From Rhodoluna sp. (GTDB taxonomy: Bacteria; Actinomycetota; Actinomycetes; Actinomycetales; Microbacteriaceae): 64,000 nt of DNA. The stretch is from positions 260,387-324,386 of the forward strand of contig JAHEDR010000001.1 in the NCBI GenBank assembly GCA_024641095.1, given 5' to 3'. The position numbers and the translations under genes were made by a program. Below are positions 1-64,000 of the stretch, piece by piece; within the stretch, counting starts at the first letter, position 1, and every line of letters begins with the position of its first letter. The notes under the pieces were generated by a model. It searched no databases, was not told where the DNA came from, and saw only the letters and a list, made by a program, of their open reading frames with translations.

Positions 1-253
1 CTGAAGCGGCCGGCGCAGCAGGGGTTATCGGTGTGATTGGGGCAACTGGCGCAGCTGGAGCAGCTGGCTGCACGGCAATTGGGCCTGTAGTTGCGTGTGG
101 AGTTTCTGTTGGACGGTAGTTCTCTAGAATCGGCCACCAGGCCTTGTCTACAGAATCAGGGTTTGCTTTGTATTGGGCGTACATTTCGTCGACTAGCCAG
201 TCGTTTGCGCCAAAACCGTTCTCATTTTCAGTGTTGCCTGACAGAGAAATCAC
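1..253 (-). CDS. kgd: Multifunctional 2-oxoglutarate decarboxylase/dehydrogenase E1 (Kgd/SucA), N-terminal fragment truncated by window edge; start uncertain (GTG at 253 or CTG at 244)
   Basis: Minus-strand translation ...SGNTENENGFGANDWLVDEMYAQYKANPDSVDKAWWPILENYRPTETP.. followed by an Ala/Pro-rich linker; FGAN-WLVDEMY-QY---P-SVD--WW is the typical Kgd N-terminus. Not in the ORF track because it is incomplete. Confidence 0.85.
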   Translation of the reverse strand, partial: MISLSGNTENENGFGANDWLVDEMYAQYKANPDSVDKAWWPILENYRPTETPHATTGPIAVQPAAPAAPVAPITPITPAAPAAS

Positions 254-439
254 CTCTTTATGAATGTCCGTAAGTTCTTCCAGCCTACCTTCTAGAACTT
301 GCTCAAAATGGCCTAAACACCTGATTGGCACACCGGTTACCTGCCGATTGGCCCAGGATTTACGGCAAATCGGCCAGTATGCTGGAGACACAATGGATAA
401 AGCAGGTTCTGATCATAGAAGTTCAGGCGGGGGCGCTCG

Positions 440-1750
440 ATGAGTGAGTGGTTAATGCTCGCTTTTGGCCTTATTCTGACCATTGGCACCGGCCTATTTG
501 TGGCCAGCGAGTTTTCACTGGTCAATCTTGAGCGTTCAGACCTAGAGGCTCGTCGCGAACGAGGCGAAAAAGGCCTAAGCAACTCAATTAGGGCCCTGGC
601 TAGAACCAGCACCCACCTTTCGGGAGCCCAGCTGGGCATCACCCTCACCACAATGCTCACCGGATTCTTGGTTGAACCGGCACTTTCATCTCTTCTAGCC
701 CCAAGCATTATTGGGCTGGGTTTGCCTGCCGAGCTGGTTGAAGGGGTGACCCTGGCTATAGCCATGCTGATTGCCACCCTGTTCTCGACCCTGATTGGCG
801 AGCTGGTTCCAAAAAAGCTTGCCCTTACCTTGCCCTTGCAGGTCAACAAATTTGTGGTTGGTTTCCAACTGGCGTTCACCTGGATTTTTGGCGGCATGAT
901 CTTTGTGCTCAACAAGGTGGGCAACGCAATCGTTAGATCTTTTGGAATTGAGCCAAAAGAAGAGTTGAGTTCAACTCGCACCGCCGAGGAGCTCTCATCA
1001 TTGGTAAGACGATCGGCAAGCCTTGGGGCTCTAGATGCCCAGACCGCAACTCTGCTCACCAAGACTCTGGCGCTTAGTCAGCTGGTGGCTGCAGATGTAA
1101 TGACCCCGCGCCCGCGAATGCACGCGCTAGATAAAGATGCAAGCCTGGCCGCACTCATTGAAGCGTCAATCAAAACCGGTCACTCAAGGTTTCCAATTGC
1201 CGACGGCACCGCCGACGACATCATTGGTGTTGCTCACGTAAAGCAGGCTGCTGCTGTACCGCGCGAAAAGCGTCTTGAAGTTCCGGTGTCGGCAATCATG
1301 GCCCCGGCACTTAGGGTTCCAGAAACCATGCGCCTTGAAACACTGATGGTTGAACTACGTGCCAAGGGCCTTCAGCTTGCAATCGTGGTTGATGAATACG
1401 GTGGCACTGCGGGACTAGCAACACTCGAAGATCTTGTTGAAGAACTTGTTGGTGAACTGGCCGACGAACACGACAGGGCAAAGGCCGGCGTTACGCGCGG
1501 TGCTAATTCATCGGTGTTGTTCCCGGGCATGATTCGCCCAGATGAGTTGCTTGAAATGGCAATCAAGGTTCCTGCCGATGGCGCTTACGAAACCGTTGCC
1601 GGTTTCATGATGAGTGAGCTGGGTAGAATTCCGGCTAATGGCGACGAAGTTGAAATTGAAGACGGCGTATTAAAAGTTGAGCGCATGGACGGCAGAAGAG
1701 TAGATCGCGTGCGATTTACTCCAAAGAACACCGATGAGGTGAGCGAATAA
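440..1750 (+). CDS. HlyC/CorC family transporter (CNNM/DUF21 + CBS + CorC_HlyC domain)
   Basis: Full-length ORF; N-terminal DUF21-like TM region, CBS pair, VDEYGGTAGLATLEDLVEELVGEL motif. Confidence 0.9.
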   Translation: MSEWLMLAFGLILTIGTGLFVASEFSLVNLERSDLEARRERGEKGLSNSIRALARTSTHLSGAQLGITLTTMLTGFLVEPALSSLLAPSIIGLGLPAELVEGVTLAIAMLIATLFSTLIGELVPKKLALTLPLQVNKFVVGFQLAFTWIFGGMIFVLNKVGNAIVRSFGIEPKEELSSTRTAEELSSLVRRSASLGALDAQTATLLTKTLALSQLVAADVMTPRPRMHALDKDASLAALIEASIKTGHSRFPIADGTADDIIGVAHVKQAAAVPREKRLEVPVSAIMAPALRVPETMRLETLMVELRAKGLQLAIVVDEYGGTAGLATLEDLVEELVGELADEHDRAKAGVTRGANSSVLFPGMIRPDELLEMAIKVPADGAYETVAGFMMSELGRIPANGDEVEIEDGVLKVERMDGRRVDRVRFTPKNTDEVSE

Positions 1751-2787
1751 TGTCTAGCGACTGGGCAGGAATTATTTGGTTCCTTGTTTTAATTCTTGGC
1801 AATGCATTTTTTGTTGGAGCCGAATTTGCCGTAATCAGTGCGCGTCGCGCTCAGATTGAGCCAAGAGCAGAGGCTGGCAGCAGGCCGGCGAAGATCACAA
1901 TCAAGGCAATGGAAAAAGTTTCCTTGATGTTGGCTACCACCCAACTTGGTGTGACTATTTGTTCTCTTTTGATTTTGATTATTGCCGAGCCAAGCATTCA
2001 TCACCTAATGGAGCCAGGTTTGCACTCGCTTGGCTTTAGTGAAGAAGTTGGCGCCGGTATTGCATTTGCCATCACGCTGGTAATTGTTTCATTCCTGCAC
2101 GTGGTGATTGGCGAGATGGTTCCAAAGAATATCTCGTTCTCTATTCCAGAGCGCGCGGCCTTGGTTTTGGTGCCGGCGCTTTACGCAATCGCACAGGTTG
2201 TTAGACCAATCGTGTTTGCGCTCAACTGGAGCGCAAACGTAATTCTTAGAGCTTTCCGCATTGAACCTAAAGATGAAGCCAACAGCACTTACACGCTGGA
2301 TCAGGTTGAAGACATCGTGGAGCACTCAACTCGCGAGGGAGCGCTTTCGGATGTGAGCGGCGCGCTTTCAAACACATTTGAATTCACCGAGAAAAAAATT
2401 AGCGACGTTGCTGTTCCTGTTTCAAAGCTGGTTGCCTTTGCTGAGACCGTAACTCCACGCGAGGTGGAGCAGGCGGTTGCCAAGCATGGTTTCTCTCGCT
2501 ACCCACTTACCGATGAAGCCGGCGAGCTGGTTGGCTACCTGCACCTAAAAGACGTTATTGACTTAGACGCCGACGAAGCCGATGACCCGTTCCCGGCAAA
2601 GCGTGTAAGAACTTTGATTTCGCTACCGGCAACCATGGAACTTGAAGATGCACTTGCCAGCATGCGCAGAGTGCACGCGCACATGGCTAAATCTTTTGAC
2701 GTAAACGGCCAAGTTCAGGGTGTGCTTTTTCTAGAGGACATTCTTGAAGAGCTGGTTGGCGAAGTTCAAGACGCAACTAGACGCTAG
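1750..2787 (+). CDS. HlyC/CorC family transporter (second paralog)
   Basis: ATG overlaps upstream stop; DUF21 + CBS, FLEDILEELVGEVQD motif. Confidence 0.88.
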   Translation: MSSDWAGIIWFLVLILGNAFFVGAEFAVISARRAQIEPRAEAGSRPAKITIKAMEKVSLMLATTQLGVTICSLLILIIAEPSIHHLMEPGLHSLGFSEEVGAGIAFAITLVIVSFLHVVIGEMVPKNISFSIPERAALVLVPALYAIAQVVRPIVFALNWSANVILRAFRIEPKDEANSTYTLDQVEDIVEHSTREGALSDVSGALSNTFEFTEKKISDVAVPVSKLVAFAETVTPREVEQAVAKHGFSRYPLTDEAGELVGYLHLKDVIDLDADEADDPFPAKRVRTLISLPATMELEDALASMRRVHAHMAKSFDVNGQVQGVLFLEDILEELVGEVQDATRR

Positions 2788-3860
2788 TTAGGAAACTTTC
2801 CTCTTGCGTATTGGTTAGGCCAGTAATCAACCTCTACACCTAGTTCGTGAGCGGCACGCAGTGGCCAAGATGCATCTCTCAGCGAAGCGCGAGCAATCAA
2901 GATCACATCAACCTTGCCCTGCTTAAGAATCTCTTCGGCCTGAGTGCCAGTTGTAATCTGCCCAACCGTGCCAACCGGCTGCGTTACTTCGCCAGCAACG
3001 TGCTCGGCAAGAGGAACCTGGTACCCAGGCCCTGATGGAATCTTCACTCCGGTAATTAACCCACCCGAAGAAATATCAAACATGTCGGCGCCAACTTCGG
3101 CGCACCACTTTGCAACAGTGGCCGTTTCTTCAACGGTCCAGCCATCTTCGCGGTAGTCGGTAGCAGAGAAGCGAATGAAAATCGGAAGTGCTTCGCCAAC
3201 CTCGGCGCGAATTGCTTTAACAATTTCAAGCAAAAGACGGGCACGGTTTTCAAGCGAACCACCAAATTCATCGGTGCGGTGATTTGAAATAGGGGAGAGA
3301 AATTGGTGCAGCAGGTAACCGTGAGCGGCGTGAATTTCTACGGCGTCAAAACCTGCAAGCACCGCGTGCTTTGCTGCGGTTGCCCAGTCGCCAACCAAAT
3401 CTTTTACTTCCGAGGTGCTTAGTTCGCGCGGAGCCTCGTAGCCTTCAAATGCAATTGGTGAAGCAGAAACTGTTTGCCAGCCACCTTTTTCTAGTGGCAC
3501 AGAACCCTTGCCCGACCACTCGCGGTAGGTTGAGCCCTTGCGGCCTGCGTGTGCAAGTTGAATAGCCGCCTTGGCGCCTTGAGAGTGAATGAATTCAACT
3601 ACCCTTGCCCACGCAGCAACCTGATCGAAATTCCATATGCCCGGGCACCAAGGTGTAATTCTTCCCTCGGGAACTACACCGGTTGCTTCGGCAATGATTA
3701 GTCCGGCACCGCCCGCGGCACGCGCGCCCAGGTGCACCAGGTGCCACTCATTAACTACGCCATCTTGGTTTTCGCAAGAGTACTGACACATTGGTGCAAT
3801 AAAAATTCTGTTGCGAACTTCAAGGTCGCGAATCTTTAGTGATTCAAATAACTTAGCCAA
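2784..3860 (-). CDS. NADH:flavin oxidoreductase (old yellow enzyme, YqjM-like)
   Basis: LAKLFESLKIRDLEVRNRIFIAPMCQYS..., HAAHGYLLHQFLSP, EFGGSLENRARLLLEI; TTG start at 3860 chosen from family N-terminus (track ORF extends to 3926). Confidence 0.88.
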   Translation of the reverse strand: MAKLFESLKIRDLEVRNRIFIAPMCQYSCENQDGVVNEWHLVHLGARAAGGAGLIIAEATGVVPEGRITPWCPGIWNFDQVAAWARVVEFIHSQGAKAAIQLAHAGRKGSTYREWSGKGSVPLEKGGWQTVSASPIAFEGYEAPRELSTSEVKDLVGDWATAAKHAVLAGFDAVEIHAAHGYLLHQFLSPISNHRTDEFGGSLENRARLLLEIVKAIRAEVGEALPIFIRFSATDYREDGWTVEETATVAKWCAEVGADMFDISSGGLITGVKIPSGPGYQVPLAEHVAGEVTQPVGTVGQITTGTQAEEILKQGKVDVILIARASLRDASWPLRAAHELGVEVDYWPNQYARGKFPN

Positions 3861-5034
3861 GTTGCTTTTTACCCTTCGCCATAATTGCCGCACCAATTGC
3901 CACGAAAGCTGCCAGTGCAACACCAATAGTCAGTGCTAATTGCAAACCAAATGCTTGCCCAACGAAACCGATAATTGCCGGCCCGCCCAAGACACCAGCA
4001 TAGGTTAGCCCCACCACCTTGGCCAGATTGCGACCTTGGTTTGCTTCGCTTCCGATCTCAGAACCAAATGCCATGCACTGTGGCACAACTGCCGAAATGC
4101 CTAAACCGGCTAGTGCCCAACCAATCCAGCTAATCTGCACGTTCGGAGAAAGAAGTGCAATAGCAATTCCCGCAGCAGCAATCAGCGCGCCACCTTGGAT
4201 TACCGCGATGCGACCAAACTTGGCCACGACTTTATCGGCAAAAAACCTAACGGCTGCCATTGCGCTGGCAAACATCGTCACGCTGATTGCCGCAGTTGCG
4301 GTGATCACCTGAAAACGGTCAACCGAATAAAGCGCTGACCAGTCAATGCCCACCCCTTCAACAATTGCGCCGGCTGCAGAAACCAAGCCAACAAAAATCA
4401 CAAAGCCAAATTCCTTGCTTGATGGCTTTGAAACAGATTTTGCCTGTGATGTTTGCTTTGGCTCTGCCGGCAACAGCCAACTCTTTAGAACCAAGGCAAC
4501 AAAAATTGTGAGAGCACCCCAGGCTGTCATAGTTACCGGCATTGGAATCTTGAAACCCAAATACAAATCGGCGCCGAGCGTGGCGCCTACAACCAGGGAG
4601 CCAATCACTCCACCAATAGACCACATTGCGTGGAACGCAGAAAAGATTGGTCGCTTATAAGCCTTTTCAACCACGAGGGCGTGGGCGTTCATTGCAATGT
4701 CGGTGCCACCAATGCAAGCTCCAAGTAAAAATATGGAAACCGCAAGAGACCAAAAGTCAAAGGCAAAGCCGGGCAGCATTAGGGAGGCACCAAGCGCAAC
4801 CGTAATGCCAACCAAGGTCTTGGCGCTGCCGTGCTTATCTACCCAAGAGCCAAGCAGCTGCATTGAAGCAAGTGCACCACCGCCCAAAATCAAAATGATT
4901 GTTCCAATTTGCGAGTGGCTCAGCGACAACCTGGTTTCGACCTCGGGAATGTGAGTGGCCCAAACGGTTACCGCTGCGCCGCAGAGCAAGAAATAGGTGA
5001 AGACTGCAGCTCTGGCACGTTGGTTGATTGTCAT
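3853..5034 (-). CDS. MFS transporter
   Basis: 12-TM-like hydrophobic profile, start MTINQRARAAVFTYFLLCG. Confidence 0.8.
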   Translation of the reverse strand: MTINQRARAAVFTYFLLCGAAVTVWATHIPEVETRLSLSHSQIGTIILILGGGALASMQLLGSWVDKHGSAKTLVGITVALGASLMLPGFAFDFWSLAVSIFLLGACIGGTDIAMNAHALVVEKAYKRPIFSAFHAMWSIGGVIGSLVVGATLGADLYLGFKIPMPVTMTAWGALTIFVALVLKSWLLPAEPKQTSQAKSVSKPSSKEFGFVIFVGLVSAAGAIVEGVGIDWSALYSVDRFQVITATAAISVTMFASAMAAVRFFADKVVAKFGRIAVIQGGALIAAAGIAIALLSPNVQISWIGWALAGLGISAVVPQCMAFGSEIGSEANQGRNLAKVVGLTYAGVLGGPAIIGFVGQAFGLQLALTIGVALAAFVAIGAAIMAKGKKQLG

Positions 5035-5068
5035 AGATAACAGCATAGGTTTGGGTAGCCTTACATTC

Positions 5069-6322
5069 ATGTCAACCAAGCCACAACCGCGCTATTTGAA
5101 TTTTGCGCTGTTGGTTTCGGCAAGCATCATTTTGCCTTTTGCCTTCTTGTCCTTGAGTGCACTCTTTGCCCAGGTAATGCCAATGAACGATGTACTGCTC
5201 TATGGCTGGTGGCTTCAATTAATGCAGCAGGGTCAGCCGGTGTTTGGCATTGCTCAACCATTTGTTTACCCATACCCAAGCCTCGCGCCAATGTGGATGG
5301 CGTTATTGCTTGGTGGGTCTTCGGGAATCTTGGTTGGTTGGTGCTCGCTGATTGCATTCCTGAATGTATTGGCAATTGGCTTTCTCACCAGTTGGGGAAG
5401 GGGTGGCAAGCGTTCCTTTTATGCCGCTTGGGTTTGGGTTTGCTATTTGCTGCTGCTTGGCCCGGTCGGCATCGCACGCATTGATGCGGTTGCCGCAGCC
5501 CTTGCCGTGATTGGCATCGTGCTATTTGCTCGCGGAAAAATATTCGGTGCCATGGTCTTGTTCACGGCTGGAGCCTGGGTAAAGATTTGGCCCTTCGCGT
5601 TAGCGTTTGCTGCATTTATTTCCAGCAAGTCAAAAAAGATCTTGGCCTACGGTGCCACGCTGGTTGTTTCACTGGTTTTGCTGTTCGCATTTTTTACCGG
5701 CGGCAATTCAAACGTATTTTCTTTTATCTTCACCCAGAGCGGTCGCGGCATTCAGGTTGAATCCACGATTGCAACTTTTTGGTTGTGGGCGGCAAAGCTT
5801 GGACTTGGTAACTCCGGCATCTATTACGACAAAGAAATCATCACTAATCAGGTCTACGGTGACTTTGTTGAGCTGGTGTCGGCGCTGATGACCCCAATCA
5901 TGTTCGGCGCCTTGGCAATAACTATTTGGCTGGGGTTCAAGGCGTTCAAGGCAAACGCAAATCAAAATCAACTATTTACCGCGGTTGCCATGACCGGAGT
6001 GCTTGACCTAATTGTGTTCAACAAAGTTGGTTCGCCACAGTTCATGTGCTGGATCGTTGTTCCGCTAATTGCTTGGGTTTACTTTGGGTTATCAACTTCC
6101 AATTGGTTGCTGGCTGCCTTTGGCGCTGTGGCGCTTCTTACCAACTTGGTCTACCCGGTTTTTTACATAGACCTAATGGCGCTTGGCTACCTGAGCGTAA
6201 GTTTGCTAACGGTTAGAAACTTGGCTCTGATTGCGCTTTTGATTTGGGCAAATCGCCAACTCATTGCCTTAGGCAATGGACGCAGCTTAGAAGCTGAACC
6301 TAAGAGTTCAGTAACTCTCTAA
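5069..6322 (+). CDS. Polytopic membrane protein, GT87/DUF2029-like mannosyltransferase candidate
   Basis: Multi-TM protein, GTs of the C family type layout; family assignment tentative. Confidence 0.55.
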   Translation: MSTKPQPRYLNFALLVSASIILPFAFLSLSALFAQVMPMNDVLLYGWWLQLMQQGQPVFGIAQPFVYPYPSLAPMWMALLLGGSSGILVGWCSLIAFLNVLAIGFLTSWGRGGKRSFYAAWVWVCYLLLLGPVGIARIDAVAAALAVIGIVLFARGKIFGAMVLFTAGAWVKIWPFALAFAAFISSKSKKILAYGATLVVSLVLLFAFFTGGNSNVFSFIFTQSGRGIQVESTIATFWLWAAKLGLGNSGIYYDKEIITNQVYGDFVELVSALMTPIMFGALAITIWLGFKAFKANANQNQLFTAVAMTGVLDLIVFNKVGSPQFMCWIVVPLIAWVYFGLSTSNWLLAAFGAVALLTNLVYPVFYIDLMALGYLSVSLLTVRNLALIALLIWANRQLIALGNGRSLEAEPKSSVTL

Positions 6323-7508
6323 TCATTGGTGCAAGCTTGATGTCTTCAATCAAGAAGCCATCGTGACCAAATGCAGATTCAATAACTTGCAAACCGCCAC
6401 CAATAACCTCACCGCCAATGTGATCGGCAATTAGTTTCTGATCTTCAATAGGGAACAGGCGGTCAGATGAAATTCCAACCACGATGCTCTTTGCCTTGAT
6501 TGAACCCAGTGCTGCCGAAAGCGATTCGCGACCTCTTGCAACATCGTGCGAGTTCATTGCTTCAACCAAGGTGATGTAGCTATTTGCATCAAAGCGTCTA
6601 GTGAATTTATTGGAGTGGAAATCTAGGTATGACTCAACAGCCCAGCGGCCGCCTCCACCAAGCGGGCTAACGCCAGATTGCCAAGCACGCTCGAACCTGT
6701 CGTTCAATTCACTTGGTGAGCGGTAATTCAAAATTGCCATGCGGCGGGCAAGTGCCAAACCCTGGTGAGGGCCAAAGCCTGGCTTGGCGTCGTAGTAGCT
6801 TCCGTTTAAGAAAGCAGGGTCAGACTTGATTGCCTGAATCTGAATTGAGTTCAAAGCAATTTGATCCGCGGTCAATGCAGGTGGGCCTGCAATTACACCA
6901 ACGCGCTTAACCTCGTCGGGGTACATGATTGCCCATTCAAGCGCGTGCATTGCACCAACCGAGCCGCCCAAAACCGCATGCCACTTTTTGATCCCAATTA
7001 GGTGAGCCATGTCTCGCTGCGCGTTCACCTGATCGCGAATGGTGATGTATGGAAACGAAGTTCCTAATTCTCTACCATTGGTGTCCAAAGTAGAAGGCCC
7101 GGTTGATCCCTGACATCCACCTAGAACGTTTCCGGCAACCACAAAGTATTTGTCGGTGTCAATTGCAAGGCCCGGGCCAATGATGTGCTTCCACCAACCG
7201 TCTGTTGGGTGTTCCTTTGAGGCGTCGCCGGTTGCGTGAGAGTCGCCGGTGAGTCCGTGCAGAATCAAAACCGCATTGGTGTGCTCGTGATCAAGCTCGC
7301 CCCAGGTTTCAAATGCAATGCGGTAGTTAGCAAGAACGCGCCCGCTCTCTAACTTGAGGTTAGAAAGGGGCGCGAACTGGCGGTCACCAGCAGGGTCACC
7401 GTCGCGCCAAGCACCACTGGCAGGAGGGCGGCCAATAAGTTGGCGGCTCTGCTCCTCAGTGATGAACTCTGACGGGACTAGGTCTCCGGCTGATGTTTGA
7501 AATTCCAT
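6300..7508 (-). CDS. metX: Homoserine O-acetyltransferase
   Basis: ESGRVLANYRIAFETWGELD, VLGGCQGSTGPSTLD, AVLGGSVGAMHALEWA, C-terminal FGHDGFLIE. Confidence 0.95.
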   Translation of the reverse strand: MEFQTSAGDLVPSEFITEEQSRQLIGRPPASGAWRDGDPAGDRQFAPLSNLKLESGRVLANYRIAFETWGELDHEHTNAVLILHGLTGDSHATGDASKEHPTDGWWKHIIGPGLAIDTDKYFVVAGNVLGGCQGSTGPSTLDTNGRELGTSFPYITIRDQVNAQRDMAHLIGIKKWHAVLGGSVGAMHALEWAIMYPDEVKRVGVIAGPPALTADQIALNSIQIQAIKSDPAFLNGSYYDAKPGFGPHQGLALARRMAILNYRSPSELNDRFERAWQSGVSPLGGGGRWAVESYLDFHSNKFTRRFDANSYITLVEAMNSHDVARGRESLSAALGSIKAKSIVVGISSDRLFPIEDQKLIADHIGGEVIGGGLQVIESAFGHDGFLIEDIKLAPMIRELLNS

Positions 7509-7547
7509 TAGGAAATAAGCATATCGCTCTTCCCTCAGCTGACAGGG

Positions 7548-8846
7548 TTACTTGGCGGCAGCGAAGGCACTTTCAAGGTCGGCAATTAGGTCATCCACTG
7601 ATTCAAGACCAACTGACAAACGAACTAGTCCAGGAGTTACACCAGTGGTCAACTGCTGTTCTGGAGTTAGCTGAGAGTGAGTTGTAGAAGCTGGGTGAAT
7701 CACCAACGATCTAACATCACCGATGTTTGCAACGTGGCTAAACAGGTTTAGCGAGTCAACAAACTTTGCACCGGCGCTCACGCCACCCTTGATCTCGAAC
7801 GAAACAATTGCTCCGGCACCCTTTGGCGCGTACTTCTTTGCAGCCTTGTGCCAAGGAGAGCTCTTAAGTCCCGCGTAGTTCACCGATTCAACCTGCTTGT
7901 GCTTCTCAAGGAAGTGTGCAATCTTCTCGGCGTTTGAAACGTGACGCTCAACACGAAGGCTCAGGGTTTCAATTCCCTGAATCAATTGCCATGCGCTTGC
8001 CGGAGCAATTGATGCACCAATGTCGCGCAACAACTGAACGCGCGCCTTGATGATGTAAGCAATTGCATCGCCGAGTGCAGCGGTGTAGTTAACGCCGTGG
8101 TACGAAGGGTCTGGAGTGGTTAGTCCTGGGAACTTATCTGATTTGCTCCACTCAAACTTTCCACCGTCAACGATTGCACCGGCAACTACTGTGCCGTGAC
8201 CACCAAGGAACTTGGTAGCCGAGTGAATCACGATGTCGGCTCCGTGCTCAAGCGGGCGAATTAGGTATGGGGTTGCAACTGTGTTGTCTACCAAAAGTGG
8301 AAGACCGTTCTTGTGTGCAACATCGGCAACACCTTCAATGTCAAGAATTGAAACCTTTGGGTTACCAATGGTCTCTGCAAAGAAAGCCTTGGTGTTTGGC
8401 TTAACGGCTGCCTGCCATTCCTTTAGGTCGTCTTGGTTCTCAACAAAAGTTGTGGTGATGCCAAGTTTTGGCAGGGTGTACTTGAACAGGTTGTAAGTTC
8501 CACCGTAAATAGTTGAAGAAGCAACAATGTGGTCACCGGCTTGTGCAATGTTCAAAATCGCAAAAGTTTCTGCTGCCTGACCCGATGCAAGCAATAGTGC
8601 AGCGGTTCCGCCTTCAAGTGCCGCAATGCGCTTTTCAGCTACGTCTTGGGTTGGGTTCATGATTCGGGTGTAAATGTTTCCAAACTCGGCCAAACCAAAT
8701 AGCTTTGCAGCGTGCTCACTTGAATTAAATGTGTAAGCCGTGGTCTGGTAAATAGGTGTAGCGCGTGAGTTTGTGGCTGGGTCTGGTGCAGCACCTGCGT
8801 GAATTTGCGCAGTCTCAAAACCCCAATTTGCTGAATCTGTGCTCAT
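7548..8846 (-). CDS. metY: O-acetylhomoserine aminocarboxypropyltransferase/sulfhydrylase
   Basis: ETAQIHAG, PIYQTTAYTF, SATKFLGGHGT PLP-lysine motif; start at MSTDSANWGF. Confidence 0.95.
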   Translation of the reverse strand: MSTDSANWGFETAQIHAGAAPDPATNSRATPIYQTTAYTFNSSEHAAKLFGLAEFGNIYTRIMNPTQDVAEKRIAALEGGTAALLLASGQAAETFAILNIAQAGDHIVASSTIYGGTYNLFKYTLPKLGITTTFVENQDDLKEWQAAVKPNTKAFFAETIGNPKVSILDIEGVADVAHKNGLPLLVDNTVATPYLIRPLEHGADIVIHSATKFLGGHGTVVAGAIVDGGKFEWSKSDKFPGLTTPDPSYHGVNYTAALGDAIAYIIKARVQLLRDIGASIAPASAWQLIQGIETLSLRVERHVSNAEKIAHFLEKHKQVESVNYAGLKSSPWHKAAKKYAPKGAGAIVSFEIKGGVSAGAKFVDSLNLFSHVANIGDVRSLVIHPASTTHSQLTPEQQLTTGVTPGLVRLSVGLESVDDLIADLESAFAAAK

Positions 8847-8953
8847 GATTTTCCCTAACTTGATTGAACTTGTTTCACCAACAGTACGAGCCTGGGGCTT
8901 CGAGTAAAAGCCACCGTGAAACACTGCGTAATGTTGGGCTTTACGCTAGAGGA

Positions 8954-9610
8954 ATGTTCTTCGAGCAAATGCACCCAAGCTGGCAGCAAGCCCTGCCAGA
9001 GACCAAGGCCATCCTCGATGCCATTGAAGCCAAACTGGCGCAGAGCCAGGCGCCATTCGTGCCACCACTTGCAAACGTGATGCGTGCGTTCGAGCAGCCG
9101 CTAGATGAAATCAGAGTTTTGATTGTGGGTCAGGACCCATACCCAACCCAGGGCCATGCAATTGGTTTGTCGTTTGCCGTAGATGTGAATGTTAAACCTT
9201 TGCCGCGCAGCCTAAAAAATATTCTGATTGAGCTCAAAGACGACTTAGGTAAATCTGTTTCGTCAGAAGGTGATCTCTCCAAGTGGTCAAAGCAGGGCGT
9301 GCTTTTGCTAAACCGTCACCTCACCACAGATCTTGCCGAAGCCGGGGCACACGGTGAAATTGGCTGGGCCGCATTCACCGACAAAGTAATTGCGGTTCTC
9401 AATAGAAAACTCGGCCGCAAAATGGTTGCCATCCTTTGGGGTAACCAGGCTCAACAATTAGCTCCTACACTTTGCGACAGCACGGTAATTGCCTCGGCCC
9501 ACCCAAGCCCGCTTTCGGCAAGACGCGGATTCTTTGGCTCCAAGCCATTCTCAAAAACCAACGAGGCCTTGGTTTCAGTTGGTGAGCAACCGATAGATTG
9601 GTCTTGTTAG
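8954..9610 (+). CDS. ung: Uracil-DNA glycosylase
   Basis: VLIVGQDPYPTQGHAIGLSFAV, GVLLLN, SAHPSPLSARRGFFGSKPFS. Confidence 0.95.
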   Translation: MFFEQMHPSWQQALPETKAILDAIEAKLAQSQAPFVPPLANVMRAFEQPLDEIRVLIVGQDPYPTQGHAIGLSFAVDVNVKPLPRSLKNILIELKDDLGKSVSSEGDLSKWSKQGVLLLNRHLTTDLAEAGAHGEIGWAAFTDKVIAVLNRKLGRKMVAILWGNQAQQLAPTLCDSTVIASAHPSPLSARRGFFGSKPFSKTNEALVSVGEQPIDWSC

Positions 9611-9619
9611 GAGAGTGCC

Positions 9620-10195
9620 TTGGCTTTAGATTCTGAATCACGCTGGCGCCTAGTGCGCATGATGAAGGCCAAGGGTCTTCAATCAGATTCCAGCGCTGAG
9701 CCAACCATTAGACCGGCAGCCGAGGCCGATCTTGGTGCAATGGTCGAGATTTACAACTACTACATCCAAAACTCAGTCGTAACTTTTGACATGGAACCAA
9801 TGAACCTTGGCGATTGGTCGGCGAAATACAAATGGATCCAAGACCTTGGGTTACCTTTTATTGTTGCCGAGAGCCCAAGCAAGCAAATTATTGGGTTTGC
9901 CTATGTTGCACCTTGGCGTCAAAAAGCAGCTTTCAAGCGCACCGTCGAAGACAGTATTTATTTGCGCCCCGCAGCTATCGGAAAACGAGTGGGAACCAAA
10001 CTTCTTACCGAGCTCTTGGCGCTGGCCAAAGCCGCAGGAGTTAAAGAGGTAGTGGCGGTAATTAGTGACAAGGGTGCCGAATCTTCGATTGCTCTGCACG
10101 AACGCTTTGGCTTCAAGCACCAGGGGCACTTGGGCAAGGTTGGCTTCAAGTTTGGTCGCTGGCTAGGCACCGTGCTCATGCAGAAGTCCCTATAA
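9620..10195 (+). CDS. GNAT N-acetyltransferase (phosphinothricin acetyltransferase-like)
   Basis: IRPAAEADLGAMVEIYNYYI..., YLRPAAIGKRVGTKLL, HERFGFKHQGHLGKVGFKFGRW. Confidence 0.85.
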   Translation: MALDSESRWRLVRMMKAKGLQSDSSAEPTIRPAAEADLGAMVEIYNYYIQNSVVTFDMEPMNLGDWSAKYKWIQDLGLPFIVAESPSKQIIGFAYVAPWRQKAAFKRTVEDSIYLRPAAIGKRVGTKLLTELLALAKAAGVKEVVAVISDKGAESSIALHERFGFKHQGHLGKVGFKFGRWLGTVLMQKSL

Positions 10196-10250
10196 ATAAA
10201 TAGGTCAAGCCGTTCAGGTAGTTCTAAGGTTCGGCGAATAGGCTGAGCAG

Positions 10251-12026
10251 GTGAATAAAACCAGCCGTTTTGTTGCGGGCATCGTTGCCGCAGTTGTTGC
10301 GACCTCTCTATTAATGCCGGCACAGACAGCCACAGCCGCCACCATTACCGCAGCAAGTGCCGTTCGCTCTGTTTCAGCCGGTGATGCCTGGAGTTCAGCG
10401 GCGCCAAGAACCGCAAGAGCAAAACTAAGTTGGGTTAAACCAACTTCAACTTATGGCGCCACCGTTGTTGGCTACAAGATTGAGGTCAGCACAAACAAGA
10501 CCGTTTGGACCACCGCGGTATCAAACACAGGTTCAACTTCAACCAGTGCGTATGTATCGGGTGGATTAAAAATTGGTTCACCAAATTACTTCCGCGTTCG
10601 CGCAATCACCAAAAAAGGTGGCAGCACAAAAACCGGAACAGCCTCGGCCATAGTTTCAAAAACACTAACCGCTAAGCCAAGTGCACCAGCTTTATTGGGG
10701 CTACTAAATGTAACTGCGCCAGCAGAAGCTACCAGAGTGGTTCGTTGGTTGCCGCAGTCAGCTTCACAGCGCGGAGGCTTGACCGTTACTTATAAGGCGA
10801 CCGCCGAAACTGCCGGTTCTGACCCGGTAACTTGTTCAACCTCTACCAAGACTTACTGCACCCTTTCTGGTTTGGTCGCTGGCTCCGTTTATGCACTCAA
10901 GCTCACCGCAAAGAATTCGCGTGGCACTGAGGCAAACGTTACCGAGGTTCAAGCCGCCGATGCAGAGTTTTCTAAGCAGTGGTACCTTGGCACCGATCAC
11001 GGTATTGCTGCAACCAGAGCCTGGACTGCAACTAAGGGTTCTCGCAATGTGGTGGTTGCGGTTCTTGATAGCGGAATTACCAACCATCCAGAATTTGATG
11101 GCCAGTTGGTTGATGGTTTCGACTTTGTTTCAGACACCACAAAGTCTGGTGATGGCGACGGTCGCGATTCCGACCCAACTGACCCAGGCGATGGCTCTGG
11201 CGCGGACTTCAGCTCTTGGCACGGTACGCACGTTGCCGGAATCATTGCTGCCAAAGCAGATGCAGTTGGAATTACTGGAATTGCGCCCTACGTTCGTATT
11301 CAACCAATTCGCGTATTGGGAACCTTGGGCGAGGGTTCATCACTAGACCTTGCGTTGGCAATTCGTTGGGCTGCCGGTCAAGACCTAAATGGTTTGGTCG
11401 CAGCTAGCGAGACGCTATCGGGTATTCCAGTTAACAAGACACCTGCAAAGGTAATTAATCTTTCAATGGCAGGCCGCGGTTCGTGCCCAGGTTCAGTTCA
11501 AGATGCGGTTGCGTATGCAATGAGCAAGGGAATCACCTTGGTCTCTGCTGCCGGCAATGGTGACGATAACAACAACCCAATCGATAACTCACTCGTGTAC
11601 CCAACTAACTGCTTGGGTCCAATCTCGGTTGGTGCTACTGGTTTCACTGGCGATGCAGCTTTCTATTCAAACTTTGGGGTAGACCTTTCGGCACCTGGTG
11701 GCGACCAGCGAAGTGCAGGTGGTGCTCCAGCTGGCTCTGGCGGAATGATTTACTCAACCTCAAACTCAGGCACCAGCACAATTGGTGAATCAATTTATAA
11801 AGTTGAGCAGGGTACGAGCATGGCTGCGCCAGTTGTATCAGGAATCGTGGCGCTGATGTACTCACTAAGACCAAACGTCACCTCCGATGAAATCTGGAAA
11901 GCTCTCAAGGCATCGCTAAGACCATTCCCGGCAGGTTCAATCTGTTCTACAACTCCAGGGCGATGCGGCTTGGGTGCAATCAATGCTGCCACCGCGCTTG
12001 AAGAGCTAATCGCAATCACCGGCTAG
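10251..12026 (+). CDS. Secreted S8 (subtilisin-like) serine peptidase with N-terminal fibronectin type III-like region
   Basis: GTG start, signal peptide, catalytic triad motifs VAVLDSG / HGTHVAG / GTSMAAP. Confidence 0.92.
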   Translation: MNKTSRFVAGIVAAVVATSLLMPAQTATAATITAASAVRSVSAGDAWSSAAPRTARAKLSWVKPTSTYGATVVGYKIEVSTNKTVWTTAVSNTGSTSTSAYVSGGLKIGSPNYFRVRAITKKGGSTKTGTASAIVSKTLTAKPSAPALLGLLNVTAPAEATRVVRWLPQSASQRGGLTVTYKATAETAGSDPVTCSTSTKTYCTLSGLVAGSVYALKLTAKNSRGTEANVTEVQAADAEFSKQWYLGTDHGIAATRAWTATKGSRNVVVAVLDSGITNHPEFDGQLVDGFDFVSDTTKSGDGDGRDSDPTDPGDGSGADFSSWHGTHVAGIIAAKADAVGITGIAPYVRIQPIRVLGTLGEGSSLDLALAIRWAAGQDLNGLVAASETLSGIPVNKTPAKVINLSMAGRGSCPGSVQDAVAYAMSKGITLVSAAGNGDDNNNPIDNSLVYPTNCLGPISVGATGFTGDAAFYSNFGVDLSAPGGDQRSAGGAPAGSGGMIYSTSNSGTSTIGESIYKVEQGTSMAAPVVSGIVALMYSLRPNVTSDEIWKALKASLRPFPAGSICSTTPGRCGLGAINAATALEELIAITG

Positions 12027-12080
12027 TAACCGCATTCAAATCTGCGTAGCCAAGTGATTGCGCATCGCTAGGCTTGCCAC

Positions 12081-13334
12081 ATGAGTTTCAAACTTCACCG
12101 CGCTTGGGAAGTGGCTGGCATCACCTTTATCACCTTGATTGCCGCGGCAGCTTTTAGGTCAACCACCTCAATCATGTTTGAGCCGCTCGAGCATGAGTTT
12201 GGTTGGACTCGCTCTCTCACTTCTAGTGCCGTTGCAGTGAATCTTGTGGTTTACGGTTTGACCGCACCCTTTGCAGCCACTTTGATGGAGCGTTTCACAG
12301 TTCGCAAAGTTGCGGTAACTGCGCTTGCATTCGTTGCGCTTGGTACCGGGCTCACAGTCTTTATGACTCAGGGTTGGCAACTGATACTTCTTTGGGGTGT
12401 GCTGGTTGGCCTTGGCACCGGTTGCCTTGCTTTGGTATTTGGTTCCCTGGTTGCTAACCGTTGGTTCACCAAACGTCGCGGATTAGTGACTGGAATTTTC
12501 TCGGCTGCATACGCAACCGGTCAGTTGATTTTCTTGCCGATGCTCTCCGGTGTGGTCATGAACAGCGGCTGGCGTTTTTCATCGATTGTCGTTGCCATCT
12601 TTGCGGCCGCAATCATTCCGCTATTTTTTATCGGTTTCAAAAACTCGCCGGAAGAAGCAAACACGCTTCCTTACGGAGGGGCATCAACTGAGGATCGTGG
12701 CAAGGCTGCACCTCGCACAGCTGCTGCGACTATGGGTGTTTTATTTGAAGTAATGCGCAAGCCTGCGTTTTGGGTTTTAGCCGGAACGTTTTTTGTTTGC
12801 GGTTGGACAACAAATGGTTTGATTGGCGCGCACTTTATTCCTGCGGCACACGATCACGGAATGCCTATGGGTACCGCGGCGGGGCTTTTGGCTCTGGTTG
12901 GCATCTTTGATTTCGTTGGCACGATTTTGTCTGGCTGGCTTACCGACCGCGTGAACCCGGTATACCTACTTCTGTTCTATTACGGGCTTCGCGGTTTGGC
13001 GCTTTTCACCGTGCCATTTGTGCTGGGGCCAACCGTTGAGTTGCCTCTGATGTTCTTTGTGATTTTCTATGGTCTGGATTGGATTGCCACAGTGCCACCA
13101 ACCATTGAACTGTGCCGCAAGTACTTTGGCATTAATCAATCGCCAACCGTTTACGGCTGGGTGTTTGCCTCGCACATGATTGGCGCTGCCATTGCAGCTG
13201 CCTTCGCCGGGGCAATTCGAGAGGTTCAGGGCAGCTATTTCATTGCCTGGATCACTGCGGCCATTCTGTGTCTAGTGGCGGCGGTATCGGTGCTGGCCCT
13301 TAAAAGAATCAAGCCAGACCTAGTAAATAACTAG
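12081..13334 (+). CDS. MFS transporter (monocarboxylate/oxalate-formate-type)
   Basis: 12-TM profile, EFGWTRSLTSSAVAVN, WFTKRRGLVTGIFSAAYATGQ. Confidence 0.85.
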   Translation: MSFKLHRAWEVAGITFITLIAAAAFRSTTSIMFEPLEHEFGWTRSLTSSAVAVNLVVYGLTAPFAATLMERFTVRKVAVTALAFVALGTGLTVFMTQGWQLILLWGVLVGLGTGCLALVFGSLVANRWFTKRRGLVTGIFSAAYATGQLIFLPMLSGVVMNSGWRFSSIVVAIFAAAIIPLFFIGFKNSPEEANTLPYGGASTEDRGKAAPRTAAATMGVLFEVMRKPAFWVLAGTFFVCGWTTNGLIGAHFIPAAHDHGMPMGTAAGLLALVGIFDFVGTILSGWLTDRVNPVYLLLFYYGLRGLALFTVPFVLGPTVELPLMFFVIFYGLDWIATVPPTIELCRKYFGINQSPTVYGWVFASHMIGAAIAAAFAGAIREVQGSYFIAWITAAILCLVAAVSVLALKRIKPDLVNN

Positions 13335-13366
13335 TCCGGCTCGGATCTCGCCCTACATCGTAGAAC

Positions 13367-13451
13367 TGGTGCGGAAGGTGGGACTTGAACCCACACGCCT
13401 CGCGGCGCTGGAACCTAAATCCAGTGCGTCTGCCAATTTCGCCACTCCCGC
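13367..13451 (-). tRNA. tRNA-Leu (anticodon TAG), CCA encoded
   Basis: Reverse complement gcgggagtggcgaaattggcagacgcactggatttaggttccagcgccgcgaggcgtgtgggttcaagtcccaccttccgcacca; acceptor GCGGGAG/CTTCCGC, long variable arm, loop TTTAGGT. Confidence 0.95.
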
Positions 13452-13549
13452 ATGCCTGAATAGTCTAACTGGTCAAACCTGTGGATAAGTTCGGTTAGCC
13501 AGAAAAAATCTTAGAAAACTGGGTACTTCTCAAGAGAAAAGGGAAGCCC

Positions 13550-14635
13550 ATGAGTCTGCGCAATCAAGCAGTCTTGGCCCGGAAGCTTGCACTAAGTCAA
13601 GACATTGAAGCCGATGCCGCAATAGATCTGACAGTAGAAAAGGTCGCCGAGCAGCAACACATTGATGCCGGCACCGAGCTTGGGATGCGAGCCGCGCTAA
13701 GAAATGAACTTCTGGCCTTTGGTCAGTTGCAGCAATTTCTTGACGACCCAAGCATTGAAGAAATTTGGGTGAACGCCCCAGACCAGGTGCACATCGCAAG
13801 AGCTGGCAGGCCAATTCACACCGATGTGCGACTCGAGCAAAACGAAATTCAGATGATTGTCGAGCGCATGCTTAGGCACACCGGTAGGCGGCTTGATCGA
13901 TCTAGTCCCTTTGTAGATGCCTCACTTGCAGATGGCTCCAGATTGCATGTGGTGATACCCGATGTCACTCGAAAGCATTGGAGCATCAACATTCGAAAGT
14001 TTCCCAGCAAAATCTTTAGCCTCGATGACCTAGTTGCAACCGGTACGGTTTCGAGATCTCAAAAAGAACTGCTCACTAGGGCAGTTATCGAATACAAAAA
14101 CATCTTGGTTTCCGGCGCCACCCAGGCTGGCAAAACCACACTGCTTTGTGCACTGCTCAATGAATCACCGCTTGATCAGCGCATCGTCTCGGTTGAGGAG
14201 ACATTTGAGATCAGGGTTGATAAACCCGATTGGGTTGCAATGCAAACCAGGCAATCAAACCTTGAGGGGGTTGGTGAGGTAACTTTGCGCAGGCTCATTA
14301 AAGAAGCTCTGCGTATGCGTCCAAGTCGCATCGTAGTAGGAGAGGTGCGCGAGGCAGAAAGCCTTGACCTTTTGATTGCACTGAATTCAGGGTTACCGGG
14401 TGTTTGCACCATTCACGCAAACTCGGCAACGGATGCAATTTCAAAATTATGCACGCTTCCGCTGCTGGCCGGTGCAAACATCTCCAGTGCATTTGTTGTT
14501 CCAACAGTCGCGTCTTGTATAGACCTGGTGGTTCACTGCCAACTAAATGAACACGGTCAACGGACAATTAGCGAAATTAAAACAGTTAAGTGGTTGGCCG
14601 AGCAGCAACAAATTGAACTGGTGGATGTTCAGTGA
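13550..14635 (+). CDS. CpaF/TadA family pilus assembly ATPase
   Basis: Walker A GATQAGKTT, LRMRPSRIVVGEVRE, CTIHANSA. Confidence 0.93.
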   Translation: MSLRNQAVLARKLALSQDIEADAAIDLTVEKVAEQQHIDAGTELGMRAALRNELLAFGQLQQFLDDPSIEEIWVNAPDQVHIARAGRPIHTDVRLEQNEIQMIVERMLRHTGRRLDRSSPFVDASLADGSRLHVVIPDVTRKHWSINIRKFPSKIFSLDDLVATGTVSRSQKELLTRAVIEYKNILVSGATQAGKTTLLCALLNESPLDQRIVSVEETFEIRVDKPDWVAMQTRQSNLEGVGEVTLRRLIKEALRMRPSRIVVGEVREAESLDLLIALNSGLPGVCTIHANSATDAISKLCTLPLLAGANISSAFVVPTVASCIDLVVHCQLNEHGQRTISEIKTVKWLAEQQQIELVDVQ

Positions 14636-15390
14636 GGTGGTTTAGCTCAGTAGTGCAAGGTGCAGGCCTCGCCAGGTTTGGTGCGGCTTCCCATGCAGTT
14701 TCGCTCATTGCTTCAACTGCCGTCTTTTGTTGGCTGGTCTGGGTAGCTTTCAAAGTGGTTGCTTTGGCTGTGTTTCTAGGTCTGGGTCTTCTGGCCTTTC
14801 TGGTTGAATCTTTGGCCCTGTTAGCAAAAACTCGCAGACGAAGCCTCATGAAGCTCTGGCCAGAAGTAATTGATTCCATTCACTCCGCAATCGTCTCGGG
14901 GCTCACCTTGCCAGATGCAATTGATGAGCTTTCGCTAAATGGGCCTCTCAGACTACGCACAGCTTTTCAAAGGTTCTCTAGACGTCTAGATACCGGATGG
15001 CAATTTGAATTGGCAATAGATGAACTGAAGTCTGAGTTTGGGGAGTCTCATGCAGATCAGCTTTGTGAATTACTGCGCTTGGTCTCTGCCACGGGTTCCG
15101 AGTCACTTGCTAGCGCACTCAAACAGCAATCTGTGAATTTACGAAACGATCTTGCGTTTATGGGGCAAATAGAAGCAAAGCAAGGTTGGGTAGCCGGCAC
15201 CGCAAAAATTGCAGTTGCGGCTCCTTGGCTGGTTGTTGCCATGCTGTCTACGCGAACTGAAAATGCCGTCGTCTATAACTCGGCAACTGGCGTATTCATT
15301 CTTTTTCTGGGCTTTGTGGTTTCAATGTTTGCTTACCGGTTAGTGCATGTATTGGGTTCTCTGCCAGAAATTCCTCGGGTGTTCCAATGA
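14632..15390 (+). CDS. TadB-like type II secretion system F family protein
   Basis: T2SF-type membrane protein after cpaF with 4-bp overlap. Confidence 0.8.
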   Translation: MRWFSSVVQGAGLARFGAASHAVSLIASTAVFCWLVWVAFKVVALAVFLGLGLLAFLVESLALLAKTRRRSLMKLWPEVIDSIHSAIVSGLTLPDAIDELSLNGPLRLRTAFQRFSRRLDTGWQFELAIDELKSEFGESHADQLCELLRLVSATGSESLASALKQQSVNLRNDLAFMGQIEAKQGWVAGTAKIAVAAPWLVVAMLSTRTENAVVYNSATGVFILFLGFVVSMFAYRLVHVLGSLPEIPRVFQ

Positions 15391-16022
15391 TGCTCATGTT
15401 TCTGGCGTCGTTTTGTTTCACCGCAGCAATTTGGAAGTCAATCCAGGTGGCCAGACTTGCTAAAAGCACAACGCTGATTGCCAGGGTCACGCTTCAAGAA
15501 GCCCAAGGCTCACCTGTTGGATCCTTGATTGAGAGACTCGCGTTGGCTTTTAGGCCGCGCAATAACAAAAAGGCTCAGCAAGCGCTATTTGAGCTTCCTC
15601 AACTGATTGATCTGATTGGGGTTGCAATCGAGGCGGGCGAGAGCGTTTTTTCCGCAATGACGAGAGTCGTCTCGCGTGCATCGGGTTTGCTGGCAAACGA
15701 ATTTACCTATCTATTGCGAGCAGTGAATCTTGGCGCAACTTATGAAGATGAACTTAATTCCCTAGCCGGTCGCGTATCTCAGCAGCAGGTTACGGAATTC
15801 TCTAACAAATTGGTTTTGGCGCTTCGTAGAGGGACACCCCTTGCCAAAATGCTTCACGAGCAAGCCGGCAGTGTTCGAAGTGAGATTCAGAACCAATTTG
15901 CCAAGCAGGCGGGCAAGAACGAAACCAGAATGCTGATTCCACTGGTGTTCTTGATCTTGCCGGTCACGGTGCTTTTTGCTATTTACCCAAGTTTGCAGTT
16001 ACTAAATCTAAGTTCCATCTAA
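15387..16022 (+). CDS. TadC-like type II secretion system F family protein
   Basis: LPQLIDLIGVAIEAGESVFSAM..., C-terminal TM; position. Confidence 0.82.
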   Translation: MMLMFLASFCFTAAIWKSIQVARLAKSTTLIARVTLQEAQGSPVGSLIERLALAFRPRNNKKAQQALFELPQLIDLIGVAIEAGESVFSAMTRVVSRASGLLANEFTYLLRAVNLGATYEDELNSLAGRVSQQQVTEFSNKLVLALRRGTPLAKMLHEQAGSVRSEIQNQFAKQAGKNETRMLIPLVFLILPVTVLFAIYPSLQLLNLSSI

Positions 16023-16032
16023 GAAGGGAAAA

Positions 16033-16188
16033 ATGAAAAACAACATGAAAGATGATTCAGGCGATGTACCTGGTTGGGTGCTAATTACCCTAATGACCGC
16101 AGGCTTGGTGGTGCTGATGTGGTCTGTAGCAGGGCCGGCACTAAAAGGCGTGTTTGAGCAAGCCTTATCTAAAGTTGCAGCGTTCTAA
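16033..16188 (+). CDS. Small Flp/DUF4244-like pilin (51 aa), absent from the ORF track
   Basis: MKNNMKDDSGDVPGWVLITLMTAGLVVLMWSVAGPALKGVFEQALSKVAAF*; SD-like aagaaggg upstream; position between tadC and tadE. Confidence 0.85.
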   Translation: MKNNMKDDSGDVPGWVLITLMTAGLVVLMWSVAGPALKGVFEQALSKVAAF

Positions 16189-16558
16189 ATCTGACAACGG
16201 TTCTGCGGTCCTTGACTTTGTGCTGGTATCGGCACCGCTCTTGCTGATCTGGATATCGGTGATAGGTGTGCTCATCTCCTCGTACGCGCTAATGACGCTC
16301 AGAGACACCGCAATTGAAGGTTCAAGGTATGCGGCCCTGGCAGATCAATCCACCGTCTCAGGATGCGAAAGGGCCACGTACCTGATTTCTAAATCCTTTA
16401 TCTCGGGGCTGAAGGTCAACGTCAATTGCCAGTCCATGGAACAAGAAGGTTTCACTTATGAGCAAGTCACAGTCGCTGCGCAATTGCCGGTAATAGGGTT
16501 TTTTAGCTCAAGCACATGGCTGACAGCAAAGGCCAGGGCGGTTCATGAGTTGGACTAG
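16154..16558 (+). CDS. TadE-like pseudopilin
   Basis: SDNGSAVLDFVLVSAPLLLIW... prepilin-like N-terminus; TTG start overlaps the upstream pilin ORF. Confidence 0.75.
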   Translation: MSKPYLKLQRSKSDNGSAVLDFVLVSAPLLLIWISVIGVLISSYALMTLRDTAIEGSRYAALADQSTVSGCERATYLISKSFISGLKVNVNCQSMEQEGFTYEQVTVAAQLPVIGFFSSSTWLTAKARAVHELD

Positions 16559-16892
16559 TTTTCTAAAGCGGGATGCCGGCAACGCACTAATTGAATTTGT
16601 GCTCCACGGGTTGGTCCTACAGGTTTTAGTGCTCACCTTTGGGGTGCAAGTTATGTCCACGCAAGCGCAGCAGCTTGCCGCCGAATCTGCCGCTCGCCAT
16701 GCACTGCGTTCCTATGTGCTCTCGGGCGTTGACCCAGCAATTTCGGCAAATGAAATAGTGAAGGATTTTGGTTTGGTTTCAAAAGTTGAAGTCCAACTCA
16801 CTTGCAATCCAGATTGCGAATCGCAAGGTTCAATTTTGAATCTCAAAGTTCAGGTAGGGGAGGTGAAGTCCAATGCGCTTGCAGTCCGATAA
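16545..16892 (+). CDS. TadE/TadF-like pseudopilin
   Basis: DAGNALIEFVLHGLVLQVLVL..., tandem overlap with previous gene. Confidence 0.7.
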   Translation: MSWTSFLKRDAGNALIEFVLHGLVLQVLVLTFGVQVMSTQAQQLAAESAARHALRSYVLSGVDPAISANEIVKDFGLVSKVEVQLTCNPDCESQGSILNLKVQVGEVKSNALAVR

Positions 16893-17232
16893 CGGTTCAA
16901 TCGCGCCGCTTGCCATAGGGCTCGTAGTGCTGAGTGTGGGCCTTGTGCTTGCGGTGTCGGCCGCAACCTCTATGTTCATTCTTCAAAAGCGGCTCACTAA
17001 CTTTTCAGAATCAGGGGCGCTCTTCATTGCCGAAACAGCACAGAGCAAGTTTGATTTTTTGACACTCGTGGGCGATTCCAAATTTGAAGCACTCAGCACT
17101 TTTGCCGAGGTTGGTTCTGATTCAAAAACGGTGCATTTCAAAAGTTGCGCCATTTGGCGTGCACCTATTGCCATCATTGGCCAGATTTCTAGCGCGCAAG
17201 TGTGTTCTCACGCATCAGCGCGGGCAGAGTAA
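16873..17232 (+). CDS. Tad locus secreted/TadG-like protein
   Basis: SDNGSIAPLAIGLVVLSVGLVLAVSAATSMF; last gene of the overlapping Tad cluster. Confidence 0.6.
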   Translation: MRLQSDNGSIAPLAIGLVVLSVGLVLAVSAATSMFILQKRLTNFSESGALFIAETAQSKFDFLTLVGDSKFEALSTFAEVGSDSKTVHFKSCAIWRAPIAIIGQISSAQVCSHASARAE

Positions 17233-18411
17233 TTACTTGATGCCGTGCTTAGGCAAGTATCGCAACATCATCCAGCCACCAAAGACTGTGATGCCGCCAA
17301 TGATCACGAGGCCACCCGATAACCCAACCAGCACTGTGGTCAACGCAATGGTTGGTGCCGCCAGGGCAACCCCGCCGTCCAAAATCAACCTGAAGGCTGC
17401 AAGGAATTCATTGCGGGCGTCTGCCGGTGCAAGGTCTGCGCCAATTACCATCACAAGTCCGGCGCCAACACTGTTGGCAATTGCCAAGATCACCGCAACC
17501 AATAGGAACGAGATTGCGTCGTTTGAAATACCAATCAGCATTAGGCCAATTCCGGTGGCAACCAAAGTTGGCACTGCGGCCCAGGTGCGACCCTTAGTAT
17601 CAATTACCTTGCCGCCGAGGTAGAACAGCGCAAAATCAAGCGCTCCGGCAAGACCAATAATTAGCGAGGCTTGACTCACATCAAGATGAATGTGCAATGC
17701 CCAAAGCGGCAAACCAATTCCTCTTGCCGTACGAGCAAAGGTCAAGATGGCCGATGCGGTGCCAAGGTTCAGCAACTTGGCTTTCTCACGCTTGGTGATG
17801 TTCCAGACTCCGCCGCCTTTATTGGGTGAAGTGTCTTTCATCTTCTCTGGCTTGGTAAAAAGCAGAATGATTCCCGCAGCCGAGCTAAATACGGCAACTG
17901 CAACGTAAACGGATTGCAGCCCAGAAATTAGAATCAGTCCCGCGCCAAGCAGCGGGCCAACGAAGCCGCCGAGTCTAAAAAATCCACCCAGTAAAGAAAG
18001 CGCCCTCGCGCGGTGACTGAACGGCACTGTCTCTGCAATGTAGCCATGTCTTGCGAGTCCAAAAACTGCGTGAGCGGTACCAACAATAAATACGCCAAGC
18101 CCCAAGAAGAATATGTTGGCAGCAAAAATAGAGAACAGGATTCCCAGGGCAGTTGCAAATGAACCAAACATCATCGCGCGGCGTTCACCAAAACGATTCA
18201 CAAATCTAGCGGCGGGTAGGTCGGCAACCACAGTGCCAAGCATTACCAAGCCGGCGATAATTGCGGCAGTTGGTAGGTCCGCGCCAAGTCTTTCGGCGCT
18301 GGCCGGTATAACCGGTATCAAGCTTCCCTCGGCAATCGCAAACAGGGCAGAAGGCACATAAACCGGCATCACCAAGTTGCCTAGGCTGTATTCCTTCTTT
18401 TGTTTGGTCAC
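17233..18411 (-). CDS. MFS transporter
   Basis: 12-TM profile, FVNRFGERRAMMFGSFATALG, stop abuts convergent Tad gene. Confidence 0.85.
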   Translation of the reverse strand: MTKQKKEYSLGNLVMPVYVPSALFAIAEGSLIPVIPASAERLGADLPTAAIIAGLVMLGTVVADLPAARFVNRFGERRAMMFGSFATALGILFSIFAANIFFLGLGVFIVGTAHAVFGLARHGYIAETVPFSHRARALSLLGGFFRLGGFVGPLLGAGLILISGLQSVYVAVAVFSSAAGIILLFTKPEKMKDTSPNKGGGVWNITKREKAKLLNLGTASAILTFARTARGIGLPLWALHIHLDVSQASLIIGLAGALDFALFYLGGKVIDTKGRTWAAVPTLVATGIGLMLIGISNDAISFLLVAVILAIANSVGAGLVMVIGADLAPADARNEFLAAFRLILDGGVALAAPTIALTTVLVGLSGGLVIIGGITVFGGWMMLRYLPKHGIK

Positions 18412-18447
18412 CCCTCAATTATGGGCCTCGCCTAAACTATTAGAGAC

Positions 18448-19560
18448 ATGGCAGACCTAGACCTCACCCAAGAGATTCGCGCACTTCGCGCTACCTTCTC
18501 AGATATTCAAGAGGTTGTAGATGTCAAAAAGCTTGCCGGTGAGATTGATGTTCTAAAACTTCAGGCCGCAGATCCAAATATCTGGGACGAACCGGTGCAC
18601 GCACAGAGCGTAACCAGCAAGCTTTCCCACGCACAATCAATGATCACCAAGTTGGAATCGGTTCAATCAAGACTCGATGACCTTGAAGTATTGATTGAGA
18701 TGGCTAATACCGAGTCGGACAGCTCGGTTCAGGCTGAAGCCAAGGCCGAACTGGCAGGGCTGCAGAAACTTATCTCGGAACTTGAAGTTCAAACCCTGCT
18801 CAATGGCGAATACGATTCCCGAGCCGCGGTTGTCACAATTCGCTCGGGCGCCGGCGGCGATGACGCCACTGACTTTGCCGAAATGTTGATGCGCATGTAC
18901 CTGCGCTACGCCGAAAAGCACAAGCTGCCGGTTCAAGTTCTAGATACCTCTTATGCAGAGGGTGCTGGCATCAAGTCGGCAACTTTCGAGATTGATGCGC
19001 CGTTCGCCTTTGGTTCGCTATCGGTTGAAGCTGGAACTCACCGTTTGGTTCGCATGAGCCCATTCAACGCCGCGGGAAAGAGGCAGACTTCATTTGCCGC
19101 GGTTGAGGTTGTGCCACTCGTAGAGCAAACTGAGGCAATTGAAATACCCGATAACGAAATTCGCATTGACGTGTTCCGTTCATCTGGTCCTGGCGGGCAG
19201 TCTGTGAACACCACCGACTCCGCAGTACGAATCACTCATATTCCTACTGGCACAGTGGTGAGTTGCCAAAACGAAAAGAGCCAGATTCAAAACAAGGCTG
19301 CGGCAATGAGAGTCTTGCAGTCTCGCTTGCTTGAGATCAGACGTCGCGAAGAAGAGGCAACCAAGAAGCAAATTGCCGGTGATGTTAAAGCTAGTTGGGG
19401 AGAGCAGATGCGCTCCTATGTGCTGGCTCCGTATCAAATGGTTAAAGATCTGCGTACAGATTACGAAGTCAACAACCCATCTGCGGTATTTGATGGCGAT
19501 CTTGATGGCTTCATTGCCGCTGGAATCCGCTGGCGCAAGCAGACACAACAAGGCGCCTAA
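18448..19560 (+). CDS. prfB: Peptide chain release factor 2
   Basis: [28 protein letters not shown] motif; continuous frame. Confidence 0.97.
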
Positions 19561-19598
19561 GCCCCTAGGGCCCAAGTGGCTCTTAGGCTGGTCTCATT

Positions 19599-20276
19599 AT
19601 GATCAGCATCTCAAACGTCAGCAAGCAATACAAAGGGTCACCTCGACCTGCACTAAATAATGTGTCGCTTGAAGTCGAAAAAGGTGACTTCGTATTCCTG
19701 GTCGGAGCGTCTGGCTCTGGAAAATCTTCACTAATGCGTCTAATGCTTCGTGAAGATGTGCCAACCAAGGGTTCGGTGCATGTGCTTGGTGAAAATCTGG
19801 TGGGTATTCCAAGCCGCCGAGTGCCGTTCTTTCGTCGCAGGCTTGGCGTGGTTTTTCAGGACTTCAGACTTTTGCCAAATAAAACCGTTGCTCAAAACAT
19901 TGCCTTCAGTCTTGAGGTGATTGGCAAGTCTCAGGGTTTTATTCAAGAAGCTGTGCCAGAGGTGCTTCGCTTGGTAGGTCTTGATGGCAAAGCAGACCGC
20001 CTACCTTCAGAGCTTTCCGGTGGTGAGCAGCAAAGAGTTGCGTTGGCTCGCGCGATCGTGAACAAGCCTGCACTGCTGCTTGCCGATGAGCCAACCGGAA
20101 ACCTTGACCCTTCAACTTCACAAGACATCATGGCCTTGATTGAACGCATTAACCTTGCCGGCACCACGGTGATTATGGCTACACACGATCGCGGAATCGT
20201 AGACCGCTTAAAGAAGCGCGTGGTTGAGCTTAAAGACGGCGAAATCATTCGTGACCAAGTTGGCGGTTCCTACTAA
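19599..20276 (+). CDS. ftsE: Cell division ATP-binding protein FtsE
   Basis: Walker [24 protein letters not shown], followed by ftsX. Confidence 0.95.
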
Positions 20277-21184
20277 TGAAGTTCGTATTTAGTGAAATTG
20301 CCCAAGGGTTCCGTCGAAACCTATCAATGGTTGTCTCGGTAGTTCTTGTTACTTTTATCTCGCTAACCTTTGTTGGCACTGCTTCACTGCTGCAGATGCA
20401 AATTGGCCAGATGAAGAATTACTGGTACGACCGCGCTCAGGTAGCCGTCTACATGTGTAGCGATGTGTCTGCCTCAGATGTTTGCCCTCAGGGCGAGGCC
20501 TCTGATGACCTAAAAGCTGCGGTCAAAGAAAAGCTTGAGTCTAAAACCCTCAGTGAATACATCGATAAGTACTACTTTGAAGATCACGAGCAGGCTTATA
20601 AGACTTTCCAGGATCAGTTTGAAGGAAACGCGGTTGCTAAGTACGTAACTGCAAATCAACTAAACGAGACCTATTGGGTGAAGTTGAAAGACTCAACCCA
20701 GAGTCAAATCATCACCGAGAGCTTTACCGGTGTTGCCGGTGTTGAAGAGGTGCGCGATCAGCGTAGCTACCTTGACCAAATCTTCAGCATCCTGAACGCG
20801 GCCTCACTTGCTGCCATTGGCATTGCAACTCTCATGTTGTTCTCGGCTGCACTGCTTATTTCTACGACCATTCGTCTTTCGGCCTTTAGTCGCCGACGCG
20901 AACTTGGAATCATGCGCTTGGTTGGTGCAAGCAACTTCTACATTCAGTTGCCATTCATCCTCGAGGGAGTAATGGCTGCGACTATCGGGTCTGTATTAGC
21001 CGGTGGTGCAGTGCTTGCAATCGTGCAGTTCTTTGTTCAGGGTTACCTGGCCGAGCGCCTACCGTTCACTAGTTTTGTTGGTTTGACCGACGGTCTTCTC
21101 GTGGTTCCAATGCTTATTGCAGCCGGAATCGTATTGGCGGCATTGGCTTCTGGCCTCGCAATCCGCCGATACCTGCGAATATAG
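20276..21184 (+). CDS. ftsX: Permease-like cell division protein FtsX
   Basis: FtsX architecture, [26 protein letters not shown]. Confidence 0.95.
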
Positions 21185-21191
21185 AAGTCTT

Positions 21192-21665
21192 ATGCCTAGA
21201 GAACGTGGTCAAAAGGTTGTTGCCAGCAACCGCAAGGCTCGCCACGACTACCTAATTTTGGATACCTACGAGGCCGGCATGGCTTTATCGGGTCCGGAAG
21301 TTAAATCACTTCGTGCCGGTCGCGCTTCGCTGGTTGATGGCTATGCCTCGATCGAAGGCGGCGAGGCCTGGTTAGAAAACGTTCACATCCCGGAGTACAC
21401 CCAAGCAACTTGGAACAACTCACCATCACGCCGCAAACGCAAATTGCTTTTGCACCGCGAGGAAATTCTGAAGCTGCAATCAAAGCTAAAGGAATCTGGT
21501 TTCACCTTGGTGCCGCTTTCTATCTATTTCAAAGATGGTCGCGCAAAAGTTGAAATTGCACTTGCTCGCGGTAAAAAAGAATACGACAAGCGTCAAACCC
21601 TTAAAGAGCAAACCGATAAGCGCGAAGCTGATCGCGCCATGTCTTCAAAGGGTAAAGACTGGTAG
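21192..21665 (+). CDS. smpB: SsrA-binding protein
   Basis: [33 protein letters not shown]; start ATG 21192. Confidence 0.96.
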
Positions 21666-21667
21666 CC

Positions 21668-22222
21668 ATGAATCTTGAATTCAAGCGGCACTCCACCGAA
21701 ACCCTTCACGAGTTTCTTGAATTCTTTGATCATCGCGCGTTCGTGGAATACCCGGATTGGTCTGGTTGCTATTGCCAGCATTACCTAACTCCAGCAATTG
21801 AGCACGGCGGACCAACCGACACCGCTGAAGGTAACCGCGGGCTTGCTTGTTCGCGAACTGAGTCTGGTGACATGCAAGGCTACTTGGCATACAAAGATAA
21901 AAAGTTGGTGGCTTGGTGTGCCGCTGGTTCGGCCGAGTTGTACCCAGATTTCATTGAGTCCAACGAAAAATTGGCAAGAATTCTTTGTTTCGTAGTTGAC
22001 CCGGAGCACCGGGGAATAGGCTTAAGTTCAAGTCTGCTTGACTTCATCATTCAGGATTTCAAAGAACGTGGCTTTGAAGCCGTAGAGGCTTACCCAAAGT
22101 ATTCCGCTCCCGATTCAGCTCTTAGCTACCGCGGAACTCAGAGCATGTACCTCAAGCGCGGATTCGAAACCGTTGGTCCACTAAATGAGCACATGCTCAC
22201 GATGCGTAAGTACCTGAGCTAA
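21668..22222 (+). CDS. GNAT family N-acetyltransferase
   Basis: CFVVDPEHRGIGLSSSLLDFI acetyl-CoA motif; YLKRGFETVGP. Confidence 0.8.
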   Translation: MNLEFKRHSTETLHEFLEFFDHRAFVEYPDWSGCYCQHYLTPAIEHGGPTDTAEGNRGLACSRTESGDMQGYLAYKDKKLVAWCAAGSAELYPDFIESNEKLARILCFVVDPEHRGIGLSSSLLDFIIQDFKERGFEAVEAYPKYSAPDSALSYRGTQSMYLKRGFETVGPLNEHMLTMRKYLS

Positions 22223-22348
22223 CTCACAGCCTTCTCTCAGGCCCAGGCCTGTTCAATGTCGCCCCTTTGCTCTAGCATTGGAGCAACCCCAAAAAATCGA
22301 GACCCAGACGTTTAGGTTGGATTTTTTGGGTGATGATAACTAAATATG

Positions 22349-22717
22349 GGGATGATCGGTTTCGACAGTGCATGTGTAACTGGATGAAGCGGGTCGAGAA
22401 TGTAGCGTCAACTCGTAAATGTCCGCTGCAAACTATAAGTGCTAAATCATCACGCACTGACTTCGCCCTAGCTGCTTAATAGCCCCTAGCCTGAAGTCCG
22501 TTAGACCAGATGTGATTTCGATCTGGACCCTAGCGTCATTTAGAAATCTTGCTTTGTAGTTTTGCCTTAGGGCTACAAGGGACTCAAACTAAGACTGGGC
22601 CCGTCGGTTATGTTGCTTCAAGCTAGCACCGGGGCCAAGTAGAACCTTATTGAAGCTACACCCGTAGAAGAGTCAGAAACTCTGTATTGGACGGGGGTTC
22701 AATTCCCCCCATCTCCA
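22349..22717 (+). ncRNA. ssrA: tmRNA (ssrA); tag reading frame AKSSRTDFALAA at 22441-22479
   Basis: ggggatgatcggtttcgac 5' end, gttcaattccccccatctcca 3' end (acceptor GGGGATG/CATCTCC), tag ...TDFALAA-TAA, next to smpB; CCA not encoded. Confidence 0.96.
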
Positions 22718-22756
22718 CTCAGAACTCTAAGTTCAACGAGTCATCCCATAGTAAAT

Positions 22757-22786
22757 AACCCACCAGCAATGGTGGGTTTTTTATTT
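22757..22786 (+). terminator. Intrinsic terminator downstream of ssrA
   Basis: AACCCACCAgcaaTGGTGGGTTTTTTATTT. Confidence 0.9.
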
Positions 22787-22793
22787 AACCGGT

Positions 22794-23414
22794 TTATTTA
22801 AGAAGAAGCCCAACTGCTAACGCGAGAATCAAAATCGCACCCGCGTACTGAATTCGGTGTTGAACCTTCACATCGGTGAATTTTGCGGTCAGGTGAGCGG
22901 CGAATACCAAGGACATTTGCCAAACCACCGATCCTGCAAATACTCCGAGGGCAAATTCAATGACTCCAAGCGATTGCGCATTTGCATTTGCCATGGCGGC
23001 GACGCTTGGTGTGATACCCACAAAGTAAAAAGCGGTTGCTGGGTTCAGAACTGTGAGGCCAAAGAACTTTGCGTAAGTCTTTAACTTACAGGTAGGGGAG
23101 TTGCCTAGCTCAGGGGATTCAAGTTTTGCACTGCGCCTAGCTTCAATAAAGATTCTCGAGGCAACAAAAACCAAGATGGCCGAACCGGCGATTCTCATGG
23201 GTAATACCCAGTCGCTCAATGCACCAATCACTACGTTTCCAAATGCAAAGACCAACGCAGCATAGCTAAAGTCCACACTTGCCATGGCCAGTGCTCCAAA
23301 TACGCCTATGCCACGCCCGTGCTTGATTGTGGTGCTAATTAGCAAAATAGCCATTGGGCCAAGGGGGATGGCTAGGGCAATGCCAGCCACGAGCCCGGTG
23401 ATGAAAACGTCCAC
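22794..23414 (-). CDS. LysE family translocator
   Basis: VDVFITGLVAGIALAIPLGPMAILLISTTIKHGRGIGVFGALAMASVDF; GTG start at 23414 inferred. Confidence 0.85.
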   Translation of the reverse strand: MDVFITGLVAGIALAIPLGPMAILLISTTIKHGRGIGVFGALAMASVDFSYAALVFAFGNVVIGALSDWVLPMRIAGSAILVFVASRIFIEARRSAKLESPELGNSPTCKLKTYAKFFGLTVLNPATAFYFVGITPSVAAMANANAQSLGVIEFALGVFAGSVVWQMSLVFAAHLTAKFTDVKVQHRIQYAGAILILALAVGLLLK

Positions 23415-23451
23415 GGGGCAATCTTGGCATACTTGTTGCATGGGTTCAGGA

Positions 23452-24090
23452 ATGTCAATTGCCGATTGGTTTGTCTCTTATGGCAACACCGCTTTCGAAA
23501 TCATTGGCACTCTTGCCTTTGCTCTGTCTGGGTTGATCGAGGCTGCGCGTAAAAAGTTAGACATCGTTGGAATGGCAATGGTGACCTTCCTTGCTGCCTT
23601 TGGCGGTGGAACCCTTCGCGATATCTTGCTTGATCGCCGTCCATTCTTTTGGGTACAAAACCAGTTCTGGATCTGGGTAGTTCTTGCGATGTGTGCCTTG
23701 GCATTGGTGTTCATGAGAGCCCGACACATTGAACCAACCGAACGCGCAACTGCATGGCCAGATGCTCTTGGTCTGGGCATCTTCAGCGCGGGTGGAACAT
23801 TGATTTCATTGCAGGCCGGAATGCCAGCAATCGTGGCTGTAATCATGGGAGTCATCACCGCCGTATTTGGTGGTGTTCTGCGTGATGTGGTTGTAAATGA
23901 AATTCCAAGAGCCTTTGTGGATCACCAGCCCTATTCGGTAGTTGCCTTCATTGGTGGCTGGGTAGTGGTTGGCCTTGACAGCATTGGTGCGAGCGCATTC
24001 ATCGCGGTTGGTATTGGCGCAGCGTTTATTACGGCTCTTAGGTTTATGGCAATGATTTTTAGTTGGCGTTTGCCAACCTGGCGCGTTTAA
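23452..24090 (+). CDS. Trimeric intracellular cation channel family protein (YadS/UPF0126-like)
   Basis: GTLAFALSGLIEAARKKLDIVGMAMVTFLAAFGGGTLRDILLDRRPFFWV and repeated GVLRDVVVNEIP. Confidence 0.9.
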   Translation: MSIADWFVSYGNTAFEIIGTLAFALSGLIEAARKKLDIVGMAMVTFLAAFGGGTLRDILLDRRPFFWVQNQFWIWVVLAMCALALVFMRARHIEPTERATAWPDALGLGIFSAGGTLISLQAGMPAIVAVIMGVITAVFGGVLRDVVVNEIPRAFVDHQPYSVVAFIGGWVVVGLDSIGASAFIAVGIGAAFITALRFMAMIFSWRLPTWRV

Positions 24091-24477
24091 CTAGTCAGTT
24101 GTGCATGGAGCGAGTTGAGCAACTCGCTGAGGTGTGACGCCAAGCAAGATTGCGATGTCTCGCATAGTCAAACCTTCATCGCGCATACGGGATACAACAT
24201 CTCTAATCTCGTTTGAGGCTTCTTCTTGCAGCTTGGCTGCATCACGCATCTTTGTTTGAGCGGACTCGATGTCGCAAATGATTCCTGGCATTACTGCCTC
24301 AACCTTGACGATGATGTCGCACTTAGATTCGCCGGTTGCCTGCTCTGCCAGAATCTTAATTTGCTCTGTGGCCTTGTCTAGGCGCTTAGAGGTGGTCTTG
24401 AAGTTACCAAGAGAGGGCACATTAATAAGCCAGCCATCCTGCTGACGTTCGGCACGAGCTTTGATCTCCATGGCCAT
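24091..24477 (-). CDS. Putative HicB-like N-terminal domain + C-terminal HTH DNA-binding protein
   Basis: GWLINVPSLGNFKTTSKRLDKATEQIKILAEQATG resembles HicB-like fold; C-term LTMRDIAILLGVTPQRVAQL reads as HTH. Confidence 0.5.
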   Translation of the reverse strand: MAMEIKARAERQQDGWLINVPSLGNFKTTSKRLDKATEQIKILAEQATGESKCDIIVKVEAVMPGIICDIESAQTKMRDAAKLQEEASNEIRDVVSRMRDEGLTMRDIAILLGVTPQRVAQLAPCTTD

Positions 24478-24519
24478 ATCCTCTCTAAGAACTCACCTTA
24501 GCGCAATTGTAAAGGCCTA

Positions 24520-24538
24520 CTTGACAAAACTTGTCAAG
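24520..24538. promoter_or_regulatory. Perfect 8-bp inverted repeat (candidate operator)
   Basis: CTTGACAAaacTTGTCAAG in the divergent intergenic region; arms exactly complementary. Confidence 0.5.
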
Positions 24539-24601
24539 CCATGCTTTACTAAATAACTGTAAGTCCGACACCTCGGATTATCAAGACAAAAAGGAATATC
24601 A

Positions 24602-25012
24602 ATGATCGTTCTAGCAATTGCCGCGCTTGCGGTTTCAATTTACGCAGCTCGTGGTTTTTACAAGGCGGGTTCATTCAAGTCAAAGGCAAACAAGGAAACC
24701 CTTCTTGGTGCTGGCATGGGTTGGGTAGCCAAGGTTCCGTTTGGTTTGGTTCGCCTAATCGCTTGGCTTGAGGTTCTTGGCGCAATCGGTGTTGTTCTTG
24801 CTCCAATCGGCGCATACGTTACTGGCCTTGTATGGGCACAGTGGGTTGGTGTTGCTGCGGGTGCTGGTTTGGCACTGACCATGGTTGTGGCATTCATCAT
24901 GCACGTTGCACGTGGCGAAGCAAAGTACACCTGGAAGATGAACCTAGGTCTGTTTGCAGCAGCTGCGATTGCAACTGTTCTTCAGGCACTTGTAGTTCTT
25001 CCACTGTTCTAA
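24602..25012 (+). CDS. DoxX-like family membrane protein
   Basis: 4-TM small protein, GLVRLIAWLEVLGAIGVVLAPIGAYV. Confidence 0.7.
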   Translation: MIVLAIAALAVSIYAARGFYKAGSFKSKANKETLLGAGMGWVAKVPFGLVRLIAWLEVLGAIGVVLAPIGAYVTGLVWAQWVGVAAGAGLALTMVVAFIMHVARGEAKYTWKMNLGLFAAAAIATVLQALVVLPLF

Positions 25013-25776
25013 AACGTTTTTATGCCGGCCCTGCTGGCTGCTCTTTCTAGGGCGGCTAGTAGGGCCGGTGCCGTTACGAAGATAAGCGCGACGGTTGTAA
25101 CCGCACGGCCTGTGTCCCAAATCAATCCACCCGTCAAAATTTGAAACTGCCAAAACTTTTCGAGATTGGTCAGCAGTCCGCCGTTGGGCACAAATGAAAG
25201 GCCGCTGTCTTTTCCGGCTAGGTATGGCCAGTTCCACATGGTCATCATCGCGCCATAAACATAGCTGGCAACAAATCCGTAGCTTGCCAGAACAGCTATC
25301 TGCAAAACTCGAGTGCGAACCTTTGGTAATAAACCTGCACCAATACCAACCAGCCCTGCCGCCATCATCTGAAACGGCAACCACGGGCCTACGCCACCGG
25401 TCAATAAACCCGATACCAAAAGCGATAACGCCCCCATCGCAAACCCAAAGCTGGTTCTAAAAATAAATCCAGAGATCACAATCAGAAAGAAAGCTGTCTC
25501 GATTCCGCCGACACCTGCACCCAGCATTCGAATCACGGAATTAAGGGCAACCAAGACGGCTAATAAGCCAAGGATCTTTGAGTCGGTTCCGCTTGCTGTG
25601 AATTGAACCAATAGCAAAATCAAGAGCATTGGGATCAAAACCATAAAAACCGTTTGGGCGAATCCTGTTTCGGTTGCGCTGTTGCTGGTTGCGAGTAGTG
25701 GCCAGGTAAATATCACGAGCGAGGCCAGTGCTACCAGGGCAGTTACGCCCTTGCTGGCTAATGATGAAGCGTTCAT
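25009..25776 (-). CDS. ECF transporter S component, inferred cobalamin/corrinoid
   Basis: RMLGAGVGGIETAFFLIVISGFIFRTSFGFAMGALSLLVSGLLTGGVGPWLPFQMMAAGLVGIGAGLLP; operon with ecfA/ecfT and cobalamin riboswitch. Confidence 0.85.
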   Translation of the reverse strand: MNASSLASKGVTALVALASLVIFTWPLLATSNSATETGFAQTVFMVLIPMLLILLLVQFTASGTDSKILGLLAVLVALNSVIRMLGAGVGGIETAFFLIVISGFIFRTSFGFAMGALSLLVSGLLTGGVGPWLPFQMMAAGLVGIGAGLLPKVRTRVLQIAVLASYGFVASYVYGAMMTMWNWPYLAGKDSGLSFVPNGGLLTNLEKFWQFQILTGGLIWDTGRAVTTVALIFVTAPALLAALERAASRAGIKTF

Positions 25777-27143
25777 TGTGAAGCCTCATTTCTCTTTCTC
25801 AGTTGACCCTGCACCAATTCGTAGCGATTCGCCGCAATTTGCGCTGCAAAGTCACTGTCGTGAGTAGCCAAAAGTACAGCGGTGCCGCTGCTGGCTATTT
25901 GCACAAGCTGTTGGGCCAGAGCCTGCTTAGCTCTATAGTCAAAGCCCTTGGTTGGTTCGTCCAGCAAAATTAGGTTGCTGCCGGTGGCAAGTTGAATGGA
26001 AATCACAAGAGCTAATTGTTGACCAACCGATAAATCTCGGGGGTGAATTTTGGGATCAACTCGGCCAACCAATTTGGCGAAGATTCCCGAGGTGTGATTT
26101 GGCTGCGCCTTTGAATGCCTGTCTGATTCGGCAAACTCTTTGGCAAGAGTGTCTAGAAATAGTAGGTCGCTTGCACGTTGAGGAACCAGCGCCAGGGAAC
26201 CACTAATTTCAACTTCTCCACGGTGCTTTTGCAATACACCAGCAATGGTTAGCAAGGCCGTGGTCTTGCCAGACCCATTAGGCCCTTCAAGTGTTGCAAT
26301 CTCTGATTCGCGTATTTCTAGATTCAGGTTGCTAATTACTGGATCTTGATCTTTTGAGTAGCGCGCCTCAAGATCCATGACTTCTAAGGCAAGGTTCTTT
26401 CCGGTAGCAATTGCCAAATGTTCCCTTGGTGAAATCCATTCGGGTAGCAGCATGCCTATTGAATCCGGCGTTGCTGGTAGTTTTGCCGCCGAGCCATCGC
26501 CTTTCAGCACCACTATTGAGTCTGCGAATGGCAAGGCGCGCTCGTATCTGTGTTCGCTCAACAAAATTGTTGTTCCGGTTGAGTCGGCAATGCTTCTAAG
26601 GGTCTTGAGTAGGTTCAGTGCTGATTTCTCGTCTAGGGCAGAGGTTGGCTCATCTAGAAGAAGAGTTTTTTGCCCGGCGGCCAATGCGGCGGCAATTGCT
26701 ACTCGTTGTTGTTGTCCTTCCGAAAGCTCAGTGGTTCTAGAGTCAAGCAATTCGGAAATCTTCAGAAGTTCAGCAACGCGGTTTACGTTCTCACGCATCT
26801 GCGAAACAGATACCTCAAGCTGCTCCATACTAAACGCAATTTCCTCAATTACGGTCTCGGCAACAAATGCAGACTCTGGTTGTTGGTTGACATAGCCCAA
26901 TAGGTGAGCAATTTGATGAGGACGTTTCTGTGAAATCTGGAAGTCGTTAATCCATACAACACCTGTAGATTCCGCGGTCTTAGGGTTAAGTTGAGCAATT
27001 GCCTTGAGCAAAGTTGATTTTCCACTTCCGGTTGGACCGCAAATCAAATTCACAGTGCCGGTTGCAAACTCTAGCGATACGCGCCTGAGAATATTAGATT
27101 CTTCGTTGCCGAAGCCGTAGTTTAGATTATGAACCTTAATCAA
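25773..27143 (-). CDS. Energy-coupling factor ATPase, two fused ABC domains (EcfA-EcfA')
   Basis: Two Walker A motifs GPTGSGKST and GPNGSGKTT, signature LSEGQQQRVAIAAALAAG and LSVGQQLALVISIQLATG. Confidence 0.92.
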   Translation of the reverse strand: MIKVHNLNYGFGNEESNILRRVSLEFATGTVNLICGPTGSGKSTLLKAIAQLNPKTAESTGVVWINDFQISQKRPHQIAHLLGYVNQQPESAFVAETVIEEIAFSMEQLEVSVSQMRENVNRVAELLKISELLDSRTTELSEGQQQRVAIAAALAAGQKTLLLDEPTSALDEKSALNLLKTLRSIADSTGTTILLSEHRYERALPFADSIVVLKGDGSAAKLPATPDSIGMLLPEWISPREHLAIATGKNLALEVMDLEARYSKDQDPVISNLNLEIRESEIATLEGPNGSGKTTALLTIAGVLQKHRGEVEISGSLALVPQRASDLLFLDTLAKEFAESDRHSKAQPNHTSGIFAKLVGRVDPKIHPRDLSVGQQLALVISIQLATGSNLILLDEPTKGFDYRAKQALAQQLVQIASSGTAVLLATHDSDFAAQIAANRYELVQGQLRKRNEASQ

Positions 27144-28084
27144 AGCGCTGCTCCCAAACTCAGGCTAAGCACCGGGGCCACCACCGAGAGCACTGCAGGA
27201 ATTAAATCGAGTGCTGAAAACTTATTTCGTACCAAGCGCGTTTTTGAATTTGAACTGTTGGTTATTGCCAAGGAAGCAATTGCTAGCAAGAGCGCAATAA
27301 GAAGCCACGCATAGTTCTGTGCTCCTGAGGTGATGACTAAATACGCTCCTATACCGGCTGCCAATGCCGAAGAAATTGACAGCAAACCGCTAAGTAGTCG
27401 TGCACTTGAATTAATCGAGGAACCAAAACCTCGCGATTCCATGCTGACCGATAATGCAATTGTGGATTCGATTGCATCTTCTAAAACAGGTATCACAATT
27501 GACGCCATGGCACCGATGCCATTGCTTCTGCCTCTTAGTTTCTTTGCCGCGCGTACCCTGTTCAAGCTCTTAATGATCTGTGGCGCAAGATTTATAGCCA
27601 TAGAAACCGCGGTTCCAATTTCATATAGCGCGGCTGGTGTAGATTTCAAAAGTTTTCTAGGATTCGCAAGCGAAGCGGCAACTGCTATTCCAAGAATGAT
27701 TGCTGCTAATCTAAGCCCCTCAACCATTGCGCTCACCAAAGCCTGAGCGGAAACGGCTCCTAGTATCTGAAGTTCTTGACCAAACCAGAATTGAATCGAT
27801 AATTTCGGTAAGTCCAAGATGGTGTCATTCGCACTGTAAGTCGTGTTGAAAATAATTCGGAAAACAATTCGAGATAAAACCACAGCAGCGGCCAATAAGA
27901 GATAAACCCTAAGCGATACCGCCGCACCTAGTTCTTTAGGTGAGAGCGCCAGCAAGACGACACATAGAGCTATCAAACAAGTCAGAAAGCCTAGGTTTCT
28001 AGATAGTGAGGCGGCCGCGGCTAAACCAAGCCCAAAAAACCACAAGCTTGCCGGGTGAAAACTATTTGGATTCAAAAGTTTCAC
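27140..28084 (-). CDS. EcfT-type transmembrane component
   Basis: MESRGFG motif, RAAKKLRGRS coupling-helix-like motif, 4-bp overlaps with neighbours. Confidence 0.88.
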   Translation of the reverse strand: MKLLNPNSFHPASLWFFGLGLAAAASLSRNLGFLTCLIALCVVLLALSPKELGAAVSLRVYLLLAAAVVLSRIVFRIIFNTTYSANDTILDLPKLSIQFWFGQELQILGAVSAQALVSAMVEGLRLAAIILGIAVAASLANPRKLLKSTPAALYEIGTAVSMAINLAPQIIKSLNRVRAAKKLRGRSNGIGAMASIVIPVLEDAIESTIALSVSMESRGFGSSINSSARLLSGLLSISSALAAGIGAYLVITSGAQNYAWLLIALLLAIASLAITNSSNSKTRLVRNKFSALDLIPAVLSVVAPVLSLSLGAAL

Positions 28085-28626
28085 TTGGTCTCACAGGTAA
28101 AAGGTTTAGGTTCAATTCGCGGTGGGGAATTGGCATCGGTGTTTGAAGTCACAAAGCGCCAGCCATCAACCTCGCCACAGCCCGGCTTTCGCGCGGCAGC
28201 TCCCATGCCACTTCGTACCCAGCTGCCGTCTGCCTTGCCGGCCGCAGCAACGTAGTACACCCAAGTACCAGTGCTAAAGCTGGGAGTGCCAAGGCAATCT
28301 TCTGCATCAGCTTCGGGAACATCATTGATGCGACATAGAAATGACTCTGGGTACTCTGCAGTGCCCACAACGTTCAAACCAGCTGCCTGTAAAAGTTGCC
28401 ATCCGGATCCTGCGAAGTTCTCTACGCAATAACTTTGGGCGCTGCCTTGGCCATCGCCATAATCAACAATCAGAGTTGTGCCAGTATCACTGCACGCAAC
28501 TTGATTTACTGAAGGCAAATTTGAAGGCGCTGAAATTTCATTATTAGGAGCCACCGATATCACTGCGCCAAGTGCAACTGTGGCAAGCAGAGATATTAGG
28601 ACGGCTCCAAATGGAACCCTTCTCAT
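28081..28626 (-). CDS. Secreted DUF4430/transcobalamin-beta-domain-like protein
   Basis: N-terminal signal/anchor; LLQAAGLNVVGTAEYPESFLCRINDVPEA...GTWVYYVAAAGKADGSWVRSGMGAAARKPGCGEVDGWRF pattern. Confidence 0.75.
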   Translation of the reverse strand: MRRVPFGAVLISLLATVALGAVISVAPNNEISAPSNLPSVNQVACSDTGTTLIVDYGDGQGSAQSYCVENFAGSGWQLLQAAGLNVVGTAEYPESFLCRINDVPEADAEDCLGTPSFSTGTWVYYVAAAGKADGSWVRSGMGAAARKPGCGEVDGWRFVTSNTDANSPPRIEPKPFTCETK

Positions 28627-29616
28627 TTACGGAAGCAGATCTAGGTAGCTTTTGCCAAGAAGCGGCACAATTGCCTGGGCGGTGGCGTAAACATCTCCCG
28701 CGCCGTTCGACCAAGGCGTCATGAATCCACCCTTTGGCGCAAGCTGCAGTTTTAGCCACGCCACGTGAGAGGCAAGTGCTGTTGGTTTTTTACCCGCAGC
28801 CTTGAGTCCCATAAGAGCGTAGGCAGTTGAATTTACCGATGGCTCACCGTACGCGTTCCAGTGACTGTCTTCGATATCTGTAGCAAGCAAGTATGCAACT
28901 GCCTTTTTCTCAGACGTGGCACGCTTTTTATCTTCTGAATCTGAGCCAAAAGTCTCACGGTAATTAATTGCCTGCAGGGCTAGACCGGTTGCATCAGGAG
29001 TAGATACAGATAAATCTGCTTCACCAAATCCGCCATCAGTATTTTGCAGAGTGATGAGTTTTTGCACGACCTTATTTGCCAAGGTGTATTCCTGGTAGCT
29101 GTTGAGTCCAAGTGCCACCCACGCGTAATCAATTGCGCCGGACTCGGTGCCAGTAATTTCGCCAGTCTTCGGGTTAATTTTTGCGGCTAGCTTTTTGAAG
29201 ATCTCGTATCGGATTGCATTATTCGAAACATTGATTGCTTCGCTAGTGAAAAGGAATTTACCAACGCGGCCAACTTTTAGAGACTTTGCAGCATCCTTGT
29301 TAAACAAGTAGCCCTTTGAAGAAGAACCAATCGGTTGAGTCTTTGTAGACAACATGTAGGTGATGGCTGGAATCTGTTGCACAAAAGTTTTACCTCCAGC
29401 TTTCAGCTGCAACATTGCTTCAAGAGTGAAGCCATACTCCGGTGTTCCGGCTGGAAAGCCATCCAGTGCTTTTCCGTTGACCATTGAACCCGATAGGAAC
29501 GCAACGGTGCTTGCATAACGAGCTGCCGCGCTTACCTGGAGGGGTGTTGAAAGAGCGATGGTTGTGATGCTGATGATTGCTGCGAATTTGCGCAACCCAG
29601 ATTTTGTTCCAAACAT
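28627..29616 (-). CDS. Secreted prenyltransferase/squalene-oxidase-repeat (transcobalamin alpha-domain-like) protein
   Basis: Signal peptide; alpha6/alpha6-like repeats (QNTDGGFGEADLSVSTPDATGLALQAI; SVNSTAYALMGLKAAG; YATAQAIVPLLGKSYLDLLP C-terminus). Confidence 0.8.
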   Translation of the reverse strand: MFGTKSGLRKFAAIISITTIALSTPLQVSAAARYASTVAFLSGSMVNGKALDGFPAGTPEYGFTLEAMLQLKAGGKTFVQQIPAITYMLSTKTQPIGSSSKGYLFNKDAAKSLKVGRVGKFLFTSEAINVSNNAIRYEIFKKLAAKINPKTGEITGTESGAIDYAWVALGLNSYQEYTLANKVVQKLITLQNTDGGFGEADLSVSTPDATGLALQAINYRETFGSDSEDKKRATSEKKAVAYLLATDIEDSHWNAYGEPSVNSTAYALMGLKAAGKKPTALASHVAWLKLQLAPKGGFMTPWSNGAGDVYATAQAIVPLLGKSYLDLLP

Positions 29617-29711
29617 AAGGAACCTTTCGCATAAAGCGATCTGAGTGCGAAGGCGAATAGGCGTAGGCCAATTCGACTCCGACCGTAGACCTCGACGGTA
29701 AATATGGAGTC

Positions 29712-29838
29712 ATTTGCTGGCTCTGCAGGCATTCCGACTTTCGAGGAATCGATCACGGTTGCGGGTCAGCGCTGGATTTTCACCAACTTCCCCTGCAGAA
29801 AGCAAAATCAGTTGGCTTTTGACCAACACGGTAAATCT
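29712..29838 (-). promoter_or_regulatory. Cobalamin riboswitch
   Basis: Minus strand: ...CTGCAGGGGAAGTTGGTGAAAATCCAGCGCTGACCCGCAACCGTGATCG...AGTCGGAATGCCTGCAG; B12-box core GGTGAAAATCC-GCGCTGACCCGCAACCGTGA, and CTGCAGG/CCTGCAG pairing. Confidence 0.93.
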
Positions 29839-29851
29839 ACCTGCTTATGAG

Positions 29852-30601
29852 CTAGGGAAGCGGGAGGCTCTTGCCTACGAGAGCGTAGCCAACAAACGAA
29901 ACCGTATCTAATAAGAAGTGCGCCAAAACCAGCGGCATTACTCGGCCCCATCGTTTATAGAGCCAGCCAAATACCAGGCCCATTACAAAGTTGCCCACGA
30001 AGCCGGCGAAGCCCTGGTACAAGTGATAGCTGCCTCTGAGTGCGGCACTGATAACAAGCACAGCTCTGCTGCTTAGCCCAAGTTTTTCGAGGCGGTCAAA
30101 AAGGTAGCCCACCACCAAGACCTCTTCAACCAGCGCGGCTTTTACTGCAGCGAGCAACAAAACTGGCACCGCCCACCAGTAATCGGGCAATTCTGCCGGA
30201 ACAATTTTGGAAGACAGCCCCAGAACTCGCGCACCTATATAGAGGGCTAAACCTGGCACCCCAATAGCTGAGGCCAGCAAAAGGCCCCTTGGAGCCCAGA
30301 AACCCGGTGTTTTGAAGCTTAAACCCAGCAGTTTGAAGGGGTTTTGATTGGTTTGCCACAGTAAATAAAGAGCCAAAGCCACCGGCGCCAAGCCAAAAGC
30401 CACCGAAAGCAGTTGATAGGTCAGATCTAGCCATTCGGCACGGGCCATTGAGCCATTTATCTTGGTGACCTGGGCACCCAAGCCAGCAGGGGCCAAAAGC
30501 TTAGATATAAGGGAAACCACAGAGTAAACCGCCGATGCCCCAAGACTCAGGGCAAAAACGATCAAAATCTCTATAAAAAGCGGCTTACGGGCGGTCTTCA
30601 A
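29852..30601 (-). CDS. CPBP family intramembrane metalloprotease
   Basis: AALVEEVLVVGYLFDRL, RGSYHLYQGFAGFVGNFVMGLVFGWLYKRWGRVMPLVLAHFLLD; TTG start at 30601 inferred. Confidence 0.88.
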   Translation of the reverse strand: MKTARKPLFIEILIVFALSLGASAVYSVVSLISKLLAPAGLGAQVTKINGSMARAEWLDLTYQLLSVAFGLAPVALALYLLWQTNQNPFKLLGLSFKTPGFWAPRGLLLASAIGVPGLALYIGARVLGLSSKIVPAELPDYWWAVPVLLLAAVKAALVEEVLVVGYLFDRLEKLGLSSRAVLVISAALRGSYHLYQGFAGFVGNFVMGLVFGWLYKRWGRVMPLVLAHFLLDTVSFVGYALVGKSLPLP

Positions 30602-30956
30602 TTGAACATTCCTTGGTTCCACCGGGCAATCGGTGTCTATTTTTAGCAATCCAACGGTAAACCAAGGCTGAAACCGGCCCAAATGCCCTGATCAAAGCAC
30701 CGATAATTCGCCAGCCCAATGCGGGTTGATTGGTGAATAACCAGGCCACAGCAAGGTGACCGCCCAGGTGGTTCTGCCCATCAACTAACCAAACCTTGGC
30801 TTGAACCTCGGCAAGTGAAAGTTGGTATTCGGTCAAATCAACATTTTGATAAGCCGCGTATCGTGGCATGGCTTTTAGGTGATTGATTGCCCAAAGCAAG
30901 CTGTTTTTGCAAAATGCGCAATCCCCGTCATAGATAAGGAGTGCGCCGGCATTCAT
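30585..30956 (-). CDS. DCC family thiol-disulfide oxidoreductase (DUF393)
   Basis: LLIYDGDCAFCKNSLLWA motif. Confidence 0.9.
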   Translation of the reverse strand: MNAGALLIYDGDCAFCKNSLLWAINHLKAMPRYAAYQNVDLTEYQLSLAEVQAKVWLVDGQNHLGGHLAVAWLFTNQPALGWRIIGALIRAFGPVSALVYRWIAKNRHRLPGGTKECSIEDRP

Positions 30957-31062
30957 AGTTTGAGCATACGGTCAACGGCAGATTAATCATTGGAATGTTT
31001 CGATACGGATAATTTTGCGAAATTGAAACAAAAATTCTTTTCTAATCGCTTAGAGTGAATCG

Positions 31063-32016
31063 GTGTTCAGCAAAGAGGCTAAGAAAACTAGCGCCGGCAG
31101 AAGTCCGCGCGAGTTAGCGTGGCGCCGCTTTAAGAGCAACAAGGTTGCAATACCTTCTCTAGTTGCCGTAAGCATCATTATTGGTGCAGTTGTCTTTGCC
31201 CCTCAGGTCTGTGACCTTCTTGGAATTTCCCCCGATATTCGCGACGAAGCTTCAATTGATGCACGTGGCCAGGTAGTTGGGGATTGGGGTGGCATTAGTG
31301 CCAAACACCCACTTGGTGTAGTTCCGGGAATCGGCTACGACGTTCTAGCCAGACTTCTTTATGGTGCACGCATCTCATTCTTGATTGCCCTGATGGCAAC
31401 ACTCGCCAGCGTTGGCGTAGGAATGCTCTTGGGAATGCTTTCTGGTTATTTCCGTGGGCGTGTAGATGGCGTTATTGGAAGATTCACAGACTTCCTACTT
31501 GCGTTCCCATCGTTCTTCATGATTCTTGCGCTTAGTGCACCAATGATTCAGCGAATCGAGATGTCGGGCATTGCTCACGACAACGATGCTCGCATTCTTT
31601 ACCTAATTACGATCCTCGCGGTATTTGGTTGGCCATACCTGTCGAGGATCATTCGTTCACAGGTGCTTTCGCTTCGCGAGCGTGACTTCGTGCTTTCTGC
31701 TCGTGCACTGGGTGCTTCAAACAGTCGCATTATTTTCAAAGAAATTTTGCCGAACGTTTGGACTCCGGTAATTGTTTACATGTCGCTCACATTGCCTGGC
31801 TATTTGACCGCAGAGGCTGTGTTCTCTTACTTGGGCATTGGTGTTCAGCCGCCAACACCTACCTGGGGTTTGATGATTGCCGACTCAACCAAATTCATCA
31901 TCAACGAACCTACTTACTTTTTCATCCCATCGCTTTCTCTAATCCTCGTTGTGTTGGTTTTCAACCTTCTCGGCGATGCTTTGAGAGATGCTCTTGACCC
32001 TAAGAGCGAAAACTAG
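31063..32016 (+). CDS. Oligopeptide ABC transporter permease (OppC-like)
   Basis: BPD_transp_1 features; ARALGASNSRIIFKEILPNVWTPVIV EAA motif. Confidence 0.92.
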   Translation: MFSKEAKKTSAGRSPRELAWRRFKSNKVAIPSLVAVSIIIGAVVFAPQVCDLLGISPDIRDEASIDARGQVVGDWGGISAKHPLGVVPGIGYDVLARLLYGARISFLIALMATLASVGVGMLLGMLSGYFRGRVDGVIGRFTDFLLAFPSFFMILALSAPMIQRIEMSGIAHDNDARILYLITILAVFGWPYLSRIIRSQVLSLRERDFVLSARALGASNSRIIFKEILPNVWTPVIVYMSLTLPGYLTAEAVFSYLGIGVQPPTPTWGLMIADSTKFIINEPTYFFIPSLSLILVVLVFNLLGDALRDALDPKSEN

Positions 32017-32018
32017 AC

Positions 32019-32037
32019 TTACCTCCTTTTGAGGTAA
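32019..32037 (+). promoter_or_regulatory. Intercistronic stem-loop upstream of oppA
   Basis: TTACCTCcttttGAGGTAA, perfect 7-bp arms. Confidence 0.55.
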
Positions 32038-32075
32038 AACAAAAAACCGAACATAGAACTCCAAAGGAGGGGGAA

Positions 32076-33830
32076 ATGTTGAAAAGCACCAAGACGCTAA
32101 AGACAACTTTGGCAACCCTTGCAGTGGCAGCGCTTGCTACCGCAGGTCTAACTGGCTGTGCAGCCGGAGCTAACGTAGGTGGAACTCTTACCTACGTAAC
32201 ATTCCAGGACGCATGGACACACGCTGACCCACAGCGTAACTACACCGGTCGCGACATTGCATGGTTTGGTTCATACATGCACCGCACCCTAACCGCATAC
32301 GACCGCGCTGAAGGCGCAGCTGGTTCAGCTGTTGTTCCAGACTTGGCTACCGACACCGGTACCGCGTCAAACGACAACAAGACCTGGACTTTCACCCTTC
32401 GCGATGGTGTTTCGTTTGACGATGGAACCCCAATCACCTGTGAAGACATCAAGTACGGTGTGTCACGCACATTCGCAACTGACGTAATCACCGATGGTCC
32501 TTCTTACGCAATCGGAATGCTTGACATTCCTTCTGCAGCTGATGGCTCTTCTGCTTACAAGGGTCCTTACGCAACTGAAGGCAACGACACCGCTTCTTTC
32601 GACAAGGCAATCACTTGTTCAGAAGACAACAAGACCATTACCTTCAACTTGAAGCGTTCTGTTGGTGACTTCAACTACACCACCACCTACTTATCATTCG
32701 GCCCAGTTCCAAAGGCTGCTGACGACGGTGACCAGTACGACTTGCACCCAGTATCTTCTGGACCATACAAGATCGAGTCTTACAAGGCTAAGGATTCAAT
32801 GGTTCTAGTTCGCAATGAAAACTGGAACAAGGACTCTGACCCACTTCGTGCAACACGTGCGAACCCAGACAAGATTGTTGTTAAGTTTGGTGTTGCTGAA
32901 GAAGTTCGTGACCAGCTGTTGCTAACCGATTCAGACCCAAACACCATGTCTCTAGACGCACTGTTGCCAACTAACTTGCCAACAGTATTCGATGAGACCG
33001 GTAACGTTCTTCCTGCATTCGAAGGCCGTGCTCTAAATGTTTACGACCCTTACGTACGTTTTGCGTTCGTAAACGTAAAGAAGCTTAACTGTCTACCAAT
33101 TCGTCAGGCAATCTACTACGCAAAGGACTTCAACGGTCTAATCACTCTTGCTGGTGGCCAGGCGTTCAACGGTGACCCAGCTGACGGTGCAATCAAGCCT
33201 CTAATGGGTCTTGACTACAAGAAGGTAACTGGTTACGAAGACTGGACTACTTCTCCAAACATCGAGAAGGCAACCGCTCTTATGGCTCAGGCTAAGACTG
33301 AGTGTCCAGACCTTTATGCACGTGCAACTGACAAGAACCGCGGTTTGGTTTACGACATTGCAGATTCAGAGACCAACAAGAAGTCAGCAGCAATCTGGAT
33401 TGACTCTCTTGCTAAGGCTGGAATCGTAATCAAGTTCAACTTCATCGAAGCTGGTTCTTACTACTCAGTAGTAATGGATCCAACCAAGCAGAGCGATCTA
33501 TCAGCTGCTGGTTGGGCTCCGGACTGGGCAAACGCTTCAACTGTTATCCCTGAGTTGTTCACCACCGCTGGTGGTTTCAACTTGACTCAGAACGCTGACG
33601 ACCCTGCATACGCAGAGTTCGAGAAGCTTTCAAACGCTGCTTTGGTTGAATCTGACCGCAAGAAGCAGGGTGAGCAGTGGGCTGCACTGAACCAGTACGT
33701 AATGGACCAGATGTGGATCATCCCTGGCACATTCTCAAAGACACAGGAAATCTGGGGCTCAGGCCTTGGCGGTGTGTTCTTCTGGGAGCCACAGGGTGCA
33801 CCTTCATTCGGTGACATCTACATCAAGTAA
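32076..33830 (+). CDS. Peptide ABC transporter substrate-binding lipoprotein (OppA-like)
   Basis: Lipobox LTGCAAG; SBP_bac_5-type sequence; strong SD aaaggaggggg. Confidence 0.92.
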   Translation: MLKSTKTLKTTLATLAVAALATAGLTGCAAGANVGGTLTYVTFQDAWTHADPQRNYTGRDIAWFGSYMHRTLTAYDRAEGAAGSAVVPDLATDTGTASNDNKTWTFTLRDGVSFDDGTPITCEDIKYGVSRTFATDVITDGPSYAIGMLDIPSAADGSSAYKGPYATEGNDTASFDKAITCSEDNKTITFNLKRSVGDFNYTTTYLSFGPVPKAADDGDQYDLHPVSSGPYKIESYKAKDSMVLVRNENWNKDSDPLRATRANPDKIVVKFGVAEEVRDQLLLTDSDPNTMSLDALLPTNLPTVFDETGNVLPAFEGRALNVYDPYVRFAFVNVKKLNCLPIRQAIYYAKDFNGLITLAGGQAFNGDPADGAIKPLMGLDYKKVTGYEDWTTSPNIEKATALMAQAKTECPDLYARATDKNRGLVYDIADSETNKKSAAIWIDSLAKAGIVIKFNFIEAGSYYSVVMDPTKQSDLSAAGWAPDWANASTVIPELFTTAGGFNLTQNADDPAYAEFEKLSNAALVESDRKKQGEQWAALNQYVMDQMWIIPGTFSKTQEIWGSGLGGVFFWEPQGAPSFGDIYIK

Positions 33831-33847
33831 CAAAATCTGACTGATCT

Positions 33848-33877
33848 GTGGTGTTGGAGGTAAAACTCCAACACCAC
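33848..33877 (+). other. Perfect 12-bp intercistronic stem-loop after oppA
   Basis: GTGGTGTTGGAGgtaaaaCTCCAACACCAC, no U-tract. Confidence 0.85.
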
Positions 33878-33914
33878 GGTAGGTCATCACTCACTAACCA
33901 ATAGAAAGGAATTC

Positions 33915-34919
33915 ATGTCTGGTCTACTTGCCTACGTATCACGCAGACTTGCAGTCACCTTCTTGATTCTGCTTGCGGTTAGCTTTGCCGTTTATCTAAT
34001 TTTTGCTTTCTTGCCGTTTGACCCGGCAACTCTTACTTGCGGTAAAAACTGCAACGACCCAGGCATCATCGAGGCCAATCGCATTCGCCTCGGTTACGAC
34101 AAGCCGTTCTACGAGCAGTACTGGGTATTTATTGTTGGCCTATTTGCGGGCCGCAATTATGGCGAGGGTGCAGCAGCAATTCACTGTGCGGCTCCGTCAT
34201 TCGGTTACTCATTCCAACAGCACGCTTGCGTGACCGATCTAATCGGCGAAGCGTTGCCAGTAACTCTTGCCTTGGCTATTGGGGCCCTAGTTTTGTGGTT
34301 GATTCTTGGAATTGGTCTTGGAGTTCTTTCAGCCAGATTCCGCGGTCGTGTACTAGACACCGCAAGCACAATTTTTGTTTTGATTGGAACTTCTCTTCCA
34401 ACATTCCTAACCGGTTTGATGTTGATCATCTTCGTTGTGATCAAGTGGCACCTGCTGCCTTTCCCCGCTGGCGGATACTCATCTCCATTTGAGGATTTCC
34501 CTGGCTGGTTAAACACCATGATTTTGCCTTGGATTACCTTGGCCTTTGCTTACGCGGCGCTTTACACACGCTTTGTTCGCAGCCAGGTAATTGAAACCTC
34601 AACCGAGGACTACATTCGTACCGCCCGAGCAAAGGGTCTTAGCGAGGGATTGATTCTTGGTAAGCACACCCTTCGTGCAGCCCTTGCGCCAATTGCAACC
34701 ATGGCAGGTTTGGACTTTGCCGGTTTGATGGGTGGAGCAATCTTGACTGAGGCAGTATTCAACCTTCCGGGCCTTGGCCGACTTTCGCTAGGCGCGGTTT
34801 TGGATTACGACTTGCCAATCATTGTTGCCACCACGCTTTTGGCAGCGGCCATCGTGGTCATCATGAACCTGGTGCTAGATCTGGTTTACGCATTCATCGA
34901 CCCAAGAGTGAGGGTCTAA
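33915..34919 (+). CDS. Oligopeptide ABC transporter permease (OppB-like)
   Basis: TARAKGLSEGLILGKHTLRAALAPIATMAGLDFAGLMGGAILTEAVFNLPGLG. Confidence 0.92.
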   Translation: MSGLLAYVSRRLAVTFLILLAVSFAVYLIFAFLPFDPATLTCGKNCNDPGIIEANRIRLGYDKPFYEQYWVFIVGLFAGRNYGEGAAAIHCAAPSFGYSFQQHACVTDLIGEALPVTLALAIGALVLWLILGIGLGVLSARFRGRVLDTASTIFVLIGTSLPTFLTGLMLIIFVVIKWHLLPFPAGGYSSPFEDFPGWLNTMILPWITLAFAYAALYTRFVRSQVIETSTEDYIRTARAKGLSEGLILGKHTLRAALAPIATMAGLDFAGLMGGAILTEAVFNLPGLGRLSLGAVLDYDLPIIVATTLLAAAIVVIMNLVLDLVYAFIDPRVRV

Positions 34920-35917
34920 TGAGTTTGCTTAGTGTTCACGATCTTCGCGTTGAATTCGCGACTCCCGACGGAATCGTAAAAGCCGTTGACGGCATCTCGT
35001 TTGATGTTGAACGCGGCGAGACTCTAGCAATCGTTGGTGAGTCTGGTTCAGGTAAGTCAGTGAGCAATTTGGCTTACATGGGTCTTTTGCCTAAAGGCAA
35101 AACCAAGATCACCGGTTCGGTGACTTTGGAAACCGATAACGGTCCAGTGGAACTCATTGGCATGGAGCCAGAAGACATCCGCAAGATTCGCGGTAAAGAC
35201 ATTGCCATGATCTTCCAAGATCCAATGTCGGCACTGCATCCTTTCTACTCCATCGGCGATCAGCTTGTTGAGGCGCACCAAGCGCACAACAAAGTTGAAA
35301 AATCTGTAAGCCAAGAGCGTGCAATTGAATTGCTGACTCTGGTTGGTGTGGCCGATGCCAAGGAACGTTTGCGCGCCTACCCTCACCAGTTCTCTGGCGG
35401 TATGCGTCAACGAGTAATGATTGCCATGGCGTTGATGAACAACCCATCGGTGTTGATTGCCGACGAGCCAACCACTGCACTTGATGTGACCGTGCAGGCG
35501 CAAATTTTGAAGTTGATTGCTGACCTGCAAAAGAAATTCAAGATGGCAGTAATTTTGATTACTCACGACCTTGGTGTTGTTGCTGGTGCTGCTGACCGTG
35601 TAAACGTAATGTACGCCGGAAAACTTGTTGAGAGTGCTTCGGTAGATGAGCTTTATGCAAAACCAAAGATGCCTTACACGGTTGGCCTACTTGGTTCAGT
35701 GCCACGCATGGACCGCCCCCACGAGGATCGTCTAACTGCAATTCCTGGTCAGCCACCATCACTTATGAAGCTAAGCGGTGGTTGTGCATTTGCACCGCGC
35801 TGTACTCGCAAGAGTGAGGTGCCTGGCAACAAGTGTGAGACCACCTCGCCAGAGCTGATTCAAATTTCTACCGGCCACTACAGCCGATGTCATCTGTATG
35901 AAGGAAAGACCAAGTGA
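34919..35917 (+). CDS. Oligopeptide ABC transporter ATP-binding protein (OppD-like)
   Basis: GESGSGKS Walker A, QFSGGMRQRVMIAMAL, C-terminal oligopeptide domain. Confidence 0.93.
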   Translation: MSLLSVHDLRVEFATPDGIVKAVDGISFDVERGETLAIVGESGSGKSVSNLAYMGLLPKGKTKITGSVTLETDNGPVELIGMEPEDIRKIRGKDIAMIFQDPMSALHPFYSIGDQLVEAHQAHNKVEKSVSQERAIELLTLVGVADAKERLRAYPHQFSGGMRQRVMIAMALMNNPSVLIADEPTTALDVTVQAQILKLIADLQKKFKMAVILITHDLGVVAGAADRVNVMYAGKLVESASVDELYAKPKMPYTVGLLGSVPRMDRPHEDRLTAIPGQPPSLMKLSGGCAFAPRCTRKSEVPGNKCETTSPELIQISTGHYSRCHLYEGKTK

Positions 35918-36888
35918 GCGAGCCGCTATTAGAGGTCACCAATCTCGAAAAGTTTTTTCCGGTTTCTGGTCCGGGAATGTTCTCGCGCGAGCGCGGCACA
36001 AACAAGGCAGTAAATGGTCTTAGTTTTACTTTGAAGCAAGGGGAGACCCTTGGCCTGGTGGGCGAATCTGGTTGCGGTAAGTCAACTGCTGGGCGCACCG
36101 TTTTGAAGTTGTACGACCCAACCTCGGGTTCAATCAAGTTTGAGGGCGAAGAAATCGCCGATTACTCACCGCGCAAGATGAAACCGCTGCGCACGCAAAT
36201 GCAGATGATCTTCCAAGATCCACAGGCTTCGCTAAACCCGCGCCAAACCGTTGGTGCAATCATTTCTGCCTCATACGAAGTTCACAAGATCAAGCCAGAA
36301 GGCGGAGTAAAAACTGCCGTGCAGGATCTGCTCGAACGAGTTGGTCTGAGTGCCGAGCACTTTGATCGCTACCCACACGAGTTCTCTGGTGGTCAACGTC
36401 AGCGCATTGGTATTGCTCGAGCCTTGGCGCTAAAGCCAAAATTCATCGTTTGTGACGAGCCAGTTTCTGCGCTGGACGTTTCAATCCAGGCACAGGTGGT
36501 CAACCTGCTCAGTGATTTGCGTGATGACTTTGGACTTTCATACCTGTTCATCGCACATGACCTATCGGTTGTTCAGCACATTGCAGACCGTGTAGCGGTT
36601 ATGTACCTGGGCAAAATCATGGAAATTGCGCCAACCAGCTCTATCTACACAGCGCCTCATCACCCATATACAAAGGCGCTTTTGTCTGCTGTTCCTATTC
36701 CAGATCCAAAACTGGAGCGCAAACGAGAGCAAATTGTGCTCAGCGGTGAGCTGCCAAGCCCTATGAAACCGCCAACTGGCTGTGTTTTCAGCACCCGATG
36801 CTGGAAGGCGCAGGCCAAGTGTTTCACTGAGGAACCACAACTTCGCAAGGTTGAATCCAGCGAGGTTGCGTGTCATTTCCCTGAGTAA
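35914..36888 (+). CDS. Oligopeptide ABC transporter ATP-binding protein (OppF-like)
   Basis: GESGCGKST, EFSGGQRQRIGIARAL, CVFSTRCWKAQAKC. Confidence 0.93.
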   Translation: MSEPLLEVTNLEKFFPVSGPGMFSRERGTNKAVNGLSFTLKQGETLGLVGESGCGKSTAGRTVLKLYDPTSGSIKFEGEEIADYSPRKMKPLRTQMQMIFQDPQASLNPRQTVGAIISASYEVHKIKPEGGVKTAVQDLLERVGLSAEHFDRYPHEFSGGQRQRIGIARALALKPKFIVCDEPVSALDVSIQAQVVNLLSDLRDDFGLSYLFIAHDLSVVQHIADRVAVMYLGKIMEIAPTSSIYTAPHHPYTKALLSAVPIPDPKLERKREQIVLSGELPSPMKPPTGCVFSTRCWKAQAKCFTEEPQLRKVESSEVACHFPE

Positions 36889-36993
36889 AAAGGTAGACTG
36901 ACAGGGCAGGGGCTCAAAGATGCAGTTCTGCACCCCCTAAGTAATCAATTTATGTGCCATTTATTTTGGCGCGCTCACAATGAGGATGTTCCT

Positions 36994-38907
36994 ATGGCTC
37001 AGGCCACCAGAGATGACTTGCGCAATGTCGCAATCGTTGCCCACGTAGACCACGGTAAGACCACTTTGGTTGATGCCATGCTTCGCCAAACCGGTTCATT
37101 CAGCGAACACGCTGCAGTGGGCGAGCGCGTAATGGACTCAGGTGACCTTGAGCGCGAAAAGGGAATTACCATTCTTGCCAAGAACACCGCGATTGCCTAC
37201 AAGGGCGATCGCTCGGGTGGCAAAGAAATCACAATCAACGTTATTGACACTCCAGGTCACGCCGACTTCGGTGGTGAGGTTGAGCGTGGTCTTTCAATGG
37301 TTGATGGCGTTGTACTTTTGGTTGACGCATCTGAAGGCCCACTTCCACAGACTCGTTTCGTGCTTCGCAAGGCTCTTGAAGCCAAGCTGCCAGTTATCTT
37401 GTTGGTTAACAAGACTGACCGTACCGATGCTCGTATTGACGAAGTAGTTGAAGAGACTCACGACCTTTTGCTTGGTCTTGCAGAAGACCTTCACGACTCA
37501 GTTCCAGACCTAGACATTGATGGAATTCTTGAACTTCCAATCATTTACGCTTCAGGCCGTGCAGGTATTGCATCACTTACCAAGCCAGCCGACGGCACTT
37601 TGCCAGAGGGCGAAAACCTAGAGCCTCTATTCGGCGCAATCATGGAATTCATTCCAGCGCCTAAGTACGACGACGAAGCTCCTCTTCAGGCACACGTAAC
37701 CAACCTTGACGCATCACCATTCTTGGGACGTCTTGCATTGCTACGTATTTTCAACGGAACTCTTAAGAAGGGTCAGCAGGTTGCTTGGGTTCGTCAAGAC
37801 GGAACCACTCAAACCGTAAAGATCACCGAACTTCTAAAGACCAAGGCGCTTGAGCGTTTCCCAACCGAGGAAGCTAACCCTGGTGACATCGTTGCGGTTG
37901 CGGGTATTGAAGAGATCACCATTGGTGAAACTCTTGCCGACCCTAACGATGTTCGTCCGTTGCCAATGATTACTGTTGACGACCCTGCAATCTCGATGAC
38001 CATTGGTATCAACACCTCACCAATGGCTGGTCGCGTAAAAGGTGCAAAGGTAACCGCGCGTTTGGTTAAGGACCGTCTAGACAAGGAACTTATCGGTAAC
38101 GTGTCAATCAAGGTTCTACCTACCGAGCGTCCAGACGCTTGGGAAGTTCAGGGCCGTGGTGAACTTGCTCTTGCAATTTTGGTTGAGCAGATGCGTCGCG
38201 AAGGTTACGAACTAACCGTTGGTAAGCCTCAGGTAGTTACCAAGCGCATTGACGGCAAGCTTCACGAACCATTCGAAGACTTGACCATTGACGTTCCAGA
38301 AGAATTCTTGGGTGCAATGACTCAGCTGCTTGCTTCTCGCAAGGGTCAGATGACCAACATGGTTGCCAACGCAACTGGTTGGACTCGCATGGAGTTCCGT
38401 GTTCCTAGCCGTGGTCTTATTGGTTTCCGTACTGAGTTCCTAACTCAGACCAAGGGAACCGGTATCGCAAACGCAATCTCAGCTGGTTACGACGCATGGG
38501 CTGGTGAAATTGTTACTCGTAACAACGGTTCGCTAATCGCAGACCGCGCGGGTGTAGTAACTCCGTTCGCAATGATTGGTCTTCAGGAGCGCGGTTCATT
38601 CTTCGTTCAGCCAACCAGCGAGGTTTACGCAGGTATGGTCGTGGGCGAGAACTCACGTGCCGACGATATGGACATCAACATCACCAAGGAAAAGAAGCTC
38701 ACCAACATGCGTGCAGCGTCTTCTGATGAATTCCAGTCGCTAACCCCACCACGCACCCTTTCATTGGAAGAGTGTCTGGAGTTTGCCCGTGAAGACGAGT
38801 GTGTTGAGGTAACCCCTGAAGCAACCCGTATTCGCAAGGTAGAGCTTGATGCAAACGTTCGTGCTCGCCTGTATTCACAGCGCAAGAACGCTAGCGAAAA
38901 GAACTAA
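36994..38907 (+). CDS. typA: Translational GTPase TypA/BipA
   Basis: RNVAIVAHVDHGKTTLVDAMLRQTG, ERGITILAKNTA-type motif, full length. Confidence 0.96.
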   Translation: MAQATRDDLRNVAIVAHVDHGKTTLVDAMLRQTGSFSEHAAVGERVMDSGDLEREKGITILAKNTAIAYKGDRSGGKEITINVIDTPGHADFGGEVERGLSMVDGVVLLVDASEGPLPQTRFVLRKALEAKLPVILLVNKTDRTDARIDEVVEETHDLLLGLAEDLHDSVPDLDIDGILELPIIYASGRAGIASLTKPADGTLPEGENLEPLFGAIMEFIPAPKYDDEAPLQAHVTNLDASPFLGRLALLRIFNGTLKKGQQVAWVRQDGTTQTVKITELLKTKALERFPTEEANPGDIVAVAGIEEITIGETLADPNDVRPLPMITVDDPAISMTIGINTSPMAGRVKGAKVTARLVKDRLDKELIGNVSIKVLPTERPDAWEVQGRGELALAILVEQMRREGYELTVGKPQVVTKRIDGKLHEPFEDLTIDVPEEFLGAMTQLLASRKGQMTNMVANATGWTRMEFRVPSRGLIGFRTEFLTQTKGTGIANAISAGYDAWAGEIVTRNNGSLIADRAGVVTPFAMIGLQERGSFFVQPTSEVYAGMVVGENSRADDMDINITKEKKLTNMRAASSDEFQSLTPPRTLSLEECLEFAREDECVEVTPEATRIRKVELDANVRARLYSQRKNASEKN

Positions 38908-38919
38908 TAGTTTCTATTC

Positions 38920-38949
38920 AAAACCCCCAGCCTTAGGTTGGGGGTTTTG
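38920..38949 (+). terminator. Intrinsic terminator after typA
   Basis: AAAACCCCCAgccttaggTTGGGGGTTTTGTTCT. Confidence 0.88.
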
Positions 38950-38964
38950 TTCTAAAGTTGAGTC

Positions 38965-40107
38965 ATGGCTAAAGCAAAGTTCGCTCCAAAGCGTCTACTG
39001 ATCGTTCACGCGCATCCTGACGACGAAAGCCTGTTCACCGGGCACGTCATTGCCGAGCGCTTGGCTGCAAAGGCCGAGGTTGCCGTTTTTACTTTGACCA
39101 GGGGTGAGCGCGGCAAGGTAAAGCTTGATGAACTAAAAGGCCTAGAAGGTAACTTGGCTGCAATGGGCTCATTCCGTGCGGCAGAGTTGCACGAGGCGCT
39201 TCGCGCTTACGACTCAACTGGCGGTCAACTTCAGCATGCTTTCGCCGGAACCCGCGCTTATCTAGATTCTGGAATGCGCATCAACGCTTTTGGTAAGCCA
39301 ATCAAGCCAAAGAACATTGACGAGCTAGCGCTATCTGCTGCCGCAACCAATGTCATTGCCGACGACATCGTGGCAAAGATTTTGGAATTCAAGCCTGATG
39401 CAGTTTTGACCTACAACAGCCGCGGTGGTTTTGGTCACCCAGACCACAAGATGGCACACGACGCAACTGCAATGGCTGTGCGCAAGGTTGCCAAGAAGCG
39501 TCGAGGTCGTGCACCAAAGTTTTGGGTAATTGCAGAGCCTCGCGAGAGATTCGATGCGGAAATTGGAAACGCAAAGACCGCAGTAATCAAGAAGGCCGCT
39601 CTAGAAGCCCACGCAAGTCAGGTGGCGGTTAACGCCGAAACCTATTCTGTGGTTCCAGGCAAAGAAATTCGTTATGACCGCCCAGAGCGACTACGCCTTT
39701 CGTCACCAAGCATTTTTGTTGGCGTTAGATCAGCATTCACTTTCTTATGGGCAATGCCGCTTGGCGTTCTGCTAGCTCTTGCGGGCACAATGATGCACCA
39801 GGTCAAGGCTGCAGATGCAAACCAGACTCCGGTTGGGCTGATCGTTGCACTAATCATGACCGCTTCGCTAGCGGTGTCGCTGCGACTTTTGCGCAGAAGC
39901 CGCGGAGCTCTTTACCTTGTAACTGCCACGCTGGCTGCCACTGTTTTATGGCTAGCGCAGCGCCAACCTGGGGGAGAGCTATTCATTCCAGGCAACGATG
40001 CTGGGACCATTTGGGCTTACGGATCTATTGGTATTTGTGCCCTGGTAATCATGTTTCCAAAAATCCAACCTGGGGCGTGGCGCCGAAGTTCACGCGGCCA
40101 TCGTTAA
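38965..40107 (+). CDS. PIG-L family deacetylase with C-terminal transmembrane region
   Basis: LLIVHAHPDDESLFTGHVIAERLAA, GGFGHPDHKMAHDATAMAV; hydrophobic C-terminal third. Confidence 0.9.
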   Translation: MAKAKFAPKRLLIVHAHPDDESLFTGHVIAERLAAKAEVAVFTLTRGERGKVKLDELKGLEGNLAAMGSFRAAELHEALRAYDSTGGQLQHAFAGTRAYLDSGMRINAFGKPIKPKNIDELALSAAATNVIADDIVAKILEFKPDAVLTYNSRGGFGHPDHKMAHDATAMAVRKVAKKRRGRAPKFWVIAEPRERFDAEIGNAKTAVIKKAALEAHASQVAVNAETYSVVPGKEIRYDRPERLRLSSPSIFVGVRSAFTFLWAMPLGVLLALAGTMMHQVKAADANQTPVGLIVALIMTASLAVSLRLLRRSRGALYLVTATLAATVLWLAQRQPGGELFIPGNDAGTIWAYGSIGICALVIMFPKIQPGAWRRSSRGHR

Positions 40108-40136
40108 ACTAGAGATAGTTCCCGAAAGGATTTCCA

Positions 40137-40457
40137 TTGACTTATGTAATCGCGCTTCCTTGCGTTGATGTAAAAGACAAGGCATGTATTGAAGAGTGCC
40201 CGGTTGACTGCATTTACGAGGGTGACCGCATGCTTTACATTCACCCCGATGAATGTGTTGACTGTGGCGCCTGTGAGCCGGTTTGCCCTGTTGAGGCTAT
40301 CTACTACGAAGATGACTTGCCTTCACAGTGGGCCGATTACTACAAAGCCAATGTTGAATTCTTCAGTGAGATTGGTTCTCCAGGCGGTGCCGCCAAGGTT
40401 GGCCTAATCAAGTCTGACCACGCAGTTATCACCGCACTTCCTAACCAGGCCCAATAG
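40137..40457 (+). CDS. fdxA: Ferredoxin (7Fe-8S/FdxA type)
   Basis: CVDVKDKACIEECPVDCIYEG...DECVDCGACEPVCPVEAIYYEDD; TTG start. Confidence 0.95.
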   Translation: MTYVIALPCVDVKDKACIEECPVDCIYEGDRMLYIHPDECVDCGACEPVCPVEAIYYEDDLPSQWADYYKANVEFFSEIGSPGGAAKVGLIKSDHAVITALPNQAQ

Positions 40458-40477
40458 GCTCCTCAGGAATATAGGAA

Positions 40478-41596
40478 ATGTTTGATCGCCTGCCCGAGTA
40501 TCCGTGGGAACAACTAAAGCCTTATTCGGCTAAAGCTGCTCTTCACGTGGGCGGTGCGGTAGACCTATCGGTTGGTTCACCGGTTGACCCAACCCCCGCA
40601 ATCATTCAAGATGCTCTGAACGCATCTTCAAACGCACCGGGGTATCCATCAACCGGCGGCTCACCAGAATTCAAAGCTGCTGTAGTGGAATGGTTTGAGC
40701 GTCGTCGTGGGGTTTCTGGTTTGAAGCCAGAACAGGTTATGCCAACTATTGGCTCTAAGGAATTGATTTCTTGGTTGCCATTACTAATGGGGCTTGGTCC
40801 TGGCGATGTAGTGGTGCAGCCAAAGGTTGCTTATACCGCTTACGTGGTTGGTGCAGCGCTTTGTGGCGCAGAGATTATTTCTGAAGATGATCCAGCTAAG
40901 TGGCCCGCCAATGCCAAATTGATTTGGATCAACTCACCGGGTAACCCGGATGGTCGGGTGCTTGATGTGCACGAAATGAAGGCCGCAGTAGATCGCGCAC
41001 GTGAACTTGGTGCTTTGTTGGCCAGCGACGAATGCTACGCAGAACTTGGTTGGGGTCAGTGGAGTGACAAATTAATCCCAAGCGTTCTAGACCCTAGAGT
41101 TTGCGGCAATAGCCATGATGGCGTGCTTGCGGTCTACTCACTAAGCAAGCAATCAAACATGGCCGGTTACCGTGCGGCTTTTGCGGTTGGCGAAGCATCG
41201 CTCATTAAGGGTCTAGTTAATCTGCGCATGCACTCGGGTCTAAACACCCCGGGTCCGGTGCAGCGAGCAATGGTGGTTGCGCTCGGCGACGAAGAGCACG
41301 TTGCAGTAGAAAAAGAGATTTACCGCGAGCGTCGCGAGGTGCTACTTGAGGCGGTTCGCGCCTACGGTTTCAGCGTTGCCGAAAGCCAGGCCGGCTTGTA
41401 CCTCTGGGCAACCCTTGGCGAAGACTGCTGGAAGACCGTTGACAGAATGGCCGATCTGGGCATCGTGGTTGTCCCTGGCACCTTCTATGGCGAATCCAGC
41501 ACCGATTTTGTGCGGTTTTCAATCACCGCAACCGATGACAAAATTGCCGAGGGAGCGCGCAGGTTGCGCGATGCCATAGGCTTGTCAAAGGCCTAA
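40478..41596 (+). CDS. dapC: Succinyldiaminopimelate transaminase
   Basis: Class I/II aminotransferase, YSLSKQSNMAGYRAAF; conserved position after fdxA. Confidence 0.88.
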   Translation: MFDRLPEYPWEQLKPYSAKAALHVGGAVDLSVGSPVDPTPAIIQDALNASSNAPGYPSTGGSPEFKAAVVEWFERRRGVSGLKPEQVMPTIGSKELISWLPLLMGLGPGDVVVQPKVAYTAYVVGAALCGAEIISEDDPAKWPANAKLIWINSPGNPDGRVLDVHEMKAAVDRARELGALLASDECYAELGWGQWSDKLIPSVLDPRVCGNSHDGVLAVYSLSKQSNMAGYRAAFAVGEASLIKGLVNLRMHSGLNTPGPVQRAMVVALGDEEHVAVEKEIYRERREVLLEAVRAYGFSVAESQAGLYLWATLGEDCWKTVDRMADLGIVVVPGTFYGESSTDFVRFSITATDDKIAEGARRLRDAIGLSKA

Positions 41597-41634
41597 ACAG
41601 GGCTAAAGCACAATACAAAGCAGTAGGAGCTTCG

Positions 41635-42924
41635 ATGACCTCGAGCGATAAAGTCACAGTAACTTACGGTGAAATCACCGCAGACCTTCCGGTTATCTCA
41701 GCCGTTGATGGGCACGATGCAGTTGATATTTCAAAGTTCACCTCACTAACCGGACTTACCGCATACGACCAGGGTTTCGTAAACACCGCATCTACCAAAT
41801 CTGCAATTACTTTCATTGATGGTGAAAAGGGAATTCTTCGCCACCGCGGTTACCCGATAGAGCAGCTTGCTGGTTCTAAGTCATTTCTTGAAACCGCCTG
41901 GCTTCTGATTTACGGTGAGCTGCCAACTCCAGCACAGCTTTCAGATTTTGAAGAAAAGATTCGTCGTCACACATTGGTGCACGAAGACCTAAAGAATCTT
42001 TTCCACGCAATGCCACAAAATGCCCACCCAATGGCGGTTTTGGCTGCTGGGGTTTCAGCGCTTTCAACTTTCTATCAGGACTCACTAGATCCACACGATC
42101 CAGAGCAGGTTGAGCTTTCAACCATTCGCCTTCTTGCCAAGCTTCCTGTGCTTGCTGCTTACGCTCACAAGAACAGCATGGGCCAGGCCCTGCTTTACCC
42201 AGACAATTCACTTTCATATGTAGAAAACTTCTTGCGTTTGAACTTTGGCAACATGGCCGAGGAATACGCGCAAAACCCAGTGGTAACCAAGGCACTAGAC
42301 ACCTTGCTGGTGCTGCATGCAGACCACGAACAGAACTGTTCTACTTCTACCGTTCGTTTGGTTGGTTCAAGCCAGGCAAACCTATTCGCATCAATCTCTT
42401 CAGGAATCAACGCGCTGTTTGGTCCGCTTCACGGTGGAGCTAACGAAGCGGTTCTTGAAATGCTTCAGCACATTCAAGATTCTGGTGAGAGTGTGCAGGC
42501 ATTCATTCAGCGTGTGAAAAACAAAGAAGACGGCATTCGCCTAATGGGTTTTGGTCACCGCGTTTATAAGAACCTTGATCCACGAGCGCGCATTGTTAAG
42601 GCAACCGCCGACCAGGTTCTTGCAGAGCTAGGCGTTAACGATCCACTCCTTGAGATTGCCAAGGAGCTTGAGGCGGCAGCTCTGGCAGATTCTTACTTCC
42701 AGGAGCGCAAGCTTTATCCGAACGTAGACTTCTACACCGGCGTGATCTATAAGGCTCTTGGATTCCCACCACGTATGTTCACTGCACTATTTGCAATGGG
42801 ACGTCTGCCTGGTTGGATTGCCCACTGGCGTGAAATGAATGTTGATCCGGCAACCAAGATTGGCCGCCCTCAGCAGATTTATGTTGGTGAGCCAGAGCGT
42901 CAGCTCAAAGGGTTTTTCGGCTAG
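41635..42924 (+). CDS. gltA: Citrate synthase
   Basis: GILRHRGYPIEQLA, LHADHEQNCSTSTVRLVGSS, GPLHGGANEAVLEML, MGFGHRVYKNLDPRA. Confidence 0.96.
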   Translation: MTSSDKVTVTYGEITADLPVISAVDGHDAVDISKFTSLTGLTAYDQGFVNTASTKSAITFIDGEKGILRHRGYPIEQLAGSKSFLETAWLLIYGELPTPAQLSDFEEKIRRHTLVHEDLKNLFHAMPQNAHPMAVLAAGVSALSTFYQDSLDPHDPEQVELSTIRLLAKLPVLAAYAHKNSMGQALLYPDNSLSYVENFLRLNFGNMAEEYAQNPVVTKALDTLLVLHADHEQNCSTSTVRLVGSSQANLFASISSGINALFGPLHGGANEAVLEMLQHIQDSGESVQAFIQRVKNKEDGIRLMGFGHRVYKNLDPRARIVKATADQVLAELGVNDPLLEIAKELEAAALADSYFQERKLYPNVDFYTGVIYKALGFPPRMFTALFAMGRLPGWIAHWREMNVDPATKIGRPQQIYVGEPERQLKGFFG

Positions 42925-42926
42925 TT

Positions 42927-42952
42927 AATTTTTGGTAAGCCAAAAAACTTTT
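42927..42952. terminator. Possible bidirectional terminator between convergent gltA and rsmD
   Basis: TTTTTGGtaagCCAAAAA, short AT-rich stem. Confidence 0.4.
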
Positions 42953-42963
42953 GTGATTGGTGG

Positions 42964-43539
42964 CTACGCCACCTTCAACAACCAGTAAACGGTTGTGTCA
43001 CCATACGACTTTTCTTCGTCGAGTTCAAAACCACTAGGTAGTTCCAGGTCGTCCGAACGACTCGAACGCTCCACCATGACAACAGCATTTTTGCTGAGTC
43101 GTGGAGACAGTGCCGTCAAGTTTGCAATAACTTCCTCGTTGGTCACTTCATAAGGAGGGTCAATAAAAACCAAATCGTATTCTGCGGTGTCAGCACTTAG
43201 GAATGCAGAAACTGGTTTGTGAACCACTTTGATTAGCGCCTCAAAGAAACCTTCTTTTTCCAGTGCTTTACGAATCGTGGTTGAGTTGGTGCTGCACACC
43301 GCAGCAGCCTTGCCATCTTTTTCAACCAAGACTGCTGAGTTCGCGCCGCGGCTAATCGCTTCAAGTGCCAGCGCACCGGTGCCGGCATACAAATCCAACA
43401 CTCTTGCGTTTTCGATTAAGTCACGCGAAGCAAGTCGATTAAAAATAGATTCGCGAATTCTGTCGCTAGTCGGGCGGGTTGATTTGGCTGGGCTGGCGAG
43501 TTGTCTCGAACCAGCAATGCCACCAATAATTCGTGTCAT
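42964..43539 (-). CDS. rsmD: 16S rRNA (guanine966-N2)-methyltransferase
   Basis: MTRIIGGIAGSRQLASP..TRPTSDRIRESIFNRL, FIDPPYE. Confidence 0.95.
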   Translation of the reverse strand: MTRIIGGIAGSRQLASPAKSTRPTSDRIRESIFNRLASRDLIENARVLDLYAGTGALALEAISRGANSAVLVEKDGKAAAVCSTNSTTIRKALEKEGFFEALIKVVHKPVSAFLSADTAEYDLVFIDPPYEVTNEEVIANLTALSPRLSKNAVVMVERSSRSDDLELPSGFELDEEKSYGDTTVYWLLKVA

Positions 43540-43590
43540 AACTTGCCCAGCCTACCGTCAGTGGCCGCGCCTACAGGCGAAGATAGAGGC

Positions 43591-45792
43591 ATGCTGCTTC
43601 CGCTTGAACCACTTGACCGCGTGCTGGGTGACCGCACCGCTAAGTCATTTGCCAAGCACCTGGGCCTTCGCACGGTGGCAGATTTACTCACTCATTTTCC
43701 ACGCCGATACTCAACCAGAGGTGAGCTAACGCCAATTAGCGAGATTCCACTGGGGGAGCCGGCCACTGTAGTTGCCGACATCGTTGAGGTGCGCGAGCGC
43801 CGCATGAAGGGCAAGAACGGCAGCATCTTAGAAATTCGCATCACCGATGGTCACGGTTTCATGACCCTGTCGTTCTTCAATCAGTCCTGGCGGCAAAAAG
43901 AACTCCGCCCGGGGTCGCGAGGACTGTTTGCCGGCAAAGTCAGCAGCTACCAGGGAAAGCTTCAGCTTGCCCACCCTGACTACGAGCTATTTCCCGATGA
44001 AATCTCCGACGAAGATGCCAAGCGTTGGGCCGAACTTCCGATTCCTATTTACCCAGCTGCCTCGGCAGTTACCACGTGGGCCATTCAGCGTTCTATTGGT
44101 GTGATTTTGGACACCTTGGCACCAATCACCGATGAGCTTGGCTCTGAGATTGTGAAGCAAAATAATTTGCTAAGTCTTAACGAAGCAATTAAGAACATTC
44201 ACCGACCAGAAAAGCATTCCGACTGGCATGCAGCTCGCGAGACACTTAAATTTCACGAGGCCTTTGCGTTGCAGGCAACTTTAATCAAGCGTCGCGCAGA
44301 GAACCATCACATCGCAGCCACTCCAAGAGTGGCCTCAAGTTCAAAGTTGCTGGCAAAGTTTGATGCTTCGCTACCTTTCACTTTGACCAAAGGGCAAATT
44401 TCAGTTGGGCAAGATATTTCAGACGACCTAGCTAAGCCGCACCCAATGAACAGATTGCTTCAGGGTGAGGTTGGATCGGGTAAGACTTTGGTTGCACTGC
44501 GCGCCATGATTACAGTTGCCGATGCCGGTGGCCAATCCGCCTTGCTTGCACCTACCGAGGTCTTGGCGGCTCAGCACTTCAAGTCAATTGAAAAAACACT
44601 TGGTGAAGACCTAGCTAAAGAACTTGGCCTCACGCTTCTCACTGGGCAAATGAATGTCGCAGACCGTAAACGGGCATTGCTTCAAATGGTCAGTGGTAAG
44701 GCACAGATCGTGATTGGCACTCACGCCCTGATCGCCGAAAAAGTTGAATTTCTAGATCTTGGTTTAATCATCATTGATGAGCAGCACAGGTTTGGTGTTG
44801 AGCAAAGAGAAGCTCTTCGCCTAAAGGGTAAGTTGCCTCCGCATGTTCTAACTATGACCGCAACTCCTATTCCTCGCACGCTTGCAGTTACCGTGTTTGG
44901 TGATCTTGATGTTTCTACTCTCACCGAACTTCCAGCGGGTCGTCAGGGCATCACATCTCACGTCGTGCAACTTTCACAACCTTCGTTGGTTGCAAGAACC
45001 TGGCAACGTATTGCCGAAGAAGTTGCCAATGGTCGCCAAGCATTTGTGGTTTGTCCGCGTATTGATGAGGACGACCCGGGTGTAGAACTAATTGAATCCG
45101 GAGGCGCCGCCGACGAAGAGCCAACTTTCCTTGACGGTTCCGATGACCAGGCTGCAGAGTTTGCAAAGAAGCCAAAGCAGCCATTAGCTTCGGCGATCGG
45201 CATGACCGAATCTCTGCGAAGTGTGCCAGCGCTATCGGGCTTAGTAATTGAAACTTTGCACGGCCGAATGAGTTCCGAAGAAAAAGCCGATGTGATGGCC
45301 AGATTTGCGGCCCAAGAAGTTGACGTTTTGGTTTCAACAACTGTCATTGAAGTTGGCGTAGACGTACCCAACGCAACAGTGATGGTAATTCTTGATGCCG
45401 ATCGTTTTGGTGTCAGCCAACTTCACCAGCTTCGCGGTCGCGTTGGTCGCGGTGGCAATGCGGGCCTTTGTCTTTTACTCACCTCTGCCGAAGAAGGTTC
45501 CTTGGCGCTCGAGCGAGTCAATGCCGTAGCAAAAACTCTGGACGGTTTTGAACTAAGTGAGATTGACCTAGAGCTTCGTCGCGAGGGAGATGTTCTTGGT
45601 CAATCGCAATCTGGTGGCAGATCTAGCCTGAAGCTGCTTCGGGTATTGAAAGATGCGGCCCTGATTCAAAAGGTCAGGTCACAGGTTGAGGAACTTATGG
45701 CTGCCGACCCAACACTAGAAAAACACCCAGATTTGGCAGAATCTTTGGCTCGTTTAGACCAAGATCGTCAAGCCAACCTAGCCAAGGGGTAA
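43591..45792 (+). CDS. recG: ATP-dependent DNA helicase RecG
   Basis: LLQGEVGSGKTLVALRAM, IIDEQHRFGVEQREALRLKG, RFGVSQLHQLRGRVGRG. Confidence 0.96.
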   Translation: MLLPLEPLDRVLGDRTAKSFAKHLGLRTVADLLTHFPRRYSTRGELTPISEIPLGEPATVVADIVEVRERRMKGKNGSILEIRITDGHGFMTLSFFNQSWRQKELRPGSRGLFAGKVSSYQGKLQLAHPDYELFPDEISDEDAKRWAELPIPIYPAASAVTTWAIQRSIGVILDTLAPITDELGSEIVKQNNLLSLNEAIKNIHRPEKHSDWHAARETLKFHEAFALQATLIKRRAENHHIAATPRVASSSKLLAKFDASLPFTLTKGQISVGQDISDDLAKPHPMNRLLQGEVGSGKTLVALRAMITVADAGGQSALLAPTEVLAAQHFKSIEKTLGEDLAKELGLTLLTGQMNVADRKRALLQMVSGKAQIVIGTHALIAEKVEFLDLGLIIIDEQHRFGVEQREALRLKGKLPPHVLTMTATPIPRTLAVTVFGDLDVSTLTELPAGRQGITSHVVQLSQPSLVARTWQRIAEEVANGRQAFVVCPRIDEDDPGVELIESGGAADEEPTFLDGSDDQAAEFAKKPKQPLASAIGMTESLRSVPALSGLVIETLHGRMSSEEKADVMARFAAQEVDVLVSTTVIEVGVDVPNATVMVILDADRFGVSQLHQLRGRVGRGGNAGLCLLLTSAEEGSLALERVNAVAKTLDGFELSEIDLELRREGDVLGQSQSGGRSSLKLLRVLKDAALIQKVRSQVEELMAADPTLEKHPDLAESLARLDQDRQANLAKG

Positions 45793-45814
45793 TCTGCTCG
45801 GCTAACCTAGAGCA

Positions 45815-46327
45815 ATGCCTTCAATCGCGGTTTATCCAGGATCTTTTGACCCAATCACTTTGGGCCACCTAGACATTGCTGCACGCGCAGCAAACCTTTT
45901 TGATGAACTCCATGTTCTAGTGGTGCACAACCCGGCCAAAGCGCCGCGTTTTTCAAGTGAAGAGCGAGTTGAACTAATTCGAGCCAGCTTGGCTGAACTC
46001 AAGGTATCGGGTCCAGCAAAAATCACCGTTGACACCCTTGATGGCGGACTATTGGTGAATTACTGCAAGATGGTAGGCGCTACCGCGTTGGTTAAGGGGT
46101 TCCGAACCAGCGTTGATCTTGACTATGAACTTCCTATGGCCCAGGTAAACCGCGATCTTGCTGGGGTTGAGACCGTGTTCATACCTGCAGATCCCGTGCA
46201 TGGCCACGTCTCGAGCTCACTGGTGAAGCAGGTTGCCGATCTTGAGGGACAAATAAATAAGTACGTTTCCGAGGCCGTGGCATGCGCCCTGACTACATCG
46301 GTGGCTAATCGAAAGGCGCAGGGCTAA
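45815..46327 (+). CDS. coaD: Phosphopantetheine adenylyltransferase
   Basis: AVYPGSFDPITLGHLDIAARAANLFDELHV. Confidence 0.96.
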   Translation: MPSIAVYPGSFDPITLGHLDIAARAANLFDELHVLVVHNPAKAPRFSSEERVELIRASLAELKVSGPAKITVDTLDGGLLVNYCKMVGATALVKGFRTSVDLDYELPMAQVNRDLAGVETVFIPADPVHGHVSSSLVKQVADLEGQINKYVSEAVACALTTSVANRKAQG

Positions 46328-46845
46328 TGGCTGCGAATACCGAATACCAGGTTGCCGTTCATGACCTCATGCACAAGCCGGGGCAGATGCGCGAACTGAA
46401 GCTGGATATCGTGACCCCAGACCAGATGGGCGAGGGCATTGCCCTTATTCCAAAGGGTGCCGAACTGGACCTAGATGTGCGTTTGGAGTCGGTTCACGAG
46501 GGAATTCTGACCACCGGTGAGGTTTTTGTGGACGCCGATGCCGAGTGCAGCAGGTGCCTGGAGCCCCTAACTGTCCCAGTTGAGGTGGATTTTCAGGAAC
46601 TTTTCGCCTATTCTTTAACCAACGAGGATGAGCATGTTGTCGAAGACGAGCAAATCGATCTTGAACAAATCATCCGTGACGCGGTAGTACTAAATCTTCC
46701 GTTCCACCCACTTTGTAGCACTGACTGTTTAGGTCTATGCCCAGATTGCGGTGTGAAGATGGCTGACAATCCGCACCACGTGCACGAAGCTCCGGTTGAT
46801 TCCCGATGGAGTGCACTGCAAAGCTTTACGAAAAAGGAAGAGTAA
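46327..46845 (+). CDS. YceD/DUF177 family protein
   Basis: [33 protein letters not shown]; precedes rpmF. Confidence 0.93.
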
Positions 46846-46849
46846 GTCC

Positions 46850-47053
46850 ATGCCAGTACCAAAGAGACGCCTATCTCGTGCACGTACCCACGCACGTCGT
46901 TCACAGTGGAAGGCCGCTGAAGTAACTTTGGTGAAGACCATTGAGAACGGTAAGACCGTTTACTCAATGCCTCACCGCGCGAAGCTTGTTTCAGACTCAG
47001 CCGGCAACGCGCTGTTCCTTGAGTACAAGGGCCGCAAGGTCGCCGACGCCTAA
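46850..47053 (+). CDS. rpmF: 50S ribosomal protein L32
   Basis: [22 protein letters not shown]. Confidence 0.96.
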
Positions 47054-47069
47054 AACTTTCTAAGTCGCG

Positions 47070-47741
47070 ATGAACCTCAACGTTCTATGCACTCGCTTAG
47101 GCGTTGACATCGAGCCTCAACTGCTCGAACTCGCACTTACCCACCGCTCTTATTCATATGAGAACGGCAACACTCCCAACAACGAACGTCTCGAATTTCT
47201 CGGGGACTCGGTGTTGGGTTTTGTCGTTACGGCACACATTCACGATTTGCTGGTTGAACTTCCTGAAGGCGAGTTAACCAAGGTAAAGAACGCCGTGGTT
47301 TCGGCGCGTGCACTTGCCGCGGTTGCAGCCAAACTTGGCTTGGGAGAATTTCTTCGCCTGGGCAAGGGTGAAGAGCAAACTGGTGGTCGCACCAAGCTAA
47401 ATCTGCTGGCCGATTCTTTCGAGGCAATTCTTGGAGCCGTTTATGTTTCAAAGGGTCTTGATGAGGCGCGAGGTTTAGTTGAGCGTTTTGTATTTCCTCT
47501 TCTTGAAGACACCGATGCCCTTCGCGAAAACAGCGATCCAAAAACTACACTTCAAGAAAGAATTCAGGAGCAGGGCAAAGCCGCTCCGGTTTATGAAACA
47601 ACTTTTGAAGGCCCAGATCACGATCGTGATTTTCACGCCAAGGTCAAGGTAAACGACTTGGTTATTGGTGAAGGTGACGGCAAGTCTCGCAAGGGCGCAG
47701 AAACCGAAGCCGCAATTAACGCGCTAGCAAATCTAAAGTAA
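47070..47741 (+). CDS. rnc: Ribonuclease III
   Basis: NNERLEFLGDSVLGFVV, C-terminal dsRBD. Confidence 0.96.
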   Translation: MNLNVLCTRLGVDIEPQLLELALTHRSYSYENGNTPNNERLEFLGDSVLGFVVTAHIHDLLVELPEGELTKVKNAVVSARALAAVAAKLGLGEFLRLGKGEEQTGGRTKLNLLADSFEAILGAVYVSKGLDEARGLVERFVFPLLEDTDALRENSDPKTTLQERIQEQGKAAPVYETTFEGPDHDRDFHAKVKVNDLVIGEGDGKSRKGAETEAAINALANLK

Positions 47742-48671
47742 ATGCCTGAACTGCCAGAGGTTGAAACCGTACGCGCAGGCCTTGCTCCGGCGCTTACCAA
47801 TGCCACAATCACAGCGGTTGATGTGTTGGACGTTCGTTCGCTAAAGCGCCACCCGGGTGGCCCTAAGGACTTTGCTCAAACACTCATTGGCTCCAAGGTG
47901 CTTGGTGTAGTTAGACGTGGAAAGTTCCTCTGGCTTCCGCTGGAGGTAAAAGGCGAAAAGCGCAGCCTTGCTTTAGTTGGGCACCTTGGCATGAGTGGCC
48001 AAATGTTATTGCGCAGACCAACTGACCCAGAAGATAAATTGACCCGCGTGGTGATTCACCTAATCACCACTAAAGGTAAGCCAATGGAATTTAGGTTTAT
48101 TGATCAGCGCATCTTTGGTTCGCTGGCGATTGACGAACTTCAACCAACCGCAGATGGCAAGCCTGGCGGATACAGCGCCGGAGTTGGCAAAGGTAAGTCT
48201 TGGCAAAACCAAATACCCATGCAGGCCGCTCACATTACCCGTGACCCACTTGATGTTGATTTTGATGAGGACTTCGTTCTAGCCAAGTTTCAGAAAAAGA
48301 ACTCGGGCATCAAACGCGTGCTGCTTGATCAGCAGACCCTGAGTGGCATCGGAAATATTTACGCCGATGAAGCCCTTTGGCGAGCCAAACTACATTACGA
48401 CCAGCCGGCTGCCAGCCTAAAGCCGGCAAAGGCCAAGGAACTTTTGGCACACGTTCGGGACATCCTTGCCAAGGCCGTATCTGAGGGCGGCACGAGCTTT
48501 GATGAGCAGTACAAGAATGTAAACGGCGAGAGCGGTTATTTTGCCGTTTCACTGAATGCCTACGGAATGACCGGGTTGCCCTGTGCCAGATGCGGTCGCC
48601 CCATCAAACGAGAAAATTGGATGAATCGCGGGTCTCATTTCTGCCCAAATTGCCAGAAACTCAAGGCTTAG
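47742..48671 (+). CDS. mutM: Formamidopyrimidine-DNA glycosylase
   Basis: MPELPEVETVRAGL, GIGNIYADEALW, C-terminal zinc finger CARCGRPIKRENWMNRGSHFCPNCQ. Confidence 0.97.
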   Translation: MPELPEVETVRAGLAPALTNATITAVDVLDVRSLKRHPGGPKDFAQTLIGSKVLGVVRRGKFLWLPLEVKGEKRSLALVGHLGMSGQMLLRRPTDPEDKLTRVVIHLITTKGKPMEFRFIDQRIFGSLAIDELQPTADGKPGGYSAGVGKGKSWQNQIPMQAAHITRDPLDVDFDEDFVLAKFQKKNSGIKRVLLDQQTLSGIGNIYADEALWRAKLHYDQPAASLKPAKAKELLAHVRDILAKAVSEGGTSFDEQYKNVNGESGYFAVSLNAYGMTGLPCARCGRPIKRENWMNRGSHFCPNCQKLKA

Positions 48672-48791
48672 CGACCGCTCCAGCGCCCAGGGGCTATCGG
48701 TGTGGCAAGCGACCCCTTGGAAATAAGGTATTTTTGATAGTCGCGGCATTTGGTCCGCAATCAAATAATCGGCGAAGGCGGGGGAGTTAGC

Positions 48792-51700
48792 TTGTATCTC
48801 AAGAGCCTCACCCTAAAGGGATTTAAGTCCTTCGCCCAACCAACCACCTTTGCTTTTGAAAAAGGCGTGACCGCTGTTGTTGGTCCAAACGGTTCCGGAA
48901 AATCTAACGTTGTAGACGCGCTTGCCTGGGTAATGGGTGAGCAGGGTGCCAAGAGTCTTCGCGGTGGAAAGATGGAAGACGTCATCTTCGCAGGTACTTC
49001 TACCAAGGGTCCGCTTGGACGAGCAGAAGTAATTTTGACAATCGATAACTCCGATGGCGCTTTGCCGATTGAGTACGCAGAAGTCACAATTTCTAGAACG
49101 CTTTTCCGTAACGGCGGCAGCGAGTACGCAATTAACGGCGAGCCAGTTCGTTTGCTTGATGTTCAAGAACTTTTGAGCGACTCCGGTCTTGGTCGCGAGA
49201 TGCACGTAATCGTTGGTCAGGGTCAGCTTGACTCAGTGCTTCGTGCGACTCCTGAAGAGCGCCGTGGCTTCATCGAAGAAGCCGCCGGTATTTTGAAGCA
49301 CCGTCGCCGCAAAGAAAAAACCGAGCGCAAGCTTGAAGCGATGCAAACCAACCTGACTCGTCTAAACGACTTGGCCGGAGAAGTTCGTCGCCAGCTAAAG
49401 CCACTGAGCCAGCAGGCCGAGGTTGCTCGCGAGGCACAGGGAATTGCATCGGTTGTGCGCGACGCCAAGTCACGTCTTTTGGCTGCAGATATTTCAGAGT
49501 TGCACCGCGGACTCGAAGAGACTGCAAAGAGCGAGGCAGATCGCCGAGGCGAACGAAACATTCTGCAGACCTTGCTTGCAGAAAATACTGCACGACTAGG
49601 TCAGCTAGAAGCCGCACAGGTTTCAAGCGAGTTGGACCAGGCCAGAAACCTTTCTTACCAATTTGATTCACTAGCCGAGCGTCTACGTTCACTTCTTTCT
49701 ATTGCAAACCAGCGCGTAGCTCTTTTGAGTCAGCAGGCAGAAGTTGCCGGTGCTCAGCTTGACCCGGCTGCTCTGGACGCAGAAGCAGATCAGGCAAACG
49801 CAGCAGCCACCGAACTGACCGCAACCGTTGAAAAGCTAAAGGCGGCGCTTCACGAAGCAGAGCAGCAGCGCAGCGAAGCACGTGATGTTCTAGAAAAGTT
49901 TGACAACGAAGTTGCCGAGCAAAACGCACTCATCTCAAAGTTTGATCTTGATAAGGCACGCCTAGCTAACGAGGCTGCAGTTGCAGAATCAAAGCTTGTC
50001 AGCCTTCGCGGTGAAGTAGTTCGCCACGAGGGTGCTCTTGGTGAGGCTCGCGATCGCCACACTGCACGCAAAGCTGAATACGATGCTGAACAGCAACGTC
50101 AGCAACAGCAGAGCAACAGTGACAGTGCACTTGAAAACCGATACGAAGCTGCTCAAAAGGCAGTGTCTGAAGTTGCTACTCGCATTGAGTCACTTCGCGA
50201 TGCTGTGCACCAGGCAGAACGTGAACGTGACTCACTTGCTGCAAAGCGTTCGGCATTGAACCTAACTCTTGAGCAAAAAGACGGTGCTACTGAACTTAAC
50301 TCCGCTGGCCTAAGCGGTATTCGTGGTTTGGTTGCAACCCACATGAAAATCCAAAACGGATTTGAAGTTGCAATTGCTGCGGCGCTTGGTCCTTTGGCCG
50401 ATGCCTTGGTTGCAGACTCACGCGATGCGGGTCTTGCGGCTATTGAGCACCTCAAGCGCAACGACGGCGGTCGTGTAGAACTTATCGTTGCCGATGTAAA
50501 TGCAAACGGCCCGGCTGCAAAAATTCCAAACGTTGCTGGGGCACGTGCTGCCGCAGAAGTTGTGGAAGCACCAACCGGAATTCTGTCGCTGCTTTCTAAC
50601 GTTGTTATCGTTGACGACTTGGCCGCTGCTAGAAGCCTGTATTCTCGCGACCAGTCAACAACCAAGCTGGTTTTGATCACTCTTGATGGTGACGTACTTA
50701 CCGAGTCTGTAATTAGAGGTGGATCTTCATCTGCACCTTCAAAGCTTGAACTTGTAGCCGAGCGCGATGCTGCTGAAAAGCGTCTTGCTGAGGTTAATGA
50801 CCTAATCGACAAATCACAGTCGGAGCTTGCTCAGGCTCGTTCAACCGAGGAAGCTGCCAAGGCTTCTGAGAAGGAAGCACTTGCCGCGCTAAACGAGCAG
50901 GACGCAACTCTTGCTTCTAATGCCGAAAAGCTCGGGCGTTTGCGCGTAGCAGTTGAAGCATCGGAGGCCGAGCTTGAGCGTTTGGCAATGGTTGCCGAGA
51001 ACGCCAAGGTTGGCATTGATGCCGCTGAATCTGAACTCGCAGCCGCTGTAAGTGCACACGATGAGTTTGCTGCACAGGAGAGACCTGCACTTGATCTGGC
51101 TAACCGTCAGACCCTTGCCGACAACCTAGAACAAGAGCGTCAGCGCGAACTTGAGCTTCGTATTGAACTGGGCGCAGCCATTGAACGTGTTCGCGTTGAG
51201 CAAGAGCGTGCACAGGCACTTCGCAATCAAGTTTCTGAAGCCAAAGACGCGATCGAGCGCTCGAAGGCGGCGGCCGCTGCGCAACAGCGCCAGCTTGCAT
51301 CTGCAAAGCGTGTTCTAAATGTTCTTCCGGCTTTGATGAATGCAGTCGCAGAGAGTGCATCGCAGGCAAAGTTCAAACTTCACGAACTTGAATCACAGCG
51401 CCAGAACCAAAACACCGAGTTGGTTAAGTTGCGCGGCGAGACTGCTGAGATTCAGATGAAGTTATCGGGTCTAACTCAGAGCGTTCACGACATGGAACTT
51501 GCAAACCACGAGAAGCGTTTGACTCTAGCCAACTTGGTTACTCGTGCGAGTGAAGAGCTTGGTCTTGAGCAAAATATTTTGCTTGAAGAGTACGGCCCAG
51601 AGATTCCAATTCCAGACGAAGAAGCCGAAGGCGGATTCAAGCCATTCGTGCGTGAAGAGCAGCAGAAGCGTCTAAAAGATGCCGAGCGTTTGTTCGACAA

Positions 51701-52304
51701 GCTGGGCAAGGTCAACCCACTTGCGCTTGAGGAGTTTGCCGCACTTGAGCAGCGTCACAAGTTCCTGACCGAGCAGCTTGCCGACCTTACTCAAACAAGA
51801 AAAGACTTGTTGCAAATCATTGAAGACCTTGACGTCAAGATGCAAACCATTTTTGGTGATGCATTCGAAGACACTCGTAAGGCATTCGAAAAGGTGTTCC
51901 CAGTCTTGTTCCCTGGTGGTTCTGGTTCTATCTTCCTAACCGATCCAGATAATCTTTTGACCACCGGACTTGAAGTAACTGTTAAGCCCGCTGGTAAGCG
52001 CATTGAACGTCTTTCATTGCTTTCAGGTGGTGAGCGATCGTTGGCAGCTGTGGCACTTATGGTTGCAATTTTCAAGGCGCGCCCTTCACCGTTCTACGTA
52101 ATGGATGAGGTTGAGGCTGCGCTGGACGATGCAAACCTTGGACGCTTGCTTCAAATATTCGAAGATCTGCGCTCAAGCTCGCAGCTAATCATCATTACTC
52201 ACCAGAAGCGCACCATGGAAATCGCTGATGCGCTTTACGGTGTTTCAATGCGCCAAGATGGTGTTTCTGCTGTGGTTGGCCAGCGCTTAGCCGAAAAGGA
52301 ATAG
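48792..52304 (+). CDS. smc: Chromosome segregation protein SMC
   Basis: LYLKSLTLKGFKSFAQPTTFAFEKGVTAVVGPNGSGKSNVVDA, C-terminal LLSGGERSLAAVALMVA; TTG start at 48792 with GGGGGAG SD. Confidence 0.96.
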   Translation: MYLKSLTLKGFKSFAQPTTFAFEKGVTAVVGPNGSGKSNVVDALAWVMGEQGAKSLRGGKMEDVIFAGTSTKGPLGRAEVILTIDNSDGALPIEYAEVTISRTLFRNGGSEYAINGEPVRLLDVQELLSDSGLGREMHVIVGQGQLDSVLRATPEERRGFIEEAAGILKHRRRKEKTERKLEAMQTNLTRLNDLAGEVRRQLKPLSQQAEVAREAQGIASVVRDAKSRLLAADISELHRGLEETAKSEADRRGERNILQTLLAENTARLGQLEAAQVSSELDQARNLSYQFDSLAERLRSLLSIANQRVALLSQQAEVAGAQLDPAALDAEADQANAAATELTATVEKLKAALHEAEQQRSEARDVLEKFDNEVAEQNALISKFDLDKARLANEAAVAESKLVSLRGEVVRHEGALGEARDRHTARKAEYDAEQQRQQQQSNSDSALENRYEAAQKAVSEVATRIESLRDAVHQAERERDSLAAKRSALNLTLEQKDGATELNSAGLSGIRGLVATHMKIQNGFEVAIAAALGPLADALVADSRDAGLAAIEHLKRNDGGRVELIVADVNANGPAAKIPNVAGARAAAEVVEAPTGILSLLSNVVIVDDLAAARSLYSRDQSTTKLVLITLDGDVLTESVIRGGSSSAPSKLELVAERDAAEKRLAEVNDLIDKSQSELAQARSTEEAAKASEKEALAALNEQDATLASNAEKLGRLRVAVEASEAELERLAMVAENAKVGIDAAESELAAAVSAHDEFAAQERPALDLANRQTLADNLEQERQRELELRIELGAAIERVRVEQERAQALRNQVSEAKDAIERSKAAAAAQQRQLASAKRVLNVLPALMNAVAESASQAKFKLHELESQRQNQNTELVKLRGETAEIQMKLSGLTQSVHDMELANHEKRLTLANLVTRASEELGLEQNILLEEYGPEIPIPDEEAEGGFKPFVREEQQKRLKDAERLFDKLGKVNPLALEEFAALEQRHKFLTEQLADLTQTRKDLLQIIEDLDVKMQTIFGDAFEDTRKAFEKVFPVLFPGGSGSIFLTDPDNLLTTGLEVTVKPAGKRIERLSLLSGGERSLAAVALMVAIFKARPSPFYVMDEVEAALDDANLGRLLQIFEDLRSSSQLIIITHQKRTMEIADALYGVSMRQDGVSAVVGQRLAEKE

Positions 52305-52306
52305 AC

Positions 52307-53356
52307 GTGGCTTTCCAATTCTGGAAGCGCAAGCGGCAAGAACCTGCCGCGGTTGAAGTTGTTGAGCAACCGGCTCAAAATGATATCTCCGTTGATGTGA
52401 ACGCAACTTCAGCGACCACCACTTCATCTCCTTCGGTTTCCTCCTCAGAATTGGAAGCCATCGTTCTGCCACAGCGCAGTGCAAGAAAAGGTATTCGCTC
52501 ACTTTTTAGTCGCATCAAGTTTGATTTGGAAAATCTTGAAGATCTAGAAGACACCTTGATTCAAGCTGACTTTGGTGTGGATGCATCGGCAGCAATCGTT
52601 GCTTCGGTAAAAGAGATTGCCAAGAAGACTTCTGCCAAGAAGACTTCTGCCAAGACAGAAGACGACCTCAAAAAGATTTTGGTTGAGGTGCTTACTCAGA
52701 ACCTTGAAAACAAGGACAAGGCTCTGAACCTGAGCGACGGAAACACACCGTACGTTTTGTTGGTAGTAGGTGTAAACGGCGTTGGCAAGACCACAACCAT
52801 CGGCAAGCTTTCAAAATGGCTAGTTCAAGGTGGCTTCCAAGTCATGATAGGCGCGGCCGATACCTTCCGTGCTGCGGCAGTTGATCAGGTAGCTACCTGG
52901 GCAGAACGTGCCGGTGCAAACCTAATTCGCCCAAAGACCGAGGGGCAGGATCCTGCATCGGTTGCCTTTGAAGCTACCGAAGCGGCCGTCAATTCAGGTG
53001 CGGACGTTTTGATTATTGATACCGCTGGTCGCTTGCAAAATAAAGCAGACCTAATGCACGAACTAGACAAGATTCGTAGAGTGGTGGAGAAGCAGGCCAA
53101 GATTGCCGAAGTGCTTTTGGTAATTGATGCAACCACCGGGCAAAACGGTCTAGCTCAAGCCAAAGCCTTTGCTGAGGTCGCCAAGGTAACCGGTGTGGTG
53201 CTTACAAAACTTGATGGCACTGCCAAGGGCGGAATCGTTTATTCAATTCAGCAAGAGTTGGGTATTCCCGTAAAACTTGTTGGTGTTGGAGAAGGTATCG
53301 ATGATTTTTCATTCTTTGATGCACAGGAATTTGCTAAAGGCCTAGTTGGGCAATAG
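52307..53356 (+). CDS. ftsY: Signal recognition particle receptor FtsY
   Basis: VVGVNGVGKTTTIGKL, DTAGRLQNKADLM, TKLDGTAKGG. Confidence 0.96.
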   Translation: MAFQFWKRKRQEPAAVEVVEQPAQNDISVDVNATSATTTSSPSVSSSELEAIVLPQRSARKGIRSLFSRIKFDLENLEDLEDTLIQADFGVDASAAIVASVKEIAKKTSAKKTSAKTEDDLKKILVEVLTQNLENKDKALNLSDGNTPYVLLVVGVNGVGKTTTIGKLSKWLVQGGFQVMIGAADTFRAAAVDQVATWAERAGANLIRPKTEGQDPASVAFEATEAAVNSGADVLIIDTAGRLQNKADLMHELDKIRRVVEKQAKIAEVLLVIDATTGQNGLAQAKAFAEVAKVTGVVLTKLDGTAKGGIVYSIQQELGIPVKLVGVGEGIDDFSFFDAQEFAKGLVGQ

Positions 53357-53361
53357 GGATA

Positions 53362-54873
53362 GTGATGTTTGGAAATCTTTCTGATCGACTAATAGAGACA
53401 TTCAAGAACCTTCGAAGCAAGGGCAAGCTAAGCCCTGCCGATATTGACGCAACCCTTCGCGAGATTCGCCGCGCTCTACTCGAGGCTGACGTTGCCCTTG
53501 AGGTAGTAAAGAATTTCACCATGGCCGTTCGCGATCGCGCGCTTGGTGATGAAGTATCTAAAGCGCTGAACCCAGCCCAGCAGGTTGTTCAAATCGTAAA
53601 TGAAGAACTAGTAAAGATTCTTGGTGGCGAGCAGCGCAAGCTTTCATTTGCAAAGACAGCACCAACCGTAATTATGCTTGCCGGTCTGCAGGGTTCGGGT
53701 AAAACAACTCTTGCCGGAAAACTTGCCAAGTGGTTGAAGGATCAGGGACAGACTCCAATTCTTGTTGCTGCCGATCTACAGCGCCCTAATGCTGTAAATC
53801 AATTACAGGTTGTTGGTGAGCGCATTGATGTTCCGGTTTTTGCACCCGAACCTGGCAACGGTGTTGGTAACCCGGTAAGCGTTGCAAAAGACTCAATCAA
53901 GCACGCCAAGCAAAAGATGTTCAGCGTCGTAATTGTTGACACCGCTGGTCGTTTGGGTATCGATGAAGAATTGATGACCCAGGCTAAGGACATCCGAAAG
54001 GCCGTTGACCCTGACGAGGTTCTATTCGTAATCGACTCCATGATTGGTCAAGATGCCGTCAACGTGGCAAAGGCCTTCGATGATGGTGTTGGAATCACCG
54101 GTGTCGTACTTACCAAGCTTGATGGTGATGCTCGCGGTGGTGCGGCGCTATCGGTTGCTTCTGTAACTGGTAAGCCAATTTTGTTTGCCTCAAACGGCGA
54201 GGGCATGGATGCCTTTGAACCGTTCTACCCAGACCGCATGGCAAGCCGCATTCTTGACATGGGTGACGTGCTCACTCTGATTGAGCAGACTCAGAAGAAC
54301 TTTGATGAGGCCGAGGCTCGCGCAATGGCCGAGAAGTTGGCCAAAGACACCTTCACACTTGAAGACTTTTTAGATCAGATGCAGCAGCTCAAGAAGATGG
54401 GCTCGCTGAAGAGCATGCTGGCAATGATGCCGGGTGCCGCTCAAATGAGGAATCAGCTGGAAAACTTCGATGAGCGCGAGATTGACCGCACGGAGGCAAT
54501 CATTCGCTCAATGACCCCGGCCGAGCGTCGCCAGCCAAAACTTCTAAATGGTTCTCGCCGTTCTCGTATCGCCAAGGGTTCGGGCATGACCGTCACCGAT
54601 GTGAACTCGCTGGTCAATCGTTTTGAGCAAGCCGCCAAGATGATGAAGACCGTGGCCAAGGGCGGAGTGCCTCAGATGCCAGGAATGCCGGGAATGCCTG
54701 GCATGGGTGTGGGATTCGCGGGCGGCAAGGCCAAGTCCAAAGGCAAGGACAAAAAGGGCTCAAAGTCAGGTAATCCGGCCAAGCGCGCTGCCGAGGAGGC
54801 CGCTCGCGCCTTGGGTCAGAAGCCAGGCGAGGCGCCATCGGGTTCCGGTTCAGCATTTGGCCTGGGCAAGTAA
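53362..54873 (+). CDS. ffh: Signal recognition particle protein Ffh
   Basis: GLQGSGKTTLAGKLA, TKLDGDARGGAALS, M-domain with MPGMPGMPGM. Confidence 0.96.
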   Translation: MMFGNLSDRLIETFKNLRSKGKLSPADIDATLREIRRALLEADVALEVVKNFTMAVRDRALGDEVSKALNPAQQVVQIVNEELVKILGGEQRKLSFAKTAPTVIMLAGLQGSGKTTLAGKLAKWLKDQGQTPILVAADLQRPNAVNQLQVVGERIDVPVFAPEPGNGVGNPVSVAKDSIKHAKQKMFSVVIVDTAGRLGIDEELMTQAKDIRKAVDPDEVLFVIDSMIGQDAVNVAKAFDDGVGITGVVLTKLDGDARGGAALSVASVTGKPILFASNGEGMDAFEPFYPDRMASRILDMGDVLTLIEQTQKNFDEAEARAMAEKLAKDTFTLEDFLDQMQQLKKMGSLKSMLAMMPGAAQMRNQLENFDEREIDRTEAIIRSMTPAERRQPKLLNGSRRSRIAKGSGMTVTDVNSLVNRFEQAAKMMKTVAKGGVPQMPGMPGMPGMGVGFAGGKAKSKGKDKKGSKSGNPAKRAAEEAARALGQKPGEAPSGSGSAFGLGK

Positions 54874-54919
54874 AGCCCAACTGACTAGCGCCACGCCCGA
54901 TTTTCTGGCAGAATAGAGC

Positions 54920-54962
54920 GGTTGTCGCCGTTTGACCCTCTAACCAAACGATTACGACAACC
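54920..54962 (+). promoter_or_regulatory. Bulged stem-loop in rpsP leader
   Basis: GGTTGTCG-c-CGTTTG-accctctaac-CAAACG-atta-CGACAACC; two perfectly complementary nested arms (8 + 6 bp). Confidence 0.65.
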
Positions 54963-55042
54963 CACAGAGCTTTTTCTTCCGAGTGTGCCCCCACGCTCAC
55001 GGTAGATCGTTCGCCTCAATACGAATAATCAGGAGCAATACG

Positions 55043-55600
55043 TTGGCTGTAAAAATCCGCCTAGCACGTCACGGAAAAATCCGTACCCCGCACTACCGCA
55101 TCGTTGTGGCTGACTCACGTACACACCGTGATGGTCGCGTGATCGAAGAAATCGGTCGTTACGTACCGACCAACAACCCATCAATCATTGAAGTTAACTC
55201 TGAGCGCGCTCAGTACTGGCTTGGCGTTGGCGCACAGCCAACCGAGCAGGTTGCAGTTCTTCTAAAGCTGACTGGTGACTACCAGGCATCAAAGGGTGAC
55301 AAGAACGCGAAGAACACCGTAAAGCTTGCAGAGCCTAAGGCAGAGTTCGTAATCGACACCAAGAAGAAGACCGTACTTGTTCCTAAGGAGCAGGTTGCTG
55401 CAAAGAAGGCTGCTCCAGCTGAGGCTGAAGCTGCAACTCCTGCAGAAGACGTAATTTCAGAGGCTGCAGATGCAGCTGACGAAGCAGTTGCATCAGTTGA
55501 AGATGCAGTTGCCGCAGAAGAGACTCCAGAAGCTCCAGCCGCTGAAGAAGCAGCTGTAGTTGAGGAAGCTCCTGCTGCAGAAGCAACAGAAGAGGCTTAA
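55043..55600 (+). CDS. rpsP: 30S ribosomal protein S16 with acidic C-terminal extension
   Basis: [45 protein letters not shown] start with aggagc SD. Confidence 0.96.
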
Positions 55601-55603
55601 TAA

Positions 55604-55840
55604 GTGCTAGCCGCTGCGCTCGAACACCTAGTTAAAGGCATCGTCGATAATCCCGACGACGCTAACGTGACTGCACGCACAACCTCGCGAGGAGACTTGC
55701 TTGAGGTTCACGTGCACCCAGATGACCTGGGTCGTGTGATCGGGCGCAATGGCCGCACCGCCAAAGCACTGCGCACTGTCGTGAATGCTCTTGCCGATGG
55801 CAAGAAGGTACGCGTAGACGTGGTGGATACCGATTTCTAG
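55604..55840 (+). CDS. KH domain RNA-binding protein (KhpA)
   Basis: VHPDDLGRVIGRNGRTAKALRTVV; between rpsP and rimM. Confidence 0.94.
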   Translation: MLAAALEHLVKGIVDNPDDANVTARTTSRGDLLEVHVHPDDLGRVIGRNGRTAKALRTVVNALADGKKVRVDVVDTDF

Positions 55841-56375
55841 TAAGACCACGCTCCGAGTTGGCCGTTTGGTCAAGGCCCACGGCCTAAAGGGAGCGTTCAA
55901 ACTCGAGCTGTACACCGATAGTCCTGAAACTAGATTCAAGACTGGTGCAGTTCTAACTCTTCAGGTTCCCGAAACTTCTCCTTGGTTTGGTAAAACCGTT
56001 TCTGTAAAAGAACTTCGCTATTACAACGCAGCACCGGTTCTTTTTCTGAATGAAGTAGACGACCGCAATGCAGCCGACACTTTGGTAAAAGCAATCCTTT
56101 TGGTTGACGCCGATCTTGAAGCGCTGCCAGAAGAACCAGACGCTTGGTACGACCACCAGTTGGTTGGCCTAAAAATCATTCGCGACGGAATTGAAGTTGG
56201 AAAGGTAGTTCGTGTTGAACACCTTCCAGCCCAGGATTGCCTTGCGATTGAGACCGCATCGGGTGAAGTCTTAATGCCTTTTATCAAGGCATTCGCACCA
56301 ACTGTTGACATCGCAAAGGGCGAAATCACAGTGACGCCTCCGGGTGGTCTCTTCGAAGAACTACCAGAGGAATAA
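55833..56375 (+). CDS. rimM: Ribosome maturation factor RimM (start uncertain: ATT 55833 or TTG 55866)
   Basis: TTLRVGRLVKAHGLKGAFKLELYTD in frame upstream of the first canonical start; C-term FIKAFAPTVDIAKGEITVTPPGGLFEE. Confidence 0.9.
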   Translation: MSSKTTLRVGRLVKAHGLKGAFKLELYTDSPETRFKTGAVLTLQVPETSPWFGKTVSVKELRYYNAAPVLFLNEVDDRNAADTLVKAILLVDADLEALPEEPDAWYDHQLVGLKIIRDGIEVGKVVRVEHLPAQDCLAIETASGEVLMPFIKAFAPTVDIAKGEITVTPPGGLFEELPEE

Positions 56376-56377
56376 AA

Positions 56378-57187
56378 ATGCGCATCGATCTAGCACTGGT
56401 AGAACGTGGCCTAGCAAGATCTAGAAATCACGCATCTTCTTTGGTGGAATCTGATCGAGTTCTGGTTAATGGCAAGGCGGCACGCAAGTCATCACAGAAC
56501 GTTGAAGAAACCGACAAGATTTCAGTTCTCGAAGCAATCGACTACGTTTCACGCGCCGGCCACAAACTAGCCAAGGCGCTTGATGTTTTCACCGAAATTG
56601 ATTTGGTTGGCAATACCGCGCTTGATGTTGGTGCCTCTACGGGTGGCTTCACAGACGTTCTTTTGCGCAGGGGAGTTGCCAAGGTCTTTGCTATTGACGT
56701 GGGCCACGAGCAAATGGTAGAGCAACTCTTTGAGCACCCAAAGGTTATTTGCGTTGAAGGCTTCAACGCTCGCGAACTCAGCCCAGAAACACTTGCTGAA
56801 AAAACTGGAATTCCACAATCTCTTATAAACATCGATATTGTCGTTGCAGATCTATCTTTCATCTCTTTGACTTTGGTCCTCAAGCAAATGCTTTCGGTTG
56901 CTCCAAATGCCGATTTCGTGTTGCTGGTAAAGCCACAGTTTGAGGTTGGCAAGCAATCGCTGAGTGCTCACGGATTGGTGAATGACCACAATCTTCGAGC
57001 CGGTGCCATTAAGCAGGTTGTTGACGAGGCTGCCTCGCTTGGCCTTGGAATTCGCGGTCTTGAGCGCTCCGAACTGCCTGGTACTCACGGAAACATCGAG
57101 TATGTTCTGTGGATTAGTCCAAAAGAGCTGCCAAATCAGTCAAAATGGACAGACAGGATTGAATCGGTAGCGAAGGAGACCAAATGA
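56378..57187 (+). CDS. tlyA: TlyA family rRNA (cytidine-2'-O)-methyltransferase / putative hemolysin
   Basis: S4 domain MRIDLALVERGLARSRNHASSLVESDRVLVNG, ALDVGASTGGFTDVLLRRGV. Confidence 0.94.
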   Translation: MRIDLALVERGLARSRNHASSLVESDRVLVNGKAARKSSQNVEETDKISVLEAIDYVSRAGHKLAKALDVFTEIDLVGNTALDVGASTGGFTDVLLRRGVAKVFAIDVGHEQMVEQLFEHPKVICVEGFNARELSPETLAEKTGIPQSLINIDIVVADLSFISLTLVLKQMLSVAPNADFVLLVKPQFEVGKQSLSAHGLVNDHNLRAGAIKQVVDEAASLGLGIRGLERSELPGTHGNIEYVLWISPKELPNQSKWTDRIESVAKETK

Positions 57188-58140
57188 GCCAGCCAGCTTC
57201 AAGCGGCGCTTCTCGCTTTGTGCTCGTTGTTGCCCATACCGCTCGTAAAGATGCGGTTGCTGCTGCTCAGGTTGCCATTGAACAACTTCACGCAGCCGGA
57301 ATCGTTCCGGTGCTCACCGAATCAGACCTAGCCGATTTCAAGAAACACGTAAACGATCAGGTTTTGCCAGCAACCGCAATTGATCATGTGAAGACTCTTG
57401 AGGTTGATTGCAAAATGTCCGAACTTGAACTTGTTGTTGTGCTTGGCGGCGACGGCACCATTCTTAAAGCTGCCGAAGTCGTTCGCGAACAATCCATTCC
57501 GCTTATGGGCATCAACTTGGGTCACGTAGGTTTCCTAGCGGAGTCTGAACGCGAGGAATTTGCCGAGGCGGTGCACCGCGTGTTAGATCGCGATTACGAA
57601 ATTCGCGAGCGTCTAACTTTGGATGTAGCGGTAATCGTTGACGGCAAAGAAGTCTTTAAAACTTGGGCGTTAAATGAAGCAACCGTAGAGAAAAGCGCAC
57701 GAGAGCGCATGCTAGAAGTTGTTCTTGAAGTTGAGGGCAACCCGCTTTCAAGTTTTGGTTGCGATGGCATTGTGATGTCTACCCCAACCGGTTCAACCGC
57801 TTACGCATTTTCTGCAGGTGGCCCGGTGGTTTGGCCATCGGTTGATGCCTTGTTGGTTGTGCCACTAAGTGCACACGCACTTTTTGCCCGCCCTCTAGTT
57901 ATTAAGCCAGATGCCAAGGTTGCGGTTGAAGTTCTTCAGCGCAGCGCAGGCCACGGTGTGCTTTGGTGTGATGGTCGCCGCAGCTGGGAGCTACCTCCTG
58001 GTGCGCGCGTTGAGGTAACTAAGTCTGCAACTCCTGTGAAGCTAGCAAGATTGCGTAAGAGCACTTTCACAAACCGTCTTGTAAAGAAGTTCGCGTTGCC
58101 GGTTGACGGTTGGCGCGGCACCGACGACGCACAGAAATAA
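57184..58140 (+). CDS. nadK: NAD kinase
   Basis: VVLGGDGTILKAAE, INLGHVGFLAE, TPTGSTAYAFSAGGPVV. Confidence 0.96.
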   Translation: MSQPASSGASRFVLVVAHTARKDAVAAAQVAIEQLHAAGIVPVLTESDLADFKKHVNDQVLPATAIDHVKTLEVDCKMSELELVVVLGGDGTILKAAEVVREQSIPLMGINLGHVGFLAESEREEFAEAVHRVLDRDYEIRERLTLDVAVIVDGKEVFKTWALNEATVEKSARERMLEVVLEVEGNPLSSFGCDGIVMSTPTGSTAYAFSAGGPVVWPSVDALLVVPLSAHALFARPLVIKPDAKVAVEVLQRSAGHGVLWCDGRRSWELPPGARVEVTKSATPVKLARLRKSTFTNRLVKKFALPVDGWRGTDDAQK

Positions 58141-58155
58141 GTTGCGGGCATAAAC

Positions 58156-59859
58156 GTGATCGAAGAAATCTACATTCGCGATCTTGGCGTGATTCAAGAA
58201 GCGCGCCTGGCTTTTGGTCCAGGGCTTACAGTGCTTACCGGTGAAACCGGTGCGGGTAAAACTATGGTCCTTTCGGCACTTGGTCTCTTGCTGGGCGAAC
58301 GATCAGACACCTCAACTATTCGCAGAGGTCAAGACCAAGCGTTCGTTGAGGGTCGTTGGTATTTGAAACCAAACACCGCTATCTCCGAGCAGGTTTCTGA
58401 GCGCCTGGCTGAAGCCGGGGCCGAAGTGCTCGATGGCGAACTCATTATGAACCGCTCGGTTTCAAGCGAGGGTCGAGGACGTGCATCGGTATCGGGCAAG
58501 GCAACACCTATCAACGTGCTTAGCGAACTAGGCGAGAAATTGGTTGTGGTGCACGGCCAGTCAGATCAGATTCGCCTAAAGAGTGCAGCAGCCCAACGCG
58601 AGGCGCTAGATCAATTTGCCGCAAGTGCTTCGGCGCTGGCCGCATACCAGTCACACTTCAACGCTTGGAAAATTTCTTCGGCCAAGCTTGCCGAGATTCA
58701 GCAGAACCTTGATGCCCGCGTAAAAGAGGCACAGCAACTTCGCGAATCGGTAACCGAGCTAGAAGCTGCAGACCCAAAGGCTGGGGAAGATGTTGAACTT
58801 ACCGACAAGGCAAACCGCCTGGCTCACGTTGAGGAACTGAGAATTGCTGCCAGTGCTGCACACGAGGCTATTTCAAGTGAGTCTTTTGAAGGCGGGGCTG
58901 ACGCTATTGGTTTGATTGGTGCGGCCAGACGCTCACTTGAGCAGGTTTCTGCCCACGATTCAGAACTTGAGACACTTGCCGAATCACTAAAGCAATTGGG
59001 TTATCAGCTCAACGATGTAGCCGCCGAGATTTCGAGTTACCTCGATGGCCTCGACGAGGATTCCGCCCGCGCGTTAGAAATCATTCAAGAGCGTCGTGCG
59101 GTTCTAAACACTTTGATGCGCAAGTATGGCCCAACATTGGATGAAGTAATTGCGCTTCGTGAATCAGCTTCTGATCGCCTTTTGGAACTTGATTCCTCAT
59201 CCGATCAAATCGAATCGCTTACCAGTGAGGTTGATGCGCAATTCAAGGCAATGACCAAGGCTGCAGCAGAACTTACTGCAATTCGCACAAAGGCCGCCGC
59301 CGAACTTGCCGAGCAGGTAACCTCTGAGCTTGCGGCTCTTGCCATGCCTGGCTCAACTCTTATTGTTTCTGTTTCTCAGGCCGCAGAGTTTGGTGCCACC
59401 GGAAAAGACATAGTTTCAATTCAGTTATCTTCTTATCCTGGTGCCGAGCCAAGACCGCTGGGTAAGGGTGCCAGTGGTGGTGAACTGTCACGAATAATGT
59501 TGGCAATAGAAGTTGTGTTGGCCAAGACTGAGCAGGCACCAACATTTATCTTTGATGAGGTCGATGCCGGGGTAGGCGGAGCTGCCGCTATTGAAGTTGG
59601 CCGCCGCCTTGCCATGCTGGCAAAGCAAGCTCAGGTGATCGTGGTTACCCACCTTGCCCAAGTTGCTTCGTTTGCAAACTCGCACCTAAGAGTGCTCAAA
59701 AATAGCTCAGAACAATTCACCGCAACTGACGTAGTTTCGCTAAACCACGAAGAACGTATCAATGAGCTAGCTCGCATGCTTTCGGGTCTGCCAGAATCCG
59801 AGTCCGGACGCACCCACGCAGCCGAGCTACTTGAAAAAGCAACGGCAGAATTCGCCTAA
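58156..59859 (+). CDS. recN: DNA repair protein RecN
   Basis: GLTVLTGETGAGKTMVLSALGLLLG, VVHGQSDQIRL, ASGGELSRIMLAIEVVLA, FDEVDAGVGG. Confidence 0.95.
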   Translation: MIEEIYIRDLGVIQEARLAFGPGLTVLTGETGAGKTMVLSALGLLLGERSDTSTIRRGQDQAFVEGRWYLKPNTAISEQVSERLAEAGAEVLDGELIMNRSVSSEGRGRASVSGKATPINVLSELGEKLVVVHGQSDQIRLKSAAAQREALDQFAASASALAAYQSHFNAWKISSAKLAEIQQNLDARVKEAQQLRESVTELEAADPKAGEDVELTDKANRLAHVEELRIAASAAHEAISSESFEGGADAIGLIGAARRSLEQVSAHDSELETLAESLKQLGYQLNDVAAEISSYLDGLDEDSARALEIIQERRAVLNTLMRKYGPTLDEVIALRESASDRLLELDSSSDQIESLTSEVDAQFKAMTKAAAELTAIRTKAAAELAEQVTSELAALAMPGSTLIVSVSQAAEFGATGKDIVSIQLSSYPGAEPRPLGKGASGGELSRIMLAIEVVLAKTEQAPTFIFDEVDAGVGGAAAIEVGRRLAMLAKQAQVIVVTHLAQVASFANSHLRVLKNSSEQFTATDVVSLNHEERINELARMLSGLPESESGRTHAAELLEKATAEFA

Positions 59860-59933
59860 ATTACTCAAAATCGTACCCTGACAGCATGTCGTTTGGCGAG
59901 GGAGGGTCAAGTTCGCTGGTAGGCTGAGATTCC

Positions 59934-61616
59934 ATGGCAGAAGCTTTGGATTCCGGTAAAACACGTCACATTTTCGTCACCGGAGGTGTTGCATCATCAC
60001 TCGGTAAGGGGCTAACCGCCTCGAGTCTTGGCAACCTACTTCGTGCCCGCGGTCTAAAGGTCGTGATGCAGAAACTAGACCCGTATTTAAACGTTGACCC
60101 GGGCACAATGAACCCATTCCAGCACGGTGAAGTATTCGTGACTGATGACGGCGCAGAAACAGACCTAGACATTGGTCACTACGAGCGCTTCCTAGACATC
60201 AACCTAGGCCAGTCGGCAAACGTCACCACCGGCCAGATTTACTCAACCGTTATTGCACGTGAACGCCGCGGTGAATACCTTGGCGACACCGTTCAGGTAA
60301 TTCCTCACATCACCGATGAGATCAAGCGCCGCATGCGTTTGCAGGCTCACGATGTTCCAGCACCAGATGTGATCATCACTGAGATCGGTGGAACCGTTGG
60401 TGACATTGAGTCACACCCATTCATTGAGGCTGCGCGTCAGATTCGCCACGATGTAGGTCGCGACAACGTCTTCTACGTTCACGTTTCGCTGGTTCCTTAC
60501 CTTGCCGCTTCAGGTGAGCTCAAGACCAAGCCAACTCAGCACTCGGTAGCAACCCTGCGCTCAATTGGTATTCAGCCTGATGCTGTGGTTTGCCGTTCAG
60601 ATCGTCCGCTACCGGCTTCAATCAAGAACAAGATTGCGCTGATGTGTGACATTGACGTTGAGGCAGTGGTTAACGCAGCCGATGCATCAAGTATCTACGA
60701 CGTGCCAACCGTGATTAACGAAGAAGGCCTAGACAGCTACATCATTTCGCGCCTTGGCTTGCAAGACAAAGCCGGCGAAGTTGACTGGTCTCGCTGGCAA
60801 GGCGTGCTTGATGCGGTTCACAACCCTAAGCACGAAGTAAAGATTGGTTTGGTTGGCAAGTACATTGACCTACCAGACGCCTACCTTTCAGTAACCGAGG
60901 CTATTCGTGCCGGTGGTTTTGCCAACATGGCAAAGGTAAATATCAAGTGGATTGCCTCTGATTCTTGCGAAACCGAAGAGGGTGCTCGTGAAGCACTTAG
61001 CGACGTTGATGCAATTTGTATTCCTGGTGGTTTTGGTGTTCGAGGAATCGAAGGCAAGCTTGGCGCATTGAAGTTCGCCCGCGAAAACAAGATTCCTGCG
61101 CTTGGACTTTGCCTAGGCCTTCAGTGCATGGTTATTGAGTACGCAAGAAACGTAGTGGGTCTTGAGGGCGCATCATCAACCGAGTTTGATGAAGACGCTA
61201 ATTACCCAGTTATTGCAACCATGGCAGAACAGGTTGACATCATTGCCGGCGGAGACATGGGTGGAACCATGCGCCTAGGTCTTTACACCGCAAAGCTAAA
61301 GCCAGGTTCAATCGTGGCTGAGGTTTATGGCGCAGAGTCTGTAGACGAGCGTCACCGTCACCGCTACGAGGTAAACAACACCTACCGTGATCAGATTGCC
61401 GCGAAGGGATTAGTGTTCTCGGGAACTTCACCTGATGACCACCTAGTGGAATTTGTGGAGCTGCCTCGTGAGGTTCACCCTTACTACGTTGCAACCCAGG
61501 CTCACCCAGAATTCCGTTCACGTCCAACCAATGCACACCCATTATTCAAGGGTCTAGTTGTTGCGGCTATCGAGCGCCAGGCGTCGAATAAGTTATTTGA
61601 AGTTTCGGGTTCTTAA
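59934..61616 (+). CDS. pyrG: CTP synthase
   Basis: [38 protein letters not shown]. Confidence 0.97.
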
Positions 61617-61621
61617 GCCTC

Positions 61622-62176
61622 ATGCCAAAAGATCAACGCGCCTCGCTTAGTGTTTCTAAGCGAGACGTGGTCTTTAAGGGCAAGATTTGGGACATCGTTA
61701 GCGAAACATTCGAATACAACGGAACCGCATTGGTTCGTGAATTCGTAGCTCACCCAGGTGCCGTTGCAGTAATTGCGCAAAACGAGAACGACGAAGTCTT
61801 GCTGATCAAGCAGTATCGCCACCCGGTCCGCGAATACCTTTGGGAGATACCGGCTGGTCTTTTAGACGTACCAGGTGAGTCTCGCTTAGAGGCTGCCAAG
61901 CGAGAACTCCTTGAAGAAACTGGTTACATCGCAGACCATTGGGAAGAGCTAATTTCTTTTCACACCACACCTGGCGGAAACGATGAAACCATCACAGTAT
62001 TTGTTGCCAAACAGGTGCGTCACCAGGGTCACGATCTAGAACTTGAGGGTGAAGAGACAGACCTTGAGCTTCGTTGGGTGCCGCTTGCCGATGCCGTGCA
62101 AAGCGTGCTCAATTCAGAAATGCGTAGCCCAAGTGCCGGTTACGGTTTGATGGCCTTGGCGCTAAAAAATGTCTAA
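61622..62176 (+). CDS. NUDIX hydrolase (ADP-ribose pyrophosphatase-like)
   Basis: GLLDVPGESRLEAAKRELLEETGY Nudix box. Confidence 0.93.
   Translation: MPKDQRASLSVSKRDVVFKGKIWDIVSETFEYNGTALVREFVAHPGAVAVIAQNENDEVLLIKQYRHPVREYLWEIPAGLLDVPGESRLEAAKRELLEETGYIADHWEELISFHTTPGGNDETITVFVAKQVRHQGHDLELEGEETDLELRWVPLADAVQSVLNSEMRSPSAGYGLMALALKNV
61642..61664 (+). other. Perfect 9-bp hairpin at 5' end of NUDIX CDS
   Basis: CTCGCTTAGtgtttCTAAGCGAG. Confidence 0.8.
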
Positions 62177-63104
62177 TCAAATGCCTGCGCTGGTTGATTC
62201 CTACCTGCGCCACCTAACCATTGAACGCGGCATGGCCAAGAACACTCTGGCTGCTTATCGGGCTGATTTAACCCGATACTCGTCGTTCCTCGCGAAAAAG
62301 GGAATTAACGCACCCGGCGAAATCACCGAACTGGTCATTAGCGAATTCTCAGAGTCGCTGAAACTTGAATCGGGTTTGGTTGCAAGTTCAGTTGCTCGAG
62401 TGCTGGCCGGAATTAGAGGACTACACAAGTTCTGGTTGCTCGAAAACGTGACATCTGGTGACCCAGCCGCTTCAGTAAAACCGCCCAAGAGTCCAAGGAG
62501 CCTACCCAAGGCCATCACGGTTGATCAGGTAGAGAAGTTGTTGGCTGCTGCTGGTCCAGACCCAGCGGATGAAAATGCAATGGCTGCCGATCCGGTGAGG
62601 GTGCGAGACCGAGCAATGCTTGAACTGCTCTATGCCACCGGGGCCCGTATAAGTGAGCTAATCAATCTGGACCTAGATGACCGGGTAGACCCAACACTCG
62701 TGAGGCTATTTGGTAAGGGTTCAAAGGAGCGAATTGTTCCGGTTGGTGGGTATGCCCAGCGAGCCCTGCAGGCCTATCTGGTTAGAACTCGGCCAACCCT
62801 GGTTTCGCAGGGCAAGGGCACCCCAGCACTCTTTTTGAACCAACGTGGGGGCAGGCTAAGCCGCCAGAGCGCCTGGGCAATCATCAATGAAGCAGCCAGG
62901 GTAGCCGAGCTACCGGGGGAGATCTCACCCCATACCCTTAGGCACTCCTTTGCCACCCACCTATTAGAGGGTGGGGCCGATGTTCGAGTAGTTCAGGAGC
63001 TTCTCGGGCACTCATCGGTGGCCACAACCCAGATCTACACCCTTGTCACAGTGGATAAGCTCCGGGAAATCTACGGGACCGCTCATCCGCGCGCACGCCG
63101 CTAG
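62169..63104 (+). CDS. xerD: Site-specific tyrosine recombinase XerD
   Basis: ELLYATGARISELINLDLDD, HTLRHSFATHLLEGGADVRVVQELLGHSSVATTQIYTLVT. Confidence 0.95.
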   Translation: MSNQMPALVDSYLRHLTIERGMAKNTLAAYRADLTRYSSFLAKKGINAPGEITELVISEFSESLKLESGLVASSVARVLAGIRGLHKFWLLENVTSGDPAASVKPPKSPRSLPKAITVDQVEKLLAAAGPDPADENAMAADPVRVRDRAMLELLYATGARISELINLDLDDRVDPTLVRLFGKGSKERIVPVGGYAQRALQAYLVRTRPTLVSQGKGTPALFLNQRGGRLSRQSAWAIINEAARVAELPGEISPHTLRHSFATHLLEGGADVRVVQELLGHSSVATTQIYTLVTVDKLREIYGTAHPRARR

Positions 63105-63164
63105 GCACCCCCGCGCCAGAAGGTAGGCTAGAGGCTGAATCAAACGTAATTTCGGGAGGAAATC

Positions 63165-63995
63165 ATGGCTAAGGCATCTGCGGACAACCGCTTCGCCACA
63201 CCAAAGCCCCTGAAATCTCACGGCCCTGCACGCATCATTGCAATGTGTAATCAAAAAGGTGGCGTTGGTAAGACAACCACTTCAATCAACATGTCAGCTG
63301 CGCTCGCCGAATACGGTCGCAAGGTGCTGCTGGTTGATTTTGACCCACAGGGTGCACTTTCTGCAGGTCTAGGAATCAATGCACATGATGCGGTCACAAT
63401 TTACGATCTAATGCTCGACAGAACCATTGATCCGCACTCAGCGATTCAGCACACCAGCAATCCAAACCTTGACGTCATTCCTGCCAACATCGAGCTTTCT
63501 GCAGCCGAGATGAAGTTGGTAAACGAAATTGCTCGCGAACAGATTCTGGCAAGGATTTTGAAGCAGGTTTCTGCCGACTACGACGCAATCATCATTGACT
63601 GCCAGCCTTCACTTGGCTTGTTAACTGTAAACGCGCTTACTGCAGCGCACGGTGTGATGATTCCACTAGCCACCGAGTTCTTTGCGCTTAGAGGAGTGGC
63701 AATTCTCGAAGACATCATTGGCAAAGTAAAAGAGGGTCTTAATCCAGCGCTTCAGTTGGATGGCATCTTGCCAACCATGGTTGACTCACGAACCTTGCAC
63801 TCACGCGAGGTGCTTGAGCGCCTAAAGGAAGCTTTCGGCGACAAGCTCTTCAAGACTGTGATTCACAGAACCGTTAAGTTCCCTGATGCAACTGTGGCAC
63901 AGGCACCAATTACAGAATTTGCTCCTACATCAGACGCCGCCGAGGTTTACCGCTCAGTAGCAAAGGAGTTGGTTGCCCGTGGCTGTGTTGCTTAA
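63165..63995 (+). CDS. ParA family protein (Soj-like)
   Basis: NQKGGVGKTTTSINMSAALAEYG, LLVDFDPQGALSAGLG, IIIDCQPSLGLLTVNAL. Confidence 0.95.
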   Translation: MAKASADNRFATPKPLKSHGPARIIAMCNQKGGVGKTTTSINMSAALAEYGRKVLLVDFDPQGALSAGLGINAHDAVTIYDLMLDRTIDPHSAIQHTSNPNLDVIPANIELSAAEMKLVNEIAREQILARILKQVSADYDAIIIDCQPSLGLLTVNALTAAHGVMIPLATEFFALRGVAILEDIIGKVKEGLNPALQLDGILPTMVDSRTLHSREVLERLKEAFGDKLFKTVIHRTVKFPDATVAQAPITEFAPTSDAAEVYRSVAKELVARGCVA

Positions 63996-64000
63996 CTCCG

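Follow-up and report, generated by a model that had tools for sequence, protein, structure and literature searches.

The window analysed here, a stretch of 64,000 nucleotides from a Rhodoluna sp. contig, carries on its minus strand an operon in the order riboswitch, alpha, beta, EcfT, EcfA1A2, EcfS (Table 1). The sole RF00174-type match in the whole 1.2 Mb genome falls in the same leader as the AdoCbl-II riboswitch (window 29707-29842; G000:C7:290093-290228). A cobalamin riboswitch was also located upstream of 5 of the 12 relatives' loci scanned (L039, L044, L047, L048 and L055). The beta, EcfT, EcfA1A2 and EcfS genes follow one another with successive 4-nt overlaps. The last three encode an ECF-type vitamin importer (T-A-S), in which T and S are assigned by position and conservation and not by family score; the EcfT-like protein gave no Pfam or NCBIfam match above cut-off and the EcfS-like protein matched no named family in either collection. 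The alpha-beta-T-A-S order is kept across Rhodoluna and in other families. At one locus from another family (L038) the five genes adjoin metH, named by its likeness to the MetH of the window genome. The ORFs and the synteny bear out the central observation of an earlier, sequence-only reading of this DNA, namely that alpha-type and beta-type domains are carried here by separate polypeptides, follow one another as in vertebrates and adjoin ECF genes.

Table 1. Features of the operon, with positions in the window
Feature	Position	Strand	Remarks
AdoCbl-II (cobalamin) riboswitch, operon leader	29719..29809	-	Rfam RF01689, 39.6 bits, above gathering
Alpha, 329 aa, putative secreted alpha/alpha-toroid protein	28627..29616	-	predicted signal peptide, residues ~1-31 (29524-29616)
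Junction TAA/ATG	28624..28629	-	stop of alpha ORF directly against start of beta ORF
Beta, 181 aa, putative DUF4430/SLBB-related domain	28081..28626	-	predicted N-terminal anchor, residues ~8-25 (28552-28605)
EcfT-like transmembrane protein	27140..28084	-	position and family-wide synteny; 4-nt overlap with beta
EcfA1A2, fused pair of ECF-type ATPases	25773..27143	-	two ABC_tran stretches; best NCBIfam TIGR04520/TIGR04521
EcfS-like substrate-specific membrane protein	25009..25776	-	synteny and conservation

Upstream of the riboswitch the window encodes a CAAX-type, Rce1-like protease (PF02517; 29852-30682, minus strand). The start of its gene is overlapped by a small ORF (30585-30956, minus strand) containing LIYDGDCAFC. 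A similar protease-like ORF still adjoins the orphan alpha of L046 described below.

The junction of alpha and beta

The stop codon of alpha (TAA, 28629-28627) abuts the start codon of beta (ATG, 28626-28624) with 0 nt between them. The alpha ORF ends in YATAQAIVPLLGKSYLDLLP and the beta ORF begins with MRRVPFGAVLISLLATVALGAVISVA. Read off the minus strand at 28624-28629, both the contiguity of stop and start and the peptide ends quoted earlier proved exact. The two ORFs share one reading frame in this window (CCG TAA ATG AGA), and as a single stop codon divides them, one might suppose one gene given a false stop codon by sequencing or assembly error. The probability of this is close to nil. 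The split is kept in an independent Rhodoluna MAG, the nearest named relative (L008), whose alpha is 82% identical and whose TAA/ATG junction is the same, and it is kept with other spacings in the remaining readable Rhodoluna loci; beta moreover has a hydrophobic start of its own. A frameshift or sequencing error is in practice ruled out by the L008 junction and by the two ORFs of the other Rhodoluna loci.

Every Rhodoluna locus in which both genes are readable has two ORFs, with gaps of -1 to +19 nt. The relative frame of alpha and beta is thus not conserved, and the shared frame in the window is incidental. Where stop and start touch or overlap (TAAATG, TAATG, TGATG), coupled translation would be favoured.

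Domain assignment

The alpha family profile matches squalene-hopene cyclase structures with E=1e-12, and alpha is, as judged by sequence, an alpha/alpha toroid. A broad alpha profile also reaches transcobalamin-1 (4kki; E=0.019), positions 104-336 of 338 in the profile aligning with residues 79-304 of the chain, so that the match covers the C-terminal two thirds and extends to the C-terminus of alpha. Transcobalamin was not found when the profile was restricted to the last 100 residues. Within Rhodoluna the C-terminal end is moderately conserved (SYLDL, SYVAL, SYPGL, SFIDV). The vertebrate homology that had been proposed for the YLD end is compatible with the weak transcobalamin-1 match and is not proven by it. 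One of the 36 alpha members matches PF01122, weakly (E=0.007). Of 33 Rhodoluna alphas, 6 have a lipobox and the others a signal peptide that looks cleavable; signal and anchor calls throughout were made by simple pattern and hydropathy tests rather than by a trained predictor.

Beta is more divergent. No Rhodoluna beta matches any Pfam family, including PF14478 at its curated cut-off, and a search of the PDB with beta profiles matched no relevant chain. A DUF4430 search of the window's own genome gave no match because beta is too divergent. Comparison of beta with 27 actinobacterial DUF4430 proteins by hhalign gave a probability of 82% over 97 collinear columns (E=1e-5). The iterated class-wide beta profile and the DUF4430 profile overlap on one segment of L090/L128, L107, L114 and L101. 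This iteration drew on sequences gathered in the present analysis, which makes the late E-values too favourable; before any iteration the beta profile already matches L107 at E=2e-4. In the joint alignment of beta and DUF4430 the helix (TGWQLLQAAG / ATVYDALVATG), the strand (FVCRI-G / YV-I-G) and the terminal segment (CG--EGW-F / GD-V-W-Y) are kept, and the W of GxWxY/F is invariant. Through profile-profile comparison and intermediate sequences, beta is linked as a probable remote homologue to the DUF4430/transcobalamin C-terminal (SLBB) superfamily. The DUF4430 label given in the sequence-only reading therefore stands at superfamily level, where hhalign and the intermediate sequences support it, and falls as a Pfam family assignment.

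All Rhodoluna betas have an N-terminal hydrophobic segment (15-residue hydropathy 1.96-3.09). It follows a few positive residues and normally lacks an obvious cleavage motif. The claim that the second ORF carries its own export or anchor segment is consequently upheld. AlphaFold models built from two-sequence alignments were too poor to use (pLDDT 33 for alpha, mean pLDDT 36 for beta).

Age of the two-gene form

The separation of alpha and beta could be a recent fission, in which a stop codon arising between the domains broke an ancestral fused carrier whose halves still cooperate. The shared frame and single stop codon in the window would suit this, as would the fused toroid-SLBB proteins known from animals and, in either order, from other bacteria (PMC1796856). 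We hold it to be extremely improbable. The two-gene state is common to Rhodoluna and other families of Actinomycetia; within the genus the frames vary and beta has its own signal or anchor, and in the other families the anchors differ. In L038 and L043, for example, a lipoprotein alpha accompanies a beta whose transmembrane helix is C-terminal; such differences between families imply that the pair is predicted to lie outside the membrane in several ways. No ORF fused in the order alpha then beta was found with the alpha and beta profiles in the dozens of actinobacterial loci read. Fission in this lineage, one of two origins offered earlier, is hence not sustained, and the fused alpha-DUF4430 proteins that it led one to look for beside ECF genes did not appear in that order in the actinobacterial loci sampled. 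Since the split is widely shared and no such fusion was found, the unfused state would go back at least as far as the sampled class itself. The two-gene form is, on these comparisons, the normal, old actinobacterial state and not a recent gene break. The carriers of animals have been proposed to derive from low-GC Gram-positives (PMC1796856).

Fusions of other kinds do occur. L129 contains a 1228-aa open frame (6736-10419, minus strand) in which beta is joined to an Ig domain, a pair of alpha toroids and, at the C-terminus, a membrane helix. In L136 a 744-aa open frame (920-3151, minus strand) carries EcfS (weak PF12822), followed by an alpha toroid and again a C-terminal membrane helix.

B12 requirement and distribution in the genus

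The genome encodes MetH (PF02310, 1208-aa open frame) and a search for CbiC found it absent. This small freshwater bacterium therefore probably needs an exogenous corrinoid; B12 auxotrophy is deduced from CbiC as the sole biosynthesis gene searched. Among 67 Rhodoluna genomes, alpha is present in 50 and beta in 53, one of the latter weakly. Counting strong beta matches, 45 genomes have both, 5 alpha only, 7 beta only and 10 neither (Fisher p=1e-4). In near-complete genomes, beta and MetH occur together in 14, beta only in 3, MetH only in 1 and neither in 4 (p=0.02). Both p-values are indicative only, because the genomes share ancestry and not all of them are complete.

Two genomes, G154 (single-contig) and G202, have an orphan alpha (L046:7428-8402 and L049:6727-7698, both minus strand), with no clear beta, no ECF genes beside alpha and no MetH. 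The flanking genes at both loci match those of the window. Beta-T-A-S seems to have been lost there, and the remaining alpha looks like a leftover.

A proposed receptor for B12

In our view alpha and beta are likely to be the two halves of one receptor that takes up cobalamin (B12) outside the cell and passes it to the downstream ECF importer. The riboswitch, the conserved gene order, the toroid, the link of beta to DUF4430, MetH without CbiC, the co-occurrence and the L129 and L136 fusions all support this. Low adenosylcobalamin would allow the riboswitch to permit expression of the entire operon. The alpha toroid would be exported, and beta, a beta-grasp SLBB domain, would be tethered to the outside of the membrane through its N-terminal anchor. 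Alpha and beta would then close on one corrinoid, as in transcobalamin or intrinsic factor but without a covalent linker, and the closed pair would present it to EcfS, uptake being driven by EcfT and the fused EcfA1A2. B12 as the ligand, the off/on regulation, the two-jaw clamp, the docking to EcfS, the anchor and the coupled translation are what we infer from these parts. The EcfS-alpha fusion in L136 supports a location of alpha close to EcfS.

Several observations count against the receptor. Beta gave no direct match in Pfam or the PDB. Orphan alphas exist in G154 and G202, and beta occurs without MetH in three near-complete genomes. The S-component CbrT binds B12 unaided with nM affinity (PMC5997447). 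In loci from several genera (L131, L132, L133, L141, L154 and L155) the stretch read contains beta-T-A-S and no alpha that could be recognised; alpha is thus dispensable there, which counts against a strict two-jaw model. That such loci are common, and that alpha and beta are anchored independently, would fit a system in which beta by itself receives B12 and partners EcfS. Alpha would then be an accessory with no shared binding site, serving as second binder, as cell-wall tether or in the capture of other corrinoids. This seems unlikely to us given that alpha and beta are adjacent and co-occur in Rhodoluna, that a natural beta-alpha fusion is found in L129 and that in transcobalamin the site is shared by both domains.

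B12 riboswitches can control the uptake of cobalt and of precursors too. This, and an EcfS that belongs to no named family, would also be consistent with the same parts importing cobinamide, a cobalt chelate or another tetrapyrrole and not intact cobalamin. We rate such a substrate as very unlikely: with CbiC absent, cobalt by itself would not serve to make B12, MetH is present, and the receptor parts are of the B12-carrier type. A B12 receptor made jointly by alpha and beta is the reading that we carry forward.

A different economy of parts is seen in L131 and L132, where a single open frame of ~1015 aa spans EcfT, the two ATPases and EcfS (L131, 6340-9397; L132, 5926-8968; both minus strand). 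Each adjoins a beta lipoprotein and no alpha was seen. The long frame is possibly a one-chain ECF importer.

A putative permuted form of beta

Many of the class-wide matches covered just the C-terminal third of the beta profile. At all 20 such loci read (L133, L139-L155, L157 and L158; e.g. L141:4110-5060) the halves of beta are swapped and the gene is placed before EcfT(-A-S). A profile with swapped halves outscored the native one by 18 to 33 bits on 20 of 20, over nearly the full length, and 12 native-order proteins preferred the native profile. The NCBI family SCO2322 matches the 6 swapped proteins scanned from end to end. Residues 131-170 of the window beta align with positions 14-54 of 144 in the SCO2322 profile (NF040672) at 21.6 bits against a cut-off of 85, and the window beta is not a member. 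At the level of sequence these comparisons support well the view that SCO2322 proteins carry the beta domain in circularly permuted form and take the same operon position. As to a permutation of alpha in SCO2321-type loci, the order is ambiguous owing to the toroid repeats.

No paper on a permuted transcobalamin-type domain or on SCO2321/SCO2322 was found in the part of the literature that the search covered, and the SCO2322 permutation is new as far as could be found. A 2007 fold survey names circular permutation for the E1 UFD domain (PMC1949818). We lean, by a small measure, towards the broader proposal that actinobacterial ECF loci encode a two-part receptor for B12 resembling intrinsic factor, with beta in two permuted versions and with or without the toroid. 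If this is true, the single-chain carriers of animals would represent one way among several in which an older set of separable parts was put together.

Relation to known systems

Transcobalamin, intrinsic factor and haptocorrin have the same succession of alpha/alpha toroid and beta-grasp SLBB domain, and extracellular B12 binding is predicted for the Rhodoluna pair as well. The animal carriers are one chain with a linker, whereas the Rhodoluna proteins are two polypeptides with separate export signals; a stop codon lies between the domains and two ORFs are found genus-wide, which places the pair outside the single-chain definition of that family. Sequence similarity is at the edge of detection, and the Rhodoluna pair would feed an ECF importer where the carriers feed receptor endocytosis.

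The general concept, SLBB domain and toroid beside CbiO/CbiQ scavenging B12, is already published (Burroughs et al. 2007, PMC1796856). In transcobalamin the B12 molecule is enclosed between the SLBB domain and the toroid, and in bacteria SLBB genes are neighbours of CbiO/CbiQ (PMC1796856). The bacterial SLBB/DUF4430 and toroid proteins of that study are like ours in their kinds of domain, CbiO/CbiQ neighbourhood and B12-scavenging role. They differ in being fused SLBB proteins, stand-alone ones or ones with other domains, mainly from low-GC Gram-positives; the adjacent actinobacterial alpha/beta pair is not described there (PMC1796856). The NCBIfam families SCO2321 and SCO2322, from Streptomyces and relatives, occupy the same position before EcfT-A-S. 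Both halves of beta are present in SCO2322, which often lies beside a toroid protein, but they are swapped with respect to the window beta, and the window proteins score far below the cut-offs of both families. ECF-CbrT of Lactobacillus delbrueckii is likewise an ECF-type cobalamin importer; CbrT binds B12 without an external receptor (PMC5997447), whereas the dedicated T-A-S operon of Rhodoluna adds a predicted receptor pair.

The 2007 prediction of bacterial relatives of intrinsic factor with ECF-type importers would take the shape here of a compact system of two genes, open to experiment, in aquatic bacteria with small genomes. The concept can be tested through the split pair and its anchors, through the fusions and through the permuted form; direct clues to the contacting surfaces come from the two kinds of fusion (EcfS-alpha, beta-alpha) and from the circular permutation. 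A function is also suggested for SCO2321 and SCO2322, families with locus names only. ECF importers are usually held to need no external binding protein, and the question is raised of how they would use one.

Other DUF4430 arrangements were seen beside ECF genes. In two Streptomyces-like loci (L119 and L127, ~12.4-13.5 kb) the order is beta-T-A-S-alpha, with a second, canonical DUF4430 protein right after alpha. L120 and L121 encode giant secreted-type proteins (up to 1886 aa) with three DUF4430 domains each; to that of L121, Pfam adds a beta-propeller-like stretch and a Listeria-Bacteroides repeat.
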